In this document: piece by piece, positions 1 through 64,000 of the stretch
Position numbering within the stretch: the first letter of the stretch is position 1
How the letters are laid out: every line of letters starts with the position of its first letter
Assembly (NCBI RefSeq): GCF_035956715.1
Contig: NZ_CP108381.1
Coordinates: 2,294,001 to 2,358,000, forward strand
Direction: 5' to 3'
DNA from: Nocardia sp. NBC_01329
Lineage (GTDB): Bacteria; Actinomycetota; Actinomycetes; Mycobacteriales; Mycobacteriaceae
DNA length: 64,000 bases
Notes under the pieces: model-generated
The model's input: only the letters and a program-made list of their open reading frames with translations
What the model was told of the DNA's origin: nothing
Database searches by the model: none
Position numbers and translations under genes: made by a program

Positions 1-1
1 C

Positions 2-433
2 GAGACCGAACGCCGGGTGGGTATGCGGATGCGCCGCCAGGACATCTTGAGTCGGGCCGCCGCACCGACCCTCTGGGCGGTGGTGGACGAGAACGCGTTA
101 CGCCGCCCGATCGACGGTTACCCGGAGCTGCGTGATCAGATCGAACATCTCATCGCCGTCTCCGATCGCCCCAATGTGAAGATCCAGGTGCTGCCGTACT
201 CGGTAGGCGGGCATCCTGCGGCCGGCGGTTCTTTCAGCATCCTCCGTTTCCCGGAGCCCGAACTCCCCGATATGGTCTACACGGAGCAACTCACCACCTC
301 GCATTACCTGGAGAAGAAGCAGGATGTCGAGGTCTACATGACGGTGATGAACAAGCTGAGCGTTATCGCGCTCACCCCGGGGGAGAGCCGGGACTACCTT
401 CGTAAAGTGCTCTCGGAGTTGCCGGTCGAATAG
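2..433 (+). CDS. C-terminal part of an XRE-family regulator with DUF5753 domain (5' end outside window)
   Basis: The frame is open from the window edge, so the N-terminal helix-turn-helix is missing. The visible part carries the DUF5753 pattern: ETERRVGMRMRRQDIL, then a W-V-V-DE-ALRRPIG-like stretch and a conserved QVLP segment. In Streptomyces and Nocardia this domain follows an XRE helix-turn-helix in Scr1/BldB-associated regulators, often paired with a small DUF397 partner. No DUF397 gene follows here; the next 295 bases are non-coding. It could equally be the sensing half of an orphan regulator. The fold assignment is firm; function and partner are inference. Confidence 0.8.
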   Translation, partial: ETERRVGMRMRRQDILSRAAAPTLWAVVDENALRRPIDGYPELRDQIEHLIAVSDRPNVKIQVLPYSVGGHPAAGGSFSILRFPEPELPDMVYTEQLTTSHYLEKKQDVEVYMTVMNKLSVIALTPGESRDYLRKVLSELPVE

Positions 434-615
434 CCCTTCGGTGCGGGACCAGGGGAGTGGGTCTGATTCCGGTGCTTGTTGCGGTATCGGCAGGGGAGCG
501 GCGCGGGGGCCGAGTCGCTGGAAAAACCGACCGGCGGTACCTATCGAGAGCCCGGCGTTTTCTCCCGCACCATCCCACCGGATCGAAGAGCCGCCCACAT
601 CGAGCCCGAATTAAA

Positions 616-643
616 AGATGCCCATACGTAGATATGCGCATCT
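616..643. promoter_or_regulatory. 28-bp imperfect dyad upstream of the M20 peptidase
   Basis: Outer arms AGATGC and GCATCT are perfect complements, and the inner CATA/TATG also pair, giving an 11-base arm with one mismatch around a short centre. It lies in the otherwise empty 434-728 gap, about 90 bases before the peptidase start. It could be an operator; no regulator can be assigned. Confidence 0.4.
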
Positions 644-667
644 AACTATGTATCGACCTATCTCGAT

Positions 668-698
668 CGAACCAAAAGGAAAGCGAACCAAAAGGAAA
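668..698 (+). repeat. Two tandem 15-bp direct repeats, period 16
   Basis: CGAACCAAAAGGAAA occurs at 668-682 and exactly again at 684-698. The purine-rich, A-rich block stands out from the surrounding GC-rich DNA and lies 30-60 bases before the GTG start of the M20 peptidase. It may be a regulator-binding tandem site or part of the 5' leader. Nothing else is seen in 434-728. Confidence 0.6.
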
Positions 699-728
699 CA
701 AAGACGCCCAAGATGGTAGGAAGGGGGC

Positions 729-2087
729 GTGGCCGCTACAGGTGATAATTCGGGTTCCTCTCGTTCTGGTGCCGTGGCGGAGGTGGTGGAGCTGGTCAGC
801 ACGCTGATCCGGTTCGACACCTCCAACACCGGTGATCTCGCGACCACCAAGGGCGAACAGGAGTGTGCCGAATGGGTGGCGAGCCGGCTGGAAGATGCCG
901 GCTACATCACCGAGTACGTGGAGTCCGGCGCGCCCGGGCGCGGAAACGTATTCGCGCGGCTGCCCGGCGCCGATCCGAGCCGCGGCGCGCTGCTGATGCA
1001 CGGGCATCTCGATGTGGTACCGGCACAGGCGGCGGACTGGAGCGTGCACCCGTTCTCCGGTGCCGTGCAAGACGGTTATGTCTGGGGCCGAGGCGCGATC
1101 GATATGAAGGACATGGTGGGGATGATGCTGGCGGTGGCGCGCCAGTTCAAGATCGAGGGGACGGTGCCGCCGCGAGATCTGGTCTTCGCGTTCCTGGCCG
1201 ACGAGGAGAACGGCGGAAAGTGGGGTTCGCAGTGGCTGGTGGAGAACCGGCCCGACCTGTTCGAAGGGGTTACCGAGGCAGTTGGTGAGGTCGGCGGGTT
1301 CTCGCTCACGGTTCCGCGCCCGGACGGCGGCGAACGCCGCCTTTACCTGGTGGAGACGGCCGAGAAAGGGCTGGGGTGGATGCGGTTGCGCGCGAAGGCG
1401 CGTGCCGGCCACGGGTCATTCCTGCACGAGGACAACGCGGTCACTATTCTGGCCGCCGCGGTGGCACGTCTGGGCACCCATACCTTCCCGCTGGTGCTCA
1501 CGGAATCGGTCACGGAGTTCCTGGCCGCGGTATCGGAGGAGTCCGGGCTGGTCTTCGATCCGGAGAGCCCCGATATCGAGGGCACACTGGCCAAGCTGGG
1601 GTCCATCTCCCGGATCATCGGCGCCACGCTGCGCGATACCGCCAACCCGACCATGCTGAACGCGGGATACAAGGCGAATGTCATTCCGCAGACAGCGGAG
1701 GCGGTGGTGGACTGCCGGGTGATCCCGGGCCGCCAGGCGGCGTTCGAACGCGAGGTCGACGAACTCATCGGACCTGATGTGGAGCGGGAGTGGATCACTG
1801 AACTCGACTCCTACGAAACGACCTTCGACGGTCATCTCGTGGATGCGATGAGTGATGCGATCCTCGCGCACGACCCGCAAGGACGGACGGTTCCCTACAT
1901 GCTCTCCGGCGGTACGGATGCGAAAGCGTTCGCGCAGCTGGGTATCCGGTGTTTCGGGTTCGCGCCACTGCGGTTACCGCCGGAGCTGGATTTCGCGGCC
2001 CTGTTCCACGGTGTCGACGAGCGTGTTCCTGTCGATGCACTCGAATTCGGCACCCAGGTGCTGGAACACTTCCTGCTGCACAGCTGA
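729..2087 (+). CDS. M20 family metallopeptidase (ArgE/DapE-like dipeptidase)
   Basis: A 452-aa zinc peptidase of the M20 family, the counterpart of mycobacterial Rv2141c (from memory). Metal-binding signatures are present in order: HGHLDVVP (His93), RGAIDMKD (Asp125), LADEENGG (Glu159/160, with the general base), an acidic residue near 187, and FHGVDE near residue 427. A dimerisation insert fills residues 210-330. The GTG start at 729 follows AGGAAGGGGG directly; the ATG at 713 is out of frame. The substrate is unknown, since the family includes carboxypeptidases, aminoacylases and DapE. The YbhB gene follows 21 bases downstream, as in mycobacteria, so the two are probably co-transcribed. Confidence 0.9.
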   Translation: MAATGDNSGSSRSGAVAEVVELVSTLIRFDTSNTGDLATTKGEQECAEWVASRLEDAGYITEYVESGAPGRGNVFARLPGADPSRGALLMHGHLDVVPAQAADWSVHPFSGAVQDGYVWGRGAIDMKDMVGMMLAVARQFKIEGTVPPRDLVFAFLADEENGGKWGSQWLVENRPDLFEGVTEAVGEVGGFSLTVPRPDGGERRLYLVETAEKGLGWMRLRAKARAGHGSFLHEDNAVTILAAAVARLGTHTFPLVLTESVTEFLAAVSEESGLVFDPESPDIEGTLAKLGSISRIIGATLRDTANPTMLNAGYKANVIPQTAEAVVDCRVIPGRQAAFEREVDELIGPDVEREWITELDSYETTFDGHLVDAMSDAILAHDPQGRTVPYMLSGGTDAKAFAQLGIRCFGFAPLRLPPELDFAALFHGVDERVPVDALEFGTQVLEHFLLHS

Positions 2088-2108
2088 TCCGATTCGAAAG
2101 AGGAGAAA

Positions 2109-2636
2109 ATGGCCGACAACCCTTACGACGCACTACCTTCGGTACCGTCCTTCGCTTTGACCTCCGCCGATGTGTCCGATGGTGCGCCCCTCGGCAACGA
2201 TCAGGTGAGCGGTGTCTTCGGTGCCGGTGGTAAGGATGTGTCGCCGCAGCTGAGCTGGTCGGGATTTCCGGCGGAGACGAAGAGCTTCGCGGTGACGGTC
2301 TACGATCCCGACGCGCCTACCGCGTCCGGGTTCTGGCATTGGGCCGTGGCGGATATCCCGGTCTCGGTGACGGATCTGCCCGCGGGTGCCGGCAGCGAGG
2401 GCGGCGAGGTGCCGTCGGGCGCGGTGACTCTCCGTAACGACGGCGGGTTCGCGGGATTCGTGGGCGCGGCTCCGCCGGCCGGGCACGGTCCGCACCGGTA
2501 TTTCATCGTCGTGCACGCGGTGGATGTGGATTCGCTGGGCGTCCCGCCGGAGGCTTCCCCGGCGTTCCTCGGCTTCAACCTCTTCTCGCATACCCTGGCG
2601 CGTGCCGTTCTGGTGGGTACCTACGAACAGAAATGA
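2109..2636 (+). CDS. YbhB/YbcL family Raf kinase inhibitor-like protein
   Basis: A 175-aa protein of the bacterial PEBP family. It shows the family signature [15 protein letters not shown] at about 59-73 and, further on, GYxGxxPPxGHGPHRY-like spacing ([16 protein letters not shown]), which forms the anion-binding pocket. Length matches Rv2140c/TB18.6. A strong Shine-Dalgarno AGAGGAGAAA precedes the ATG by about five bases. PEBP proteins bind phosphoesters or small ligands; the bacterial role is not established. It probably shares a transcript with the M20 peptidase and ends at a strong hairpin. Confidence 0.93.
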
Positions 2637-2648
2637 ATCGAGACGTTC

Positions 2649-2679
2649 CGTGGCCCCGGCGGTATCCGCCGGGGCCACG
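2649..2679. terminator. Bidirectional terminator hairpin
   Basis: A perfect 14-bp stem (CGTGGCCCCGGCGG with its complement) closes on a 3-base TAT loop. It lies between the converging stop codons of the YbhB gene and the acyl-CoA ligase. It has no clear T-tract, as is common in actinomycetes. Confidence 0.85.
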
Positions 2680-2683
2680 GGCG

Positions 2684-4516
2684 TCATTGGGCCGGCACTT
2701 CGATCACGTCTTCGGGTGGTGGGTCCGTGTAGAGGCTGGTGATCTGCGCCGCGTATTCGGTGGCGATCGGCACCCGTTTTAGCGACATCTTCGGAGTGAG
2801 CTCAGCGCCTCCGGGTTCCCAGATCGTGTCGATGATGACGAACTTCTTGATCTGTTCGACCCGGGACAGTTTCGCGTTCCCGGCGGCGACCGCTGCCCGT
2901 ACGTCTTCGATGATTTCGGGCCGGCGGGCGAGGCCCGCTATATCGGCCGCGTCGGCGTCGATCTCCTTGGCGCGTAGCGCTGCCATATCGGCGTCGAGCA
3001 CGATGAGCGCGGTGATGTACGGCTGGGCGTCGCCGAGGGCGACGGCCTGCCCGATGAGCGATGAGGCTGCCTTCACCGCGTTTTCGATATTGCTCGGGGC
3101 GATGTTCTTGCCGCTCGCGTTGATGATCATCTCCTTCTTGCGATCGATGATCCGGAGGTAGCCGTCATCTGCCAGCACGCCGATATCGCCCGTGTGTAGC
3201 CATCCGTCGGCGTCCAGGGACTCTGTGGTCTTCTCCGGCATGCCGCGGTAGCCGTGGGTGACGATCTCGCCGCGTACCAGCACCTCACCGTCCTCGGCGA
3301 GCCGGAGTTCGATCCCGTCGACCGGGCGGCCTACCGAGCCGGGCCGCGGCTTGTCGAGTTCGGTGTAGGTGGCGACGCCGCTGGTTTCCGACATGCCCCA
3401 GACCTCGGAGACGCGGAATCCGAGTCCGAGGAAGAATTCGAGTGTTTCCGGTGGAATGGGGGCAGCGCCGGAGGACGCGACCCGCAGATCGCCGAGGCCG
3501 AGAGCGGTGCGTATCTTGCCGAGCAGTAGCTTCTCGGCGACGCGGTGTTGCAGGTTCAGCAGCGGTCCGCGCCCGGTGCCGGCGAGGTCGGCTCTGGCGG
3601 CGGCGATTCCGGTGGCCAGCGCCCAGTCGGCGATTGCTTTCTCGGCGCCGGTTTCGGCGGCCAGTTTCGCCTCGACTCCGCCCTTGATTTTCTGCCAGAC
3701 ACGAGGGACGCCGAAGAATACGGTCGGCCGCGCATCCGGTAGTGCGGACGCGATCTCCCGGGGATCAGGGACGGTGGTGATCTGGATACCGGTGACGAGG
3801 TTGATGGCGTGCCCGGATATCCGGTCGGCGACGTGCGCCGCGGGCAGGTAGGACAGTGCGCGGTCGTCGAGTCCGACGTCCATGGGCCCGCTGTTGAGTG
3901 CGGTGATCTGGGCGAGCACATTCCGGTGGGTGAGCTCGACGCCCTTGGAGGGCCCGGTGGTGCCGGAGGTGTAGATGATGGTGACCAGGTCGCCGGGTTC
4001 GACGGCCTGCCACGCCGCGTCGAAGTCGAAGTCGGGATCGGGGTGGGTCTCCAGTTCGGTGAGGGATACGGTGCCCTCCGCGGGACCGTCGACGACCACG
4101 ATGTGGTCGAGGGGTATACCCGCGGCGTGGATGGTGTCGAGGAATTGCTGTTCGGTGACGACGATCTTGTTTCCGGCGTTGGTGAAGGCGTGTGCGATCT
4201 GTTCGGGCGAGCAGGTGTTGTAGACGGAGAACGGGGTGGCGCCGACGTGTAGGGCCGCGGTGTCGAGGAGGTTGAATTCGGGGCGGTTGGTGAGCATCAC
4301 GCCGAGGGTGTCGCCGCGGTGGAGTCCGAGTGCGGACAGTCCGGCGGCGAGCACGCGGACCCGGGCGCCGTATTCGCGCCAGGTGATCTGCTGGGTGTCC
4401 CCGACGGTGCGGAGAGCGACGCCGTCCGGGCGGAGGGTGAGGGTCTGCTGGAAGGCGGCGGGCACAGTGTCGACGAGGGTGCCTGTGTGGTGCCGGTAGG
4501 CGATGTCTGTGGTCAT
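2684..4516 (-). CDS. Long-chain fatty-acid-CoA ligase (ANL superfamily, FadD15/FadD11-like)
   Basis: A 610-aa adenylate-forming enzyme that activates a fatty acid to acyl-AMP and then acyl-CoA. Visible motifs are the P-loop-like A3 core IIYTSGTTGPSKGVELTH at about 180-197, VWGMSETSG (A5), GWLHTGDIG (A7), the hinge RIIDRKKEMIINASGKNI (A8) and a C-terminal lysine region LTPKMSLKR (A10). Length fits the long-chain (ACSBG/FadD15) group rather than short-chain ligases. It starts at ATG and stands alone; a CRP-like dyad lies about 75 bases upstream. Exact chain-length preference cannot be read from sequence. Confidence 0.9.
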   Translation of the reverse strand: MTTDIAYRHHTGTLVDTVPAAFQQTLTLRPDGVALRTVGDTQQITWREYGARVRVLAAGLSALGLHRGDTLGVMLTNRPEFNLLDTAALHVGATPFSVYNTCSPEQIAHAFTNAGNKIVVTEQQFLDTIHAAGIPLDHIVVVDGPAEGTVSLTELETHPDPDFDFDAAWQAVEPGDLVTIIYTSGTTGPSKGVELTHRNVLAQITALNSGPMDVGLDDRALSYLPAAHVADRISGHAINLVTGIQITTVPDPREIASALPDARPTVFFGVPRVWQKIKGGVEAKLAAETGAEKAIADWALATGIAAARADLAGTGRGPLLNLQHRVAEKLLLGKIRTALGLGDLRVASSGAAPIPPETLEFFLGLGFRVSEVWGMSETSGVATYTELDKPRPGSVGRPVDGIELRLAEDGEVLVRGEIVTHGYRGMPEKTTESLDADGWLHTGDIGVLADDGYLRIIDRKKEMIINASGKNIAPSNIENAVKAASSLIGQAVALGDAQPYITALIVLDADMAALRAKEIDADAADIAGLARRPEIIEDVRAAVAAGNAKLSRVEQIKKFVIIDTIWEPGGAELTPKMSLKRVPIATEYAAQITSLYTDPPPEDVIEVPAQ

Positions 4517-4589
4517 GGTCCGATCCCGGTGCTGGATGTGCCCGCGGACACGTGTACTACCGGTGCCGCCGGAGACGGTCGGCCGCAGG

Positions 4590-4605
4590 AGTGATGTGTA
4601 TCACT
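4590..4605. promoter_or_regulatory. CRP-like dyad in the acyl-CoA ligase promoter
   Basis: AGTGATGTGTATCACT has arms AGTGA and TCACT separated by six bases. This matches the CRP/Rv3676 consensus TGTGA-N6-TCACA at eight of ten arm positions. Its location 74 bases upstream of the ligase ATG suggests cAMP-responsive control, as known for several mycobacterial lipid genes. Family-based inference only. Confidence 0.5.
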
Positions 4606-4751
4606 ATGTTACCGGGGGTTCGGGGTCCTGTACGGCGAATTGCCTGCGTGGGCGCCCGCAGCGTAGGTCTCGGCGGCCTCGGAGTGGCATTCGGAGGTAT
4701 GGTCAGCGGTCGCGATTCGGTACACGTCGCCTCGTGTGGCGCCTATCGAGA

Positions 4752-6251
4752 TCAGTGTTTTTCGGATGTCAGGCGAATGATTCGGTCCACCTCGTCGACC
4801 GTCGGCATTGTGCCGGGAATGTCCCCGGCGAAGGATTGTGTCGCGACCATGGCGGCGGTTGCCCACGCGAAGTCGTGTTCGTTCACTGAACGGCGCGCTG
4901 GATCTGTCGTTTCCCGCTCGGGGGTGTTCGAGAGCAGGCGGTAGATGAGTGCGCCGACAAAGGCGGACCGTGAGCCCGGAATATCGGTGAGTGCGGCGGC
5001 CTGCATACGGGGGATATCGAGTGCCAGCTGATCGGAGCGCACAGTGCAGCCGAAGTCCTCGACGACGCAGACGGCTCGGGCGCCCAGCATGCGCAGTTGC
5101 TCCGCGATATGTGGGCCGGAGCGGGCGGGTACCTCCGGGACGAGGTAGTCCAGTTCACGAAGGGATCCGATCAAGTAGTCGACAGAGGACAGATAGCGGT
5201 AGAGGACCTGTGGGGTATCGACCTTCGCCGAGGTCACGAGCACCGGTGGTGGGTCCGCCAGGGCTTGGACTGTTGCCAGTGCCTGTTCGATGACCGGCAG
5301 TGGGGGTTCGAGGGTGATGAGGACCGCGTCGGAATCGGCGAGGGCGGATCGGACGAGTGGAGCGGTGAGTTCTGTGTCGGTCAGCCGATTGCGATCATCG
5401 GCGCACGCGATGGTGCCGGTGATCCCTGTGCGGCTCACGATCAGCGCAGTGATCGGCGTGGCCGCGTTCGGTACCACTCGCACCAATGATGTATCGATGT
5501 TCTCGGAGCGTAGGTAGTCGAGGATCCGCCTGCCGCCCTCGTCGTCGCCGACCGAGGTGATGAATCGGACATCTATTCCCAGACGTGCTGCGGCGACAAC
5601 ACAATTCAAGCCTTTGCCGCCGGGGTTCGCAGTGAAGCGACCGCGGGCGAAACCGCGGGCGTCGGGGATGGTGTCCACCTGGTAGACGTGGTCGATCACG
5701 GCGTCGCCGATGACGGTGAGGGTTCCTGTTTGTGCTCGTGCGGGGATGCGACCGTAGCGGTCGTCGGTGTGAACGGTCCCGGTGACCAGGAGTGCGGCCA
5801 GTGCTGTGAAGGCCCGGCGTTCGGGGGTCGCGCGGAGGGAACGAACCGTGGGAGCGGGGGGGATCGGGTCCGCGGCGGCGAGTCGGTGCAGCCTGCTCCA
5901 GTGTGCGGAGAGGTATTCGCGGCGGGCGCCGAGGTCTTGGGAGTAGAGCGCGGACAGATCGGTCTCGCCCGGATCGGATTCTCGGAGCAGCCCCAATGAC
6001 AATTCGGCGTCGGTGATCACGCGATGGGTAGGTGGCAGTCGCCGAGCGTGCTCGCGTACGACGGGGAGGACGGCTTGGCGGCGGGTGGTGCTGTGTTCCT
6101 CCGCGTATCGCTTCACGGCGGGCAGGTCGAGGAGGGGGTTTATGTCGATCTCGGTCGTTCGCAGCCGGTCCGCGCTGAGGCCGGAGCGTTTGCACAACCT
6201 GGTGAGGATATTGCGGATCGCGACGATGGCCGTGTCGTCGTGGGGGACCAT
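4752..6251 (-). CDS. PfkB/ribokinase-like protein with an extra N-terminal domain and no catalytic Asp
   Basis: A 499-aa protein. Residues 1 to about 170 form an alpha-helical domain I do not recognise. Residues 178-495 form a PfkB-fold sugar-kinase domain: GDAVIDHVYQVDTIP start, NPGGKGLNCVVAAARLG substrate loop at about 209, SVGDDEGG signature. The second PfkB signature, which should read GAGD with the catalytic base, here reads IPGSRSAF (426-429 region), so the Asp is Ser. It may be a pseudokinase or sugar sensor. The ATG at 6251 was chosen because AGGAAGG precedes it; a TTG start at 6311 is possible but lacks such a site. Stand-alone gene with dyads upstream. Confidence 0.8.
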   Translation of the reverse strand: MVPHDDTAIVAIRNILTRLCKRSGLSADRLRTTEIDINPLLDLPAVKRYAEEHSTTRRQAVLPVVREHARRLPPTHRVITDAELSLGLLRESDPGETDLSALYSQDLGARREYLSAHWSRLHRLAAADPIPPAPTVRSLRATPERRAFTALAALLVTGTVHTDDRYGRIPARAQTGTLTVIGDAVIDHVYQVDTIPDARGFARGRFTANPGGKGLNCVVAAARLGIDVRFITSVGDDEGGRRILDYLRSENIDTSLVRVVPNAATPITALIVSRTGITGTIACADDRNRLTDTELTAPLVRSALADSDAVLITLEPPLPVIEQALATVQALADPPPVLVTSAKVDTPQVLYRYLSSVDYLIGSLRELDYLVPEVPARSGPHIAEQLRMLGARAVCVVEDFGCTVRSDQLALDIPRMQAAALTDIPGSRSAFVGALIYRLLSNTPERETTDPARRSVNEHDFAWATAAMVATQSFAGDIPGTMPTVDEVDRIIRLTSEKH

Positions 6252-6622
6252 ATGGCTCGCCTTCCTGGTGTTCCGTCGCCGGCCGGGTTTCGACACGTTC
6301 GGTATTGGCAATAACCATAATGCAAAGGGCGTTTGACATACGCATTGACCGAGGTGGTGTCAAATGACAGACTTGAAGGGAGTTTTCCCTCGGTCAAGAG
6401 GAACGGGAGGGCCTGGTGATCGCAGTTAGGAAATCCCTGTCAAGAGGGCGTCGAGGCGAAGCACGACGAGGTATCGATCGTGTGAGTGCGGATCCGGAGC
6501 CGTCCTCCGCGAAGGCGCGCTGAGCGCCCCGCCGATTCGTCGTTCATCCCCGACGGCAGCGATTGCCGTGCCGGCCGATTCTCCGGCCCGGTCTCGGTGC
6601 CGAGCCCCTCTAGGAGGCAGCT
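6252..6622. other. 371-bp divergent intergenic region
   Basis: This gap separates the leftward PfkB-like gene from the rightward 125-aa gene, so it must hold both promoters. Apart from the dyads at 6332-6398 and the AGGAGG ribosome binding site at 6612-6617, nothing is recognised. Short frames here lack coding character. Confidence 0.6.
6332..6398. promoter_or_regulatory. Nested dyads upstream of the PfkB-like gene
   Basis: TTTGACA (6332-6338) is complemented by TGTCAAA (6358-6364). Immediately beyond, CTTGA (6372-6376) pairs with TCAAG (6394-6398), enclosing AGGGA/TCCCT. Two stacked inverted repeats in a promoter gap suggest regulator binding or a structured leader. No regulator gene is adjacent. 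Confidence 0.4.
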
Positions 6623-7000
6623 GTGACCATCCACATCACCGACTGGCTGATGACCAGTGCGATTTCCCCCGAATTCGCCGAGCGCGTGCAGACACGGCAC
6701 GGGTCCTGGTGGCAGTTGAGCTGGTTGCCCGGCCGCTATCTGTCGTTCGACCAGGCCTACGCAGGTATGGCCGTGGACGAGACCTTGTCCGATCCCGCGC
6801 TGATACACGACGAGCCGGCACTGGCCCGTGCGGTGGCGTCGGTGGACCTGATGGGCCTCGTGTGGGAGCAGGTGATCGTGCTGCTGGCGCAACGGGTGGA
6901 GGCTCGGCTGCTGGAAGCCGAGTTCATGAACGATCGGATCGCGCCGGGCGCGTCCTATCGGGATGACCCCGGCGCGGTCCGCAGCGGAACCGCTGCGTGA
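6623..7000 (+). CDS. Hypothetical protein, 125 aa
   Basis: The GTG start is set by an ideal AGGAGG five bases upstream. The protein has no signal peptide or membrane segment, is acidic in the middle, and contains several Trp (WWQLSWLPG near residue 31). I do not recognise a family. The C-terminal tail (ASYRDDPGAVRSGTAA) is low-complexity and may be disordered. The gene converges on pyrD with only 13 bases between stop codons. Codon use is like the neighbours, so it is probably a genuine lineage-specific gene. Confidence 0.6.
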   Translation: MTIHITDWLMTSAISPEFAERVQTRHGSWWQLSWLPGRYLSFDQAYAGMAVDETLSDPALIHDEPALARAVASVDLMGLVWEQVIVLLAQRVEARLLEAEFMNDRIAPGASYRDDPGAVRSGTAA

Positions 7001-7013
7001 GTGCCCCGTCCGT

Positions 7014-8099
7014 TCAGCGGTGTGCGGCGTGGCCGGCGCCGACGGCGTCGGCCAGGCTGCGGTAGCCCCCAGCTCGCAGTTGTGCGGCGATTCCCCGATG
7101 TATGCGCCGGGCCCACAGCGGTCCGCCGTAGATGAATCCGGTGTAGCCCTGAAGGAGGGAGGCGCCGGCGAGGATACGTTCCCAGGCCTGCTCGGGGGTT
7201 TCTATTCCGCCTACGGAGACCAGGACGAGCCGGTCGCCGACTCGGGCGTACAGCCGCCGCAGCACTTCGAGAGCGCGGTCGGCCACCGGTGGGCCGGACA
7301 GCCCACCGGCCCCGATCGCGGCGACCTGCTCGGGGTCGCTGGCGAGCCCGCTGCGGCCGATGGTGGTGTTGGTGGCCACGATCCCGGCGACACCGAGTTC
7401 CACGGCGAGATCGGCGGCCGCGTCGATATCCTCGTCGGAAAGGTCGGGCGCGATCTTGACCAGAACCGGCACCCGCACGCTGTCGAGGACGGCGGTGAGG
7501 ACCGGGCGCAGAGATTCCACGGCCTGTAGGTCGCGCAGTCCCGGGGTGTTCGGAGAACTGACGTTGACGACCACGAAATCGGCGAGCGGCCCGAGCAAGC
7601 GGGCGCTGGTGGCGTAGTCGTCGGCAGCATGCGCGGCGTCGACCACTTTGGTTTTGCCGATATTCGCCCCGATCGGCACGGTCGTCGTCCGGGTGTGGAG
7701 GCGGGCGGCCGCGGCGGCGGCGCCGTGGTTGTTGAACCCCATCCGGTTGATCAGGGCCCGGTCGGCGGGGAGCCGGAACAGGCGGGGCTGCGGGTTGCCG
7801 GGCTGGGCGGCGGCGGTAACGGTGCCGATCTCGGCGAATCCGAAACCGAGGGCGCCCCAGGCATCGACTCCGGTGGCGTCCTTGTCGAATCCGGCGGCCA
7901 GGCCGAGCGGGGTCTCGAATTCGATTCCGAACGCGGTCGTGCGCAGGATGGGGTCGTCCACGCCGAACAGGCGGTGCAGCAGGGCTCGGGTGGGGGCGAG
8001 GGCGGTGGCCGCTCGGATCACGCCGAAGACGATCCGGTGGATGCGTTCCGGGGGGAGCAGGAACATGACACGGAGCAGTAGTCGGTACAGCACGCTCAT
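7014..8099 (-). CDS. pyrD: Quinone-dependent dihydroorotate dehydrogenase (class 2)
   Basis: 361-aa flavoprotein oxidising dihydroorotate to orotate with electrons passed to menaquinone, in pyrimidine synthesis at the membrane. An N-terminal amphipathic helix pair ([18 protein letters not shown]) gives the class-2 membrane attachment. FMN and substrate motifs include [31 protein letters not shown] with the catalytic Ser, and ATNTTIGR. The reading frame stays open upstream to 8465, but the ATG at 8099 matches the family length and overlaps the DUF5703 stop by ATGA, implying coupled translation in the lipoprotein-DUF5703-pyrD operon. Confidence 0.97.
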
Positions 8100-8362
8100 A
8101 GCTCCGCGGAATGCCCGGCGGGGCCGGCGAGCGCGGTCTTGCGGCGGCGTAGCAGGACGCGGCGGCTGCCGTCGGTGTAGGCGCGGACGCGGGAGAGCTC
8201 CCAGCCGCCGTATTCGGCCTGGATCGCCAGCCGCATGGAGGCGGTGACCCGGGTGACGTCGGGCGGCAGGCGCAGCGGTACGTACTCGTAGTCTTCGCTG
8301 CTGGTGTCCCAGGTGGCCGGGAGCGTGGTGCGCGAGGTCGCGCCACGTCGAGTGGATGCCAT
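8096..8362 (-). CDS. DUF5703 family protein
   Basis: A small 88-aa basic protein conserved upstream of pyrD in mycolic-acid actinomycetes (Rv2137c type, from memory). Recognisable core: [20 protein letters not shown] followed by [17 protein letters not shown] and a C-terminal RRVLLRRRK. There is no signal peptide. Its ATG shares one base with the TGA of the lipoprotein gene, and its own TGA overlaps the pyrD ATG, so the three genes are tightly coupled. Function is unknown. Confidence 0.85.
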
Positions 8363-9429
8363 CACTGCCCTCTCTTGCGCTGGTCCGCGGGGATGCGCTG
8401 CAGACCCGGTTCGGTCGCGGAGCCGATGTAGAGATCGCCGGTCGCGTCGTCGACGGTGACCGCATTCGGCTGCCGGACGGTGGAGTACCGGCCCACCTCG
8501 CGCGGTGTTCCCGTCGACAGGTCGTAGCCGACGATCTCGTTGCTCTGCGTGCACGTCGCCCATACGGTGTCAGAACGCCGGTCGTAGGTGAGTGCGTAAG
8601 GCGACGATCCTACCGGGTAGCGCTGGCGCAGGACGAGCGGATCGGTGGTGAACACCAGGAGTTGGCCGCTGTCCGGATCAGTGACCACAACCCGGTCGTA
8701 GGGGGCTTCGACGAGGTTCGCGGCGCCGAAACCGGCCCGCAGCGCGAGCCCGAGCCGCTCGTATCCGGGCGATATCTCGGTGAGCAGGGTCTGGCGGCGG
8801 TCGAGGACGGCGAGGGCGTCGCCGGTGAGGGCGATGGTGTCGGCGGAGACCAGACCGGACACTGTCTGCCGGACTTCGCCCGTCCGGTCGAGAACTACGA
8901 CGCGGCCGTCGGCGGTGCCGGCGATGAGGGTGCCGTCGGGCCGGGACCGCACACTGCGCAGGTCCCCGTCTACCGGGATGCGGGTGAGGGCCCGGGTCGC
9001 GGCGTCGATGCGCAGTATCGCGCCGTCGGTGGCGGCGAGGATCTCACCGGGGGTTCCCGCGGCGATCGTGGTGGCGGGCGTGGGGAGCCGCACTTCCTGG
9101 GTGGTGGGGGGTTCGGTGGCCGGGGTGAAGAGGACGAGGGTGGTCCCGGCGGTGTCGAGTCCGGCGAGTTTTCCGCTGCCGGGGTCGCTGACGAGAGCGG
9201 TGAGCGGAGCCGGGGCGGGATACACCTGCCCGGCGGGCTCGGTGGTGACCGGCGGTGATACCGCCGGCGTCGCGGGTTCGCGGGTGGGTACATCGCCGGG
9301 TCCCGGCTCGGAGTCGCCGGAGCAGCCGGTCAGCAGGACCGCGGCGGCGAGCAGTGTCGCGGCGACGGTAACGCGAGGGCTGCGGCGCCGGACCCGTTGC
9401 GTTGTGTCCGGAAACGACCGATGCTGCAT
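8362..9429 (-). CDS. LppL-like lipoprotein with beta-propeller repeats
   Basis: 355 aa with a Tat/Sec-like basic N-terminus ([11 protein letters not shown]), a hydrophobic segment and lipobox LLTGC with lipidation at Cys36. A Pro/Thr-rich linker follows, then repeated strands of YncE/NHL-type propeller character ([52 protein letters not shown]). It corresponds to mycobacterial LppL (Rv2138) by position and order. Probably an extracytoplasmic binding or scaffold protein. First gene of the operon with DUF5703 and pyrD. Confidence 0.85.
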
Positions 9430-9554
9430 TCGATCATCTGATCACGACGGGGTTGACCGCGGTGGCAGCGGGGTATGTGGGGTGTCGGCAGCCGGGCTCA
9501 ACTGTGGGCCGGGTTACCGTACGGATCAGACGGTGCGGAGGTCAGGAGTTGACG

Positions 9555-9905
9555 ATGCACGAGGTGCCGGGTTTTTCCGCCGACGAGGTGACCACGGGCC
9601 CGTTCGCGCACGGATTCGGTCATACCGGTGACGGGCGGACTTTCGCGTTCCGCACGGTGCGGGCGACGCTGCGGCTGGAGGTGTACCGACCGGATCTCGA
9701 TCAGGAGGAGGTGCCGGGCGCCGAGGATGTCGTCGCGATCGCGGAATCCCATGTGACCGATACCGATCTCGACGATGTGCGCAGTGTGGTGGCATTGGTG
9801 CGTGACCTGCTCCCCGCGGCCCAGCCGCCGCCGCGGGGCCGTAATGTTCCGACCGTTCGGGCGCTGCTGGCCCGGATCGGGTCGGTGATCGAGGGTATGC
9901 AGTGA
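9555..9905 (+). CDS. Hypothetical protein, 116 aa
   Basis: An AGGAG six bases upstream supports the ATG at 9555; longer in-frame extensions lack a binding site. The protein is soluble and mixed alpha/beta, with no recognised domain. The C-terminal half (DLDDVRSVVALVRDLL, VRALLARIGSVIEG) is helical. Its TGA overlaps the GTG of the next lipoprotein gene (GTGA), so it probably shares a transcript with the lipoprotein and the MmpL transporter. Function unknown. Confidence 0.7.
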   Translation: MHEVPGFSADEVTTGPFAHGFGHTGDGRTFAFRTVRATLRLEVYRPDLDQEEVPGAEDVVAIAESHVTDTDLDDVRSVVALVRDLLPAAQPPPRGRNVPTVRALLARIGSVIEGMQ

Positions 9906-10486
9906 ATGATGGTTTTCAGGACGCGATGCGGCACATGCCTGTTTCCCGGCTGGTGCGCGGAGTGCGCGCCGGATTCATGTCACTCGTGATTCTGCTCGTG
10001 GTGGCGGTGTCGGCCACCGGCTGCGGGTCCGGGGTGGACGAGGAGGCGGTGGCGTCGGCGCGAGCATCGGCGAAGGCCGCGTTGTCCGCGTCCGCGTCGG
10101 CGACGTCGCGGGAACTGGCGGCGCGGGCGTTGCCGACGGCGGCGGAGTTGGACGGCCAGATCAAACGGGCGCTGGACCCGGCGCTGCCGGATGCGGAGCG
10201 TATCGCGCTGATCGAGGACGGGGAGGCGTTCGCTCAGGCTATCCCGGATATGTACAAGGCGTTGCAGGACAATCCGCGGGCGGTGTACGGGGTGACCGAC
10301 CCGGTGTTCGACAACCACGACGGGACGGTGACCGCGACAATGCGGTTGGACAAGGACGGTTCCGGGACCGCGGTCCGCACCACGGTGGTGCATTTCATCT
10401 TCCTCGACGGCTCGTGGAAGCTGTCGCGAACCGATCTGTGCGGGATCCTGCGGTCGGCCGATTACCGAACTGCGGCGTGCGGCTAG
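9902..10486 (+). CDS. Lipoprotein with MTB12-like C-terminal domain
   Basis: 194 aa. One membrane segment (LVILLVVAVSATGC) ends in a lipobox with Cys41. An Ala/Ser-rich helix follows, then an NTF2-like domain (residues about 80-194) resembling the low-molecular-weight antigen MTB12 domain: LDGQIKRALDPALPDAER, EDGEAFAQAIP, VTATMRLDKDG and LDGSWKLSRTDLCGIL. Such proteins are secreted or surface lipoproteins of unknown function in mycobacteria and relatives. The start overlaps the preceding stop; the MmpL gene begins 15 bases after the stop. The pairing suggests an accessory role in envelope export. Confidence 0.8.
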   Translation: MNDGFQDAMRHMPVSRLVRGVRAGFMSLVILLVVAVSATGCGSGVDEEAVASARASAKAALSASASATSRELAARALPTAAELDGQIKRALDPALPDAERIALIEDGEAFAQAIPDMYKALQDNPRAVYGVTDPVFDNHDGTVTATMRLDKDGSGTAVRTTVVHFIFLDGSWKLSRTDLCGILRSADYRTAACG

Positions 10487-10501
10487 GCGGGACCTGCGGA
10501 G

Positions 10502-12649
10502 ATGCTCACGGCGGGGACTTACCGGTGGGGTCGTTTCGTGTACCGGCATCGGGTCGCGATGCTCGCGCTGTTCCTGTTCCTGGTGGCGGTATCGGGTCTG
10601 TACGGCCGCGATCTAGCGGACCGGCTGACCCAGGAGGGCTGGTTCGACGAGTCGAGTGAATCGGTGGCCGCGTCGAAGTTGGCCGATACGACGTTCGGTC
10701 GTGACACCGACAGTGACGTGATCGCCCTGTACACCGCGCCGCCGGGCCGTACGGTGGACGATCCGCAGGTGCGGGCGGCGGTGACCGCGCAGCTGGCCGG
10801 TCTGCTGCGGGAACATCCCGGCGAGGTGCTGCGCATCGACAGTTATTGGGACACTGCCTTGTCGGGGCAGTTCGCCGACGCTTCCCGCACCCATGCGTTC
10901 GCCAGTATCGGCCTGCGGGGCGAGGGTTCGGTGACCGTCGACAACTATCAGGCGATTCTCGGCGATCTGGCGTCGGACGGCCCGGGTACCGGCCCGGCGG
11001 GGACGACCGTGCAGGCGGCGGGGTTGCAGCCGGTGGTGGAGGGAATCAACACCGGGATGCAGGACGATATCCGGCGGGCGGAGATGATCGCGCTTCCGCT
11101 GGTCGCGATCCTGCTGTACTTCGTGTTCGGCGGGGTGGTGGCCGCGTCGCTGCCGGTGCTCGTCGGCGGGATGACGATTCTGGGAACCCAAGGCATCATG
11201 CGGATGCTCACCGGCTATATCGACGTCAATGTTTTCGCCAGCGCGGTGGTGACACTGGTGAGTCTCGGCTTGGCGATCGATTACGGCCTTTTCACCGTGA
11301 CCCGGTTCCGGGAGGAGCTGGCGGCCGGACGCAGTGTGGAGGAGGCGGTGGCGCGGACGGTCGCCACGGCCGGCCGCACGGTGCTGTTCTCGGCGGCGAT
11401 CATCGCGGTCAGTCTCGGCGCGCTGTTCATCTTCCCGAATGGGGTGTTGCGGTCGGTGCCCTACGGCGGGATCAGTTCGGTACTGCTGGCGGCTGTGTTG
11501 TCGGTGACCGCACTTCCGGCGATGCTGGCGGTCGCGGGTACGAAGATCGATCTGTGGCAGTGGCGGCGGTTCGCGCGGGCGAGTACGGAAGCCGAGATCG
11601 ACCGGGGCATCTTCTCCCGGCTGGCTGTATGGGCGATGGCGCGGCCGTGGGCGGTGATCGTTCCGGTGGTGCTGGGCCTGCTGTTGCTGATGGTGCCGTT
11701 TCGGTATATCGAGTTCGGGGGTCTGAGCGAAAAGTATCTGGCACAGGACAATCCGGCGCGGGTGGCGCAGGAGGATTTCGACGTGTTGTTCCCCGGTTTC
11801 CGGACCGAGCCGTTGCGTCTGGTGGTGACCGGTGCGGATGCGTCGCAGCTGAGCGATATCCGTATCCAGGCGAATGCGACCCCGGGGTTGACCGGCCCGT
11901 TCGAACCGGCGGCACCCACCCGGGACGGTATCAATGTGCTGGAGGCGGGCCTTGTCGATGATCGGGCCGCCGATACCGCGATCGCGGTGCTGCGCGGTAT
12001 CGAGGAACCCGACGGTGTGCGGGTGATGGTGGCCGGGGTACCGGCGCTGGAACGCGACAGTATCCACGGGCTGCTCGACGGACTGCCGCTGTTGGCGGCG
12101 ATTCTGGTGGCGGCCGCGCTGGCGTTGATGTACGCGGCGTTCCGGTCGCTGATCCTGGCGGTGAAGGCGGTGGCCATGTCGGCGCTGGGCCTGGGCGCCA
12201 CCCTGGGCATCCTGACCTGGATTTTCGTTGAGGGGCACGGGGCGGAGCTGTTCGATTTCACGCCGGGCCCGCTGATGTTCGCCGTGCTGGTGCTGATCGT
12301 GACCGTGGTGTTCGGGTTGTCGACCGACTACGAGGTGTTTCTGCTGTCGCGGGTGGTGGAGGCGCGGGCCGCCGGGGCCGACCCGCCGGAGGCGATCCGC
12401 TACGGGATCGCGCACACCGGTGGGGTGATCACGTCGGCGGCGGCGATCCTGATCGTGGTGACGGGCGCGTTCGGGTTCTCGGAGCTGGTGATGATGAAGT
12501 ACATCGCCTACGGGATGATCGCGGCACTGGTGCTGGACGCTACGGTGATCCGGATGCTGCTCACCCCGGCCGTGCTGAAACTCGTCTGGCGGCCGGGCCG
12601 GTCGATGTCCGCCACCGCTGAGTCACGTTGTGGCGATCGGGTTCGGTGA
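10502..12649 (+). CDS. MMPL family RND transporter
   Basis: 715-aa integral membrane protein with two MMPL halves: TM1 near the N-terminus (MLALFLFLVAVSGLYG), a periplasmic domain, a TM bundle at about 190-370, TM and periplasmic domain again, and a second bundle at about 525-700. The proton-relay signatures are visible (GLAIDYGLFTVTRFREEL in bundle 1 and GLSTDYEVFLLSRVVEA in bundle 2). MmpL proteins export lipids or siderophores across the inner membrane. It follows an MTB12-like lipoprotein, which may be a partner. It ends three bases before the hmuV stop, converging with no visible terminator. Confidence 0.92.
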   Translation: MLTAGTYRWGRFVYRHRVAMLALFLFLVAVSGLYGRDLADRLTQEGWFDESSESVAASKLADTTFGRDTDSDVIALYTAPPGRTVDDPQVRAAVTAQLAGLLREHPGEVLRIDSYWDTALSGQFADASRTHAFASIGLRGEGSVTVDNYQAILGDLASDGPGTGPAGTTVQAAGLQPVVEGINTGMQDDIRRAEMIALPLVAILLYFVFGGVVAASLPVLVGGMTILGTQGIMRMLTGYIDVNVFASAVVTLVSLGLAIDYGLFTVTRFREELAAGRSVEEAVARTVATAGRTVLFSAAIIAVSLGALFIFPNGVLRSVPYGGISSVLLAAVLSVTALPAMLAVAGTKIDLWQWRRFARASTEAEIDRGIFSRLAVWAMARPWAVIVPVVLGLLLLMVPFRYIEFGGLSEKYLAQDNPARVAQEDFDVLFPGFRTEPLRLVVTGADASQLSDIRIQANATPGLTGPFEPAAPTRDGINVLEAGLVDDRAADTAIAVLRGIEEPDGVRVMVAGVPALERDSIHGLLDGLPLLAAILVAAALALMYAAFRSLILAVKAVAMSALGLGATLGILTWIFVEGHGAELFDFTPGPLMFAVLVLIVTVVFGLSTDYEVFLLSRVVEARAAGADPPEAIRYGIAHTGGVITSAAAILIVVTGAFGFSELVMMKYIAYGMIAALVLDATVIRMLLTPAVLKLVWRPGRSMSATAESRCGDRVR

Positions 12650-12652
12650 CAT

Positions 12653-13534
12653 TCAGCCGCGCGCCCGGCGGGCGGGCAGGACCAGTTGCGCGCCGGTACC
12701 GGGATGGTCGAGAACCTCGACCGGGTATCGATAGACGCGGCTGAGGAGCTCGCTGGTGAGGATCTCGCGCGGTGGCCCGGCGGCCGCGACCCGTCCGGCG
12801 TCGAGGACGGCGACACGATCGGCGTAGGCGGCGGCCGACGCCAGATCGTGCAGAACCACCACCACCGCGGCACCGGCGGCGGCACGTTCGGCGGCGAGAG
12901 TGAGCACGGCCTCCTGATGTCCCAGGTCCAAGGCGGCGGTCGGTTCGTCCAGCAGCAGGGTCGTGGTGTCCTGCGCCAGTACCCGGGCGAGCGCCACCCG
13001 GGCCCGTTCACCCCCGGACAGGCTCGGGAACGCGCGGCCGGCGAGATGGGTGCTGTCGGTAGCTGCCATGGCGGCGGCGATGATCTCGTGGTCGCCCGCG
13101 GCGCGCGGGGTGCGCTGCCAGGGCGCGCGACCCATCGCGATCACCTCGGCGGCGGTGAACGGGAACCCGACGGTGTGGGATTGGGGCAGTACGGCGCGGC
13201 GGCGGGCCATATCGATCGGTGTCCACCGGTCGAGCGGGCGGCCGTCGAGTTCGACACTGCCGTGCCCGGCTTCCAGTTCACCGGCCAGCACCGCGAGCAG
13301 CGTCGATTTCCCGGCACCGTTCGGGCCGACCAAGGCCACGACCTCACCGGCCGAGACCTCGAAATCGACCCCGTCGAGTACCCGTCGGGTCCCGCCGCCG
13401 CCCCCGTGCCGGTCCAGCGTGACCCCCCGCGCCCGCACCGTGACGCTGCCCGTCTCCGGCGTGCGGGGCAGTTCGTGGGCGCGGCGCAGCAGCCCGGTGA
13501 GGCCGCGGCGCAGTGGGGTCGGGGCGGTTGTCAT
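12653..13534 (-). CDS. hmuV: Haemin ABC transporter ATP-binding protein
   Basis: 293-aa ABC ATPase of the FecE/HmuV type. Walker A GPNGAGKSTLLAVLAGELE, Q-loop in AVLPQSHTV, signature LSGGERARVALARVL, Walker B TLLLDEPTAALDLGHQ and the H-loop LHDLASAA are all intact. An N-terminal extension of about 40 residues before the ABC fold is longer than usual. The ATG overlaps the hmuU stop by four bases (ATGA). It powers haem import through HmuU. Last gene of the hmuT-hmuU-hmuV operon. Confidence 0.93.
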   Translation of the reverse strand: MTTAPTPLRRGLTGLLRRAHELPRTPETGSVTVRARGVTLDRHGGGGGTRRVLDGVDFEVSAGEVVALVGPNGAGKSTLLAVLAGELEAGHGSVELDGRPLDRWTPIDMARRRAVLPQSHTVGFPFTAAEVIAMGRAPWQRTPRAAGDHEIIAAAMAATDSTHLAGRAFPSLSGGERARVALARVLAQDTTTLLLDEPTAALDLGHQEAVLTLAAERAAAGAAVVVVLHDLASAAAYADRVAVLDAGRVAAAGPPREILTSELLSRVYRYPVEVLDHPGTGAQLVLPARRARG

Positions 13535-14628
13535 GCCCAGCCTCCCGCTCGCGCCCGCGTGCGACGCAACAGCCAGAAGAAGAACGGGGCGCCGATGAGC
13601 GAGGTGAGCATGCCCAGCGGCAGGTCGGCATTGTCGACCAGGGAGCGTGCGGCGACGTCGGCGGCGAGCAGCACCACGGCGCCGAGGACGGCGCTGACCG
13701 GGATGAGGGCCCGATGACCCGGCCCGACGATCATCCGCACCACGTGCGGGACGATCAGGCCGACGAACAGGATGATGCCGGTGAACGCCACCCCCGCGGT
13801 GGTGAGCACCGCGACGATCACGATCACCGTGCGCCGGAGCCGTTCCACGTCGACACCGAGATGGCGGGCCGCTGATTCCCCGAGCGCGAGTAGATCCAGC
13901 CGGGGTGCGACGAGTACCGCGGCGGCGACTCCGGCGGTGGTGAGTACCGCGACGATCGTGACCGCATCCCAGGTGGCGCCGTTGAGGCTGCCGAGCTGCC
14001 AGAACACGATCTGGTCGCGGGCGGCGGGTGAGGCGACGAACAGCAGTAACGCGATGAGCCCGCCGGCGAAAGCGTTGATGGCGACACCGGTGAGTACGAG
14101 GGTCACCACCTCGGTGCGGCCGCCCGATCGCGACAGCATGTACACCAGCGCCGTGGTGACCAGTCCGGCGGCGAACGCGGCGGCCGCGACCGACCAGGCG
14201 GCGACGAATGCCCCGCCGAATACGATCACGGTCCCGGCACCCACCGCCGCACCCGCGGACACGCCGATCACGCCCGGTTCGGCGAGTGGGTTGGCGAACA
14301 CGCCCTGTAGTAGTGCACCGGCGGTGGCGAGGGCGGCCCCCACCAGGATGGCCAGCACGACCCGCGGGAACCGGACCTCCCAGAGCGTGACCTCCCCGGC
14401 TGGGTGTGTGGGCATGGGCCCCCAGTCCAGTCCGATGCGGTGGGCGACGCTGCCGGCGACCTCGGCGGGAGTGGTCGGTACCTGCCCGATGGCGGCGGAG
14501 GCCAGCGCCAGCGCCACCAGCACCACCGTGGCGATTGTGAAGGCGAGGACGGCCCGGCGTTGCGGATGACCGGTGGCCGGGGGAGGTGGTTCATCCAGCT
14601 CTACGGTCACGCTGTCCCCATCGCGCAT
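13531..14628 (-). CDS. hmuU: Haemin ABC transporter permease (FecCD family)
   Basis: 365-aa polytopic permease with about ten TM segments. FecCD signatures include RFPRVVLAILVGAALATAGA, FANPLAEPGVIGVSAGAAVG, and the cytoplasmic coupling loop GESAARHLGV before the C-terminal GLIVPHVVRMIVGPGHR. It forms the haem channel with HmuV as ATPase. The ATG at 14628 lies inside the left arm of a hairpin that spans the hmuT-hmuU gap, which may modulate its translation relative to hmuT. Confidence 0.93.
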   Translation of the reverse strand: MRDGDSVTVELDEPPPPATGHPQRRAVLAFTIATVVLVALALASAAIGQVPTTPAEVAGSVAHRIGLDWGPMPTHPAGEVTLWEVRFPRVVLAILVGAALATAGALLQGVFANPLAEPGVIGVSAGAAVGAGTVIVFGGAFVAAWSVAAAAFAAGLVTTALVYMLSRSGGRTEVVTLVLTGVAINAFAGGLIALLLFVASPAARDQIVFWQLGSLNGATWDAVTIVAVLTTAGVAAAVLVAPRLDLLALGESAARHLGVDVERLRRTVIVIVAVLTTAGVAFTGIILFVGLIVPHVVRMIVGPGHRALIPVSAVLGAVVLLAADVAARSLVDNADLPLGMLTSLIGAPFFFWLLRRTRARAGGWA

Positions 14629-14688
14629 GAGCGAGGGCCCTGCGGAGTTACGCTGCGCTGCCCCTCCGGGCCCGACTCGCTCATGCGC
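14623..14688. repeat. Inverted repeat spanning the hmuT stop and hmuU start
   Basis: GCGCATGAGCGAGGGCCC (14623-14640) pairs with GGGCCC-GAC-TCGCTCATGCGC (14668-14688). The stem is 18 bp with one 3-base bulge and a 27-base loop that can fold further. The hmuU ATG and the hmuT TGA both lie in the arms. It may act as a segmental-stability or translation-control structure, or be a dispersed palindromic repeat. Confidence 0.75.
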
Positions 14689-15715
14689 CGGTTCGGCCGT
14701 AGACGGCGTCGGACAGGGCGGAGATGACGCGGCCGGTGTTCGGGCCGAACGACAACAGCACCGCGTCGGACATGTCGATGATGCGTTTGTCGCGCCCGGC
14801 CGGAGTCTGCGCGATCCCGGGGATCTGCACGATTCCGTCGACCCCGCCGATCGATTTCATCCCGTCGGTCATGACCAGCAGCACATCCGGGGATGCTGCG
14901 ATCATGGCTTCACTGGTGATGGCGGTGAACGGTTCGGTGAGCCCGGCCTGCTGTCCGGCGTCCTCGGCGTGCAGCGCCGCGATGAGCGCGTCGGCGCCGG
15001 AGCCCGGCCCGGCGAGCATGGTGATCGCGCTGGATCGCAGGTACAGGAACGCGATCCGAAGCCGCGGGTCCGGGGCGGGTACCGCGGCGCTGGCGGCGGT
15101 GATCTCGTCGCTGGTGCGCTGCCCGAGTTCCTGTCCGCGCTGCGGTACTCCCAGAGCGGCGGCAACCGCTTCGATCTGCGGGACCACGCCCTCCATGGTG
15201 CGTTCCGGGTCGAAATAGACGACGGTGATCCCGGTGGCGCGCAACTGTTCCCGGACCGCCGGGGAAGCGCTGGTGGTGTCGGTGAGGAACACGCTGGGCC
15301 GTAACGCGAGGATCGATTCGACGTTGAGTGCGCCGTTGCCGCCGGTGACGTTCGGCAGATGAGAAACGGCGGGGAACGATGCGGCGGTGCTGCGGCCCAC
15401 CAGGTTCTCGCCCAGACCGAGCGCCCATACGATCTGGGCGAGGGTGCCGTACCGGTCGGCGGCGACGATGCGGCTCGCGTCGGTGACGGTGACATCGGTG
15501 CCGTCGAACGAGCGGACGGTGGCCGGCAGGACCGGGGTGGGTGCCGGGGTGATGGGCACCGGGTCGAGGTTGTCGAGGGCCGCGGTCGCCGGGCCCTGTC
15601 CCGTGGCGCCGGCCGGTTCGGCGCTGTCGCATGCCGCGGTGAGTACGAGTAGACCCGCCGCGAGTCCGGCCAGCAGTGCGCGCGCCCGTCCGGATCGGAC
15701 CCGGTGATACCTCAT
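14681..15715 (-). CDS. hmuT: Haemin-binding lipoprotein of the HmuTUV ABC importer
   Basis: 344-aa cluster-A-3 type solute-binding protein (TroA/HmuT fold). A signal peptide with lipobox VLTAAC gives lipidation at Cys29. The mature part has two domains with the typical RIVAADRYGTLAQIVWALGLGEN start, YFDPERTMEGVVPQIE, and a late LVMTDGMKSIGGVDGI segment. It delivers haem from the cell surface to HmuUV. The start codon directly abuts an IdeR/DtxR-like box, so iron repression of the whole operon is likely. Confidence 0.92.
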   Translation of the reverse strand: MRYHRVRSGRARALLAGLAAGLLVLTAACDSAEPAGATGQGPATAALDNLDPVPITPAPTPVLPATVRSFDGTDVTVTDASRIVAADRYGTLAQIVWALGLGENLVGRSTAASFPAVSHLPNVTGGNGALNVESILALRPSVFLTDTTSASPAVREQLRATGITVVYFDPERTMEGVVPQIEAVAAALGVPQRGQELGQRTSDEITAASAAVPAPDPRLRIAFLYLRSSAITMLAGPGSGADALIAALHAEDAGQQAGLTEPFTAITSEAMIAASPDVLLVMTDGMKSIGGVDGIVQIPGIAQTPAGRDKRIIDMSDAVLLSFGPNTGRVISALSDAVYGRTGA

Positions 15716-15734
15716 GAAGGCAAGGCTAATCCGT
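15716..15734. promoter_or_regulatory. IdeR/DtxR-like iron box at the hmuT promoter
   Basis: GAAGGCAAGGCTAATCCGT, read on the plus strand, keeps the AGG-N3-GGCTAA core of the actinobacterial consensus (TTAGGTTAGGCTAACCTAA), with 11 of 17 aligned positions identical by hand count. It touches the hmuT ATG, which would place the transcript start close to or at the start codon. Iron-dependent repression by an IdeR/DtxR-type protein is the family expectation. Confidence 0.6.
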
Positions 15735-15766
15735 ACGGGTGTGTGTGGTGAGTGCCCGCCCCCGGT

Positions 15767-16741
15767 CTACGGGGTGGAGCTCACATCGTCGAGGGCGGCG
15801 GCGATCGCCCGGGGCAGTTCCAGCGTCTCGGCGGCCAGCACCCCGGTGAGCTGACCCATATCGCGGGCGCCGACGAGCATGCTCGCGACCCCGGGCCGGT
15901 CCCGCACCCATGCCAGCGCGACCGCCAGCGGTGAGGTGGCCAGCCCGTCGGCGGCGGTGACGAGAGCATCGACCACGGCGGTGGCGCGGTCGTCGTCGAG
16001 ACGGCCGCGGATCTCGGCGGCGGTGGCCTCGTCGGCGGCGCGGGAATCGGCGGGGACACCGTCGCGGTACTTGCCGGTGAGGATGCCGCCCGCCAGCGGT
16101 GCGGTGGCCACCAGTCCGGCGCCGTGGTGTGTGGCAGCGGGCGCCGTATCGTCCTCCGCGCCGCGGGTGAGCAGCGAATACGGGGTCTGCACGGCGGTGA
16201 TCGGGCTGACCGCGGCGAGGCTGGCCAGCTGCCAGGCGGTGAATCCGCGGACCCCCGCGTACCGGGTTCTCCCGGAGCTGACCGCGTACTGCAGGGTGGC
16301 GGCGATCTCGTCGAGCGGGGTGCCGGGGTCCCAGGTGGTGACCTGCCACAGGTCGAGGTGGTCGGTGCCCAGTTCCAGCAGGGTGCGGTCGAGTTGCCGG
16401 AGCAGGGTGCGCCGTGAGCAGTCGACGGTGATCCGGGCCTGCCCGTGGGGCGGCGGGTCGCTGCCGACGGGAACCGAGGGCAGATGCGGTACCAGGCCCG
16501 CGCCCGCGCACAGGACGAGTTCATCGCGTGACACCAGATCACCGAGGAGGTCGGCGAGGATCCGTTGCGCGGCCCCACCGGTGTAGGCGGGTGAGGTGTC
16601 GACGAGGGTGCCGCCGGATTCGGCGAACGCGATCAGTTGCGCGGCGGCGGTATCGGGGTCGGTATGGCTACCCCATGTATGGGTGGCCAGGCCGATTCGT
16701 GAAACCCGCAGCCCGCTGCGGCCGACGGTGCGCTGTTCCAT
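15767..16741 (-). CDS. Aldo/keto reductase
   Basis: 324-aa (alpha/beta)8 barrel NADPH-dependent oxidoreductase. Signatures: N-terminal [39 protein letters not shown] (catalytic Asp and Tyr), and the active-site His segment [12 protein letters not shown]. The usual catalytic Lys is hard to place in the stretch around ELVLCAGAG, where many AKRs have a K; this may be an atypical member. The ATG at 16741 ([10 protein letters not shown]) fits the family; the frame is open further upstream. It is transcribed toward hmuT but separated by the iron box. Substrate unknown. Confidence 0.88.
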
Positions 16742-17022
16742 CACCGAGTCCCCGTGTCCGGCATGAGCGTGTGGGGCCCGGAGGTGGTCAGAAGACACGG
16801 CACGGTTCGACGTTTCCTCACGGCGTCCAGCCTAGAGCGTGTTCGCGCGGAGGCGGTCCGCGACGAACCGTCCGCGCGGCGTGTCCGCCGCGCGAGTGGC
16901 CGCCGAGCAGGGCTTGGCGCGGGCACTGTAGGGTCGCTGCCGGTCGTCGCCGTGCCCGGCTGCGTCCGGGGTGCCGTAAGACCGAAGGCGGAGCGGGTTT
17001 TCGGCGTTGTACAGGAGGACGT

Positions 17023-17973
17023 GTGGTTGGCGAGTCGATGACCTGGCTGCAGGCGTTGGTGCTCGGATTGGTGCAGGGTTTGACGGAGTTCCTTCCGGTT
17101 TCGTCGTCGGGGCATCTGCGGATCGTGTCCTCGGTGTTTTTCGGTGATGACGCGGGCGCCTCGTTCACCGCGGTCACTCAGCTCGGAACCGAGGCCGCGG
17201 TCCTGCTGTTCTTCGCCAAGGACATCTGGCGAATCATCTGTGTGTGGTGCGCCACCGTGTTCGAGAAGCTGACCGTGCGTTCCCGGGAGAACGTGCCGGT
17301 CAGCGAAATGGTCACCACCAAACTTCCGGTCGTCACCGGATCGGGCCCCGCCGGATACGACCCCGGCGCCGAGGCGCAGCGCGAACTCGATTACCGGATG
17401 GGCTGGTATGTGATCATTGCCACCATCCCGATCGGCGTGCTGGGGCTGGTCTTCAAGGATCAGATCCGTACCGGGGCCCGCAATCTGTGGTTGGTGGCGA
17501 TCATGCTGATCGTGTTCGCGCTGGTGATCGCGGCGGCCGAACATTTCGGCCGGAAAGAGCGGCCGCTGGAACAGCTCACCACCCGCGACGGTCTGGCGAT
17601 GGGTTTCGCGCAGTGCCTGGCACTGATCCCCGGTGTGTCCCGGTCGGGTGCGACTGCCAGCGCGGGCCTGTTCCTCGGTCTGAAACGTGAGGCGGCGGTT
17701 CGGTTCTCGTTCCTGCTCGCGATACCGGCGGTGACCGCGTCCGGACTTTTCAGTCTCCCGGACGCTTTCGAACCCGCGGGTGAGGGCTTGAACGCGTCGG
17801 GCGCGCAGTTGCTGGTGGCGACCCTGGTTTCGTTCGTCGTCGGCTATGTGTCGGTGGCGTGGTTGCTGCGGTTCGTGGAGAAGCATTCGTTCTACTGGTT
17901 CGTCGGCTACCGGATCGTGCTGGGGTTCGTGATCATCGGCCTGCTCGCGGGCGGAGTCGTGTCGGCCACATGA
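17023..17973 (+). CDS. uppP: Undecaprenyl-diphosphatase (BacA/UppP)
   Basis: A 316-aa integral membrane phosphatase that recycles the undecaprenyl carrier of peptidoglycan synthesis and gives bacitracin tolerance. The two family motifs are intact: [17 protein letters not shown] near the N-terminus and [18 protein letters not shown] near two-thirds. About eight TM helices. The GTG at 17023 was preferred because AGGAGG lies four bases upstream; the ATG at 17038 (MTWLQALV) is the start used in many relatives but is 19 bases from that site. Next to a histidine phosphatase, DUF3090 and SCO1664 genes as in mycobacteria. Confidence 0.94.
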
Positions 17974-18076
17974 TCGGTACCGGTATGGGCCCGGTGGTGG
18001 CCCGGTGCGTGTTCGCTCCAGTCGTGCGAAGTCTTGCGGATGGGCTGGGCCCGACTGCGCCCATTAGGCTGGCCGC

Positions 18077-18778
18077 ATGACGGTGATCCTGCTGCGACAC
18101 GGTGTGTCGACGTCCAATATCGGAGGCACTCTCGCCGGTCGCAGTTCCGGTGTGGAACTTACCGACCGCGGTGGTGAACAGGCCCGCGCCGTCGCCGACC
18201 GGCTCACCGGCCTGCCGATTTCACGGATCGTGACCTCCCCGCTGCTGCGCTGCCAGCGCACGGTATCGCCGCTGGCAGCCGAACTCGGTCTGGAACCGGT
18301 GGTCGACGACCGCCTCGCCGAGGTCGACTACGGCGAGTGGACCGGCCGCAAGATCCGGGACCTCCTGCAGGAACCGCTGTGGCAGGTGGTGCAGCGGCAT
18401 GCTTCGGCTGCGGTGTTCCCCGGTGGCGAGGGGTTGGCGCAGGTGCAGGCGCGGGCTGTTTCGGCGATCCGGGAACACGACCGGGCATTGGCCGAACTGC
18501 ACGACGGGGACCAACTGTGGGTGGCCTGCACCCACGGTGATGTGATCAAGTCGGTGCTCGCCGACGCGCTCGGGATCCACCTCGACGGCTTCCAGCGGAT
18601 CATGGTCGAGCCCGCTTCGCTGAGCGTCATCCGCTACACCCGCACCGCGCCGTTCGTCACCCGGATGAACGACACCGGTGCGGACCTGTCCGGTCTGGCG
18701 CCCGCGCCGAAGGCCGAATCCGGCACATCGGGACCTGTGCCCGGCGGGGAGATCGGTGCGGGAAGGAAAGACGGATAA
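18077..18778 (+). CDS. Histidine phosphatase superfamily protein (MSMEG_4193/Rv2135c type)
   Basis: 233 aa. The phosphohistidine motif LLRHGVSTSN is near the N-terminus, with supporting catalytic residues in SRIVTSPLLRCQRT, DDRLAEVDYGEWTGRKI and WVACTHGDVIKSVLADALG. This family sits between uppP and DUF3090 in actinomycetes. The C-terminal 40 residues are a low-complexity tail. Substrate is unsettled; phosphoglycerate mutase-like and acid phosphatase activities are both known in the superfamily. Confidence 0.9.
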   Translation: MTVILLRHGVSTSNIGGTLAGRSSGVELTDRGGEQARAVADRLTGLPISRIVTSPLLRCQRTVSPLAAELGLEPVVDDRLAEVDYGEWTGRKIRDLLQEPLWQVVQRHASAAVFPGGEGLAQVQARAVSAIREHDRALAELHDGDQLWVACTHGDVIKSVLADALGIHLDGFQRIMVEPASLSVIRYTRTAPFVTRMNDTGADLSGLAPAPKAESGTSGPVPGGEIGAGRKDG

Positions 18779-18892
18779 TGGGTATGCCCGATACCGGCGG
18801 GCGCGGCTCGGATCGGGTGAATCGGCGTCCGCGCCGGGATACGGCGCAGCGGAGCACCGCAGCCGAACAGGGTTACGTATCAGGAGGTGCAT

Positions 18893-19477
18893 GTGTCACG
18901 CGCAATCCATGTTTTCCGCACCCCCGAGCGTTTCGTCGCCGGAACTGTCGGTGAGCCGGGCGATCGCGCGTTCTACTTGCAGGCGGTGGAGGAACCCCGG
19001 GTGGTGAGTGTGCTGCTGGAGAAGCAGCAGGTCAAAGTTCTCGCCGACCGGATGGGACTGTTGCTCGACGAGGTGGCGCGGCGATTCGGTGCCGAGGTAC
19101 CGCCGCAGGCCGATGAGGTCAACGACAACGCTCCGTTGGTGACGCCGGTCGATGCGGAGTTCCGGGTCGGCACCATGGGACTGGGCTGGGACGCCGACGC
19201 GGGCGCGGTGGTGGTGGAACTGCTGGCGATCACCGAGACCGAGGTCGACGAATCGGTGGTACTCGACGACACCGACGAGGGCCCGGACGCGGTGCGCGTT
19301 TTTCTCACTCCCGATCAGGCGCGCGAGTTCGCGCTGCGCTCGACCCGGGTGATCGCGGCCGGCCGGCCACCGTGCCCGTTGTGCGGGGAACCGTTGTCGG
19401 CGCGTGGGCACATGTGTGTACGCACGAACGGCTACAAGCGCGGTGAACTGTTCGGCGCGAGCGATCTGGAGGAATGA
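18893..19477 (+). CDS. DUF3090 family protein
   Basis: 194 aa. The GTG at 18893 lies five bases after AGGAGG; the GTG at 18887 would overlap that site. Starts SRAIHVFRTPERFVAGTVG and ends with a putative zinc knuckle CPLCGEPLSARGHMC followed by NGYKRGEL. The family is conserved in actinobacteria next to the SCO1664-like kinase-fold gene, whose ATG overlaps this stop (ATGA). The pair probably acts together, but their role is not known. Confidence 0.9.
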   Translation: MSRAIHVFRTPERFVAGTVGEPGDRAFYLQAVEEPRVVSVLLEKQQVKVLADRMGLLLDEVARRFGAEVPPQADEVNDNAPLVTPVDAEFRVGTMGLGWDADAGAVVVELLAITETEVDESVVLDDTDEGPDAVRVFLTPDQAREFALRSTRVIAAGRPPCPLCGEPLSARGHMCVRTNGYKRGELFGASDLEE

Positions 19478-20280
19478 TCGTGTCCGGCGCCGTGGACGCT
19501 CTGCACGTGGGTGAGCTGACGGTGCTGGGCCGGGTGGGGGTCGCCAGCAATGTGACGCTGGTCTGCGATCTGACCGCCGCCGACGGCGACTTGCGGGTGG
19601 TGTACAAGCCGATCCGCGGCGAGCAACCACTATGGGATTTCCCGGACGGGACACTGGCCGGACGTGAGGTGGCGTCGTATCTGATCGGCGACGCGCTGGG
19701 GTGGACGGTGATCCCGGAAACGGTGTTGCGGGACGGGCCTTACGGTCCCGGCATGGTGCAGCGCTGGATCACCACCCGCGAACCCCGGGATCCGGGCAGC
19801 GCCCGGCTGGACCTGGTCGATCTGTGCCCACCGGAGGTGGTGCCGGACGGGTTCCGGGAGGTGCTGCGTGCCTATGACGGCGCCGGGGACGAAGTGGCGC
19901 TGGTGCACGCCGACGATCCGAGGTTGCTGCGGATGGCGGTGCTGGATGTGTTGTTGAACAACGCCGACCGCAAGGGCGGGCATGCGCTGGAATCGGTGGA
20001 CGGCGATGTGTACGGCGTCGATCACGGGATCTGTCTGCACCAGCAGAACAAACTGCGCACGGTGCTGTGGGGCTGGGCGGGGGAGCCGATACCGGGGGAT
20101 CTGCTCGCCGATATCGCCGCGTTCACCGAAACCTTGCCCGGTGAGCTCGCCGGCCGGTTGGCCGACCATCTCACCGACCCCGAGATCGACGCGCTGTTGC
20201 GGCGCGCGAAACGTCTGCTGGACGAGCCGGTACTGCCGTTCCCCGAGACATCGCGCCCCATTCCGTGGCCGGCCTTCTGA
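19474..20280 (+). CDS. SCO1664 family protein (PI3/PI4-kinase-like fold)
   Basis: 268 aa. ATP-grasp/PI-kinase-like elements: LRVVYKPIRGEQPLWDFPDG (Lys near 50), REVASYLIGDALGW, LDVLLNNADRKGGHALE (catalytic-loop-like) and GVDHGICLHQQNKLRTVLWG (metal-binding Asp-His-Gly). The family always accompanies DUF3090. It may be a small-molecule or protein kinase, but activity is not established. Translational coupling to the preceding gene by ATGA. Confidence 0.88.
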   Translation: MIVSGAVDALHVGELTVLGRVGVASNVTLVCDLTAADGDLRVVYKPIRGEQPLWDFPDGTLAGREVASYLIGDALGWTVIPETVLRDGPYGPGMVQRWITTREPRDPGSARLDLVDLCPPEVVPDGFREVLRAYDGAGDEVALVHADDPRLLRMAVLDVLLNNADRKGGHALESVDGDVYGVDHGICLHQQNKLRTVLWGWAGEPIPGDLLADIAAFTETLPGELAGRLADHLTDPEIDALLRRAKRLLDEPVLPFPETSRPIPWPAF

Positions 20281-20444
20281 ATCCGTGACCGGGCTGTCGC
20301 GGGATCGGCTCTGCCCGACTCCAACGGTTGCCTTCCGCTGGGCACGGCGTCGGCGCAGGTCCGGGCGCCCTAGATGATCGTGGTAGTGGATCGCCCGCCG
20401 GGGTGGGCGGGGTGCGGGGTGTCGCGACCTCTACTCTCGAAGGT

Positions 20445-21686
20445 ATGCAGTCCTGGTCCGATACCCCGATTCCAGCGGTCCCCGGAGCAGGGCCACCGTT
20501 GCGATTGCACGACACAGCCGACTCCTGTATCCGGCCGGTGACCCCCGGCCGGATAGCCACCATGTACGTATGCGGGATCACCCCGTACGACGCCACCCAC
20601 CTCGGCCACGCCGCCACTTACCTCACCTTCGATCTGGTGAACCGGGTGCTGCGCGACGGCGGACACGAGGTGCATTACGTACAGAACGTCACCGATGTCG
20701 ACGATCCGCTGTTCGAGCGGGCGAACCGGGACGGGGTGGACTGGCGGGATCTGGGCACCGGCGAGATCGAGTTGTTCCGCGAGGACATGGCGGCGCTGCG
20801 GGTGCTGCCGCCGCGGGAGTACGTGGGCGCGATCGAATCGGTGGACGAGGTCGTCGAACTGGTCGGGAAACTGCTGGCCGCCGGTGCCGCGTACACCGTC
20901 GAGGACGAGCAGTACCCCGATATCTATTTCCGGACCGACGCCAACGAGCAGTTCGGGTACGAATCCGGCTATGACCGGCCGACGATGGAACGGTTGTTCG
21001 CCGAACGCGGGGGCGACCCGGACCGCCCGGGTAAGCGTGATCCGTTGGACGCTCTGCTGTGGCGGGCCGAACGCGCGGGGGAGCCGTCGTGGTCGTCGCC
21101 GTTCGGTCCGGGTCGTCCGGGCTGGCATATCGAATGCTCGGCGATCGCGGTGAACCGGCTCGGTACCGAATTCGATATCCAGGGTGGCGGTAGCGATCTG
21201 ATCTATCCGCATCACGAATACTCCGCGGCGCACGGTGAGGCTCTGGCCGCGGGCCGCCGCTTCGCCCGCCACTATGTGCACACCGGGATGATCGGGCTGG
21301 ACGGGGAGAAGATGTCCAAGTCCAAGGGCAATCTGGTGCTGGTTTCGAAGCTGCGGGCCCAGGGTGTGGATCCGGCGGTTATCCGGTTGGGACTGTTCGC
21401 CGGCCACTATCGCACGGACCGGATGTGGACCGACAGTGTGCTCACCGAAGCCGAAGCGCGGCTGCAGCGCTGGCGGCAGGCTGCGGCAGTATCCGCCGCG
21501 CCTCCGGCCGACGGTACTGTCGGCCGCTTGCGCGCTCATCTCGCCGACGATCTGGATACTCCGGCCGCGCTGGCGGCCGTCGACGCCTGGGCGCGTGACA
21601 CTCTCGCCTACGGTGGCGCCGATCCCGGCGCGGGCGCCGATATCGCGGCTGCCGTGGACGCGCTGCTCGGCGTAGGCCTGCGCTGA
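20445..21686 (+). CDS. mshC: Cysteine:1-D-myo-inosityl-2-amino-2-deoxy-glucopyranoside ligase
   Basis: 413-aa class-I tRNA-synthetase-like enzyme that ligates cysteine to GlcN-Ins in mycothiol synthesis. Signature elements are [20 protein letters not shown] (HIGH-like HLGH and a zinc Cys), [13 protein letters not shown] (zinc Cys), [12 protein letters not shown] (zinc His) and the KMSKSKGN loop. Length matches MshC and is shorter than CysS. The ATG at 20445 ([10 protein letters not shown]) is the family start; the frame is open upstream but has no support. Its presence indicates a mycothiol-producing actinomycete. Confidence 0.96.
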
Positions 21687-21775
21687 CCTGTCACCACTCG
21701 CGGCCGGGACGTGGTGTTATGGGGTACTGTTCGATCCTCGAAATCCCACCCGTTCACCGAAGAGATCGGCGCCGT

Positions 21776-22339
21776 ATGTCTCGTATCGTCAGTAAGGACA
21801 ATTACTTCGACACCGGCCTGGAGGTTCTGTCCGAGCTCGGTTTCCGGCACTTGAACATCGGGGTGCTGTGCCGGCGGCTCGGGGTGACCAGCGGATCGTT
21901 CTATCACCATTTCGGCAGTTGGCAGTCGTATGTGGATGCGCTGCTGGATCATTGGGAGAACCGGCAGGTGCTGATCCTGCGCACCCTCAACTTCGATCCG
22001 TCCACACCGGACGAGGCGATTCAGGCTCTGTCGAATCTGACGCTGGGCCTGCACCATCGGGCGGAGGCCGCGATCCGGGCGTGGGCCGCCAATGATGAAG
22101 CGGTGGGGGTGGCGCTCAAGCGGGTCGACGAGTCCCGGCGCCGCACCGTGCGGAAAACCATCATGAGCGTGGTGGACGACGAGCGGATAGCCGGGGTCGA
22201 TGCCGAACTCGGTATGGCGCTGCTCATCGGATACCAGCAGATGGTGGCCGCCGGCCAGCAGGTGCGCTTGGAGGAACTTCTCGGTGAGTACGCGCGGCTG
22301 ATCTACTCCCATGCGCGCCGCGCGGCGGTGACCGGCTAG
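21776..22339 (+). CDS. TetR family transcriptional regulator
   Basis: 187 aa. The helix-turn-helix is LNIGVLCRRLGVTSGSFYHHFGSWQSYVDALL near residues 22-55. The all-alpha ligand-binding part follows with no recognisable subfamily. The start MSRIVSKDNYF was preferred over the ATG at 21719, which adds an atypical leader. It stands between mshC and a convergent second TetR gene; a short palindrome GCCCGTACGGGC (22347-22358) lies between the stops. Target unknown. Confidence 0.88.
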   Translation: MSRIVSKDNYFDTGLEVLSELGFRHLNIGVLCRRLGVTSGSFYHHFGSWQSYVDALLDHWENRQVLILRTLNFDPSTPDEAIQALSNLTLGLHHRAEAAIRAWAANDEAVGVALKRVDESRRRTVRKTIMSVVDDERIAGVDAELGMALLIGYQQMVAAGQQVRLEELLGEYARLIYSHARRAAVTG

Positions 22340-22358
22340 CAGTCCCGCCCGTACGGGC

Positions 22359-22937
22359 TCATTTCAGGACGAGCATCGCCGCTCGTTCGAGCCGGTCGGC
22401 GATATCGGCATACGATTCGTAGCCCATCCCCGCCCGCACCAGCGCCCCCGCGTACAGCAGTTCCAGCGATTCCACGGTTTCGGGATCGGCTTCGGGTTCC
22501 AGTGCCCGGGTGATGCGCCGGCGGATCTCCATTCCGATCCGGGTGCGCAGATGCTCGACATCGGGATCGCGGCCGAGCAGTGCGCTGGTCACCGCACCGG
22601 ACAGTTCCTGTTCGTCGGCCACGAGCAGAGCGATACCGCGGAGTTCGGCGACTACCCGGACAGTGGGGTCGGTGTCGTCGCTGACCGGGGTCTTCGAAGA
22701 CCTGATTCGGCGCCAGAAGATCTCTGCGACCAGGTGTTCTTTCGAGGAAAAGTACGTGTAGGCGGTCGCGGTGCCCACGCCGGCCTCGGTGGCGACCATC
22801 CGGATGGTGAGTCCGGCGAAGCCTTCCCGGGACAGCACTTCCATCGCGGCTCCGGTGAGTTTTTCCACGGTGTCCGCCTGCTTGCCGCTCAGGCGCCGCC
22901 GGGTGGCCTCGAGAATTCTGGAATCGCCTTCGGACAT
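22359..22937 (-). CDS. TetR regulator, candidate repressor of the cyp51 regulon
   Basis: 192 aa. Helix-turn-helix at about 42-72: FAGLTIRMVATEAGVGTATAYTYF followed by SSKEHLVAEIFWRR. The N-terminal RRLSGKQADTV segment recalls Rv0767c, the TetR gene near M. tuberculosis cyp51 (from memory). Its own start codon is covered by a copy of the 16-bp operator found at five other regulon promoters in this window, so autoregulation and control of the cyp51-associated operons is the simplest reading. The ligand is probably the pathway substrate or an acyl-CoA; this is inference. Confidence 0.88.
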   Translation of the reverse strand: MSEGDSRILEATRRRLSGKQADTVEKLTGAAMEVLSREGFAGLTIRMVATEAGVGTATAYTYFSSKEHLVAEIFWRRIRSSKTPVSDDTDPTVRVVAELRGIALLVADEQELSGAVTSALLGRDPDVEHLRTRIGMEIRRRITRALEPEADPETVESLELLYAGALVRAGMGYESYADIADRLERAAMLVLK

Positions 22938-22948
22938 GTGTCTAGATA
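22933..22948. promoter_or_regulatory. Regulon operator, copy A (tetR autoregulation)
   Basis: GACATGTGTCTAGATA. It matches KRCANNTGTCYRGAYA, shared with copies at 26637, 31362, 31543, 50181 and 50285. It overlaps the tetR start codon (22935-22937). Confidence 0.75.
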
Positions 22949-23078
22949 CTAGTGCCGAGCAGGTGTCGGATCAACTCTCTCGCAGCGCACGGGTGGGACG
23001 GTCTCGCGGTGCTCGCGGCCGGCCCGTCCGCTACTCGGGTCCGGTCCTTTGGCACTGAACCGCTGTTGCACGCCCGCT

Positions 23079-23588
23079 CTATTCCAGTGCTGCGGCAAAG
23101 GCCGCAAGTGCTCGCTCGTCGAACAGCACGAACCGCACATATTCGACGGCCGCTTCCGCGGCACCCACCGTCTCGACGGCAATTCGGGCACCGTCGTCCA
23201 TCGGCCAGCCGAAGATGCCGGTGGAGATCGCGGGGAAGGCCACAGTCTCGGCACCCAGTTCCGCTGCCACACGCAGGGATTCGCTGTAGCAGGAGGCGAG
23301 CAACGCCGAGCGGTCCTCGGTGGCCGACCATACCGGGCCCACGGTGTGGATCACCCAGCGCGCGGGCAGTCGTCCCGCGGTCGTCGCCACCGCCTGCCCG
23401 GTCGGCAGCCCCTTGCCGAGGTGCGCGGCGCGCAGGTCTCGGCACTCCGACAAGATCTCGGGTCCGCCCCTGCGGTGAATGGCGCCGTCGACGCCACCGC
23501 CACCGAGCAACGAGGAATTCGCGGCGTTGACCACCGCGTCGACCTGCTGTTCGGTGATGTCGCCGCGCACGGCCTCCATTCGCATCAT
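23079..23588 (-). CDS. Macro domain protein (O-acetyl-ADP-ribose deacetylase type)
   Basis: A 169-aa stand-alone macrodomain. Motifs: VRGDITEQQVDAVVNAANSS with the catalytic Asn, LLGGGGVDGAIHRRGG, and the second ligand loop AFPAISTGIFGWP. It removes ADP-ribose from proteins or hydrolyses O-acetyl-ADP-ribose. Start set at ATG 23588; a GTG/ATG extension to 23648 is unlikely. No obvious ribosome binding site. Isolated between a TetR gene and the P450 operon, without a visible ADP-ribosyltransferase partner. Confidence 0.92.
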   Translation of the reverse strand: MMRMEAVRGDITEQQVDAVVNAANSSLLGGGGVDGAIHRRGGPEILSECRDLRAAHLGKGLPTGQAVATTAGRLPARWVIHTVGPVWSATEDRSALLASCYSESLRVAAELGAETVAFPAISTGIFGWPMDDGARIAVETVGAAEAAVEYVRFVLFDERALAAFAAALE

Positions 23589-23725
23589 CGGTCCATTGTG
23601 CTGGTATGACCGATCGCGACGCCATCGGATAAGCGGCGTACCGATCACCGAGCCGAAGTGACGTCAAAATTCGCCGACGAACGACGCCCGAATTCGAATT
23701 CCTGGCATAACCACCGGGCGCATCG

Positions 23726-24559
23726 TTACGACCGCACCTCGGCTGTCGTGGTGCGCTGTGTCCGCAGGTACCAGTTCATCCATCCGAACAACAGAAGTAC
23801 GCAGGTGGTGCCGAACAATGGTGACGTAACGGCGGCCACCTGCACCGGAACGGTGAGCACCAGCGCGACACGTGCCACCGACTCCCCGACGAGACCGGCT
23901 CCCCAAGCCGCTGCGATAATGCGGTTCTGCCGCCGGAATGCCCTCGAATGATCCCAGGCCTCGTCCCAGCTCATGCCATCCGGGACGAAGTCCCGACGGA
24001 TGTAGAAGGTCAGCGGGCGCCGCAGTGTCAGTGACGCCAGAATCGCCGCACCCATCACGGCGGTGATGATCGGATCCTTGAGGAGCACGACCCGCGCATC
24101 GCCGGTCAGCAACCCCGCCAGGATGCCCAGTGCGAAACGAGCCGTCACGAGCATCGCCAGTGCACTGATCCGTCGATGTCGGATATAGCTCACACCGACC
24201 CGCAGTACGGACACACCGCCCGCGACCACGAGGGCGGTGACATCGGATACCCCTACCAGCTTCAACGCCAGGTATGCGGCGTAAGGCATCCCCACATCGA
24301 CGATGATCGTCTTGGTGACCAGCCACCCGGACGTCCTGTCGGGGCGTCGTGTTTCGACTGTGCTGTCTTCGGTTACCGTGATCGCGCGCGCCGGACATCT
24401 CGAAATCGCCTCGACGACGGCGTGCCGGTGTTCGGCCGCCGGGTGCTCGGTCAAAGTTTCGACGAGGCCGGTGTCGTCGTTCTGGTCGAAGACCGCCGCG
24501 GCGGTCGACACACAGTTTCCCGATCCGATGCAGACACCGTGATCGACTCGAATACGCAT
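23726..24559 (-). CDS. Fusion of a [3Fe-4S] ferredoxin to a polytopic membrane domain
   Basis: 277 aa in one uninterrupted frame. Residues 1-65 are a P450-type ferredoxin with three cluster cysteines (Cys10, Cys16 in CIGSGNC; Cys55 in SRCPARAI). After a 20-residue linker, residues 85-277 form several TM helices resembling VC0807-like membrane proteins (KTIIVDVGMPYAAYLALKLV, LAGLLTGDARVVLLKDPII, VALVLTVPVQVAAV, TTCVLLLFGWMNWY). The ATG lies five bases after the P450 stop, so the two are co-translated. The protein is likely a membrane-tethered redox partner. The fusion is unusual; I re-read the junction codons and see no frameshift. Confidence 0.85.
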   Translation of the reverse strand: MRIRVDHGVCIGSGNCVSTAAAVFDQNDDTGLVETLTEHPAAEHRHAVVEAISRCPARAITVTEDSTVETRRPDRTSGWLVTKTIIVDVGMPYAAYLALKLVGVSDVTALVVAGGVSVLRVGVSYIRHRRISALAMLVTARFALGILAGLLTGDARVVLLKDPIITAVMGAAILASLTLRRPLTFYIRRDFVPDGMSWDEAWDHSRAFRRQNRIIAAAWGAGLVGESVARVALVLTVPVQVAAVTSPLFGTTCVLLLFGWMNWYLRTQRTTTAEVRS

Positions 24560-24564
24560 CGCGG

Positions 24565-25797
24565 TTACCAGTCGACCGGCAGTGACTGCACGCCGTAGAC
24601 GATCGAGTCGGCTCGGAACGTGAGTTCGTCGGGCGATACGGCCAACCGCAGTGTGGGAAATCTGCTTGCCAGCTCCGGAAGGGCGGCCTGCATTTCCATG
24701 CGCGCCAGCGGCGCCCCGACACAATGGTGGATGCCGTGACCGAACGCCAGATGCCCGCTCGGCTTCCTGGTGATGTCGAAGGTATCGCCGGCGAGTATCG
24801 GATCGCGGTTCGCGCTGGGGATCGAGCAGAGCACCATATCGCCCGCCGCGATATGGTGCTCGCCGATCATCGTGTCCTGCAGGGCTGTTCGAATCCCGGG
24901 GTGGTGGACAATCGAGAGATGACGCAGCAGTTCCTCGACTGCCCGGCTCGCGTTCGCCGGATCTTCCCGTAGTGTCGCCCATTGGTCCGGGTGTTCGAGC
25001 AGCAGCAGAGTGGACAGCGCGAGCATGCTCGCGGTGGTCTCGTGCCCGGCGAGCAACAGCAGTGTGCCTATCCCGATCAGATCCGCGTCGGAGAGCGCGT
25101 CGCCGTGGTCGAGCACCAGCATGCTCAACAGGTCGCCCCCCTGGTCGGAACGTTTCATTCGCACCAATTCGGCCATATAAGAACGTGATTCGGCGCCGGC
25201 GGACGCACGCTCGTCGTGGCCGCGTGACCGATCGAGCTGGACCGCGCCGCGTTTCTGGAAGTCGGCACGGTCTGCGTAGGGCACGCCGAGCAGTTCGCAG
25301 ATCACCAGTGACGGCACGGGTAGCGCAAAGCTGTCGACCAGATCGACCGGTCCGCCGCGCGCGGCCATCGCGTCCAGATGTTCGACGACGATCTGCTCCA
25401 CCCTGGGTTGCAAACGGCGCATTCGCTTGACGGTGAACGCTGGTGTCAATACTCGGCGTAGCCGTGTGTGTTCCGGTGGGTCGGCAGCAACGAGCGGACC
25501 GGGAGCGATATCGGCCATTTGCGCGGCGGCCCGCTCGCCGAGGGTCTCGGCGAGGTGTTCGGCCATGCGGTCGAAACTGTTGCTGTACAGCGCGGCATCG
25601 CCGAGCACTTCCCGAGCGTCGCGGTAGCGGGTGACCAACCACACCGGGACCGATATCGATCCCATCGGAAAGCGAACCCGGCTGACCGGTGCGGCTTCAC
25701 GGCGTCGGACGAGTTCGGCGGACAGGTCGAACAGTTCACGTTGTCGATAGAAAGGTATGGGGGGCGTGGGCGTCATCGATCGAATCCGTTCAGTCAT
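24565..25797 (-). CDS. Cytochrome P450 monooxygenase
   Basis: 410-aa soluble bacterial P450. I-helix oxygen-binding motif LLLAGHETTASM, ExxR in VEELLRHLS, and the haem loop FGHGIHHCVGAPLARMEM with axial Cys are intact. General style is CYP105/CYP107-like; no substrate can be named. The ATG at 25797 (MTERIRSMTPTPP) was chosen, with 25776 an alternative. It is followed by the ferredoxin-membrane fusion and preceded by two palindromes that probably bind the upstream TetR, which is transcribed in the same direction. Confidence 0.94.
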   Translation of the reverse strand: MTERIRSMTPTPPIPFYRQRELFDLSAELVRRREAAPVSRVRFPMGSISVPVWLVTRYRDAREVLGDAALYSNSFDRMAEHLAETLGERAAAQMADIAPGPLVAADPPEHTRLRRVLTPAFTVKRMRRLQPRVEQIVVEHLDAMAARGGPVDLVDSFALPVPSLVICELLGVPYADRADFQKRGAVQLDRSRGHDERASAGAESRSYMAELVRMKRSDQGGDLLSMLVLDHGDALSDADLIGIGTLLLLAGHETTASMLALSTLLLLEHPDQWATLREDPANASRAVEELLRHLSIVHHPGIRTALQDTMIGEHHIAAGDMVLCSIPSANRDPILAGDTFDITRKPSGHLAFGHGIHHCVGAPLARMEMQAALPELASRFPTLRLAVSPDELTFRADSIVYGVQSLPVDW

Positions 25798-25822
25798 CAC
25801 GCAGGTACGCAAACGAAGTAAG

Positions 25823-25883
25823 CGAGAGTCGACTCTCGTCTGCCCTCTCGGGCGAAGGTAGCACAAGTGAGAGTTGACTCTCG
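25823..25883. promoter_or_regulatory. Twin palindromic operators between tetR and the P450 gene
   Basis: CGAGAGTCGACTCTCG (25823-25838) is a perfect 16-bp palindrome. GAGAGTTGACTCTC (25869-25882) repeats the core with one change, 45 bases further, inside a longer partly symmetric CACAA...TTGTG frame. The centre-to-centre distance is about four helical turns. They are likely binding sites of the TetR encoded at 25920-26582, controlling the P450-ferredoxin pair. Confidence 0.7.
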
Positions 25884-25919
25884 CTTTGTGCCTGGAGCCG
25901 CACCTCGGCGGGCGTCGAA

Positions 25920-26582
25920 TCAACTCCGGTCGTGTGATCCTGTGCCGTTGCGTGTGTCGAACGACGGTAAGGGGGTAGCCGCGGCCGGACGTATCGCATC
26001 CAGAATCAGTGCGAGGTATCGCCGCCATCCGTTGCCCGGACCGCTTCCGGCGCTACCCATTCCGAGGAACATGGCGTCTTCGGCGCCCCCGAGACGCTGC
26101 GCGCTGATCAACATGGTGGTCAATCGGGGCAGATCCGCGGCCACGAGATCATCGCGCACCACCCCCGCGTCCTGCGCTCGCCGCAGCACCATTCCGAATG
26201 CGTCGAAATACCGTGCGGCCAACCCGGTGAAGACATCCGGCGACTGCGCGGCCGCGATCACCCGCTGATCGCCTGCGGCGACCTCCAGTAACACCGTCAG
26301 CATGTCGACCATGGCTCGCCATGGGTCCGCCGTGGCCAGCGCCACGGCGACCACCGGTTCGACATCCTCGTCGAACCGCCGCGCGAGCACGGCCTGTATC
26401 AACTCGTCCCGGCTCGCGAAATGCCGATACAGCGTCGCCGCACCCACGCCGGCGCGACCGGCGATCGCGCTCAGCTGCGTATCCGCGCCGTGTTCGGAGA
26501 ACGCTTCGTGCGCGGCCACCAGGATCCGCTCGATATTTCGGGCCGCGTCGGCGCGCGGCCGCCGACCGGGAGTGGAGGCCAT
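25920..26582 (-). CDS. TetR family regulator of the P450-ferredoxin pair
   Basis: 220 aa. The helix-turn-helix is TQLSAIAGRAGVGAATLYRHF at about 35-55, followed by ASRDELIQAVLARR. The ligand domain resembles the AcrR/SlmA-like majority and has a disordered tail. It lies immediately upstream of, and in the same orientation as, the P450 gene; the 122-base gap carries the GAGAGTYGACTCTC palindromes, the probable operators. Confidence 0.9.
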   Translation of the reverse strand: MASTPGRRPRADAARNIERILVAAHEAFSEHGADTQLSAIAGRAGVGAATLYRHFASRDELIQAVLARRFDEDVEPVVAVALATADPWRAMVDMLTVLLEVAAGDQRVIAAAQSPDVFTGLAARYFDAFGMVLRRAQDAGVVRDDLVAADLPRLTTMLISAQRLGGAEDAMFLGMGSAGSGPGNGWRRYLALILDAIRPAAATPLPSFDTRNGTGSHDRS

Positions 26583-26636
26583 ATTTCCAGACCCTAACAG
26601 GGGCGGCCTGGGCGAGCCCGGAACGTCGACGGCGCC

Positions 26637-26652
26637 GGCACCTGTCTGGATA
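26637..26652. promoter_or_regulatory. Regulon operator, copy F (methyltransferase promoter)
   Basis: GGCACCTGTCTGGATA. It fits KRCANNTGTCYRGAYA at all defined positions except possibly the second. Located in the 249-base gap 26583-26831, 180 bases before the methyltransferase ATG. Confidence 0.65.
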
Positions 26653-26657
26653 TGTAG

Positions 26658-27497
<840 letters not shown>

Positions 27498-27511
27498 CCG
27501 GCGCGGACCGA

Positions 27512-29113
27512 TCAGTCCGCGTCATGGTCGGGCGCCCGCTCCGCCGCGTACTTCCTGGCCCAGGTGTAATCCGGTTTACCGCTGGGTGAGCGGACGATCG
27601 TCTCGGTGATCCACACCGCGCGGGGCACCTTGTATCCGGCCAGGTGGGTGCGGACGTGCGCGCGCAGATCGCCCGGATCCAACCCGTCGCCGGTGAGGCT
27701 CACGACCACCGCGACCCGCTGACCCCAGCGTTCGTGATCCACCCCGATCACCGTGGCGTCGTAGATGGCGGAATGCGATTTCACCACGCCCTCCACTTCC
27801 TCGGCGAACACCTTCTCACCGCCGGTGTTGATCACCATATTGCCGCGGCCGATGAGGCTGATGGTGCCGTCGTCCTCCAGGCGGGCCCGGTCGTCGGTGA
27901 CCACGATCCGCTGCCCGTCCACCACTTTGAACAGTTTGTCGGTGCGTTCGGGATCCTTGTAGTAGCCGAGCGGGACCGCCCCGGTTTTGGCCAGCCACCC
28001 CTCGGCTCCGGGCTCCACCGGATGTCCGGCGTCGTCGACCACGACCGCGCCACGTCCGATCGATACGCGGGGTTTACGGGCCGGGTCGGCGTCGCGCTGC
28101 GCGAACCCGATCCCGCCGAAACCGGTTTCGGAGGAGCCGATGGAATCGGAGACGAACAGGTTCGGCACCAGATCCAGCAGCGCGTTCTTGGTCGACTGGG
28201 TGAGCAGCGCCGCACCCGAGGCGATCATGAACAGCCCGGTCGCGTCCACCGGGTCGCTACGGTAGGAGTCGATCAACGGGCGGGCCATCGCATCGCCGGT
28301 GACCACCAGGACCCCGGGTCGCTCGGCGGCGATCGTGCGCCAGACGTGCGCGGGATCGAAACGGGGTACGAAGATCGCACAGTTGCCGGACCACAGGGCG
28401 ATGAAGGTCGGCATCATCGCCGCCAGATGCATCAGCGGCGGCAGGATCATCCAGGTGGAGGGTTCGCCCGCGGCACCGGTACGCGATTGCTGGTATTCGT
28501 CGGCGACCGGCTCGTTGCTGTAGAAGTCGATCCCACCACCGAGCACCCGCCACATGTCCTCCTGCCGCCACAGCACGCCCTTGGGCATACCGGTGGTGCC
28601 GCCGGTGTACATCATGAACAGGTCGTCGGCGGTCCGCGACACCTCGGGCCGGGTCGTGGGGGCCGCCGCGGTGACCTCGACGAGGCAATCCACGCCGGGA
28701 TCCGCCGGGGTTCGATCGTCGGCCGCGCACAACAGATATTTCAGCCGTGGCGACCGTTGCGCGGCCGCGCGCACCGCGTCGCCGTAGCAGGCGTGGTAGA
28801 CGAGGTATTCGAGGTCGGCATTGTCGTAGAGGTAGGCGAGTTCGTCGGGGCCGTACCGGAAATTGATGTTGACCGGTACGGCAGCCAGTTTGAAGCAGGC
28901 GATCAGGGTCTGCATCGTATCGATGCTGTTGTGCATCTGGAATCCGATATGGGTGCCGCGAGTGACCCCCTGAGCCGCGAGATGGTGGGCGAGCCGGTTG
29001 GCGTCTTCCTCCAGTTCGCGGTAGGTGACGCGCCGGCCTTCCTCGATCAGCGCGATCCTTTCGGGCATGGCGTCGACCGAGTGTTCGAACAGGTCGGCGA
29101 AGTTATTGGCCAT
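27512..29113 (-). CDS. Acyl-CoA synthetase, FadD19-like
   Basis: 533-aa ANL-superfamily ligase. Core motifs: FMMYTGGTTGMPKGVLWR at about 170, DSIGSSETGFGG, DRARLEDDGTISLIGRGNM and SGKPDYTWARKY with the C-terminal catalytic Lys. The sequence style closely matches FadD19/FadD17-type ligases, which activate steroid side-chain or other branched carboxylates. The ATG at 29113 was chosen (MANNFADLFEHSVD); the open frame to 29290 is an overlap artefact. Last gene of the ferredoxin-NTF2-unknown-ligase operon under operator copy B. Confidence 0.9.
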   Translation of the reverse strand: MANNFADLFEHSVDAMPERIALIEEGRRVTYRELEEDANRLAHHLAAQGVTRGTHIGFQMHNSIDTMQTLIACFKLAAVPVNINFRYGPDELAYLYDNADLEYLVYHACYGDAVRAAAQRSPRLKYLLCAADDRTPADPGVDCLVEVTAAAPTTRPEVSRTADDLFMMYTGGTTGMPKGVLWRQEDMWRVLGGGIDFYSNEPVADEYQQSRTGAAGEPSTWMILPPLMHLAAMMPTFIALWSGNCAIFVPRFDPAHVWRTIAAERPGVLVVTGDAMARPLIDSYRSDPVDATGLFMIASGAALLTQSTKNALLDLVPNLFVSDSIGSSETGFGGIGFAQRDADPARKPRVSIGRGAVVVDDAGHPVEPGAEGWLAKTGAVPLGYYKDPERTDKLFKVVDGQRIVVTDDRARLEDDGTISLIGRGNMVINTGGEKVFAEEVEGVVKSHSAIYDATVIGVDHERWGQRVAVVVSLTGDGLDPGDLRAHVRTHLAGYKVPRAVWITETIVRSPSGKPDYTWARKYAAERAPDHDAD

Positions 29114-29134
29114 ATTCAGTCCTGCGGTGAGCCG

Positions 29135-29150
29135 GGCACACCGGTGTGCC
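29135..29150. repeat. 16-bp perfect palindrome inside the ferredoxin-fadD operon
   Basis: GGCACACCGGTGTGCC lies between the unknown gene and the acyl-CoA synthetase. It could form a small hairpin or cruciform acting as an attenuator or RNA-processing site. No T-tract follows. Confidence 0.5.
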
Positions 29151-29157
29151 GGGAGGG

Positions 29158-30408
29158 TCAGAGAACGGTGAGGGGCAGCGGGATACCGCGGTCGGCGAAC
29201 CGGAAGTCGACACCGGTGCTGAAGCGGGTGATGGCGACCTCCGGTGCTTCGGCGAACGGTTCGTCGGCGCGCGAGATCTCGGCGATCCAACCCTCCGGGC
29301 CGTCGCCGACGACCCGGCTACCCAGATGCGGGTCGACCCCGCGGACCAGCGAGTCCAGCGGACCGAGATGATCCGGATCGATCATCGACAGCCAGCCGCG
29401 GTCGGTGAGAGCGCCGCTGGTCGCAGGGAACCGGATCCGCACCACGCCGATGCCGGGCGCGACTTCGACATCGGTGTAATGCCGCGGGTTCAGGGCGGGA
29501 TGTACGCGCAGTACCTGGGCCAGCGCTTCCAGGTCGGTGCCCAGCCCGAGGCAGGCACGGATCCGCTCCGAGGCGACTGCGGCGATCCCGGTGAGCTGTT
29601 TGCGGCCGATCTCCAGGGCGGAATCGTCATCGATGCGGTCGTGTACGGCGATCATGAACCCGAGCACCAGCAGATGCTGCTGCAGGCACACCTCCTCGGC
29701 GATCCGGACCAGGGCCGAATGCGAGAAATCGGTGAACCGCAGATCGCTGAGCAGTGGCCCGCTGTAATCGGCCATACCTTCGTCGCCGGGATCGATATCG
29801 GCCAGCGGTAATCGCGCGGCGACCGATCCGGCGACCAGCGGCGTATTACGCGGCACCTCGGGTGGTGTGTGCGATTCGTCGATGACCACCGTCCACGCGC
29901 ACACGGGATGCCGGTCGGCCGGTTGTCGCGGTGGCCGATGGATGGGCCTGACCTGGGCGTATTTATTGGTGGCCAGTGCCGTGGCATCGAAGGTGGGGTC
30001 CTCGATGTCATGGCACATGGCCGTCACGTAGTCGGGACCCATCGGTTCCACATCGACCAGGGCGCCGCAGTGGTCGAGCCAGAACTCGCCGTGGCGGGCG
30101 TCCTCGACGCGGAACCGGAAATCCATGAACTGCGGCGGCGCCCCGATATCGAGTTGCAGTCCCTTGAATATGGTGACCACATCGTCGCCGGTGTACCCGA
30201 GGGCCTGCTGCATCCGCCGGGTATAGATCGGGCTGGACAGCTGCCATTCCTCTATCGCGACCTCGGCCATACCTTCGCGGCCGAACGCGGAGATGCAGTG
30301 TGCCATCCCGGATCGGTCGATCAGCTGCCCGCACAGCAGCAGTTCGGGTACGAGCGCGGCCAGCTGTGCTCGACTCAGATCGTGGAATCGGCTGTTGGGG
30401 GCTGTCAT
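29158..30408 (-). CDS. Unknown conserved-looking protein, 416 aa, in the cyp51-type regulon
   Basis: No family recognised. Soluble, without TM segments or a signal peptide. Conserved-looking polar clusters are MAHCISAFGREGM near the N-terminus, HGEFWLDHCGALVDVEPMG at about 110-130 and AMCHDIEDPTFDA; the paired Cys/His residues could bind metal or form an active site. A second half (HLLVLGFMIAVHDRIDDD onward) is mostly helical. The ATG at 30408 was chosen (MTAPNSRFHDL), 5 bases after the NTF2-like stop. Tight linkage with ferredoxin, NTF2 and ligase genes suggests a catalytic role in the same pathway. Confidence 0.8.
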   Translation of the reverse strand: MTAPNSRFHDLSRAQLAALVPELLLCGQLIDRSGMAHCISAFGREGMAEVAIEEWQLSSPIYTRRMQQALGYTGDDVVTIFKGLQLDIGAPPQFMDFRFRVEDARHGEFWLDHCGALVDVEPMGPDYVTAMCHDIEDPTFDATALATNKYAQVRPIHRPPRQPADRHPVCAWTVVIDESHTPPEVPRNTPLVAGSVAARLPLADIDPGDEGMADYSGPLLSDLRFTDFSHSALVRIAEEVCLQQHLLVLGFMIAVHDRIDDDSALEIGRKQLTGIAAVASERIRACLGLGTDLEALAQVLRVHPALNPRHYTDVEVAPGIGVVRIRFPATSGALTDRGWLSMIDPDHLGPLDSLVRGVDPHLGSRVVGDGPEGWIAEISRADEPFAEAPEVAITRFSTGVDFRFADRGIPLPLTVL

Positions 30409-30413
30409 CGCAG

Positions 30414-30965
30414 TCACCACAGGGAGGCGGGCGAAGTACCGATCCGGTACCACCCGGGCAAGCGGCGGGAGGTGGCCTCGGCGATCCGCGCGTTCATCCC
30501 GTCCGACATCGCCTTATCGGTCATCATCTCCAGGAACAGCGCCGAGACGTTGCCGAAGTCGAAGAAGTCGCGCTGCCACGACCACTGGTAGTCGCCGCCG
30601 TAACGGAACCAGCTGCCGCCGATTCCGTTCACCGTGTACTTGCTGCCGTCGGCGCGGGGCGTGGTGTCGTAGACCTGTTTCCAGAAGCCGATGACATCGC
30701 CGCTGCGTTCGTCGATGACGAACTGCTGGTACGGGTACTGCCAGCCCTCCAGGCCCGCCATCTCCTGGCCGAGGGCGAGGTCGCGTATCTCGTCACGGCC
30801 GACGGCCATGAATTCGTCGGTGGGTCCGTAGTTCCAGCCGTAGGTGGCATCGGCGGTGTACATCTGCGCCAGCGGTTTCCAGTCGCCGAGCTTCTCGCAT
30901 CGTTCGTTCTCCGCGACCCAGCGGCGCACCATTTCGTCGAGTTCGGCGCGATCGAAACCTGTCAT
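30414..30965 (-). CDS. NTF2-like/SnoaL family protein
   Basis: 183 aa with the cone-shaped NTF2 fold pattern: MVRRWVAENERCEKLGDWKPLAQMYTADATY near the start, then GRDEIRDLALG and a beta-rich half (QYPYQQFVIDERSGDVIGFWKQ). Family members include ketosteroid isomerase, limonene hydrolase and dehydratases; the Asp/His pattern here does not prove one. M. tuberculosis has an NTF2-like gene (Rv0760c) close to cyp51 (from memory), consistent with a sterol- or polyketide-like substrate. Second gene of the operon. Confidence 0.85.
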   Translation of the reverse strand: MTGFDRAELDEMVRRWVAENERCEKLGDWKPLAQMYTADATYGWNYGPTDEFMAVGRDEIRDLALGQEMAGLEGWQYPYQQFVIDERSGDVIGFWKQVYDTTPRADGSKYTVNGIGGSWFRYGGDYQWSWQRDFFDFGNVSALFLEMMTDKAMSDGMNARIAEATSRRLPGWYRIGTSPASLW

Positions 30966-31017
30966 CGAATTGTTCCCTTTCGAAAAGATCCTGTCGGGGT
31001 GCGGATCGGTCGGTCCC

Positions 31018-31218
31018 TCATCCCTCGTCGGCGACGACCATGAGGGCCTGAGTGGGGCAGTAGCGGACCGCGTTCTCCGCATCGGCCTTCAGGTCCGGAC
31101 CGGGTCTCGGGTCGAGGATCTCGACCTGCCCGCGTTTGGGCACGGAGAAGACGTCGGGTGCTTCCGCGGCGCAGACGGCATGCCCCTGGCACAGGTCCAG
31201 ATCGGCCACGATCTTCAT
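31018..31218 (-). CDS. [3Fe-4S]/[4Fe-4S] P450-type ferredoxin
   Basis: 66-aa ferredoxin, first gene of the minus-strand operon. Cluster motif CQGHAVC (Cys10, His13, Cys16) plus RYCPTQAL supplies three Cys, with His at the position of the usual second Cys, a feature known from mycobacterial P450 ferredoxins such as Rv0763c beside cyp51. It probably donates electrons to the CYP51 encoded at 48.8 kb. The ATG at 31218 was chosen; the promoter has operator copy B. Confidence 0.92.
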   Translation of the reverse strand: MKIVADLDLCQGHAVCAAEAPDVFSVPKRGQVEILDPRPGPDLKADAENAVRYCPTQALMVVADEG

Positions 31219-31361
31219 GGTGTGTGCTCCCTCGGCGTGGAGTGTGCGGGACGGTTTCCCGGGGCGGCCGGGTAGGGCGCTCCTGGGGGGAACCTGCCCG
31301 GTCCGAGAACGAGTTCCTCCTGGATGACGGGCGCTGCACCCACCGGGAAGACACATAGCTG

Positions 31362-31377
31362 GACATGTGTCTGGACG
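31362..31377. promoter_or_regulatory. Regulon operator, copy B
   Basis: GACATGTGTCTGGACG. It matches KRCANNTGTCYRGAYA except the last base. 144 bases upstream of the ferredoxin ATG on the opposite strand. Confidence 0.75.
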
Positions 31378-31542
31378 CTACCATCGACAGGTGTGTCCGA
31401 CAACGATTCAGCAATTTTCCCAGAATCGGACTCGGGTTCGAGGCGAATCGCGAATGTCACCCGACGTGCGGACGCGTTAGCTTTACGTGTGGTGAACGAG
31501 AACATGTTCTTGCGTGTCGGAGATCGTCCGAATTATATTCCG

Positions 31543-31558
31543 TACACCTGTCCAGACA
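31543..31558. promoter_or_regulatory. Regulon operator, copy C
   Basis: TACACCTGTCCAGACA. It fits the consensus and lies 38 bases before the ATG of the CMD-like gene, directly downstream of a TTATATT element, a good position for repression. Confidence 0.75.
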
Positions 31559-31595
31559 CTCCCGACGGGCCGATCCGACGGAGAAGGAGCCAGCC

Positions 31596-31997
31596 ATGAG
31601 CGACCCCACACCCGAGTCCACCGTGCGTGCACGCGGGCTGGCCAAGATGGCGGAAGTCTACGGATGGGAATTCGAAGACGGCCCCGGCGACCATTTCGCC
31701 GTCACCGCCGACCACCTGTTCGCCGATATCTGGTCTCGCCCCGGCCTCACTCTGCGCGACCGCAGGCTGCTGCTCCTCGGGGCGCTCACCGCCCAGGGCC
31801 TGTTCGATGTCGCCGGTATCCAGGTCGGCGCCGCCCTGCGGAACGAAGAACTCGACGAAACCCAGCTACGGGAGATCTCGCTGTTCCTCTGCCACTACGT
31901 GGGCTGGCCCGCCGGCACCTCACTGGACCACGTGATCGGCGCCCAGATCGGCCAGCATGCCGAGAAAGCGAAGAAAGCAGCCCAGAACGGTCACTGA
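31596..31997 (+). CDS. Carboxymuconolactone decarboxylase-like protein
   Basis: A 133-aa all-helical protein of the CMD/AhpD superfamily: WSRPGLTLRDRRLLLLGALTAQGL, then ELDETQLREISLFLCHYVGWPAG. The AhpD-type CxxC is absent; a Cys-His pair sits in the usual active-site helix. AAGGAG is nine bases upstream. First gene of the rightward operon (CMD-LLM-GT4-methyltransferase-alpha/alpha barrel) under operator copy C. Role could be a decarboxylase or reductase-like lyase; not established. Confidence 0.88.
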   Translation: MSDPTPESTVRARGLAKMAEVYGWEFEDGPGDHFAVTADHLFADIWSRPGLTLRDRRLLLLGALTAQGLFDVAGIQVGAALRNEELDETQLREISLFLCHYVGWPAGTSLDHVIGAQIGQHAEKAKKAAQNGH

Positions 31998-32062
31998 CAA
32001 CCACGATCTCCACCCCGGACGCGGGCCACGGCCCGCCGGACCACCACAGACAAGGCACATCT

Positions 32063-32938
32063 ATGCGCTTCGGCATCGTTCTCTTCACCAGTGACCGCGG
32101 GATCAGCCCCGCCGCCGCGGCCCGCGCCGCCGAGGACAACGAATTCTCCTCGTTCTACGTCCCCGAACACACCCATATCCCGGTGAAACGCGAAGCCGCG
32201 CACCCGCAGACCGGCGACTCCTCCCTGCCCGACGACCGCTATACGCGCACCCTCGACCCGTGGGTCTCGCTCGCCACCGCCGCCGCGGTCACCGAACGAA
32301 TCGAACTGGCCACCGCGGTCGCACTGCCGGTCGAACACGATCCCATCACCCTCGCCAAGACCATCGCCTCACTCGACCACCTCTCCGGCGGCCGGGTCAC
32401 CCTCGGCGCGGGTTTCGGCTGGAACACCGACGAACTGGCCGACCACGGCGTCCCCGGCAACAAGCGGCGCACCGTGCTGCGCGAATACCTGGAAGCCATG
32501 CGGGCGCTGTGGCGCGAGGACGAAGCCTCCTACAACGGCGACTTCGTGAAATTCGGCCCCAGCTGGGCCTGGCCCAAACCGGTCGACCGGACAGTGCCCG
32601 TCCTGATCGGCGCCGCCGGTACCGAACGCACCTGCGCCTGGATCGCGAAACACGCCGACGGCTGGATCACCACCCCGGGGGAGAACGATATCTCCGGCAG
32701 TCTGGCGACACTGAAGAAGGCCTGGGCCGACGCCGGCCGCGACGGCGCGCCGCGCGTGGTGGCGCTCGATTTCAAACCCGACGCCGACCGCCTGACCTCC
32801 TGGGCCGCCGACGGCGTCACCGACGTCCTGTACGGCTTGCCCGACAAGGGCGAACCGGAGGTGCGTGCCTATCTCGAACGGCTGGCTGGCAAACTGCGGA
32901 GCATGAATTCGATCACCGAGACGGGCGAGGACAACTAG
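32063..32938 (+). CDS. LLM class F420-dependent oxidoreductase
   Basis: 291-aa luciferase-like TIM barrel. Features: FGIVLFTSDRGISP, SFYVPEHTHIPV with the F420-family His, ATAVALPVEHDPITLAKTIA, SGGRVTLGAGFGWNTDEL and GAAGTERTCAWIAKHADG. Similar to the TIGR03619 group. Probably reduces or oxidises the pathway substrate with F420. The stop TAG overlaps the glycosyltransferase GTG by one base, so translation is coupled. Confidence 0.9.
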   Translation: MRFGIVLFTSDRGISPAAAARAAEDNEFSSFYVPEHTHIPVKREAAHPQTGDSSLPDDRYTRTLDPWVSLATAAAVTERIELATAVALPVEHDPITLAKTIASLDHLSGGRVTLGAGFGWNTDELADHGVPGNKRRTVLREYLEAMRALWREDEASYNGDFVKFGPSWAWPKPVDRTVPVLIGAAGTERTCAWIAKHADGWITTPGENDISGSLATLKKAWADAGRDGAPRVVALDFKPDADRLTSWAADGVTDVLYGLPDKGEPEVRAYLERLAGKLRSMNSITETGEDN

Positions 32939-34197
32939 TGCGGATAGCCCTGTTGTCCTACCGCAGCAAGCCTCATTGCGGTGGGCAGGGGGTCTACGTG
33001 CGCCGCCTCAGCGCCGGATTGGCCGAACTCGGCCACGACGTGGAGGTGTTCTCCGGCCAGCCCTACCCGGCCGACCTGGATCCGCGCGTAACCCTGACCG
33101 AGGTGCCCAGCCTGGACCTCTACCGCGACGAGGACCCCTTCCGCACACCCCATCCCCGCGAGATCCGGGATCGGATCGATCTGCTGGAACTGGCCACCAT
33201 GTGGACGGCAGGTTTCCCGGAGCCGCGCACCTTCAGCATGCGCGCGGCCCGGCTGCTGCGAGAACGAGTCCACGACTTCGACGTGGTGCACGACAACCAG
33301 TGCCTCGGGAGCGGGCTGCTCGATATCGCGAAACGTCTGCCGCTGGTCGCTACCGTGCACCATCCGATCACCAAGGACCGTGAGGTGGATCTGGCGGCCG
33401 CGAGCTGGCGGCGCAAGCCGCTGGTGCGCCGCTGGTACGGATTCCTCGGAATGCAGGAGCGGATCGCCCGGCGGATTCCCGATCTGCTCACCGTATCCAC
33501 CTCGTCGGCGACCGATATCGCCGACGACTTCGGGGTCGACCCCGGTCAGCTCAATGTGGTCCCGCTCGGCGTGGACACCGAACTGTTCACGCCGCGCGGG
33601 CCCCGGGTACCGGGTCGGATCGTCGCCGTCGCCAGCGCCGACAAACCCCTCAAGGGCATTACTCACCTGCTGCGGGCGCTGACCCGGCTGCGGATCACCC
33701 ACAAGGTGGAATTGCAGCTGGTAGCGAAACTGGAACCCAACGGCCCTACCGAGAAGCAGATCGCCGAACTCGGCCTCTCCGATATCGTCACCGTCCGCGC
33801 CGGGCTCACCGACACCGAACTCGCCGAACTGCTGGCGTCGGCGGAGATCGCCTGCATCCCGTCGCTGTACGAGGGGTTCTCGCTGCCGGCCGTGGAGGCC
33901 ATGGCTTCGGGCACCCCGCTGGTGGTCAGCCGTACCGGTGCGCTCCCGGAGGTCGTGGGCGAACCGGGTAGCTGCGCCGAACTCACCACACCCGGTGACT
34001 CCGCCGAACTGGCCCGGGTGATCGGGCAACTGCTGGATTCCCCGCAGAAGCGGCAGCAGATGCAGAGCGCCAGCCGCGAACGGGCCGTCTCGGTGTTCAG
34101 CTGGGAATCGGTGGCCGCACAGACCGTGCAGGTGTACGAGCGGGCCATCGCCCGGCACACCGGCGCAGAACTCATCCCAGGAGGCGCCTCGTGCTGA
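32938..34197 (+). CDS. Glycosyltransferase family 4
   Basis: 419-aa GT-B retaining glycosyltransferase. N-terminal acceptor domain begins RIALLSYRSKPHCGGQGVYVRRL; the C-terminal donor domain has VVPLGVDTELFTPRGPR, VASADKPLKGITHLL and the EX7E region SLYEGFSLPAVEAMASG. The GTG start and coupling are as noted for the LLM gene. Related proteins occur in mycobacteria (Rv0225 and Rv3032-like, from memory) in lipid- or glucan-linked clusters. Acceptor here unknown, plausibly the product of the regulon. Confidence 0.92.
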   Translation: MRIALLSYRSKPHCGGQGVYVRRLSAGLAELGHDVEVFSGQPYPADLDPRVTLTEVPSLDLYRDEDPFRTPHPREIRDRIDLLELATMWTAGFPEPRTFSMRAARLLRERVHDFDVVHDNQCLGSGLLDIAKRLPLVATVHHPITKDREVDLAAASWRRKPLVRRWYGFLGMQERIARRIPDLLTVSTSSATDIADDFGVDPGQLNVVPLGVDTELFTPRGPRVPGRIVAVASADKPLKGITHLLRALTRLRITHKVELQLVAKLEPNGPTEKQIAELGLSDIVTVRAGLTDTELAELLASAEIACIPSLYEGFSLPAVEAMASGTPLVVSRTGALPEVVGEPGSCAELTTPGDSAELARVIGQLLDSPQKRQQMQSASRERAVSVFSWESVAAQTVQVYERAIARHTGAELIPGGASC

Positions 34198-34922
34198 CCG
34201 TCGACTTCGATCGCGCCGGAATCGGCCCGGGCACCCGGGTCATCGATGTGGGTTGTGGCGCCGGCCGGCATTCGTTCGAGGCCTACCGTCGGGGCGCGGA
34301 TGTGGTCGCCTTCGACCAGGACGCTCCCGAACTCGCCGGGGTCGCCACCATGTTCGAGGCCATGGCCCAGGTCGGTGAGGCACCCGCCGGGGCGAAAGCC
34401 GAAGCCGTGCACGGTGACGCTCTCGACCTGCCCTATGGCGCAGGCGAGTTCGATGTCGTCATCGCCTCGGAGATCCTGGAGCACGTCCCCGCCGACGATG
34501 CCGCCATCGCCGAACTCGTACGCGTGCTGCGCCCGGGCGGACAACTGGTGGTGACCGTGCCCCGATGGCTGCCCGAACGGGTCTGCTGGGCGCTGTCGGA
34601 CGAATACCATGCCAACGAGGGCGGCCATATCCGCATCTACAAAGCGGACGAGTTGCGGGACAAGGTCACCGCGCTCGGATTGCGGCACACCCACCGCACC
34701 CATGTCCACGCCCTGCATTCGCCGTACTGGTGGATCAAATGCGCTGTCGGCGTGCACAAGACCGAGCATCCGCTGGTACGGGGCTACCATCGGATGCTGG
34801 TGTGGGACATGATGAAGCAGCCGGTACTCACCCGCACAGCCGAGCGACTGCTCGATCCGCTGGTCGGCAAGAGCGTGGCCCTCTACTTCGGTAAACCGGC
34901 GGTGACCAGTGCCGGTGGGTGA
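34191..34922 (+). CDS. Class I SAM-dependent methyltransferase
   Basis: A 243-aa methyltransferase of the UbiE/Methyltransf_11 type. Motif I is VIDVGCGAGRHSFEA; post I AFDQDAPELAG; motif II LPYGAGEFDVVIASEILEHV; motif III LRPGGQLVVTVPRW. The C-terminal half is rich in His/Trp (HSPYWWIKCAVGVHKTEHP). GTG start after AGGAGGC, overlapping the GT4 stop by seven bases. Mycobacterial relatives pair with GT4 enzymes (Rv0224c beside Rv0225, from memory), suggesting methylation of a glycoconjugate. Confidence 0.9.
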   Translation: MLTVDFDRAGIGPGTRVIDVGCGAGRHSFEAYRRGADVVAFDQDAPELAGVATMFEAMAQVGEAPAGAKAEAVHGDALDLPYGAGEFDVVIASEILEHVPADDAAIAELVRVLRPGGQLVVTVPRWLPERVCWALSDEYHANEGGHIRIYKADELRDKVTALGLRHTHRTHVHALHSPYWWIKCAVGVHKTEHPLVRGYHRMLVWDMMKQPVLTRTAERLLDPLVGKSVALYFGKPAVTSAGG

Positions 34923-35970
34923 ACTACCTTCGGTACCTTCGGTTCTCACCCGCCGCCAAACCCTGCAGACCGCGCAGTCCATCGCCGCCACGCAGGAATC
35001 CGACGGCGCCATCCCCTGGTTCGACGGCGGCCACACCGACCCCTGGGATCACATCGAATCCGCGATGGCGCTCACCGTCGCGGGGCTGCGCGACGAAGCT
35101 GTCGCCGCCTACACCTGGTCGGCGCGCACCCAGCGCCCCGACGGGTCGTGGCCGATGCAGTTCCGCGCCGGCGAGATCGAGGACGCCGCCACCGACGTGA
35201 ACTTCTGCGCCTATATCGCCACCGGCCTCTGGCACTACCTCGCCGTCACCGGCGACACCGCGTTCGCCGCCGATCTGTGGCCGGTGGTGACCGCCGCTAT
35301 CGACCTGGTGATCGCCACCCAGGGTGAACACGGCGAGATCTACTGGCTGCGCGACGGCGACAAGGTGCTGCCCGAGGCGCTGGTGACCGGTTCGGCCAGC
35401 ATGTACCACAGCATCGGCGCTGCGCTGAAGCTGGCACGGCTGCTCGGCGATCCCCATCCGGAATGGGAAACCGCCCGTAGCCGCCTCGGCACCGCGCTAC
35501 GGGAACATCCGGAGGTGTTCACCCACAAAGACCGGTATTCGATGGACTGGTACTACCCGGTCCTGGGCGGCGCGCTGCGCGGGCGTGCCGGACACGCTCG
35601 GATCGCTGAACGCTGGGATACGTTCGTGGTCGGCAATATCGGTATCCGCTGTGTCAGCGATCGGCCCTGGGTCACCGGCGCCGAAACCTGCGAACTCGTT
35701 CTCTCCCTGGACGCTCTCGGTGACCACGATCGCGCCCGGCAACTGCTGGCCAGCATGCAGCATCTCCGGGAGACCGACGGCTCCTACTGGACCGGTCTGG
35801 TGTACGCGGACGGGAAGCGGTGGCCGGTAGAGCGCACCACCTGGACCGGTGCCGCGGTGATCCTGGCGGCGGACGCGCTCTCACGCACCACCGGGGGCAA
35901 CGGGATCTTCCGGGATCTCGCCGCCGACGCCGTCCCGGGGCACCCGGTGCCGGTGCCGGTCACCGGGTAG
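34909..35970 (+). CDS. Prenyltransferase/squalene-oxidase-like alpha/alpha-toroid protein
   Basis: 353-aa protein with repeated QW-like helices (SIAATQESDGAIPWFDGGHTD, SARTQRPDGSWPMQFRAG, THKDRYSMDWYYPVLGGAL, MQHLRETDGSYWTGLVYADG). Automatic annotation usually says prenyltransferase, but the same fold occurs in six-hairpin glycosidases and terpene cyclases, and no DDxxD or DxDD motif is evident. The GTG start overlaps the methyltransferase stop by 14 bases. Last gene of the operon; a glycosidase or carbohydrate-binding role would fit the neighbours as well. Confidence 0.8.
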   Translation: MPVGELPSVPSVLTRRQTLQTAQSIAATQESDGAIPWFDGGHTDPWDHIESAMALTVAGLRDEAVAAYTWSARTQRPDGSWPMQFRAGEIEDAATDVNFCAYIATGLWHYLAVTGDTAFAADLWPVVTAAIDLVIATQGEHGEIYWLRDGDKVLPEALVTGSASMYHSIGAALKLARLLGDPHPEWETARSRLGTALREHPEVFTHKDRYSMDWYYPVLGGALRGRAGHARIAERWDTFVVGNIGIRCVSDRPWVTGAETCELVLSLDALGDHDRARQLLASMQHLRETDGSYWTGLVYADGKRWPVERTTWTGAAVILAADALSRTTGGNGIFRDLAADAVPGHPVPVPVTG

Positions 35971-35988
35971 GGGCCGGGACGGCACACG

Positions 35989-36033
35989 TCACAGTTCGCC
36001 GTACCCGGCCATCTGCCGAACGAATTCGTCATG
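35989..36033 (-). pseudogene. Scar: 3' fragment of a duplicated LLM gene
   Basis: On the minus strand these 45 bases read HDEFVRQMAGYGEL then a stop. They match HDEFVQQMAGYAGLG, the corresponding segment of the intact LLM gene at 38037-38903 (around 38139-38176 on the plus strand). DNA identity is about 88 percent over the core. The rest of the gene is gone, replaced by the TetR/SnoaL/DUF3237 cassette; a second scar lies at 37685-37770. Confidence 0.6.
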
Positions 36034-36062
36034 CGAGCCGAGGGTTCGGGTGCTGGGGCAAG

Positions 36063-36677
36063 TTATCGGGTGGGCGGCGCTGCGTCACATGTTTGCTGCT
36101 CGACCCCCAGTAGGCGGTCGACCGCATTGCGGGCACGGGTCAGGGCGTCCTTGCGGCCGAGAAGCTGGCGATCGTGATTCGCCTGAAGCACCATGGCATG
36201 CAGTTCGAAGGTGAGTTGCTCGACGTCGGTGTCCGACGGGAGCTCGCGGAGGCGCCGGGCGAGTTCGACCTCGCGTCGAAGCAAGGCGTCGGCCCGGGCG
36301 ACGGCGACTGCGACGGCGTCTCGGACGGGTCCGGGCCGGCCGTCGAGTTCGCTTGCGGCAGCAACGAAAAGGCATCCCCCCTCGAATATCTCCAGGTAGT
36401 CGATCCAATACGACATCAGCGCCCGCAGTCGCGGGAGGCCGGCCTGCTGCCGCTCGGCGGGCAGTAGAACATCGCACTCGAAGACGTGCGATGCGGCAGC
36501 GACGATCGAGAGTTGGAGTTCCTGCTTGGTGCCGAAGAGGGTCTGGATTCCGCTCTTGCTGGTGTGCAGAACCTCCGCCAGACGCCCGAGCGTCAGGCCC
36601 TCGATGCCTTCGATCGATGCGACGTGCATCGCACGATCCACGATTGCGGTGCGGCGTGCGTCACCCGTTCGAGTCAT
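36063..36677 (-). CDS. TetR family regulator divergent from SnoaL/DUF3237
   Basis: 204 aa. Helix-turn-helix: TLGRLAEVLHTSKSGIQTLFG followed by TKQELQLSIV. The C-terminal domain resembles TetR_C_16/YcdC-type sensors (YLEIFEGGCLFVAAASELDGRPG). Start at the ATG of MTRTGDARRT; an upstream ATG at 36695 would run into the operator cluster. It is divergent from the SnoaL gene, and the 90-base gap is packed with ATACGGTC-type half sites, so local autoregulated control is likely. Confidence 0.9.
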   Translation of the reverse strand: MTRTGDARRTAIVDRAMHVASIEGIEGLTLGRLAEVLHTSKSGIQTLFGTKQELQLSIVAAASHVFECDVLLPAERQQAGLPRLRALMSYWIDYLEIFEGGCLFVAAASELDGRPGPVRDAVAVAVARADALLRREVELARRLRELPSDTDVEQLTFELHAMVLQANHDRQLLGRKDALTRARNAVDRLLGVEQQTCDAAPPTR

Positions 36678-36735
36678 ACGTACGATCATATCCAACTATA
36701 CGGTCATACGTATTTACATATACGGTCGTATCTCT
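36674..36735. promoter_or_regulatory. Cluster of ATACGGTCRTAY-type operators
   Basis: The AT-rich gap contains CATACGTACGATCATA, TATACGGTCATACGTAT and ATATACGGTCGTAT. The last two share ATACGGTCRTAY, and all contain TACG/CGTA symmetry. They are the probable binding sites for the divergent TetR protein at both promoters. Confidence 0.65.
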
Positions 36736-36767
36736 TAATCTTGGCGTATCCGACCTCAGGAGATGCC

Positions 36768-37172
36768 ATGACAACCCCATCGACAGCCCTTGATCTCTCC
36801 GCGATCGCGAAGCGATATTTCGCCGCATGGGAGGTGCACGACATCGACGCGATCGTTGCTCTGCATACCGCCGACTCGCAGTTCCAGGCCCATGGTCGCG
36901 GCGCCGCAGTCCAAGGCCGTGAAGCCCTGCGTCGTGAGTTCGCGCAGGTCTTCGATCTCTACCCGGGCTTCGGCTTCGAAGAGCGGCGTCTGCTGTTCGG
37001 TAGCGGCCATTGGGTTCTGGACTGGACGCTGACTTTCCGACGGCCCGGCGAAAATCGCCGGGGTGTTCACTGCCTCGACGTCGTCGAGGTAGCGTCTGAC
37101 GGTCTCGTCGCGCGCAAGGACACGTTCTTCGACTTCGCCGAGTTGAAGGCCGCGTTCGGGGGCGCTGCGTGA
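36768..37172 (+). CDS. SnoaL-like/nuclear transport factor 2 family protein
   Basis: 134 aa: YFAAWEVHDIDAIVALHTADSQFQAHG is the classical SnoaL-like opening, followed by GREALRREFAQVFDLYPGFGFE and HWVLDWTLTF. Catalysis in this family ranges from polyketide cyclisation to isomerisation; no specific type is evident. CAGGAG precedes the ATG by six bases. Its TGA overlaps the GTG of the DUF3237 gene. Regulated with it by the TetR at 36063. Confidence 0.88.
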   Translation: MTTPSTALDLSAIAKRYFAAWEVHDIDAIVALHTADSQFQAHGRGAAVQGREALRREFAQVFDLYPGFGFEERRLLFGSGHWVLDWTLTFRRPGENRRGVHCLDVVEVASDGLVARKDTFFDFAELKAAFGGAA

Positions 37173-37669
37173 GCGCCGTCGGCCCGACCGAGCAGTTGTT
37201 CGATCGGGCGTTGCTCGATGTATTGCCGGTCGAGCATCTTTGCGATCTCAGCATCGACCTGGAGCCCGCCCAGGTAATCCCGACCCCGCTCGGCACCCGG
37301 ATGACTTTCGTGACCAAAGGCGGTCGATTCCACGGGCCGGGTTTCCGGGGCGAAATGCTGCCAGGAGGCGGCGACTGGGTGTGGCTGGGAGCCGACGGGA
37401 TCAGTCGCATGGACGTTCGCGCGACTCTGCGCACCGACGATAGTGTCCTTGTCCACTATGAGTCGAGGGGAGTACTGCAATTCCCGCGGGACGGGCGACA
37501 GCGTCTGGCCGACGGGGAGCGACTGACCGTCGACGAGAGCTACGTGCGACCGACGCCGAGATTCGAAACCTCCGACGAGCGTTACTCATGGCTGTGCGGA
37601 CTCGTCGTGGTCGGTTACGGCGAATACGGTCAAGGTCGCATCGACCACCGGATGTATCGGATTCTGTAG
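37169..37669 (+). CDS. DUF3237 domain protein
   Basis: 166 aa. DUF3237 pattern: EHLCDLSIDLEPAQVIPTPLGTRM, GGRFHGPGFRGEMLPGGGDW, and YESRGVLQFP, ending with YGEYGQGRIDHRMYRI. Proteins with this beta-barrel domain occur in aromatic or terpenoid catabolic clusters; enzymology is largely unknown. GTG start overlaps the SnoaL stop (GTGA). Together with SnoaL and TetR this makes a compact three-gene cassette inserted into an LLM scar. Confidence 0.88.
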   Translation: MSAVGPTEQLFDRALLDVLPVEHLCDLSIDLEPAQVIPTPLGTRMTFVTKGGRFHGPGFRGEMLPGGGDWVWLGADGISRMDVRATLRTDDSVLVHYESRGVLQFPRDGRQRLADGERLTVDESYVRPTPRFETSDERYSWLCGLVVVGYGEYGQGRIDHRMYRIL

Positions 37670-37684
37670 CACCGTATTCGGCAC

Positions 37685-37770
37685 GATCATTCGAATCGGC
37701 TCGACCCCGACCTTGTCAACTCCCGCGCGGGTGGCGCAATTCCGATATCGGCCGGGATCCGCGCTGGTCG
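37685..37770. repeat. 86-bp imperfect repeat, copy 1 (LLM promoter remnant)
   Basis: Starts GATCATTCGAATCGG and ends GGTCG. It aligns without gaps to 39090-39175, upstream of the intact LLM gene; a hand count gives 64 identities in 86. With the LLM 3' scar at 35989 it brackets the TetR/SnoaL/DUF3237 cassette. The remaining 37771-37960 shows nothing recognisable. Confidence 0.65.
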
Positions 37771-37960
37771 TCGGCATCGGCGAGCCGATTGCTCCGATCG
37801 TCATCGACTACAACAAGTCGGTGGCGGAGCACGGCGCCGTAACGGCAGGCAACCCTGAACGCCCTGCAGGCGCTGCCCGGTGCTCCAATACGAGCGTGAC
37901 GGCTCGGTTCTTCGCCCGCCACCTCGCCGGGGCCGGCGACACGGATTCGGATTGAAATGA

Positions 37961-38001
37961 GCGGTACCTGCGTCCGGCCGCGCGCCGGACGCAGGTACCG
38001 C
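37961..38001. terminator. Strong hairpin terminator downstream of the LLM gene
   Basis: GCGGTACCTGCGTCCGGC pairs perfectly with GCCGGACGCAGGTACCGC: 18-bp stem, 5-base CGCGC loop. It lies 36 bases beyond the LLM stop (minus strand) and separates it from the DUF3237 end. Confidence 0.85.
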
Positions 38002-38036
38002 TGCCACCAAGGGCCCCCGGGGCGGTGCGGGAGGTC

Positions 38037-38903
38037 TCAGAGTTCGGCGAGTCGCGGCACGACCGGGCCGAGCGTGTCGATCCAACCGGCCGGGGAACCG
38101 CCCGGTGGCATCACGATCGCCATGTGCACACCGAGTCCGGCGTACCCGGCCATCTGCTGCACGAATTCGTCGTGCGCGGTGGGGTCCGGGCTGCCCGCGA
38201 GCACGGTCTTGCGGATGCGGTCGTAGTCGGTGCCCAGATCGTCGCAGTGACGGCGCAGGACATCGAGTTTGTGCGCGACCTCCTCGGTGCTCGACGCGAA
38301 CAGATTGCAGGCGTCTCCGTAGCGAGCGACCAGCTTCAGGGTTCGTTTCTCGCCGCCGCCACCGATGAGCACGGTCGGCCGGTGCAGCGGCTGCGGGGAG
38401 CACAGGGTTTCCGCCAGCTGGTAGTGCTTGCCCTCGAACGGCCCGTTGTTCTTCGGATCCCACATCTGGGCGCAGATCCGGAGTGTCTCCTCCAACCGGT
38501 CGAACCGTTCCCCGACCGGCGGATACGGCACGCCCAGGCCGTGGTGTTCCCGTTCGAACCAGGCAGCCCCGATACCGAGTGCGGCGCGGCCGGCGGAAAG
38601 CACGTCGAGGGTGGTGACGATCTTGGCGAGCAGGCCCGGATGCCGGTAGGTGACGCCGGTGACCAGTAGGCCGAGCTCGATATCGGAAGTGTGGGCGGCC
38701 ATGTAACCCAGGCTGGTGTAGCCCTCCAGCATGTTCGCGTCGGCGGGCAATCCGGTGGGCTCGATCTGGAAGAAATGGTCCATGAACGACAGCCAGGTCG
38801 CTCCGGCCTGCTCGGCTGCCGCGCCCACCCGGGCCAGTTCCCCGGCGATGGCACCGGTCCCGCCGTCGATTTCGAAGATCGGTATGTGCAACCCGAGTTC
38901 CAT
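38037..38903 (-). CDS. LLM class F420-dependent oxidoreductase
   Basis: A 288-aa luciferase-like monooxygenase fold: MELGLHIPIFEIDGG, WLSFMDHFFQIEP with the cofactor-proximal His, SAGRAALGIGAAWFEREHHG, IGGGGEKRTLKLVARYGD, ending with MPPGGSPAGWIDTLG. Resembles the TIGR03560 group. Single-gene unit: hairpin after the stop, and a candidate LacI-type operator plus an 86-bp repeat upstream. A fragment of a second copy survives at 35989-36033. Confidence 0.9.
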   Translation of the reverse strand: MELGLHIPIFEIDGGTGAIAGELARVGAAAEQAGATWLSFMDHFFQIEPTGLPADANMLEGYTSLGYMAAHTSDIELGLLVTGVTYRHPGLLAKIVTTLDVLSAGRAALGIGAAWFEREHHGLGVPYPPVGERFDRLEETLRICAQMWDPKNNGPFEGKHYQLAETLCSPQPLHRPTVLIGGGGEKRTLKLVARYGDACNLFASSTEEVAHKLDVLRRHCDDLGTDYDRIRKTVLAGSPDPTAHDEFVQQMAGYAGLGVHMAIVMPPGGSPAGWIDTLGPVVPRLAEL

Positions 38904-38957
38904 CGGATTCGTCTCCCCTTGCCGTCGTGGATTATCCGTCGACGACACGCTACGACC

Positions 38958-38971
38958 TGGAGAGCGCTCCA
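38958..38971. promoter_or_regulatory. LacI-type operator-like palindrome upstream of the LLM gene
   Basis: TGGAGAGCGCTCCA, with perfect GAGCGCTC core, resembles actinobacterial LacI/CebR sites (TGGGAGCGCTCCCA). It lies 55 bases upstream of the LLM ATG. No lacI gene is nearby. The rest of the 38904-39269 gap holds only the second 86-bp repeat copy and the GntR promoter. Confidence 0.4.
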
Positions 38972-39089
38972 AGTCAAGACGCGGCGGGCCTGCCCCAGGA
39001 TGTGTCCGGCCCGATATCGGGGCGTCCCCGGCCGGTCGCGCAGGACTGTGAGTGCACACCTTCCCGATACGTCCGCCGCGGTCCGGGTC

Positions 39090-39175
39090 GATCATTCGAA
39101 TCGGTCTGATCCCAACCCCGGCGGCCGCCGGGCGGGTGGCGTAATGGCGGGATCGGCGGGGATTCCCGCAGGTCG
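39090..39175. repeat. 86-bp imperfect repeat, copy 2 (upstream of intact LLM)
   Basis: Counterpart of 37685-37770 in the same orientation. It lies 187-272 bases upstream of the LLM ATG and 95 bases before the gntR start. Copy divergence suggests an old duplication. Confidence 0.65.
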
Positions 39176-39269
39176 CGCCCAGACGCCACCGGCGAATTCC
39201 ACCGCCCCGTCCGACCGTCGCCCGCATCTGGGCCGGGCGCCCCGCAGAACACCACTATCGTCAGCGTTC

Positions 39270-40052
39270 ATGCAGGTCAGCGATAAGAACACCGAGCGGG
39301 CAGGCGGTACGGCCGGTGTCCGCCGGTTACGAGCCGACCAAGCCCGGCGCATTGCCGATATCCTCCGCCACCAGATCCACGCGGGCGCCCTGGGCGACAC
39401 CTTGCCCAGCGAACAACGGCTCGCCGCCGAACACGAAACCTCCCGCAACACCATCCGCGACGCACTGGCGCTGCTGCGCGACGAAGGGCTCATCGACCGC
39501 GCGCCCCGGGTCGGCACCCGGGTGGCCGCCCGCAAATTCGACCACGGCCTCGACGCGCTGCTGGGCCTGCAGGAAACCCTGGAGGGCCGCGGTACCGTCC
39601 GCAACGAGGTACGGGCCGGCCAGCTCATCACCGCTCCGCCGGCGGTGGCCCGGCGCCTCGGTATCGCACCGGGCGAGCAGGTCGTCTACCTGGAGCGGCT
39701 GCGCTACCTCGCAGAGCAGCCACTCAGTCTCGACCTCACCTACCTCACCCCAGAAATCGGCGCGCGGGTCCTCGAACACGACCTCGTGCACACCGACGTG
39801 TTCGTCCTCCTCGAACAGCTCAGCGGCCGGTCCCTGGGATCGGCCGACCTCACTGTGGAAGCGGTCCCCGCCGACCGGCACACCGCAGCCACCCTCGAGG
39901 TTCCCGACGGGGCTCCGCTGCTCATGCTCGAACGCCTCACTCGGCTCGACGACGGAACCCCCGTCGACCTGGAATACGTCCGGATGCGCGGTGATCGGAT
40001 CACGCTGCGCGGCAGCCTCTCCCGCGGCATCCCCGAATGGAAGGTCCTCTAG
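39270..40052 (+). CDS. GntR family regulator with UTRA sensor domain
   Basis: 260 aa: GntR winged helix (LRADQARRIADILRHQIHAGALGDTLPSE... ETSRNTIRDALALLRDEGLI) at residues 20-85, then a UTRA ligand domain with GEQVVYLERLRYLAEQPLSLDLTYL and ERLTRLDDGTPVDLEYVRMRGD. UTRA sensors bind small effectors. It is the first gene of a six-gene operon; its stop directly abuts the ferredoxin ATG. It is expected to control the downstream transporter and redox genes in response to the transported compound. Confidence 0.92.
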   Translation: MQVSDKNTERAGGTAGVRRLRADQARRIADILRHQIHAGALGDTLPSEQRLAAEHETSRNTIRDALALLRDEGLIDRAPRVGTRVAARKFDHGLDALLGLQETLEGRGTVRNEVRAGQLITAPPAVARRLGIAPGEQVVYLERLRYLAEQPLSLDLTYLTPEIGARVLEHDLVHTDVFVLLEQLSGRSLGSADLTVEAVPADRHTAATLEVPDGAPLLMLERLTRLDDGTPVDLEYVRMRGDRITLRGSLSRGIPEWKVL

Positions 40053-40280
40053 ATGGCATTGGCCGATCAGCGCACCGACATCCCCGTGACCATCGACGAA
40101 TCCCTGTGCATCGAAGGCTGCACACTGTGCGTCGAGATCTGCCCGCTCGACTCCCTCGCGATCAACCCCGACAACGGGAAAGCCTTCATGCACGTCGACG
40201 AATGCTGGTACTGCGGCCCCTGCGCCGCCCGCTGCCCCACCGGTGCCGTCACTGTCAACATGCCATATCTCCTGAGGTAG
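40053..40280 (+). CDS. 2[4Fe-4S] ferredoxin, AprB-like
   Basis: A 75-aa protein with two clusters: Cys19-x3-Cys23-x2-Cys26-x3-Cys30-Pro and Cys51-x2-Cys54-x2-Cys57-x3-Cys61-Pro. The extra residue between the first two cysteines is typical of adenylylsulfate reductase beta subunits rather than ordinary ferredoxins. It is likely the redox partner of the AprA-like flavoprotein at the end of the operon. ATG follows the gntR stop with no gap. Confidence 0.9.
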   Translation: MALADQRTDIPVTIDESLCIEGCTLCVEICPLDSLAINPDNGKAFMHVDECWYCGPCAARCPTGAVTVNMPYLLR

Positions 40281-40287
40281 ACCTCTT

Positions 40288-41667
40288 ATGACCGCTCTGA
40301 AACGCCTGGCCGTGCTGGCCGCCACCGCGGCCCTGGCCCTCACCGGCTGCTCACTGGAAGAAGCCCCCGACGGCGATACCGTCACCGTCGTCGTCGGCTA
40401 CCAGTCCAAAACCATCAATACCGTCACCGCGGGCACCCTGCTGCGCGCCCAGGGATACCTGGAACAGCGACTCCGGCAGATCACCGAGAACGGTGGGCCC
40501 GCCTACACAGTCGACTGGCAGGACTACGACACCGGCGCCCCCATCACCGCGCAGATGGTGGCCGAGAAGATCGATATCGGTTCGATGGGCGACTATCCGC
40601 TGCTCATCAACGGCTCCCGCACCCAGGCCGGAGAACGTTCCCGCACCGAATTCCTCTCCGTCACCGGCTACCACCCCGAAGGCGCGCTGAACATGGTCGT
40701 GGTGCCGCCGGACTCGCCGCTCACCGGAATCGGTGACCTCGCCGGGAAGAAGGTTTCGGCCAGCGTCGGTTCGGCCGGGCACGGCACCCTGGTGCAGGCC
40801 CTCACCCGCGCCGGGGTCGACCCGGCCGGTGGTGTGGAGGTGCTGAACCAGCAGCCGCAGGTCGGAGCATCGGCGCTGGAATCCGGCCAGGTCGCCGCCC
40901 TGTCCCAGTTCGTGGCGTGGCCCGGCTTGCTGGTGTTCCAGGACAAGGCGAAACTGCTCTACGACGGTGCCGAACTGAATGTGCCGACCTTCCACGGGGT
41001 GGTCGCCCGCGAGCACTACACCGCCGAACATCCCGAAGTGGTGGACGCTTTCCTGCAGGCGCAACTCGACGCCACCGAATTCCTGTGGCAGCAGCCATTG
41101 GAAGCCGCGCGGATCGTGGCCGAGGATTCGGGTCTGCCGCAGGAGGTCGTCTACCTGTACAACGGCCCCGGCGGCACCTCGTTCGACACCACCCTGAAAC
41201 CGAGTCTGATCTCCGCTTTCCGAGACGATGTGCGGTACCTGAAGTCGATCGGCGATTTCGCCGGCCTGGACATCGACGGTTTCGTCGACGACCAGCGACT
41301 GCGCGCGGCCTTCGCCGCCCGCGGACAGGACTACGACAGGGCCCTGGCCGATACGACCAACCACACCACCGGTTCCGGTACCGAACTGTGGCTAGACGGC
41401 CAGGCCACCACCCAGCCGGCCGGTGACCCGACCGAACTGCTGCGCGCCGTCGCCGACGCTCGCGCCCAGGGTTCGAAGATCCGCGCCGCGTATATCGTCG
41501 ACACCGAACTCGGCACCCGCTGGTTCGCCGATAAGGCGGTCTGGCTGCGCGACGGAAACATTTTCGCGCCCTTCACCACCCAGGCGGCCGCGCAACGCTA
41601 CCGGCAGGCCCATCCCGCCGCCGTGCCGGTGACCTACGACCAAGCCGTCGCAGGAGCCCGGTCATGA
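40288..41667 (+). CDS. ABC transporter substrate-binding lipoprotein (taurine/nitrate type) with C-terminal extension
   Basis: 459 aa; lipobox LALTGC with Cys21. Residues 30-350 are an SsuA/TauA/NrtA-type binding protein (GYQSKTINTVTAGTLLRAQGYLE, EKIDIGSMGDYPLLINGS, GKKVSASVGSAGHGTLVQAL, ALSQFVAWPGLLVF). The last ~90 residues (IRAAYIVDTELGTRWFADKA, FAPFTTQAAAQRYRQAHP) are extra; they faintly resemble NosL-type metal-binding accessory domains, which is a weak inference. Imports an unknown small anion for the AprA/AprB-like enzyme. Confidence 0.88.
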   Translation: MTALKRLAVLAATAALALTGCSLEEAPDGDTVTVVVGYQSKTINTVTAGTLLRAQGYLEQRLRQITENGGPAYTVDWQDYDTGAPITAQMVAEKIDIGSMGDYPLLINGSRTQAGERSRTEFLSVTGYHPEGALNMVVVPPDSPLTGIGDLAGKKVSASVGSAGHGTLVQALTRAGVDPAGGVEVLNQQPQVGASALESGQVAALSQFVAWPGLLVFQDKAKLLYDGAELNVPTFHGVVAREHYTAEHPEVVDAFLQAQLDATEFLWQQPLEAARIVAEDSGLPQEVVYLYNGPGGTSFDTTLKPSLISAFRDDVRYLKSIGDFAGLDIDGFVDDQRLRAAFAARGQDYDRALADTTNHTTGSGTELWLDGQATTQPAGDPTELLRAVADARAQGSKIRAAYIVDTELGTRWFADKAVWLRDGNIFAPFTTQAAAQRYRQAHPAAVPVTYDQAVAGARS

Positions 41668-42515
41668 CCGTGGCGACCACCCTTCCCGCCGCACCGCAGG
41701 CCACCGCCACCGTGCCGGCGCGTCTGCGCGCCCGGTCGGTGTGGCCTGGCCGGTTGCTGCGACTCGGCTCGGTCCTGGCCGCGATCCTGCTCTGGCAGCT
41801 ACTGACCAGCGCCGATATCCGGCTGTGGCTACGTTTCGACACCCTGCCCTCGGTGACCGAGGTGGTCACCGCATTCGGGCGGCAACTCGGCACCGACGTC
41901 TACTACCTGGACTTGGCGCAATCCCTGATCCGCATCCTCACCGGTTTCGGTATCGCCACGGTCCTCGGCGTCACCAGCGGTATCGCCCTGGGCCGCTCGC
42001 GGCTGTTCGCCGGGATCCTGGGCCCGCTGACCGAACTGGCCCGGCCGATCCCGGCCATCGCGGTCGTGCCGATCGCCATCCTGCTGTTCCCCGACGACGA
42101 AACCGGCATCGTGTTCATCACCAGCCTCGCCGCCTACTTCCCGATCATGGTCAGCACCCGGCACGCAGTCCGCGCCCTGCCGACCCTGTGGGAGGACTCG
42201 GTGCGCACCCTGGGCGGTAACCGGTGGGATGTGCTGCTGCGGGTGGTGTTCCCCGGTGCGCTTCCCGGGATCTTCGGTGGGCTGTCGGTCGGGATCGGTG
42301 TCGCCTGGATCTGCCTGGTGTCGGCGGAGATGATCTCCGGACGGCTCGGGGTCGGCTATCGCACTTGGCAGGCCTACACGATCGTCGACTATCCGGGGGT
42401 CTTCGTCGGGATCATCACCATCGGCATCCTCGGTTTCGGTACCTCGGCAGCGATCGAACTGGCCGGCCGCCGGGTCACCCGCTGGCTGCCGCGCGGAGAG
42501 GAGAACAAACGATGA
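41664..42515 (+). CDS. ABC transporter permease (SsuC/TauC/NrtB type)
   Basis: 283-aa permease with about six TM helices and the BPD_transp_1 coupling loop (EDSVRTLGGNRWDVLLRVVFPGALPGIFGG). ATG overlaps the binding-protein stop (ATGA), and its own stop overlaps the ATPase start. It forms the channel of the sulfonate/nitrate/taurine-class importer in this operon. Confidence 0.92.
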   Translation: MTVATTLPAAPQATATVPARLRARSVWPGRLLRLGSVLAAILLWQLLTSADIRLWLRFDTLPSVTEVVTAFGRQLGTDVYYLDLAQSLIRILTGFGIATVLGVTSGIALGRSRLFAGILGPLTELARPIPAIAVVPIAILLFPDDETGIVFITSLAAYFPIMVSTRHAVRALPTLWEDSVRTLGGNRWDVLLRVVFPGALPGIFGGLSVGIGVAWICLVSAEMISGRLGVGYRTWQAYTIVDYPGVFVGIITIGILGFGTSAAIELAGRRVTRWLPRGEENKR

Positions 42516-43279
42516 CCACCACACTCACCACCGAAACCCACGCCGCCGAAACCGGCACTCCCGGTATGAGCCTGCGCCTCGACGCTCTCTCGCTGTCCTA
42601 CACCGGCGACCCCGTGATCGAGCGGCTCTCCCTGGACGTGCGGCCCGGCGAGATCCTCGTCCTCACCGGCCCCTCCGGCTGCGGGAAATCCACGGTCCTG
42701 CGGGCGCTGGCCGGTCTGCTGCCACCCGACTCCGGCCGCATCCTCGCCGACGGGGAACCGGTCATCACCACCTCCCGCGACCGTGCTGTGGTGTTCCAGG
42801 ACAATGCGCTGCTGCCGTGGCGCAGTGTCCGCGCCAATATCGAACTGGCGCTGCGGCTGCGGGGTGAGCCCAAGGCCGGGCGCCGCGCCACCGCGGACCG
42901 CTGGATCGAGGAGGTCGGGCTCACCGGGTTCGCCGATTTCCTGCCCAAGAGCCTGTCCGGCGGGATGCGGCAACGCGTGCAACTCGCCCGCGGCCTCGCC
43001 GGGGCGCCGCGCGCGGTGATGATGGACGAACCGTTCGGCGCGCTGGACACCCAGACCCGGGCCACCATGCAGCGGCTGCTGATCGAGACCTGGCGAACTC
43101 ACCCCACCACCATCGTGTTCGTCACACACGATGTGGACGAGGCACTGCTGCTCGGTGACCGGGTCGCCGTCCTCGGGCGCGCCGGGAAACCGTTGCGCGC
43201 CCTGATCGATGTTCCGAATCCGCGTGCGGCCGCCGACCGGCAGCCGCAGCGCGACCGACTCGTGGAGGCTCTGTCGTGA
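42512..43279 (+). CDS. ABC transporter ATP-binding protein (SsuB/TauB/NrtD type)
   Basis: 255 aa: Walker A GPSGCGKSTVLRALAGLL, Q-loop VFQDNALLPWRSV, signature LSGGMRQRVQLARGLA, Walker B AVMMDEPFGALDTQTR and H-loop FVTHDVDEALLLGDR. Standard for this importer class. Overlaps on both sides by ATGA/GTGA indicate strict co-translation with permease and flavoprotein. Confidence 0.94.
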   Translation: MTTTLTTETHAAETGTPGMSLRLDALSLSYTGDPVIERLSLDVRPGEILVLTGPSGCGKSTVLRALAGLLPPDSGRILADGEPVITTSRDRAVVFQDNALLPWRSVRANIELALRLRGEPKAGRRATADRWIEEVGLTGFADFLPKSLSGGMRQRVQLARGLAGAPRAVMMDEPFGALDTQTRATMQRLLIETWRTHPTTIVFVTHDVDEALLLGDRVAVLGRAGKPLRALIDVPNPRAAADRQPQRDRLVEALS

Positions 43280-45975
43280 CCGCACCCACCCTGTTCGCGG
43301 CGCCGGATCTCGCCGATACGGTACGCCTGGACTGCGATGTGCTGGTCATCGGCGGTGGTACCGCCGGAACTATGGCCGCGCTCACCGCCGCCGAACAGGG
43401 CGCGAACGTGCTGCTCCTGGAAAAAGCCCATGTCCGGCATTCCGGTGCGCTGGCCATGGGGATGGACGGCGTCAACAATGCCGTCATCCCCGGGAAAGCC
43501 GAACCGGAAGATTACGTCGCCGAGATCACCCGCGCCAACGACGGCATCGTCGACCAGCGCACCGTGTACCAGACCGCGACCCGCGGTTTCGCGATGGTGC
43601 AGCGCCTGGAGAAGTACGGCGTCAAATTCGAGAAAGACGAATACGGCGAGTACGCGGTCCGCCGCGTGCACCGGTCGGGCTCCTACGTGCTGCCCATGCC
43701 CGAGGGCAAGGATGTGAAGAAGGCCCTCTACCGGGTGCTGCGGCAGCGCAAGATGCGGGAGAAGATCCGGATCGAGAACCGGCTCATGCCGGTCCGGGTG
43801 CTCACCGACGGCGGCCGGGCCGTCGGCGCGGCCGCACTGAATACGCGCACCGGGGAATTCGTCACGGTCGGTGCGAAAGCCGTGATCCTCGCGACCGGAC
43901 CGTGCGGCCGGCTGGGACTCCCGGCGTCGGGTTACCTGTACGGCACCTACGAGAACCCCACCAACGCCGGTGACGGCTATTCGATGGCCTATCACGCGGG
44001 CGCCGAACTCAGCGGTATCGAATGCTTCCAGATCAACCCGCTGATCAAGGACTACAACGGTCCCGCCTGCGCCTATGTCGCCAACCCGTTCGGCGGCTAC
44101 CAGGTGAACGCGCAGGGGGAGCGGTTCGTCGATTCCGACTACTGGTCGGGGCAGATGATCGCCGAGGTCAAACGGGAGATCGATTCCGCGCGCGGCCCTA
44201 TCTACCTGAAGGTGTCGCATCTGCCGGACGAGACGCTGACGGCGCTCGAAGACATCCTGCACACCACCGAACGCCCGACCCGCGGCACCTTCCACGCCAA
44301 CCGCGGCCACGATTACCGCACCCACGATATCGAGATGCACATCTCCGAAATCGGTTTGTGCGGCGGGCATTCCGCATCCGGTGTCTGGGTCGACGAGAAC
44401 GCCCGCACCACCGTCCCCGGCCTATACGCGGCCGGTGATCTGGCATGCGTCCCGCACAACTATATGATCGGCGCCTTCGTCTTCGGCGAACTCGCCGGCG
44501 CGCACGCCGCCGGCACGCTGGCCGATACCGCGGCTCCCGCAGATCTGCCCACCGATCAAGTGGCCGCCGCCCACGAACTCGTCTACCGGCCGCTGCGCCA
44601 TCCGGACGGCCCACCGCAACCGCAGGTCGAATACAAACTGCGCCGATTCGTCAACGACTATGTGGCACCGCCGAAAACCGCGGCGAAACTCTCGCTGGCA
44701 GTGGAAACCTTCGAACGGATGCGCGACGATCTCGCCGAGATGGGCGCGCGTACCCCGCACGAACTCATGCGGGCGGCCGAGGTCTCCTTCATCCGCGACT
44801 GCGCGGAAATGGCGGCCCGTAGTTCACTGACCCGCACCGAATCCCGGTGGGGTCTCTACCACGAACGCGCCGACCTGCCGGAACGCGACGACGTCGCCTG
44901 GCGCTATCACCTGAACCTGTGCAAGGGTGCCGACGGCACGATGCAGTTCCTCAAACGCCCGGTCGCCCCGTATCTGGTGCCGGTTCCCGGGCTCGACGAT
45001 CTGCCGTCCCTGGGCGATCCGGTGCCGGTCGAGCAACCCGAACTCGTCGGCCACCGCCGCGCCCCGAGCAGTCCAGCCCCCGCATCCCGGGCCGCCGCAC
45101 CCGAACCGGCGCCCACTGCTTCGCCCCGGTTGCTCGCGCTGCTGGCGCTGGACGCTCCCACTGCCGGGGAATTGGCGGAATACCTTTCCGACAGTGACGA
45201 ACGGGTCCGGGTCGCGGCGATCGCGGCCCTCACCGAGAACACCCCCGACGGTTTCGCGGCACTGCTGGTCGGTGCGCTCGACGATGGCGCCGCACCGGTG
45301 CGTGCCGCCGCCGCGGCCGCGCTGCGTGAACTGGTGGAGGTGCTGCCGTCCGCCGAGGGTCTCGCCGAACGACTGCTATCGGTGGATCCGGTCGTCCGCG
45401 CGGTCGTACTCGACCTGTTGCGCGCTGCCCGCGCGGGTAAGGCAGCCGACTACCGTACGGCCCTGGCGGACCCCGACCACCGGGTGCGGATCGCTGCGGT
45501 GCGGGCGCTGGTCTCATTGGACGAATACGACGCGCTGGCCGTCGCCGCCGCCGATACCGACCGTGAGGTCCGGATCGCCGCCGCGCAGGGTCTGGCCACC
45601 ATCGGCACCGGCGGCGCGGAGACCGTGCGCGGACTGGTCATCGACCGTGACCCGCTGGTGCGGGCGGCGGCACTGGCCGCGTTCGCCGATATCGGCGCCA
45701 CCGAACCCGATATCGCCTCCTGCGCCGCGGCGCTGCGCGATACCGCCTGGCAGGTCCGGGTGGGCGCGGCCAAAGGGCTCGCCGGCGCCGAACCCGGCCC
45801 GGCTATCACCGAGCTGGCCGCCGCGCTCACCGACCCCCACCTGGACGTCCGTAAGGCCGCGGTCCTCGCGCTGGCGTCGTGGCCGGATCACGAACCGGCC
45901 CATGACCTGCTCCGCAAAGCCGTCGACGACCCGGACGCCGACGTCCGCGCCTACGCTCGCCGCGCGGTGGCGTAG
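43276..45975 (+). CDS. AprA-like FAD oxidoreductase fused to a HEAT-repeat domain
   Basis: 899 aa. Residues 1-590 form a succinate dehydrogenase/adenylylsulfate-reductase-alpha type flavoprotein: FAD site DVLVIGGGTAGTMAAL (Gly26-Gly31), RHSGALAMGMDGVNNAV, CGGHSASGVWVDENARTTVPGLYAAGD. A Pro/Ala linker (about 590-617) leads to HEAT/PBS-lyase-like repeats (618-899: VRVAAIAALTE, VRAAAAAALREL, VRIAAVRALVSL, VRKAAVLALASW). Typical AprA is about 650 aa without HEAT repeats. With the AprB-like ferredoxin and importer it suggests a dedicated oxidoreductase for a transported oxyanion or organosulfur compound; substrate unknown. Confidence 0.88.
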   Translation: MTAPTLFAAPDLADTVRLDCDVLVIGGGTAGTMAALTAAEQGANVLLLEKAHVRHSGALAMGMDGVNNAVIPGKAEPEDYVAEITRANDGIVDQRTVYQTATRGFAMVQRLEKYGVKFEKDEYGEYAVRRVHRSGSYVLPMPEGKDVKKALYRVLRQRKMREKIRIENRLMPVRVLTDGGRAVGAAALNTRTGEFVTVGAKAVILATGPCGRLGLPASGYLYGTYENPTNAGDGYSMAYHAGAELSGIECFQINPLIKDYNGPACAYVANPFGGYQVNAQGERFVDSDYWSGQMIAEVKREIDSARGPIYLKVSHLPDETLTALEDILHTTERPTRGTFHANRGHDYRTHDIEMHISEIGLCGGHSASGVWVDENARTTVPGLYAAGDLACVPHNYMIGAFVFGELAGAHAAGTLADTAAPADLPTDQVAAAHELVYRPLRHPDGPPQPQVEYKLRRFVNDYVAPPKTAAKLSLAVETFERMRDDLAEMGARTPHELMRAAEVSFIRDCAEMAARSSLTRTESRWGLYHERADLPERDDVAWRYHLNLCKGADGTMQFLKRPVAPYLVPVPGLDDLPSLGDPVPVEQPELVGHRRAPSSPAPASRAAAPEPAPTASPRLLALLALDAPTAGELAEYLSDSDERVRVAAIAALTENTPDGFAALLVGALDDGAAPVRAAAAAALRELVEVLPSAEGLAERLLSVDPVVRAVVLDLLRAARAGKAADYRTALADPDHRVRIAAVRALVSLDEYDALAVAAADTDREVRIAAAQGLATIGTGGAETVRGLVIDRDPLVRAAALAAFADIGATEPDIASCAAALRDTAWQVRVGAAKGLAGAEPGPAITELAAALTDPHLDVRKAAVLALASWPDHEPAHDLLRKAVDDPDADVRAYARRAVA

Positions 45976-46314
45976 TCGGGCAGCGGTGCCGCATCGTCGG
46001 AGTTTGCCGGCATCCCCGCTGATGAACGCGCGGTAATGCCGATGTGCGGACATCGAGCTGTCGGACAGCACCGGATCGGTCACCGGGTTCTGATCGGCCG
46101 GCCAGGTCCCTGAGCTCATGCAAACCGGCGAGAACCCGGGAACGGTTGTCGGCCTGTTTCATCCAGCGTGCCAGCCTGGCGAACATCGCCATGGTCGGAC
46201 GCAGCGGGCCGCGTTCACGCAGCCGGGCGCCGACGTACGCGACCGGCCCGGCACCGACGATCGCGACCCGCAGTGGCCCCAAGTACTTGGCGAGCCGTCA
46301 CACCGGCGGTGGTG

Positions 46315-46344
46315 GGGGTTCCGGTAGTAATCGCACGGAAAACA
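46315..46344 (+). repeat. 30-bp inverted repeat, left copy
   Basis: GGGGTTCCGGTAGTAATCGC plus ten more bases; the right copy at 48686-48715 is its reverse complement with two mismatches. The pair encloses 2.4 kb containing the recombinase remnant, the frameshifted SDR-PPOX gene and the IS3 remnant. They could be the ends of an old element or two copies of a common terminal repeat. Confidence 0.7.
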
Positions 46345-46430
46345 CAGGCTATTGCTGTCGTACACACCGACCAGGCCGGTTCGTTCGGCCCAGTCGGGTC
46401 CGAATCGGATACAAGGTTGGACGGCGGGTT

Positions 46431-46665
46431 CACTGCGTAGGCAAGGTGATCGTCGTGTCGCAACTGGAAGATCCGCGCCACCGCCGATGCTCGGTCGGGG
46501 TCCACGATGAGTCGGGGACTTGGTGCGGCCTTCCTGTCGTTTGGCCGCGATTGGGTGTGGCACTCGCTCGCTGACGTAGCCGTGGAGTGGTTTGTCGATG
46601 TTCCAGCCTTGTTCGGCGTGTTCGCGGTAGCCCTCCCAGAACTGTCCGAATGCGTGGCGCAGGAA
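46431..46665 (-). pseudogene. Decayed serine site-specific recombinase
   Basis: Minus-strand translation gives FGQFWEGYREHAEQGWNIDK, then PLHGYVSERVPHPIAAKRQE and, after a frame change, RLIVDPDRASAVARIFQLR. This is the central/C-terminal segment of actinobacterial large serine recombinases (the region before the recombinase zinc-ribbon domain). The catalytic N-terminus and C-terminus are missing and at least one frameshift is present. Confidence 0.7.
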
Positions 46666-46779
46666 CCGTCAGCCACAACTCGTTCATGCGACGCACCAGG
46701 ATCCGGGTGGCTGCTTCTCCGAGAGGAAGATCTACCCTCCTCCGCCGAGGCAGTCTGATCAGTACGATAAAATGAACCA

Positions 46780-48082
46780 ATGAGTTCAGAAGTCAATACG
46801 CGGCAATCCCACTCCGCATTCGGTAGCGCCGAAGTGGGAACTACAGTGGTCTTCGGCGGTACAGACGGGATCGGCAAAGCCCGTGGCGCTCGACCGGCTG
46901 GCCCGAGGGCAGCGGGTCGCTGTCATCGGCCGCGATCCAGAGAAGGGCCGCGCATTCCTGGCCGAAGCGACGGCACTCGGATGGATTGATCAGGCATATT
47001 TCGTGCCCGCCGATTTGAGCTCGGTGGCGGAGACAAGACAGGCGATCGAGCAACTCAGAGTCAGGTTCACCAGGGTGGATGCGGTGGTGTTGTGCGCCAG
47101 GCACTACCGCTCCACCCGAGCGGTCACCACCGAAGGTTTCGAGTACACATTCGCGCTGTTCTATCTGAGCCGATTCGTGATCAGCTACGAGATGCTGGAC
47201 CTACTCGAAGCGGCTGAACGACCGTTGATTCTCAACATCGCCGGACCCGGCAGCGGGACCGACGAGATCCGCTGGGATGACTTGGGGAGCGAGACCGACT
47301 ATCACGGAATGCGGGCGATGGCGCAAGGCGGTCAACTCAACGACCTCCTCGGGATCGAGTTCGCCCGGCGGCACTCATCACGGAAGGTTCGCTATGTGCT
47401 GCTACACCCGGGCATGGTGAACACCAATTTTTCCGGGGACTACGACCCTTCGACCGCCGCGCAGGTCGAGGCGATGCGAGCGAGCGCGCAGCCCATCGAA
47501 CAAGCCATCGTGCCGATCCTCGAAGTGCTCGCCAACCCACCCCAGGAGTCGTTGACCGCCATCGTGACCGGTCAACGACTCGATGTGGATGGGACAGCTT
47601 TCGACACGGACGCGGCCCGAAGGCTGTTCACCGAGACCGTCACGCTGCTGGGCAGGGTAGCCGACGCCGCGCCGGGGGTCTCGCCGGACCGGTTGCGCCG
47701 CGTCCTCGATTCACCGGTGTTCGCCACTGTCGCCACCCTGCAGCCCGACAACAGCCCCCATCAGTCGGTCGTGTGGGTGGCCCGAGACGGTGAGGACGTG
47801 CTGTTCATCGTCGCCGTGGGCAGTCGCAAAGAACAAAACCTGCGCCGCGACCCGCGGGTGAGCGTGTTGATCAGTCCTCCCGAGGCGCCCTACACATATG
47901 CCGCGATCAGCGGAATCGCAACATTGAGTACCGAAGGCGCCCACGAACTTCGCGATCAGCTCGCCCTCGAATACACAGGCCAGACCTTTGCCGAGCACAA
48001 CCCCGACGCCGCAGCGCGGCACGGAGACGTAGCCATCACCACCGTCCGGGTCCGACCACAGAAGGTCGTCGGACGACTCTGA
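46780..48082 (+). pseudogene. Frameshifted SDR-F420/PPOX fusion protein
   Basis: The ATG at 46780 encodes TTVVFGGTDGIGKA, the NAD(P)-binding start of a short-chain dehydrogenase, but an extra C in CCC 46880-46882 shifts the frame. From GTG 46883 the rest is intact: VALDRLARGQRVAVIGRDPEKG to the PPOX end. The second half (about 280-399 of the downstream part) is a pyridoxamine-oxidase-like split-barrel of F420/FMN type (RVLDSPVFATVATLQPDN, RKEQNLRRDPRVSVLI). Deleting one C restores K-A-V-A-L. Either a recent pseudogene, a programmed shift, or a sequencing error. The fusion itself is uncommon. Confidence 0.75.
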
Positions 48083-48237
48083 CCTCCATAGCCGCGCCGC
48101 GAGACAACCCGCCGCTCTGTGATCCGGTGCTGGACGATGCCTCGCCAGAGCACGAGGAAGACGGCAACAATCGGCCGATTTGCACCGTTACATCACGGTC
48201 CTCAGATCGGATACAAACCCACGATGACCATGCCTTT

Positions 48238-48567
48238 TGAACCGCCCCGGGTTTGGTGCTCACCTTCTTTCTCGGGAAAGATGGACAGATCATGCCTGCG
48301 AAGTACGACGAAGCGACCAAGGCCAAGGCTGTCCGGCTGGTATCGACCATCGTGGCGACTAGGACAGCTAGTGGGCCGCGATGAAACGGTCTCGGCCCTG
48401 CTGGAGATGACCACCGACACCCTGCGCAAGTGGTCCGGCAGGCCGAGATCGATCGTGTGACTCCGAGGGAGCGACGGCAGGGCGGCGCGGACGATCCGTG
48501 AGCAGAGACGTAAGATCGCCGAACTCGAACAGGCCATCGAAATCCTTTCTGCACCCGGGGCGGTTCA
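48238..48567 (+). mobile_element. 330-bp internally deleted IS3-family element (MITE-like)
   Basis: The left end TGAACCGCCCCGGGTTTG and right end (reverse complement) TGAACCGCCCCGGGTGC share 15 matching terminal bases, typical of IS3-family ends. Between them is a frameshifted orfA: MPAKYDEATKAKAVRLV, then DETVSALLEMTTDTLRKW and KIAELEQAIEIL. The frame then jumps straight to the right end; orfB with the DDE domain is deleted. No clear target duplication is seen. It could be mobilised only in trans. Confidence 0.75.
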
Positions 48568-48685
48568 GTCGCCGGTCAGCGCGACAGCTGCGCCACACGT
48601 CTGCGCGCTTCGGCCTCCAGCGCGCGGTCGCCCTCCTCGTACAGGACCTCAGAGCGCGGATAAGCGCTGGTCGAGGCAACTTCGT

Positions 48686-48715
48686 TGTTTTTCGCGCGAT
48701 TACTACCGGAACCCC
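48686..48715 (-). repeat. 30-bp inverted repeat, right copy
   Basis: Reverse complement of 46315-46344 with 28 of 30 identical positions. Located 66 bases from the cyp51 stop. Confidence 0.7.
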
Positions 48716-48780
48716 TGGTGGTGACAGGTTCGGCCACAACTGGCGTCGTTGCAGGAGCGCTGGGTGATGGCGTAGGCCGT

Positions 48781-50139
48781 CTAGTTTCCCGGCTGCCTGC
48801 GGCGGTACCGCACCCGGCACGGCTGCTGCAACTGCACGACCATCTTGGAGTGATCGTTGCGGTAGGTTTCCGAGGGCTGCAGCATCTCGAATTCCCAGTC
48901 CCGCAGCAGCACCGAGAAGATCGCTTTGAGTTGCATCAGCGCGAAGGCCGCGCCGACACAGCGGTGGCGGCCGGCGCCGAACGGGATCCAGGTCCAGCGG
49001 TTGATCAGGTCTTCCTGGTTGGGGTCGATATAGCGGCCGGGATCGAAGCTGTCCGGGTTCGGGAAATCCTCGGCCAGCCGGTTGGAAATCGCGGGGGTCG
49101 CCGCCACATGATCACCGGGCTCGATCCGGTTTCCGCACACTTCGAACACGCCCTGGGCGACCCGCATGAGAATGATGAGCGGGGGATGCAGCCGCAACGT
49201 CTCCTTGAGTACCGCCTCCAGTTGCGGGATCTGGCGCAGCGCGTGGAAGCTCACCTCCTGGCCGTCGGCGTAGAGCTCGTCGAGTTCCTTCACCACGCCG
49301 GACAGTGCTTCCGGGTGGCGCAGTAGCTCGATCACCGACCAGGCGGCAGTGCCGGAGGTGGTGTGGTGCCCGGCGAACATCATCGAGATGAAGATGCCGG
49401 TGACCTCGCTGGCGCTGAAATGTGGAGTGCCGTCCTCTTTCTGCACCGACACCAGCACATCCAGGAGGTCGCGGTCCTCTTTGTCGGCCGGCGGGTTCGC
49501 GATCCGTCCGTTCATGATTTCCTGGACGAGTTCTACCAGGGCGGCGCGGGATTCGTCCCGGATCCGGAAGCTCTCGATCGGCATGTACGGGTCCACATAG
49601 GCCAGCGCGTCGGTTCCGCGTTCCAGATTGTGGTAGAGCTGTGCGAACCGGCTGTCGAGTTCCTCCCGGAACTTGGTGCCGATCAGGCAGGCCGAGGATG
49701 TGTAGATGGTGAGTTCGGCGAAGAAGTCGAGCAGGTCGATCTCACCCTCGTCGCCCCAGGTCGCCAGCATCCGGTCGACTTCTTTCTCGATGGTCGCCGC
49801 GTGCCCGCGCATCTGGTCGCCGCGCAGTGCGGAGTTGTGCAGCATCTCCTTGCGCCGTTCCGGGCTGGCGTCGAATACCACGCCTTCGCCGAAAATCGGT
49901 TTCATGAAGGGGTAGGCCGCGGCCTGGTCGAGGTCCTCGTCGGCGGCGCGGAAGAAGAATTCGTTCGCTTCGGCACCGGTGAGCAGGACGACGTGGCGGC
50001 CGGCGAGTTCGAACTGGCCGACGTTCCCGCATTCTTCCCGTACCCGGCGCATCAGCGCGATCGGGTCGGTCCGGAATTCCTCCAGGTGGCCGTGTTCGTG
50101 TTCGCCTCCGGACACCCGCGGCGGTTTCACCGAAGTCAT
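48781..50139 (-). CDS. cyp51: Sterol 14-alpha-demethylase, CYP51 family
   Basis: 452-aa P450, nearly collinear with M. tuberculosis CYP51 (Rv0764c, from memory): PRVSGGEHEHGHLEEFRTDP, KPIFGEGVVFDASPERRKEM, CYP51-specific B-C region, I-helix MMFAGHHTTSGTA with the His typical of CYP51, ETLRLHPPL, and haem loop FGAGRHRCVGAAFA (Cys near 394). It can remove the 14-methyl group of lanosterol-type sterols in vitro in relatives, yet actinomycetes make no sterols, so its native substrate is open. Controlled by operators D and E in the divergent promoter with the SDR gene; the ferredoxin at 31.0 kb is its likely electron donor. Confidence 0.95.
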   Translation of the reverse strand: MTSVKPPRVSGGEHEHGHLEEFRTDPIALMRRVREECGNVGQFELAGRHVVLLTGAEANEFFFRAADEDLDQAAAYPFMKPIFGEGVVFDASPERRKEMLHNSALRGDQMRGHAATIEKEVDRMLATWGDEGEIDLLDFFAELTIYTSSACLIGTKFREELDSRFAQLYHNLERGTDALAYVDPYMPIESFRIRDESRAALVELVQEIMNGRIANPPADKEDRDLLDVLVSVQKEDGTPHFSASEVTGIFISMMFAGHHTTSGTAAWSVIELLRHPEALSGVVKELDELYADGQEVSFHALRQIPQLEAVLKETLRLHPPLIILMRVAQGVFEVCGNRIEPGDHVAATPAISNRLAEDFPNPDSFDPGRYIDPNQEDLINRWTWIPFGAGRHRCVGAAFALMQLKAIFSVLLRDWEFEMLQPSETYRNDHSKMVVQLQQPCRVRYRRRQPGN

Positions 50140-50180
50140 GTGGAAATCCTTCCCCAGATTGCTGTCCAGGATCTATGGTA

Positions 50181-50196
50181 GACACCTGTCTGGACA
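50181..50196. promoter_or_regulatory. Regulon operator, copy D (cyp51 side)
   Basis: GACACCTGTCTGGACA, the closest match to the KRCANNTGTCYRGAYA consensus. It lies 42 bases upstream of the cyp51 ATG. A partial TGTCCAGGAT lies between it and the start codon. Confidence 0.8.
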
Positions 50197-50284
50197 GTAC
50201 TACGGGGTGTTGTGTGCGGGCAAGGTGCACGACTGTCTGCGCAACGCCTCGACCGACCACCGGCGCGCGGTCGGGATGCGATAC

Positions 50285-50300
50285 TGTCCGGACACCTGTA
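50285..50300. promoter_or_regulatory. Regulon operator, copy E (SDR side)
   Basis: On the minus strand TACAGGTGTCCGGACA. It lies 43 bases before the SDR ATG. Copies D and E are 104 bases apart, near ten helical turns, so a looped repressor complex is possible. Confidence 0.75.
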
Positions 50301-50342
50301 CGGAATAGTGTTCGGGTGAGAGAGGCGGGTGAGAACAGGCCC

Positions 50343-51239
50343 ATGAGCGGAAACCAGACCCTGTGGGGACGCGGCGCCGTAGTCGTCGGCGCCACCAGCG
50401 GCATCGGCCACGCCGTCGCCCACGCCCTGGCCGGACACGGCGCCGGCGTGGTCGTCAACGGACGCAACGCCCCCGCAGTCGAACGCACAGTCAACTCCCT
50501 GACCCTCGCCGGGCACCGCGCCATCGGCGTCACCGGCAGCGCCGCCGACGAAACCACCGCCACCGAACTCGTCGACACCTGCGTCCGCACCTTCGGCGCC
50601 GTCGACGTCCTCGTCAACTGCGCGGGCATCGCCGAACCCACCGGATCCTCCATCCTCGACGTCAGCACCCGCGATTGGCGCGCCCTGCTCGACTCCCACC
50701 TCACCACCACGTTCAACACCTGCCGAGCCGCCGCCCCGAAAATGGTCGCCCAGGGGCGCGGCAGCATCATCAACACCAGCTCCTTCGCCTATCTGGGCGA
50801 CTACGGCGGCACCGGGTACGCCGCGGGCAAAGGCGCGGTCAACTCCCTGACCCTCGCCATCGCCGCGGAACTCGCCGAACACAAGGTTCGCGCCAACGTC
50901 ATCTGCCCGGGCGCGAAAACCCGGCTCTCCAGCGGCTTCGACTACGAAGCCAAGATCATGGAGCTCTACCGCCGCGGCATGCTCGACGAGATCAGCAAGA
51001 ACGCCGCCCTCGACGCTCCGCCCGCCGACTACGTCGCCCAGCTCTACCTTTACCTCGCCGGCGCCGCCGCCGCACAGGTTACCGGGCAGATCTTCGTCGC
51101 CGCGGGCGGATTCGTCGGCCGCTACGACCGTCCCACGCCCAGCATCCTCGGCTTCCGCGACCACAACGACACCCCGCCCTGGACTCAGGACGAACTGCAC
51201 CGCATGATCGGCGGCCGCGACGCCGGGGCGTCGAAGTGA
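50343..51239 (+). CDS. Short-chain dehydrogenase/reductase
   Basis: 298-aa classical SDR: cofactor site VVGATSGIGHAVAHALAG, VNCAGIAEP, catalytic Ser in IINTSSFAYLG, YAAGK catalytic pair, VICPGAKT. Divergent from cyp51 across operators D/E, recalling Rv0765c beside M. tuberculosis cyp51. The start at ATG 50343 has a poor binding site. TGA overlaps the GTG of the LLM gene. Likely oxidises or reduces a hydroxyl/ketone generated by the P450. Confidence 0.93.
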   Translation: MSGNQTLWGRGAVVVGATSGIGHAVAHALAGHGAGVVVNGRNAPAVERTVNSLTLAGHRAIGVTGSAADETTATELVDTCVRTFGAVDVLVNCAGIAEPTGSSILDVSTRDWRALLDSHLTTTFNTCRAAAPKMVAQGRGSIINTSSFAYLGDYGGTGYAAGKGAVNSLTLAIAAELAEHKVRANVICPGAKTRLSSGFDYEAKIMELYRRGMLDEISKNAALDAPPADYVAQLYLYLAGAAAAQVTGQIFVAAGGFVGRYDRPTPSILGFRDHNDTPPWTQDELHRMIGGRDAGASK

Positions 51240-52321
51240 CCGAATTCCCCGAACTCGGCTGCTACGGCCTCGCCGGACACGCCACCGACCCGCACATCCT
51301 GCTCGACGAAGCCCGCGACGCCGAACGACTCGGCCTCGGCGCCATGTTCCTGTCCGAACGCTTCAACACCAAAGAAGCCTTCGCCCTCGCCGCCGCCGCA
51401 GGCGCGGTGACCACCGACCTGGGTATCTGTACCGCCGCCACCAACCACAACACCCGGCACCCGCTGATCACCGCCTCCGGTGCGGTCACCCTGCACCGAC
51501 TGACCCAGGGGCGCTACAGCTTGGGCCTCGGCCGCGGCTTCGGCGCTCTCTTCGATGTCATCGGCCTACCGCGGATCACCTCCGCCCAGCTGCGCGACGC
51601 CGCCGAGCTCTACCGACGACTCTGGCGCGGCGAGACCGTCGTCGGGCACGACGGGCCCGCCGGGAAATACCCGATCCTGCACCTGAACCCCACCTACGAC
51701 GAAGCCATTCCGATCACCCTCACCGCGATCGGCGACAACACCCTGCGTCTCGCCGGACAGATCGCCGACTCCGTCGTCCTGCACACCTTCTTCACCGACG
51801 ACACCACCGCCCACGCCGTCGACACCATCCGCGGTGCCGCCGAAGCCGCCGATCGCGACCCCGCGGCAATCCGCGTCTGGTCGGTGCTGGCCGTGGTGGA
51901 CGACAGTCAGGGCGAAACCGCCCGCCTGCGCAAACTCGTCGGCCGCCTCGGCACCTACCTGCAGGGGTACGGCGATGTCCTGGCCCAGGCCAACGGCTGG
52001 GACCCACAGGTGCTCGACGACTTCCGCGCGCACCCCCTGGTCACCGGAGCCGGTGGTGCCCTCGACGCCGTCGCCGACACCACCACCCTCGCCGCTGTCG
52101 AAGATCTGCTGCCCGCCGAATGGCTCGCCGCCTCCGCCACCGGAACACCCGGACAATGCGCCGCACGGATCGCCGACCAGTTCGACGCCGGCGCCGACGG
52201 AGTCATCCTGCACGGCAACACCCCCACCGAACTCGCTCCCGTCCTCGACGCGTGGCGGCGGCGCCGCACCCCTGCCCGGTTCGCCGGCCTGCCCACCAAC
52301 CCCGGCAGGAGCCGCGCATGA
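51236..52321 (+). CDS. LLM class F420-dependent oxidoreductase (TIGR03857/MSMEG_2249-like)
   Basis: 361-aa luciferase-like protein: LGCYGLAGHATDPHILLDEA, LSERFNTKEAFALAAAAG, TAATNHNTRHPL, LGLGRGFGALFDVIGLP. The pattern recalls the TIGR03857 group. GTG start overlaps the SDR stop, and the ATG of the phosphotransferase overlaps its stop, so the three are one operon. Presumably an F420-linked redox step of the cyp51 pathway. Confidence 0.9.
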   Translation: MTEFPELGCYGLAGHATDPHILLDEARDAERLGLGAMFLSERFNTKEAFALAAAAGAVTTDLGICTAATNHNTRHPLITASGAVTLHRLTQGRYSLGLGRGFGALFDVIGLPRITSAQLRDAAELYRRLWRGETVVGHDGPAGKYPILHLNPTYDEAIPITLTAIGDNTLRLAGQIADSVVLHTFFTDDTTAHAVDTIRGAAEAADRDPAAIRVWSVLAVVDDSQGETARLRKLVGRLGTYLQGYGDVLAQANGWDPQVLDDFRAHPLVTGAGGALDAVADTTTLAAVEDLLPAEWLAASATGTPGQCAARIADQFDAGADGVILHGNTPTELAPVLDAWRRRRTPARFAGLPTNPGRSRA

Positions 52322-53406
52322 CCAGCCCCACCGATATCGCCGACCTCACCCCCGAATGGCTCACCGCCATCCTCGGCCGCCGTGTCACCGCTGTCACCAC
52401 CGAACCGGTCGGCACCGGCCAGATCGGCACCGTGCACCGGCTACGGCTCACCGGAGATGCCGTGCCGGAACAATTGCTCGCCAAACTCCCCGCCGCCGAT
52501 CCGGGCGTCCGCGCCATGCTGGCTGGCGCCTACCGTCAGGAAGTCCGCTTCTACACCGATATCGCGTCCACCGTCGCTGTCCGCACCCCGCGTTGCCACC
52601 ATGCCGAGATGCACAGCGACGGAGCCGAATTCGTTCTACTGCTGGAAGATCTCGCACCCGCTCGCCAAGGTGACCAGATCGCCGGCTGCCCGGTCGATCA
52701 CGCCCATTCGGCCGTGGCCAACCTCGCGGGCTTGCACGCACCCCGCTGGTGCGACGAGACGCTGCTCGACATCGAGGGTTTCACCCGCAACGAGCCGGAA
52801 GAGGCGGAAACGCTGCGCGAGCTCTACGCGCCCACCACCGATATCTTTTTCGACCGCCTCGGCGACCGGCTCACCGACGAGGATCGCGACACCCTGCGGG
52901 CCTGCGGCGAGGTCATCGCCGACTGGTTGGTGGCCCGTCCCGAGCGGTTCGGGCTCGTCCACGGTGACTACCGCCTGGACAACCTACTGTTCGGTCCGGG
53001 AAACACCCCGGAGGTGACCGCGGTCGACTGGCAAACGGTCAACCTCGGTCTACCGGCGCGCGACCTCGCCTATTTCGTCACCACCGGCCTCGACCCCGGA
53101 ATCCGCCGGACCGTCGAGAAGGGCCTGGTTGCGACATATCATCAGCGCCTCACCGAACTGGGTGTCACCGAATACACCCGCGAGGACTGCTGGCAGGACT
53201 ACCGGTTCGCCGCCCTCCAGGGGCCGCTGGTGACGGTGTTCGGCGCCGCCTACGGCACCGCGTCGGAACGCGGCGACACCATGTTCGCCGCCATGATCCG
53301 CCGCAGCTGTACCGCGATCCGCGATCTGGATTCCCTGTCGCAGCGACCGGCCCCGCTGCGCTCGCCCGAGCCCGGCCCGGTCAGTGGTGAGCCGAACCGG
53401 GCCTGA
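52318..53406 (+). CDS. APH-family phosphotransferase (EcKinase-like)
   Basis: 362 aa with protein-kinase-like fold: catalytic loop LVHGDYRLDNLLFG (Asp and Asn) and metal motif VTAVDWQTVNLGLPARDLAYF. Ecdysteroid-kinase-like/phosphotransferase members phosphorylate hydroxyls of small molecules such as steroids, antibiotics or choline. Its place after cyp51-SDR-LLM suggests phosphorylation of a hydroxylated lipid or sterol-like compound. Ends near MarR-type hairpin DNA. Confidence 0.9.
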   Translation: MTSPTDIADLTPEWLTAILGRRVTAVTTEPVGTGQIGTVHRLRLTGDAVPEQLLAKLPAADPGVRAMLAGAYRQEVRFYTDIASTVAVRTPRCHHAEMHSDGAEFVLLLEDLAPARQGDQIAGCPVDHAHSAVANLAGLHAPRWCDETLLDIEGFTRNEPEEAETLRELYAPTTDIFFDRLGDRLTDEDRDTLRACGEVIADWLVARPERFGLVHGDYRLDNLLFGPGNTPEVTAVDWQTVNLGLPARDLAYFVTTGLDPGIRRTVEKGLVATYHQRLTELGVTEYTREDCWQDYRFAALQGPLVTVFGAAYGTASERGDTMFAAMIRRSCTAIRDLDSLSQRPAPLRSPEPGPVSGEPNRA

Positions 53407-53492
53407 TGTCTCGGGGCGCGATGGCCGCGGTGACGCGATCTGCCGGGGCGCCATCGCGGCGGACCGAGTACACGGCACGGAATAACTCCACC

Positions 53493-53542
53493 CACTCCAC
53501 CGTTCAAGTAGATGCAAACGCATAGAAACTACGGTGGGAGTG
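53493..53542 (+). promoter_or_regulatory. Hairpin covering the ribosome binding site of the LLM-MarR-FMN reductase operon
   Basis: CACTCCACCGT (53493-53503) pairs with ACGGTGGGAGTG (53531-53542, one bulge). The right arm contains the GGGAG ribosome binding site, eight bases before the ATG at 53550. Inside, ATGC-AAAC-GCAT (53512-53523) forms a second symmetric element that may be a MarR operator. It could act as DNA operator, RNA switch, or both. Confidence 0.5.
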
Positions 53543-53549
53543 ACACAAG

Positions 53550-54710
53550 ATGCAGTTCGGAATCTTCTCGGTCAGCGATATCACCCGCGACCCCGTGACA
53601 GGCGTGACACCCAGCGAAGCGGAACGGATCGACGCGATCGTGCAGATCGCCCGCAAAACCGAAGAGGTCGGCCTCGACGTCTTCGCCATCGGCGAGCACC
53701 ACAACCCGCCGTTCTTCTCCTCCTCACCGACCACGCTGCTCGGGCATATCGCCGCCACCACCGAACGGCTGATCCTCACCACCGCGACCACCCTGATCAC
53801 CACCAACGATCCGGTGAAGATCGCCGAGGACTACGCCATGCTGCAACACCTGTCCAAGGGCCGCATGGACCTGATGCTCGGCCGCGGCAACACCGGACCC
53901 GTCTACCCCTGGTTCGGCAAGGACATCCGCGCCGGACTACCGCTGGCCCTGGAGAACTACAACCTGCTGCACCGGCTGTGGCGCGAAGATGTCGTCGATT
54001 GGGAAGGCAACTACCGCACCCCGCTACAGAGCTTCACCGCCACCCCGCGCCCCCTCGACGGCGTACCGCCGTTCGTCTGGCACGGATCCATCCGCACTCC
54101 GGAGATCGCCGAACAAGCCGCCTACTACGGCAACGGGTTCTTCGCCAACCACATCTTCTGGCCCACCGCCCACTCGCTGCAGCTCATCGAGTTCTACCGG
54201 CAGCGTTTCGAACACTACGGGCACGGAACCAAGAAACAGGCCATCGTCGGACTCGGCGGACAGGCCTATATCGCCGAGAAATCCCAGGACGCCCGGAACG
54301 AGTTCCGTCCCTACTTCAACGAAGCCCCCGTATACGGCAACGGCCCCTCCCTGGAGGACTTCGCCGAAATGACCCCGCTGTCGGTCGGCAGCCCGCAGGA
54401 GATCATCGACAAAACCCTCACCTTCCACGACACCTTCGGCGACTACCAGCGCCAATTGTGGCTGATGGACCACGCCGGGCTGCCACTGAAAACCGTACTG
54501 AACCAGCTCGACCTGCTCGGTGCGGAAGTGGTCCCCGTCCTGCGCAAGGAACTCGACGCCCGCCGCGATCCCGAATCCGCGCCCGCGCCCACCCACCTCG
54601 CCCGCGTCGCCGCCGAATACGGCGACAACCCGGCCCGGCAGGCCCGCCCCAACGCCAACCAGGGCGACAACCTGGCCGGCGCCAGCCCGTACCAGGACGC
54701 CACCGCATGA
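53550..54710 (+). CDS. CE1758-type FMN-dependent luciferase-like monooxygenase
   Basis: 386-aa LLM protein with family hallmarks IGEHHNPPFFSSSP, TTATTLITTNDPVKIAEDYAMLQHLSKGRMDLMLGRGN and VWHGSIRTPEIAEQAAYYG. It needs reduced FMN from a partner; the CE1759-type FMN reductase is encoded two genes downstream. Coupled to the MarR gene by ATGA overlap. Substrate unknown. Confidence 0.92.
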   Translation: MQFGIFSVSDITRDPVTGVTPSEAERIDAIVQIARKTEEVGLDVFAIGEHHNPPFFSSSPTTLLGHIAATTERLILTTATTLITTNDPVKIAEDYAMLQHLSKGRMDLMLGRGNTGPVYPWFGKDIRAGLPLALENYNLLHRLWREDVVDWEGNYRTPLQSFTATPRPLDGVPPFVWHGSIRTPEIAEQAAYYGNGFFANHIFWPTAHSLQLIEFYRQRFEHYGHGTKKQAIVGLGGQAYIAEKSQDARNEFRPYFNEAPVYGNGPSLEDFAEMTPLSVGSPQEIIDKTLTFHDTFGDYQRQLWLMDHAGLPLKTVLNQLDLLGAEVVPVLRKELDARRDPESAPAPTHLARVAAEYGDNPARQARPNANQGDNLAGASPYQDATA

Positions 54711-55186
54711 GCGAGACCGGCCCCGGCCGCGAAAAGACCAGAACCAGCGGACGGCTCGCCAACGACGCCTGGGAAACGGTACTGACCGCGCACGCGGTCC
54801 TGATGAAACAGTTCGCGGCACAGGACGTGTGGAACGGGCTCACCATGCGCGAATACGACGTCCTCTACACACTGTCCAAATGCCCCGAACCCATCCGGCC
54901 CGCCGAACTGAACCGGCACGTCCTGCTCACCCAGCCGGCGCTGTCACGGATGGTGGACCGGCTCATCGAACGCGGCCTCGTGCAACGCACCCCCGACCCG
55001 CACGACGGCCGCGGGGTCCGGCTCTCCCTCACCACCGAGGGCCGGACCCGGCAGCGCCGCATCGGCGGCCGCCACGCCGTCGGCGTCGCCCGAGCCCTCA
55101 CCGGAGCCCTCAGCGACGACGAACTACGCACCCTCGAACACCTCTGCGGCAAACTCGCCGACACCACGAAAAGGAACGAGATATGA
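54707..55186 (+). CDS. MarR family regulator
   Basis: 159 aa. Winged helix LTMREYDVLYTLSKCPEPIRPAELNRHVLLTQPALSRMVDRLIERGLVQRTPDPHDGRGVRLSLT. It is embedded between the monooxygenase and reductase genes by ATGA overlaps on both sides, implying autoregulation of the whole operon through the dyad at 53493-53542. Confidence 0.92.
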   Translation: MSETGPGREKTRTSGRLANDAWETVLTAHAVLMKQFAAQDVWNGLTMREYDVLYTLSKCPEPIRPAELNRHVLLTQPALSRMVDRLIERGLVQRTPDPHDGRGVRLSLTTEGRTRQRRIGGRHAVGVARALTGALSDDELRTLEHLCGKLADTTKRNEI

Positions 55187-55887
55187 CAACCACCAACGGC
55201 CAGGGCACCACCCCCTACCGGCTGGTCGTGGTCAGCGGCGGCACGAGCAACCCGTCCTCGACCCGGATGCTCGCCGACCGCGTCTCCGCACGCGCCGGCG
55301 AACTCGCCCGCCGCCGCGGCGCCACCGTCACCATCGACGTCATCGAATTGCGGGAACTGGCCACCGAGATCACCACCGCGCTCGTCTCCCAGCTCATGGG
55401 CCCGAAAATGACCGCCGCGATCGACACCCTCACCGCCGCCGACGGTCTGATCGTCGCCGCACCCGTCTACAAGGCCGCACCCAGCGGGCTGCTCACCTCC
55501 TTCTTCCACGTCCTCGACAACGACCTGCTGATCGCGAAACCGGTCATCCTGGCCGCCACCGCCGGCACCGCCCGGCACGCACTGGTCGTCGACGAACAGA
55601 TGCGCGCCCTGTTCGCTTTCCTGCGCACCATGACAGTGCCCACCTCACTGTTCGCCGCCTCCGAAGACTGGAGCGACAACGACCTGAACAAACGCATCGA
55701 CCGCGCCGCCCTCGAACTGGTCCTGCTGATGGAAAGCGGATTCGCCCACCAAGTCAAAGACCAATCATGGAACAGCTACCAGCACAGCTTCGGTAGCGCC
55801 GGGGGCAGCGAAACCACCGTCGACCTCGACACCGACCTCATGCGGCTCGCCACCGGTGGGGGAGCGGCCGTGAAACCGCGCGTCTGA
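55183..55887 (+). CDS. CE1759-type NADPH-dependent FMN reductase
   Basis: A 234-aa flavodoxin-like reductase: VSGGTSNPSSTRMLADRVSA (FMN phosphate loop), LIVAAPVYKAAPSGLLTSFF, and LVVDEQMRALFAFLRT. It supplies reduced FMN to the monooxygenase encoded first in the operon. ATG overlaps the marR stop. Ends 84 bases before the TRIC gene. Confidence 0.92.
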   Translation: MTTTNGQGTTPYRLVVVSGGTSNPSSTRMLADRVSARAGELARRRGATVTIDVIELRELATEITTALVSQLMGPKMTAAIDTLTAADGLIVAAPVYKAAPSGLLTSFFHVLDNDLLIAKPVILAATAGTARHALVVDEQMRALFAFLRTMTVPTSLFAASEDWSDNDLNKRIDRAALELVLLMESGFAHQVKDQSWNSYQHSFGSAGGSETTVDLDTDLMRLATGGGAAVKPRV

Positions 55888-55971
55888 CCACCCGCCAGAC
55901 GCTGTGGTCCACCTCACTCACGGCACCCGCCACCCCCGAAAAACCGTCCGTCCCCGTGTTAGTTTGCTCCG

Positions 55972-56742
55972 GTGACCGCGCCGATCGACACCCTCGACCA
56001 GGTCACCAGATATCTCGACCTCGCCGGTGTCTTCGCCTGCGCCATGCTCGGCGGCGCGGTATCCCGCACCGAAGGACTCGACCTGTTCGGATTCCTGGTC
56101 GTCGGTATCGTCTCCGGACTCGGCGGCGGCATCATCCGCGACACCCTGCTCCAACAAGGACCACCGGTAGCGCTCACCGACTACGCCTACCTGCCCACCG
56201 CCGTCGCCGGAACCCTCATCGCATTCCTCATCCACCTCAGCGAACACTCCTGGGACCGGCTGTTCACCGCCCTCGATGCCGCCGTCATCGGCTTCTGGGC
56301 GGTCACGGGCGCCCAGAAAACCCTCGCCGCGGGCCTCGGCTGGCTCCCCGCGGTACTCCTGGGCATCACCACCGCAGTAGGTGGCGGCGCCACCCGCGAC
56401 GTCCTGCTCCGGCGGGTCCCGGCCGTCTTCGGCGGCAACGGCCTCTACGCCACCGTCGCCGCCGTCGTCGCAGGCACCATGGTCATCAGCACCTACCTCG
56501 GCGCCCCCGCAGTCGGCATCGTCGCCGGAATCTGCTGCTCCCTGCTGCTGCGCCTCGCCGCGGTCCGCTTCGGCTGGGGGCTGCCCAACGGACTGAACTG
56601 GCAGCCGCACACCCGCCTCGCCGCGGCCCTCCGCGGCCACCCCCCGCGTCGCCGCAGACGAAGCCGCGCATCCCGCCCGGAGACCGAGACAGGCAGCGCG
56701 ACACCCGTCGGCGAACAGAACGGCAGTACCGACCACCTCTGA
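55972..56742 (+). CDS. TRIC/UPF0126 family cation channel protein
   Basis: 256 aa with about seven TM helices in two related halves; each half carries the family glycine motif (VSGLGGGIIRDTLLQ and AVGGGATRDVLLRR). Prokaryotic TRIC channels conduct K+/Na+. The C-terminal 40 residues are basic and disordered. GTG start; a weak binding site. Single-gene unit. Confidence 0.92.
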   Translation: MTAPIDTLDQVTRYLDLAGVFACAMLGGAVSRTEGLDLFGFLVVGIVSGLGGGIIRDTLLQQGPPVALTDYAYLPTAVAGTLIAFLIHLSEHSWDRLFTALDAAVIGFWAVTGAQKTLAAGLGWLPAVLLGITTAVGGGATRDVLLRRVPAVFGGNGLYATVAAVVAGTMVISTYLGAPAVGIVAGICCSLLLRLAAVRFGWGLPNGLNWQPHTRLAAALRGHPPRRRRRSRASRPETETGSATPVGEQNGSTDHL

Positions 56743-56844
56743 CGCCGCACCTGCTCACCCCGAACCGCCCGTGCCCGGCGCTGCACCGACAACCCCACCG
56801 TTGGAAACTGGGCAACACTGGCGCGATATGGAACGATCGGCCAC

Positions 56845-57294
56845 GTGACCAGCAGACCCACCGCGGAACAGCACCTCCGCGACCTCGCGCTGCTCCGCCG
56901 CGTCCGCGACCGGATGGACCGGGAGTACGCGCAACCTCTCGACCTCGAAGCACTCGCCCGCGGCGTGAACATGTCCGCCGGACATCTCAGCCGCCAGTTC
57001 AAACTCGCGTACGGCGAAGCACCCTACGGCTACCTCATGACCCGCCGCATCGAACGTGCCATGGCCCTGCTGCGCCGCGGCGACCTCAGCGTCACCGAGG
57101 TCTGCTTCGCCGTCGGCTGCTCCTCGCTGGGCACCTTCAGCACTCGCTTCACCGAACTCGTCGGGATGCCACCGAGCGCCTACCGACGCCAGGAGACCGA
57201 CGCCACCGCGGGCATACCGTCGTGCACGGCGAAACAGGTGACCAGACCGATCAGGAATCGAGAAGCCCCGGTGACCGACCCGCAGCTAGCGTGA
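56845..57294 (+). CDS. Small AraC family regulator
   Basis: 149 aa containing only the AraC DNA-binding pair: LDLEALARGVNMSAGHLSRQFKLAYG and LSVTEVCFAVGCSSLGTFSTRFTELVGMPPSAYR. No sensor domain; a basic tail follows. It lies six bases before the VOC gene, so it may activate it in response to nothing more than its own abundance or a partner. GTG start. Confidence 0.88.
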   Translation: MTSRPTAEQHLRDLALLRRVRDRMDREYAQPLDLEALARGVNMSAGHLSRQFKLAYGEAPYGYLMTRRIERAMALLRRGDLSVTEVCFAVGCSSLGTFSTRFTELVGMPPSAYRRQETDATAGIPSCTAKQVTRPIRNREAPVTDPQLA

Positions 57295-57299
57295 TCGGC

Positions 57300-57710
57300 A
57301 TGGACATCACCATTCACGCCAGCTACCTGCCGCAGAACGATCCCGAAGCCGCCATCGGGTTCTACCGCGACACCCTCGGCTTCGAAATCCGCAACGACGT
57401 CGGCTACAACGGCCTGCGCTGGATCACCGTCGGCCCGACCGGCCAACCAGGCACATCCATCGTCCTGCACCCACCGGCCGCCGACCCCGGCATCACCGAC
57501 GACGAACGCAAAACCATCGCCGAAATGATGGCCAAAGGCACCTACGCGAGTATCAACCTCGCCACCGAAGACCTCGACGGGACCTTCGAACGCCTCCAGG
57601 CCGGAGACATCGAAATCGTGCAGGAACCCACCGACCAGCCCTACGGTATCCGCGACTGCGCCGTCCGCGACCCCGCAGGCAATATGGTCCGCATCCAGCA
57701 GTTGAGCTGA
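57300..57710 (+). CDS. VOC family protein (glyoxalase/bleomycin-resistance fold)
   Basis: 136 aa: ASYLPQNDPEAAIGFYRDTLGFEIRNDVGYNGLRWITVGP, then IVLHPPAADPG, and the C-terminal GIRDCAVRDPAGNMVRIQQ with the metal Glu position replaced by Gln or not obvious. Follows the AraC gene by six bases and is followed by a hairpin. Often annotated as glyoxalase; substrate unknown. Confidence 0.88.
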   Translation: MDITIHASYLPQNDPEAAIGFYRDTLGFEIRNDVGYNGLRWITVGPTGQPGTSIVLHPPAADPGITDDERKTIAEMMAKGTYASINLATEDLDGTFERLQAGDIEIVQEPTDQPYGIRDCAVRDPAGNMVRIQQLS

Positions 57711-57733
57711 CCACCGGACCGACACCACACAAC

Positions 57734-57760
57734 TCTCCGGCCGACGCGAACGGCCGGAGA
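57734..57760. terminator. Hairpin terminator after the VOC gene
   Basis: TCTCCGGCCG pairs with CGGCCGGAGA around a 7-base ACGCGAA loop, 24 bases after the VOC stop. Confidence 0.75.
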
Positions 57761-57868
57761 AACACCTGTTCACCACCGGCCCGCTGATACATTGCGGGCC
57801 GCCGAGAGAAGACCGCGCCGCTCCACCCGATCGGCCGGAGACAACGGCGACCGACCAGAGGGAGATAG

Positions 57869-60259
<2,391 letters not shown>

Positions 60260-60266
60260 CCAGATA

Positions 60267-61865
60267 TCAGCGCACGAACGTACCGAACCCGTCCGAGTCG
60301 TAGAACTCCAGCCACAACCGGTCCCCGTCGAACCGGGCCTGCGAAATACTGCCCGGATTCGCACTCTCACCGACAGGGGAGAAGACGAACGTGTCACCGT
60401 CGCGATGCCGCAACGGCATCGCGACGTGCCGCGGCCCCATCGTCAACAACAGCGAATCGCCCTCCACCGACACCGACGCCGCACCGAAATAGTCATTTCC
60501 GTAACTGCCCGCATAATCCTCCAACGGCCGCTCCGGCGCGGGGGCAGCCGGCGGCGGCACCCCCACCAGCTCACCCGCCGGGGCGTTCAACTGCCCGAAC
60601 GCCTTCGAATACAGCTCCCACCAGTTCTGCCGCACCTCACCGAACTGCACCAGATCCGAGAATTCCGCGTTCAATGTCTCCGGAACCCCGATCGGCGCCG
60701 CATTGGTCAGCGTCACAATCCCCACATTCGCCGACGGAATCATCGTCAGCGCCGTCGCCGCACCCTGATCGAACGCCCCCGAATGGCTCAACATCACCCG
60801 GCCCGCCGCCGAATTGCCCACATTGAAACCGAACCCGTAGTCGCCCGCCCGCGCATCCGGCTCACTCGGCGGCGACGACACCGATTGCGGCGACACCGCC
60901 GGTAACAGCGCCTCGGGCGCCACCAGCTGCTCACCGCCGTGCTTCCCGTTCGCCAGCACCATCATCATCCACTGCGCCATATCCGACACCGACGAACTGA
61001 CACCACCGGCGGGGGACTGGGCATCGGGCTGACGGCCCGGCTGCGCCGGCCGGTACTCACCGTCCATCAGCACATGCCCCGAAGCCCGGTCACCGGCCGC
61101 CAGGAAATCGGCATACCGCGAACTGGTCGACGACATACCCAGCGGCCGGTAGATCGACTGCTCCGACAGCGCCGACCAGCGCTGCTTCGACGCATCCGCG
61201 ACAGCCATCGCCGCCGCGGTAAGCCCGAAATTCGTATACGCGTAAGAATCACGGAACGGCGCCAACGGCAGCCTCCGCAACCGGTCCAGGATCTGAGCCC
61301 GGTCGAACCCCAGATCCTCCAACTTATCGCCCGCGTGCTCGGGCAGCCCCGAACGATGCGAATACAGGTCACCGACAGTCACATGATCACTCACATACGG
61401 GTCGCTCAACGCGAACCCCGGCGCCGGCTCCCGCACCGGCGTATCCCACTGCACCACGCCCGCCGCCACCTGACGCGCGACCACCGTGGCACCCACCGGT
61501 TTCGACAGCGACGCCAACTGGAACACCGTCTCGGGATTCACCGGCTGCCGCCCGTCGACATCCCGAACCCCGAAGCCCTGCTGGAACACCACCTCGCCGT
61601 CGTAGACAACGGCCACCGCCATACCCGGAATATTGGTGTTCCGCATCAGTTCGTCGGCCCGGTATTCGAGGGTGCCCAGAATGTGTTCCACCCGGCCGCG
61701 CGGAATGGCGACCCCCGCCGCCTGATCGGGCTGGGGTGCCTCCACCGACGTCGAAGGCGCGGCGGCCCCCGGGACCGGAGTCGGTTCCCGGTCGCCACAC
61801 GCCGACACCAGACCCGCGGCAGAGATCGCCGCGACCCCGAGAGCTGCCACCCGCCGTCTGCGCAT
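60267..61865 (-). CDS. Class-C beta-lactamase-like serine hydrolase lipoprotein
   Basis: 532 aa, lipobox GLVSAC with Cys23. Serine-hydrolase core: SLSK (Ser119/Lys122), YAYTNFG (YxN), and HSGAFDQGA for the KTG-like third motif. C-terminal domain (DYAGSYGNDYFGAASVSVEG onward) is a DUF3471-like beta-barrel. Members include esterases, D-aminopeptidases and beta-lactamases; activity cannot be chosen. The ATG at 61865 was preferred over upstream starts. Converges with the UvrA-like gene by seven bases. Confidence 0.9.
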   Translation of the reverse strand: MRRRRVAALGVAAISAAGLVSACGDREPTPVPGAAAPSTSVEAPQPDQAAGVAIPRGRVEHILGTLEYRADELMRNTNIPGMAVAVVYDGEVVFQQGFGVRDVDGRQPVNPETVFQLASLSKPVGATVVARQVAAGVVQWDTPVREPAPGFALSDPYVSDHVTVGDLYSHRSGLPEHAGDKLEDLGFDRAQILDRLRRLPLAPFRDSYAYTNFGLTAAAMAVADASKQRWSALSEQSIYRPLGMSSTSSRYADFLAAGDRASGHVLMDGEYRPAQPGRQPDAQSPAGGVSSSVSDMAQWMMMVLANGKHGGEQLVAPEALLPAVSPQSVSSPPSEPDARAGDYGFGFNVGNSAAGRVMLSHSGAFDQGAATALTMIPSANVGIVTLTNAAPIGVPETLNAEFSDLVQFGEVRQNWWELYSKAFGQLNAPAGELVGVPPPAAPAPERPLEDYAGSYGNDYFGAASVSVEGDSLLLTMGPRHVAMPLRHRDGDTFVFSPVGESANPGSISQARFDGDRLWLEFYDSDGFGTFVR

Positions 61866-61989
61866 TGCCCGCCTCCGAGGTCGTCGCTGACCGAGCCCTG
61901 TCCGTGCGAGCCTAGCCCCAGCGGTTCGTCGCATCGGCGAACCGAACAGTGTCGGCTCGTCGCGGGGGAAGCGCCACCGTCCCGACGGT

Positions 61990-62451
61990 TCAGTCCAGGC
62001 AGAACTCGTTACCTTCGGGGTCGGCCATCACGATGAAGCCGGTTTCCATCGGGGGAGCGGGCTCGTGCCGACGGATCCGGGCCGCGCCCAGCGCCACCAG
62101 ACGAGCACACTCGGTCTCCAAGGCCGCCATCCGCTCCTCACCCTGAAGTCCGGGAGCCGTCCGCACATCGAGATGGACGCGGTTCTTCGCGACCTTGTCC
62201 TCGGGCACCTGCTGGAAGAACAACCGCGGACCGTTCCCGGCCGGATCCTCGACGGCCGATCGCGTATTGCGCTGATCTTCCGGGACACCGATCCCGGCCA
62301 GGAAGTCATCCCACGCAGCGAGCGGATCGGCGCCCTCGGGCAGCTCGACACCGGGCGGACCCGGGTGAACATAGCCGAGTACCTCGCGCCAGAACGTGGA
62401 CAGCGCTCGCGGATCATGGGCGTCGAAGGTGACCTGGATCTGGCGGCTCAT
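61990..62451 (-). CDS. VOC family protein
   Basis: 153 aa: QIQVTFDAHDPRALSTFWREVLGYVHPG, FFQQVPEDKVAKNRVHLDVRT, and GFIVMADPEGNEFCLD, the standard glyoxalase-like ends of actinobacterial VOC proteins. ATG overlaps the DinB stop (ATGA), so the pair is one operon. Function unknown. Confidence 0.9.
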   Translation of the reverse strand: MSRQIQVTFDAHDPRALSTFWREVLGYVHPGPPGVELPEGADPLAAWDDFLAGIGVPEDQRNTRSAVEDPAGNGPRLFFQQVPEDKVAKNRVHLDVRTAPGLQGEERMAALETECARLVALGAARIRRHEPAPPMETGFIVMADPEGNEFCLD

Positions 62452-63035
62452 CGGGTTGCTCCGTTCGCGGAAAGGTGAGTGTGCAGGTAGAGATCGCGCA
62501 GTAGGCAGACCTCGGACAGATGGTGGATCAGTTCGCGGTGGATGTGAAGCACCAGCGCCGCCACGGGCAGGTCGGGATACGGCTCGGCGTCACCGATCGG
62601 GTCCCGGAGCTCGGACGCGCCGATGGCGCGCACCCCCGCCAGCCAGGTATCGAGTTGGGTGCCCAGCTGATCGAGCGCACCGGCGGCGGTGCCCGCGTAC
62701 TCCCACGTCTCGTACGATGCCGGGGCCGCACCGAAATGTGCCGCGTTACGGGCGGCGAGGACACCGACGATGACGTGGCCGAGCCGCCAGGCGATCGTGG
62801 TGAAGGGAGCCGGGACCGGCTGCGGGAAGGCGAAATCGATCGTGTGATCGCCCGCGCCCGCCTGCACCGGGGCCGTGGAGCTGCCTCGCGGCCGGACACT
62901 CCAGGCTTCCGGCACCGGCGACCAGAAGTACTCCTCATCGGTGAGCCCGGTGAGCCTGTCCCGCAGTTGATGGTTCCAGTGGAACTCCCATTGCTCGCGC
63001 AGTTGATGGTTCCAGTCGAATCCGTCTGCATCCAT
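62448..63035 (-). CDS. DinB family protein
   Basis: A 195-aa four-helix-bundle protein: LTGLTDEEYFWSPVPEAWSVRPRG, WRLGHVIVGVLAARNA and HIHRELIHHLSEVCLLRDLY carry the three metal-binding His positions of the DinB/YfiT superfamily, perhaps a thiol-dependent S-transferase (mycothiol or bacillithiol related). The ATG at 63035 is chosen over GTG 63053. The first 25 residues carry a 12-codon duplication (WNHQLREQW and WNHQLRDRL). Confidence 0.85.
   Translation of the reverse strand: MDADGFDWNHQLREQWEFHWNHQLRDRLTGLTDEEYFWSPVPEAWSVRPRGSSTAPVQAGAGDHTIDFAFPQPVPAPFTTIAWRLGHVIVGVLAARNAAHFGAAPASYETWEYAGTAAGALDQLGTQLDTWLAGVRAIGASELRDPIGDAEPYPDLPVAALVLHIHRELIHHLSEVCLLRDLYLHTHLSANGATR
62962..63016. repeat. 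36-bp period duplication within the DinB gene start
   Basis: CGCAGTTGATGGTTCCAGT occurs at 62962-62980 and again at 62998-63016. The shift of 36 bases is exactly 12 codons, giving two WNHQLR blocks in the protein. Looks like a recent in-frame tandem duplication. Confidence 0.8.
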
Positions 63036-63161
63036 GGGGCAACTCTGGCACACCGAGCGGACAGGATCGGTCCACTATCTCTGGCGATGCAGGCCGCGAT
63101 TTCACGGGTTCCGGATCCGGAAGGATTCATGAGCCAGGGATATCGGACCGGGTCCTCACTC

Positions 63162-63195
63162 ACCTCCATTTCATCACAGGTGACGAAATGGAGGT
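63162..63195. repeat. Orphan hairpin, 15-bp stem
   Basis: ACCTCCATTTCATCA (63162-63176) and TGACGAAATGGAGGT (63181-63195) pair with one mismatch around a 4-base CAGG loop. The neighbouring genes point away on both sides, so it is not the terminator of any annotated gene. Candidate sRNA terminator or recombination site. Confidence 0.65.
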
Positions 63196-63586
63196 AGGGG
63201 GAAGGATGTCCTGAAACGGCACCCGCCGTAACGCTTTCGGAGAATCGGCCGCATCGCACACGCCGGTAGTTCCGGGATATGGAAGGTCGGTTCCCATCGG
63301 ACGAAACGCAGAGCGGTCCGGCGGATCCGTCCGCAGAACCCACTTCCGCTCGAACGCCGATAATCTACATTATGTCAACTTAAGCGCTGCGTATTGCATC
63401 AGATGAATCAGACGTACCTCCCCTGATCACCCCGGCGCCAACTCTCCGACTGCGTAAAACCCTGCTCCGACCTGGCGTGATCGACCCGCCGGGGCGCGTG
63501 TGGACCACCGGCCTAGTTGTATGCATCCGAGAAGGCGGCGGATGCACTTCAGCAAACGGCCCCGTAGCCAGCGCAGATACCCCTAT

Positions 63587-63623
63587 GATTCATCCGGCGA
63601 ATCAATGATTCATGAGATGAATC
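63587..63623. promoter_or_regulatory. ATTCAT/ATGAAT palindromes before the tyrosine recombinase
   Basis: GATTCAT-CCGGC-GAATC (63587-63603) is followed by GATTCAT-GAG-ATGAATC (63607-63623). A further ATGAATC occurs near 63402-63408. They lie 28-64 bases before the recombinase start and could be a repressor-binding cluster or recombinase arm sites. Confidence 0.55.
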
Positions 63624-63650
63624 CGCTTTCTGGTCTTTGGGAGGATTGGG

Positions 63651-64000
63651 TTGGCTGTCGACAAGGTCGGTCGTGTGCGATTGGTCGAATCGGTTCCGCT
63701 GCTCCATCCAGAGCAGCAGACGGTGGACGAGATGCTCACTGGCTTCCGGAACCAGCAACTCGCCCGGAATTTGCAGGTATCCACGATCGACCAGCGGGAG
63801 CGCTTCGTGAAGCGATTCCTGGACTACACCAACGAATTTCCGTGGACATGGACACCGGCGCAGGTCGACGAGTTCTTCGGCGATCTGCGGTCGGTTAACC
63901 ACGCCAAGCAATCGTCGATCCGCGGTTACAGTCAGGCGCTACGGCAGTTCTGCTCATATGTCAGCGATCCGGACTATGGGTGGGACCGAGTCTGTGAGCA
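63651..64000 (+). CDS. Tyrosine recombinase/integrase, N-terminal part (runs off the window)
   Basis: TTG start six bases after GGGAGG. The visible 116 residues (AVDKVGRVRLVESVPLLH, QQTVDEMLTGFRNQQLARN, TIDQRERFVKRFLDYTNEFP, QALRQFCSYVSDPDYGWDR) are a core-binding SAM-like domain of XerC/integrase type; the catalytic R-H-R-Y domain lies beyond the window. This recombinase style occurs in groups of two or three in actinobacterial mobile elements. Lower GC upstream supports acquisition. Confidence 0.8.
   Translation, partial: MAVDKVGRVRLVESVPLLHPEQQTVDEMLTGFRNQQLARNLQVSTIDQRERFVKRFLDYTNEFPWTWTPAQVDEFFGDLRSVNHAKQSSIRGYSQALRQFCSYVSDPDYGWDRVCE

Follow-up and report, generated by a model that had tools for sequence, protein, structure and literature searches.

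A Nocardia ferredoxin fused in frame to a VC0807-family membrane domain behind a soluble cytochrome P450

Comparison of five Nocardia genomes shows, at the level of sequence, a conserved cassette comprising a TetR-family regulator gene, palindromes, a cytochrome P450 gene and a gene in which a ferredoxin is fused to a VC0807-family membrane domain, with the fusion kept in frame under selection. (The window referred to throughout is the whole stretch of 64,000 nucleotides from Nocardia sp. NBC_01329 that was analysed.) Joined in this way to a protein for which six membrane helices are predicted, the ferredoxin probably delivers electrons from a membrane-bound position. The reading given somewhat better than even chances is of a class I P450 cassette that a ligand would induce and in which the ferredoxin would stay permanently attached to the cytoplasmic side of the membrane, the fusion's pairing with the P450, its membrane location and its electron flow all being putative. 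Bacterial P450 ferredoxins are usually small, separate, soluble proteins, and eukaryotic microsomal P450 systems fix electron delivery in space by other means; a membrane-tethered ferredoxin that occurs naturally and is conserved would do so by construction, and could serve as a template when P450s for lipophilic substrates are engineered. The fusion also offers a handle on the VC0807 membrane family.

The fusion gene occupies positions 23726..24559 of the minus strand, on which 24559..23726 reads as 277 codons from an ATG to a stop at its end (a product of 277 aa, about 30 kDa), and on the plus strand of the same interval stops interrupt the frame read. The earlier note on this DNA left the strand unstated and it can now be given as minus; the note's description of a ferredoxin with Cys10, Cys16 and Cys55 running in frame into a VC0807-like membrane protein is borne out both by translation and by profile matches to the two parts. 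Residues 1-65 (24365..24559, minus) are the ferredoxin domain, with the pattern CXXSXXC(X)nCP (C10-I-G-S13-G-N-C16 plus C55-P56, the variable position being serine in all five fusions), and Pfam's Fer4_13 covers residues 5-62 (E 1.3e-9, 39 bits against a cut-off of 24.5). A linker of residues 66-82 (24314..24364, minus) leads to the membrane domain, residues 83-263 (23771..24313, minus), for which six transmembrane helices are predicted, with both ends cytoplasmic; the NCBIfam profile NF041646 VC0807 covers exactly these residues (E 9.5e-40, 136.3 bits against a curated cut-off of 65) and is matched over nearly the whole model, positions 4-189 of 189. As read from the motif, the cluster would be of the [3Fe-4S] type. 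Of the features used to recognise P450-associated ferredoxins of this type, the fusion ferredoxin has CXX?XXC(X)nCP with a non-Cys '?' and a gene adjoining that of a P450; its 277 residues and six predicted membrane helices depart from another, a small soluble product of about 60-100 residues, and make it a variant rather than a typical member. The computed pI of the fusion ferredoxin domains, 4.4-5.4, equals or exceeds the upper limit of the 3.7-4.4 range for the ferredoxins in Table 1 of PMC6237146 (a source drawn on here in excerpt), which is counted against the tethered-ferredoxin reading.

A genus-wide search of 150 Nocardia genomes (up to 16 candidates per genome, cut-off 1e-12) recovered the same full-length architecture, at 276 residues, in four genomes further to the window's own (five of the 150 in all): Nocardia vulneris NBRC 108936, N. 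brasiliensis NBRC 14402, N. brasiliensis IFM 10847 and one denoted G086. Their proteins are about 70% identical to that of the window (for the three named relatives, 69% across the alignment and 71% in the locus comparison below). Between the window and the four relatives, dN/dS is 0.17-0.26 in the ferredoxin and 0.22-0.26 in the membrane domain, and both are thus under purifying selection; the linker, at 0.49-0.67, drifts yet is unbroken in all five genomes, and its length differs from that in the window by three codons, in frame, in all four relatives. However, as the four relatives are mutually close, with N. vulneris and G086 sharing neighbouring genes, the five genomes represent in effect two lineages, which is likewise counted against the tethered-ferredoxin reading. 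The earlier note had proposed a search for the same fusion in other genomes, now found in four other assemblies, and had named a frameshift or stop in the linker (around 24340-24380) as fatal to its claim; the linker is in frame in all five.

As judged from these alignments, the fusion is real and no error. That it reflects a sequencing or gene-calling artefact, or that two proteins are made, is scarcely credible with four other assemblies showing the same architecture. The one feature that can be cited in favor is a start-type codon conserved at aligned position 91 of all five fusions (ATG in the window, GTG in the four relatives). An internal start there is possible, and is counted against the tethered-ferredoxin reading, but the codon sits inside the first helix and the 20 bases inspected contain no Shine-Dalgarno-like sequence at the usual distance.

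Beyond the genus, searches with a profile of the fusion in 397 genomes at the level of the order and 396 at that of the phylum (cut-off 1e-20) gave no further fusion, a limited negative because only six candidates per genome were scored; the earliest match starts at profile position 36, so that the ferredoxin part is uncovered. A one-genome-per-species scan with short peptide patterns yielded eight relatives, three of them fusions and five ferredoxin-only matches. When 102 distinct VC0807 domains are considered, a ferredoxin motif is in frame with the domain in just the five fusions and 97 are without it (the count derives from 231 loci with frames taken from the match, and includes 20 stretches that are mostly genus-search matches starting early in the query; locus L215 gave no match). 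From the perspective of the ferredoxin the fusion is again unusual, since the 20 other related ferredoxins in the fetched loci all end 0-19 residues past the fold (the remaining 15 of 35 rows being copies of the five fusions). In a plasmid collection 47 records match the fusion, with two covering 80% of the query and neither being a fusion. The match on a plasmid of Streptomyces sp. BHT-5-2 (residues 1-226) ran through a stop and corresponds to an ordinary P450 plus a ferredoxin ending past the fold, and that on a Caballeronia plasmid (H1) is to a VC0807 domain only.

The P450 gene of the cassette (24565..25797, minus) specifies 410 aa from the ATG at 25797, with ATG 25776 also possible, and AGHETT and FGHGIHHCVG are present. 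Its product has no N-terminal hydrophobic segment, and the placing of the fusion behind a soluble P450 in the earlier note holds for lack of such an anchor. Nor is it a self-sufficient enzyme or a P450-ferredoxin fusion: the frames are separate, with the P450 stop 5 nt before the fusion ATG in the window (TAA CCGCG ATG) and a spacing of 6 nt in the four relatives. Its closest solved relatives include biosynthetic P450s, e.g. OxyB entries, the best being 5ysm (E 1.7e-94), the rifamycin P450 Rif16. Upstream of the P450, and co-conserved with the cassette, is the gene for the TetR-family regulator (25920..26582, minus); common to the window and the loci of the three named relatives are TetR (79-81% identity), the P450 (80-81%) and the fusion (71%). 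In all five fusion genomes the ferredoxin-bearing gene directly follows that of a P450. P450 and ferredoxin are adjacent, and no reductase gene is present in the three-gene cassette; the two Reductase_C genes of the genome are both far away and unlinked.

With respect to genomic setting, the other window genes have no match in the 12.8-kb loci of the three named relatives beyond weak paralogue matches (a second P450 at 48901-49554 and a weak TetR) and antisense or out-of-frame readings of the cassette. With the flanking window genes unmatched in relatives, and N. vulneris and G086 sharing other neighbours, the TetR-P450-fusion unit sits in two different surroundings, and the cassette may have moved as a block. 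In looking for an empty site, the gene to the left of the fusion was found in relatives, with none of nine other window genes beside it in five stretches (one of which ends at a contig end), and these stretches gave no clean empty site. Window positions 23079-23648 presumably encode a macro domain. Elsewhere in the window, a second ferredoxin frame (31018-31218, minus) has CXXHXXC then CP, by motif an ordinary P450-type ferredoxin, and behind it on the same strand are, among others, a frame with no Pfam match (29158-30453) and an AMP-ligase gene (27512-29113). The stretch 48901-49554 (minus) shares 26-28% identity with the relatives' cassette P450 and is probably a second P450 gene in the window.

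Between the TetR and P450 genes are two palindromes, GAGAGTCGACTCTC at 25824..25837 and, 45 bp from it, GAGAGTTGACTCTC at 25869..25882, considered probable operators 1 and 2. With one mismatch allowed, shuffled windows contain 0.03 such sites on average. Each of the four relatives has one exact copy and another with a single changed position. Among the 150 Nocardia genomes, exact GAGAGTYRACTCTC is present in six, namely the five fusion genomes, where it is found only upstream of the cassette P450, and one other (G004), whose single site is inside a long unrelated open frame; the 8 kb read there hold no cassette gene. From their sequence and distribution the palindromes look like a probable private operator of the neighbouring TetR, which would bind there.

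A different arrangement is seen in a further relative, G127, where a locus (L159, 6233-8131, minus) has TetR (73%) and P450 (71%) genes orthologous to those of the cassette and a similar palindrome, TTGAGAGTTGGCTCTCAA, in front of the P450. Behind the P450 no ferredoxin or membrane gene is present in the locus read. The partnership of P450 and fusion is hence not obligatory, and this type of P450 can do without an adjacent ferredoxin, a point counted against the tethered-ferredoxin reading; either the fusion was lost in G127 or it was added in the other lineage.

On the tethered-ferredoxin reading, TetR, bound at the two palindromes, would keep the P450 operon off until displaced by a ligand, probably hydrophobic; the P450 and fusion would be co-translated. 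Anchored beneath the membrane by the six helices, the ferredoxin domain would be reduced by an NAD(P)H ferredoxin reductase encoded elsewhere in the genome and would in turn reduce the soluble P450 docking at the membrane, with hydroxylation occurring where the lipophilic substrate or product sits. By analogy, the fusion ferredoxin may carry single electrons at low potential, supplied by an NAD(P)H reductase; for the serine-type Fdx9 of Mycobacterium marinum, whose gene is beside that of CYP105Q4, a [3Fe-4S] cluster was concluded and a potential at or below -340 mV given in the excerpts of PMC6237146.

A structure model of the fusion (from 8 sequences, mean pLDDT 61) has a ferredoxin fold and six long helices coinciding with the hydrophobic stretches. 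The nine top-ranked Foldseek matches are all ferredoxins, among them the P450-associated 4id8 and the M. tuberculosis Fdx 8amp, with a best E of 0.017; no PDB entry matches the model at E 0.001, and only the ferredoxin part ranks sensibly. Counts of Lys plus Arg in successive loops are 4, 0, 3, 1, 8, 0 and 3 in the window protein, i.e. 4, 3, 8 and 3 in inner and 0, 1 and 0 in outer loops, and the means for 58 stand-alone homologues are 3.2, 0, 2.9, 1.0, 7.6, 0.1 and 4.1. With these residues concentrated on the inner loops, both ends of the membrane domain, and hence the ferredoxin, are predicted to be cytoplasmic.

Of 32 positions conserved in at least 75% of the 58 homologues, the window protein retains 27 and those of the four relatives 25-26, and D88, D162, W219, E226 and R230 are present in all five fusions. 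However, R156, invariant in the homologues, is Thr in the fusions of the four relatives (L031, L032, L033 and G086), where the nearby Asp154 is Asn, and the membrane domain may be partly relaxed there, a further point against the tethered-ferredoxin reading. Retention of most of the family's conserved positions indicates that the domain has not simply decayed into an anchor, although it may have shifted, and is probably more than an anchor, for instance in binding or moving substrate. An extension of this, tentatively raised and rather doubtful, is that the VC0807 domain is a substrate-handling module that would bind or move a lipophilic molecule in the bilayer and couple that to P450 oxidation via the ferredoxin it carries; if true, the two proteins would form a membrane oxidation station, and the VC0807 family would have its first functional clue. 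Twenty stand-alone members were scanned, and all 20 match NF041646, 13 match DUF3159 and 5 match IspA weakly.

The neighbourhoods of stand-alone relatives are pertinent to what the membrane domain might otherwise do. In 60 of these (5 to 16 kb, most 9 kb; the membrane match was recovered in 58, L145 and L149 giving none) a P450 is found in three and a related ferredoxin in none, so there is no clear association of stand-alone VC0807 with P450s, and this is counted against the tethered-ferredoxin reading. The closest stand-alone relative (L099 of genome G423, 7777-8325, minus; 43% identical) adjoins genes for a DrrA-type ATPase, a BTAD regulator and an NDP-hexose 2,3-dehydratase, and another VC0807 gene lies some 8 kb away; on such gene content VC0807 proteins may belong to antibiotic clusters. 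A DrrA-type ATPase as a general VC0807 partner was considered and dropped, with ATPase matches in four of the 60 neighbourhoods, G423 included. In another locus (L105, 4072-6080, plus) a stand-alone VC0807 gene is directly upstream of a same-strand P450 gene whose product is 43% identical to the cassette P450.

Such arrangements have a bearing on an alternative that is unlikely though far from negligible, in which the ferredoxin serves the P450, the VC0807 domain has a separate job, such as product export or tolerance, and their joining fixes only stoichiometry and location. The company kept by the 43%-identical relative and the L105 gene order would both fit, as would the conservation of 25-27 of the 32 positions and the fact that no other protein of this genome exceeds the NF041646 cut-off. 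Separate genes would serve such an arrangement equally, yet the frame is kept in five genomes and the linker, for all its relaxation, is never broken.

Another alternative, quite improbable, is that the ferredoxin feeds the membrane domain as the enzyme and that the P450 is served by other ferredoxins. The P450 of G127 with no ferredoxin behind it is in accord with this, and M. tuberculosis FdxB joins a ferredoxin, a reductase and a desaturase domain (excerpts of PMC9868604). Against it, the ferredoxin gene is directly behind that of a P450 in all five genomes, and among VC0807 homologues His is conserved to at most 39% in any column and Cys to less than 25%, with the window protein lacking either of the two His columns above 25%; accordingly no heme or metal site is visible in the domain. 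The same shortage of conserved redox-cofactor ligands weakens the proposal, made in the earlier note, of coupling to the quinone pool, in which the membrane domain would move electrons between quinol and ferredoxin. Membrane location, itself predicted, is the one point in its favor. A potential like that of Fdx9 is far below that of menaquinol and too low for reduction by quinol. With the genome having two genes for proteins with a ferredoxin-reductase-type C-terminal domain, and the value for serine-type Fdx9 as above (PMC6237146, in excerpt), quinone coupling is very improbable.

With regard to known systems, the parts of the fusion have been encountered and their combination is apparently undescribed: no account of a ferredoxin combined with a VC0807 domain turned up in the open-licence literature searched, in which the name VC0807 is also absent, and literature on YciB/IspA and DUF3159 gave no usable lead. 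The combination is conserved in one small group of Nocardia. Like other members of the VC0807 family (NF041646, weakly similar to DUF3159 and IspA), the fusion has a full-profile match, the helices and most conserved positions, and differs from the 97 other distinct domains in fetched loci in having an in-frame ferredoxin motif. The desaturase domain of FdxB (Rv3554) is a membrane domain. Ferredoxins fused to P450s, to reductases and, in M. tuberculosis FdxB, to a desaturase domain are known from the excerpts of PMC9868604. The M. marinum ferredoxins Fdx1-Fdx11 resemble the fusion in cluster motif, fold and P450-adjacent gene, with Ser at the variable position as in Fdx9, but have 61-97 residues according to Table 1 of PMC6237146 (in excerpt), whereas the fusion has 211 further residues after residue 66. 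FdxB, actinobacterial like the Nocardia fusion, has its ferredoxin covalently tied to the desaturase domain (PMC9868604, in the part used); the VC0807 domain shows no conserved cofactor ligands, whereas the other domains of FdxB are themselves redox enzymes. The CYP51-Fdx of M. capsulatus likewise has a [3Fe-4S]-type ferredoxin within a larger protein of a P450 system, with the difference, on the same partial source (PMC9868604), that there the ferredoxin is joined to the P450, and in Nocardia to a membrane protein with the P450 separate.
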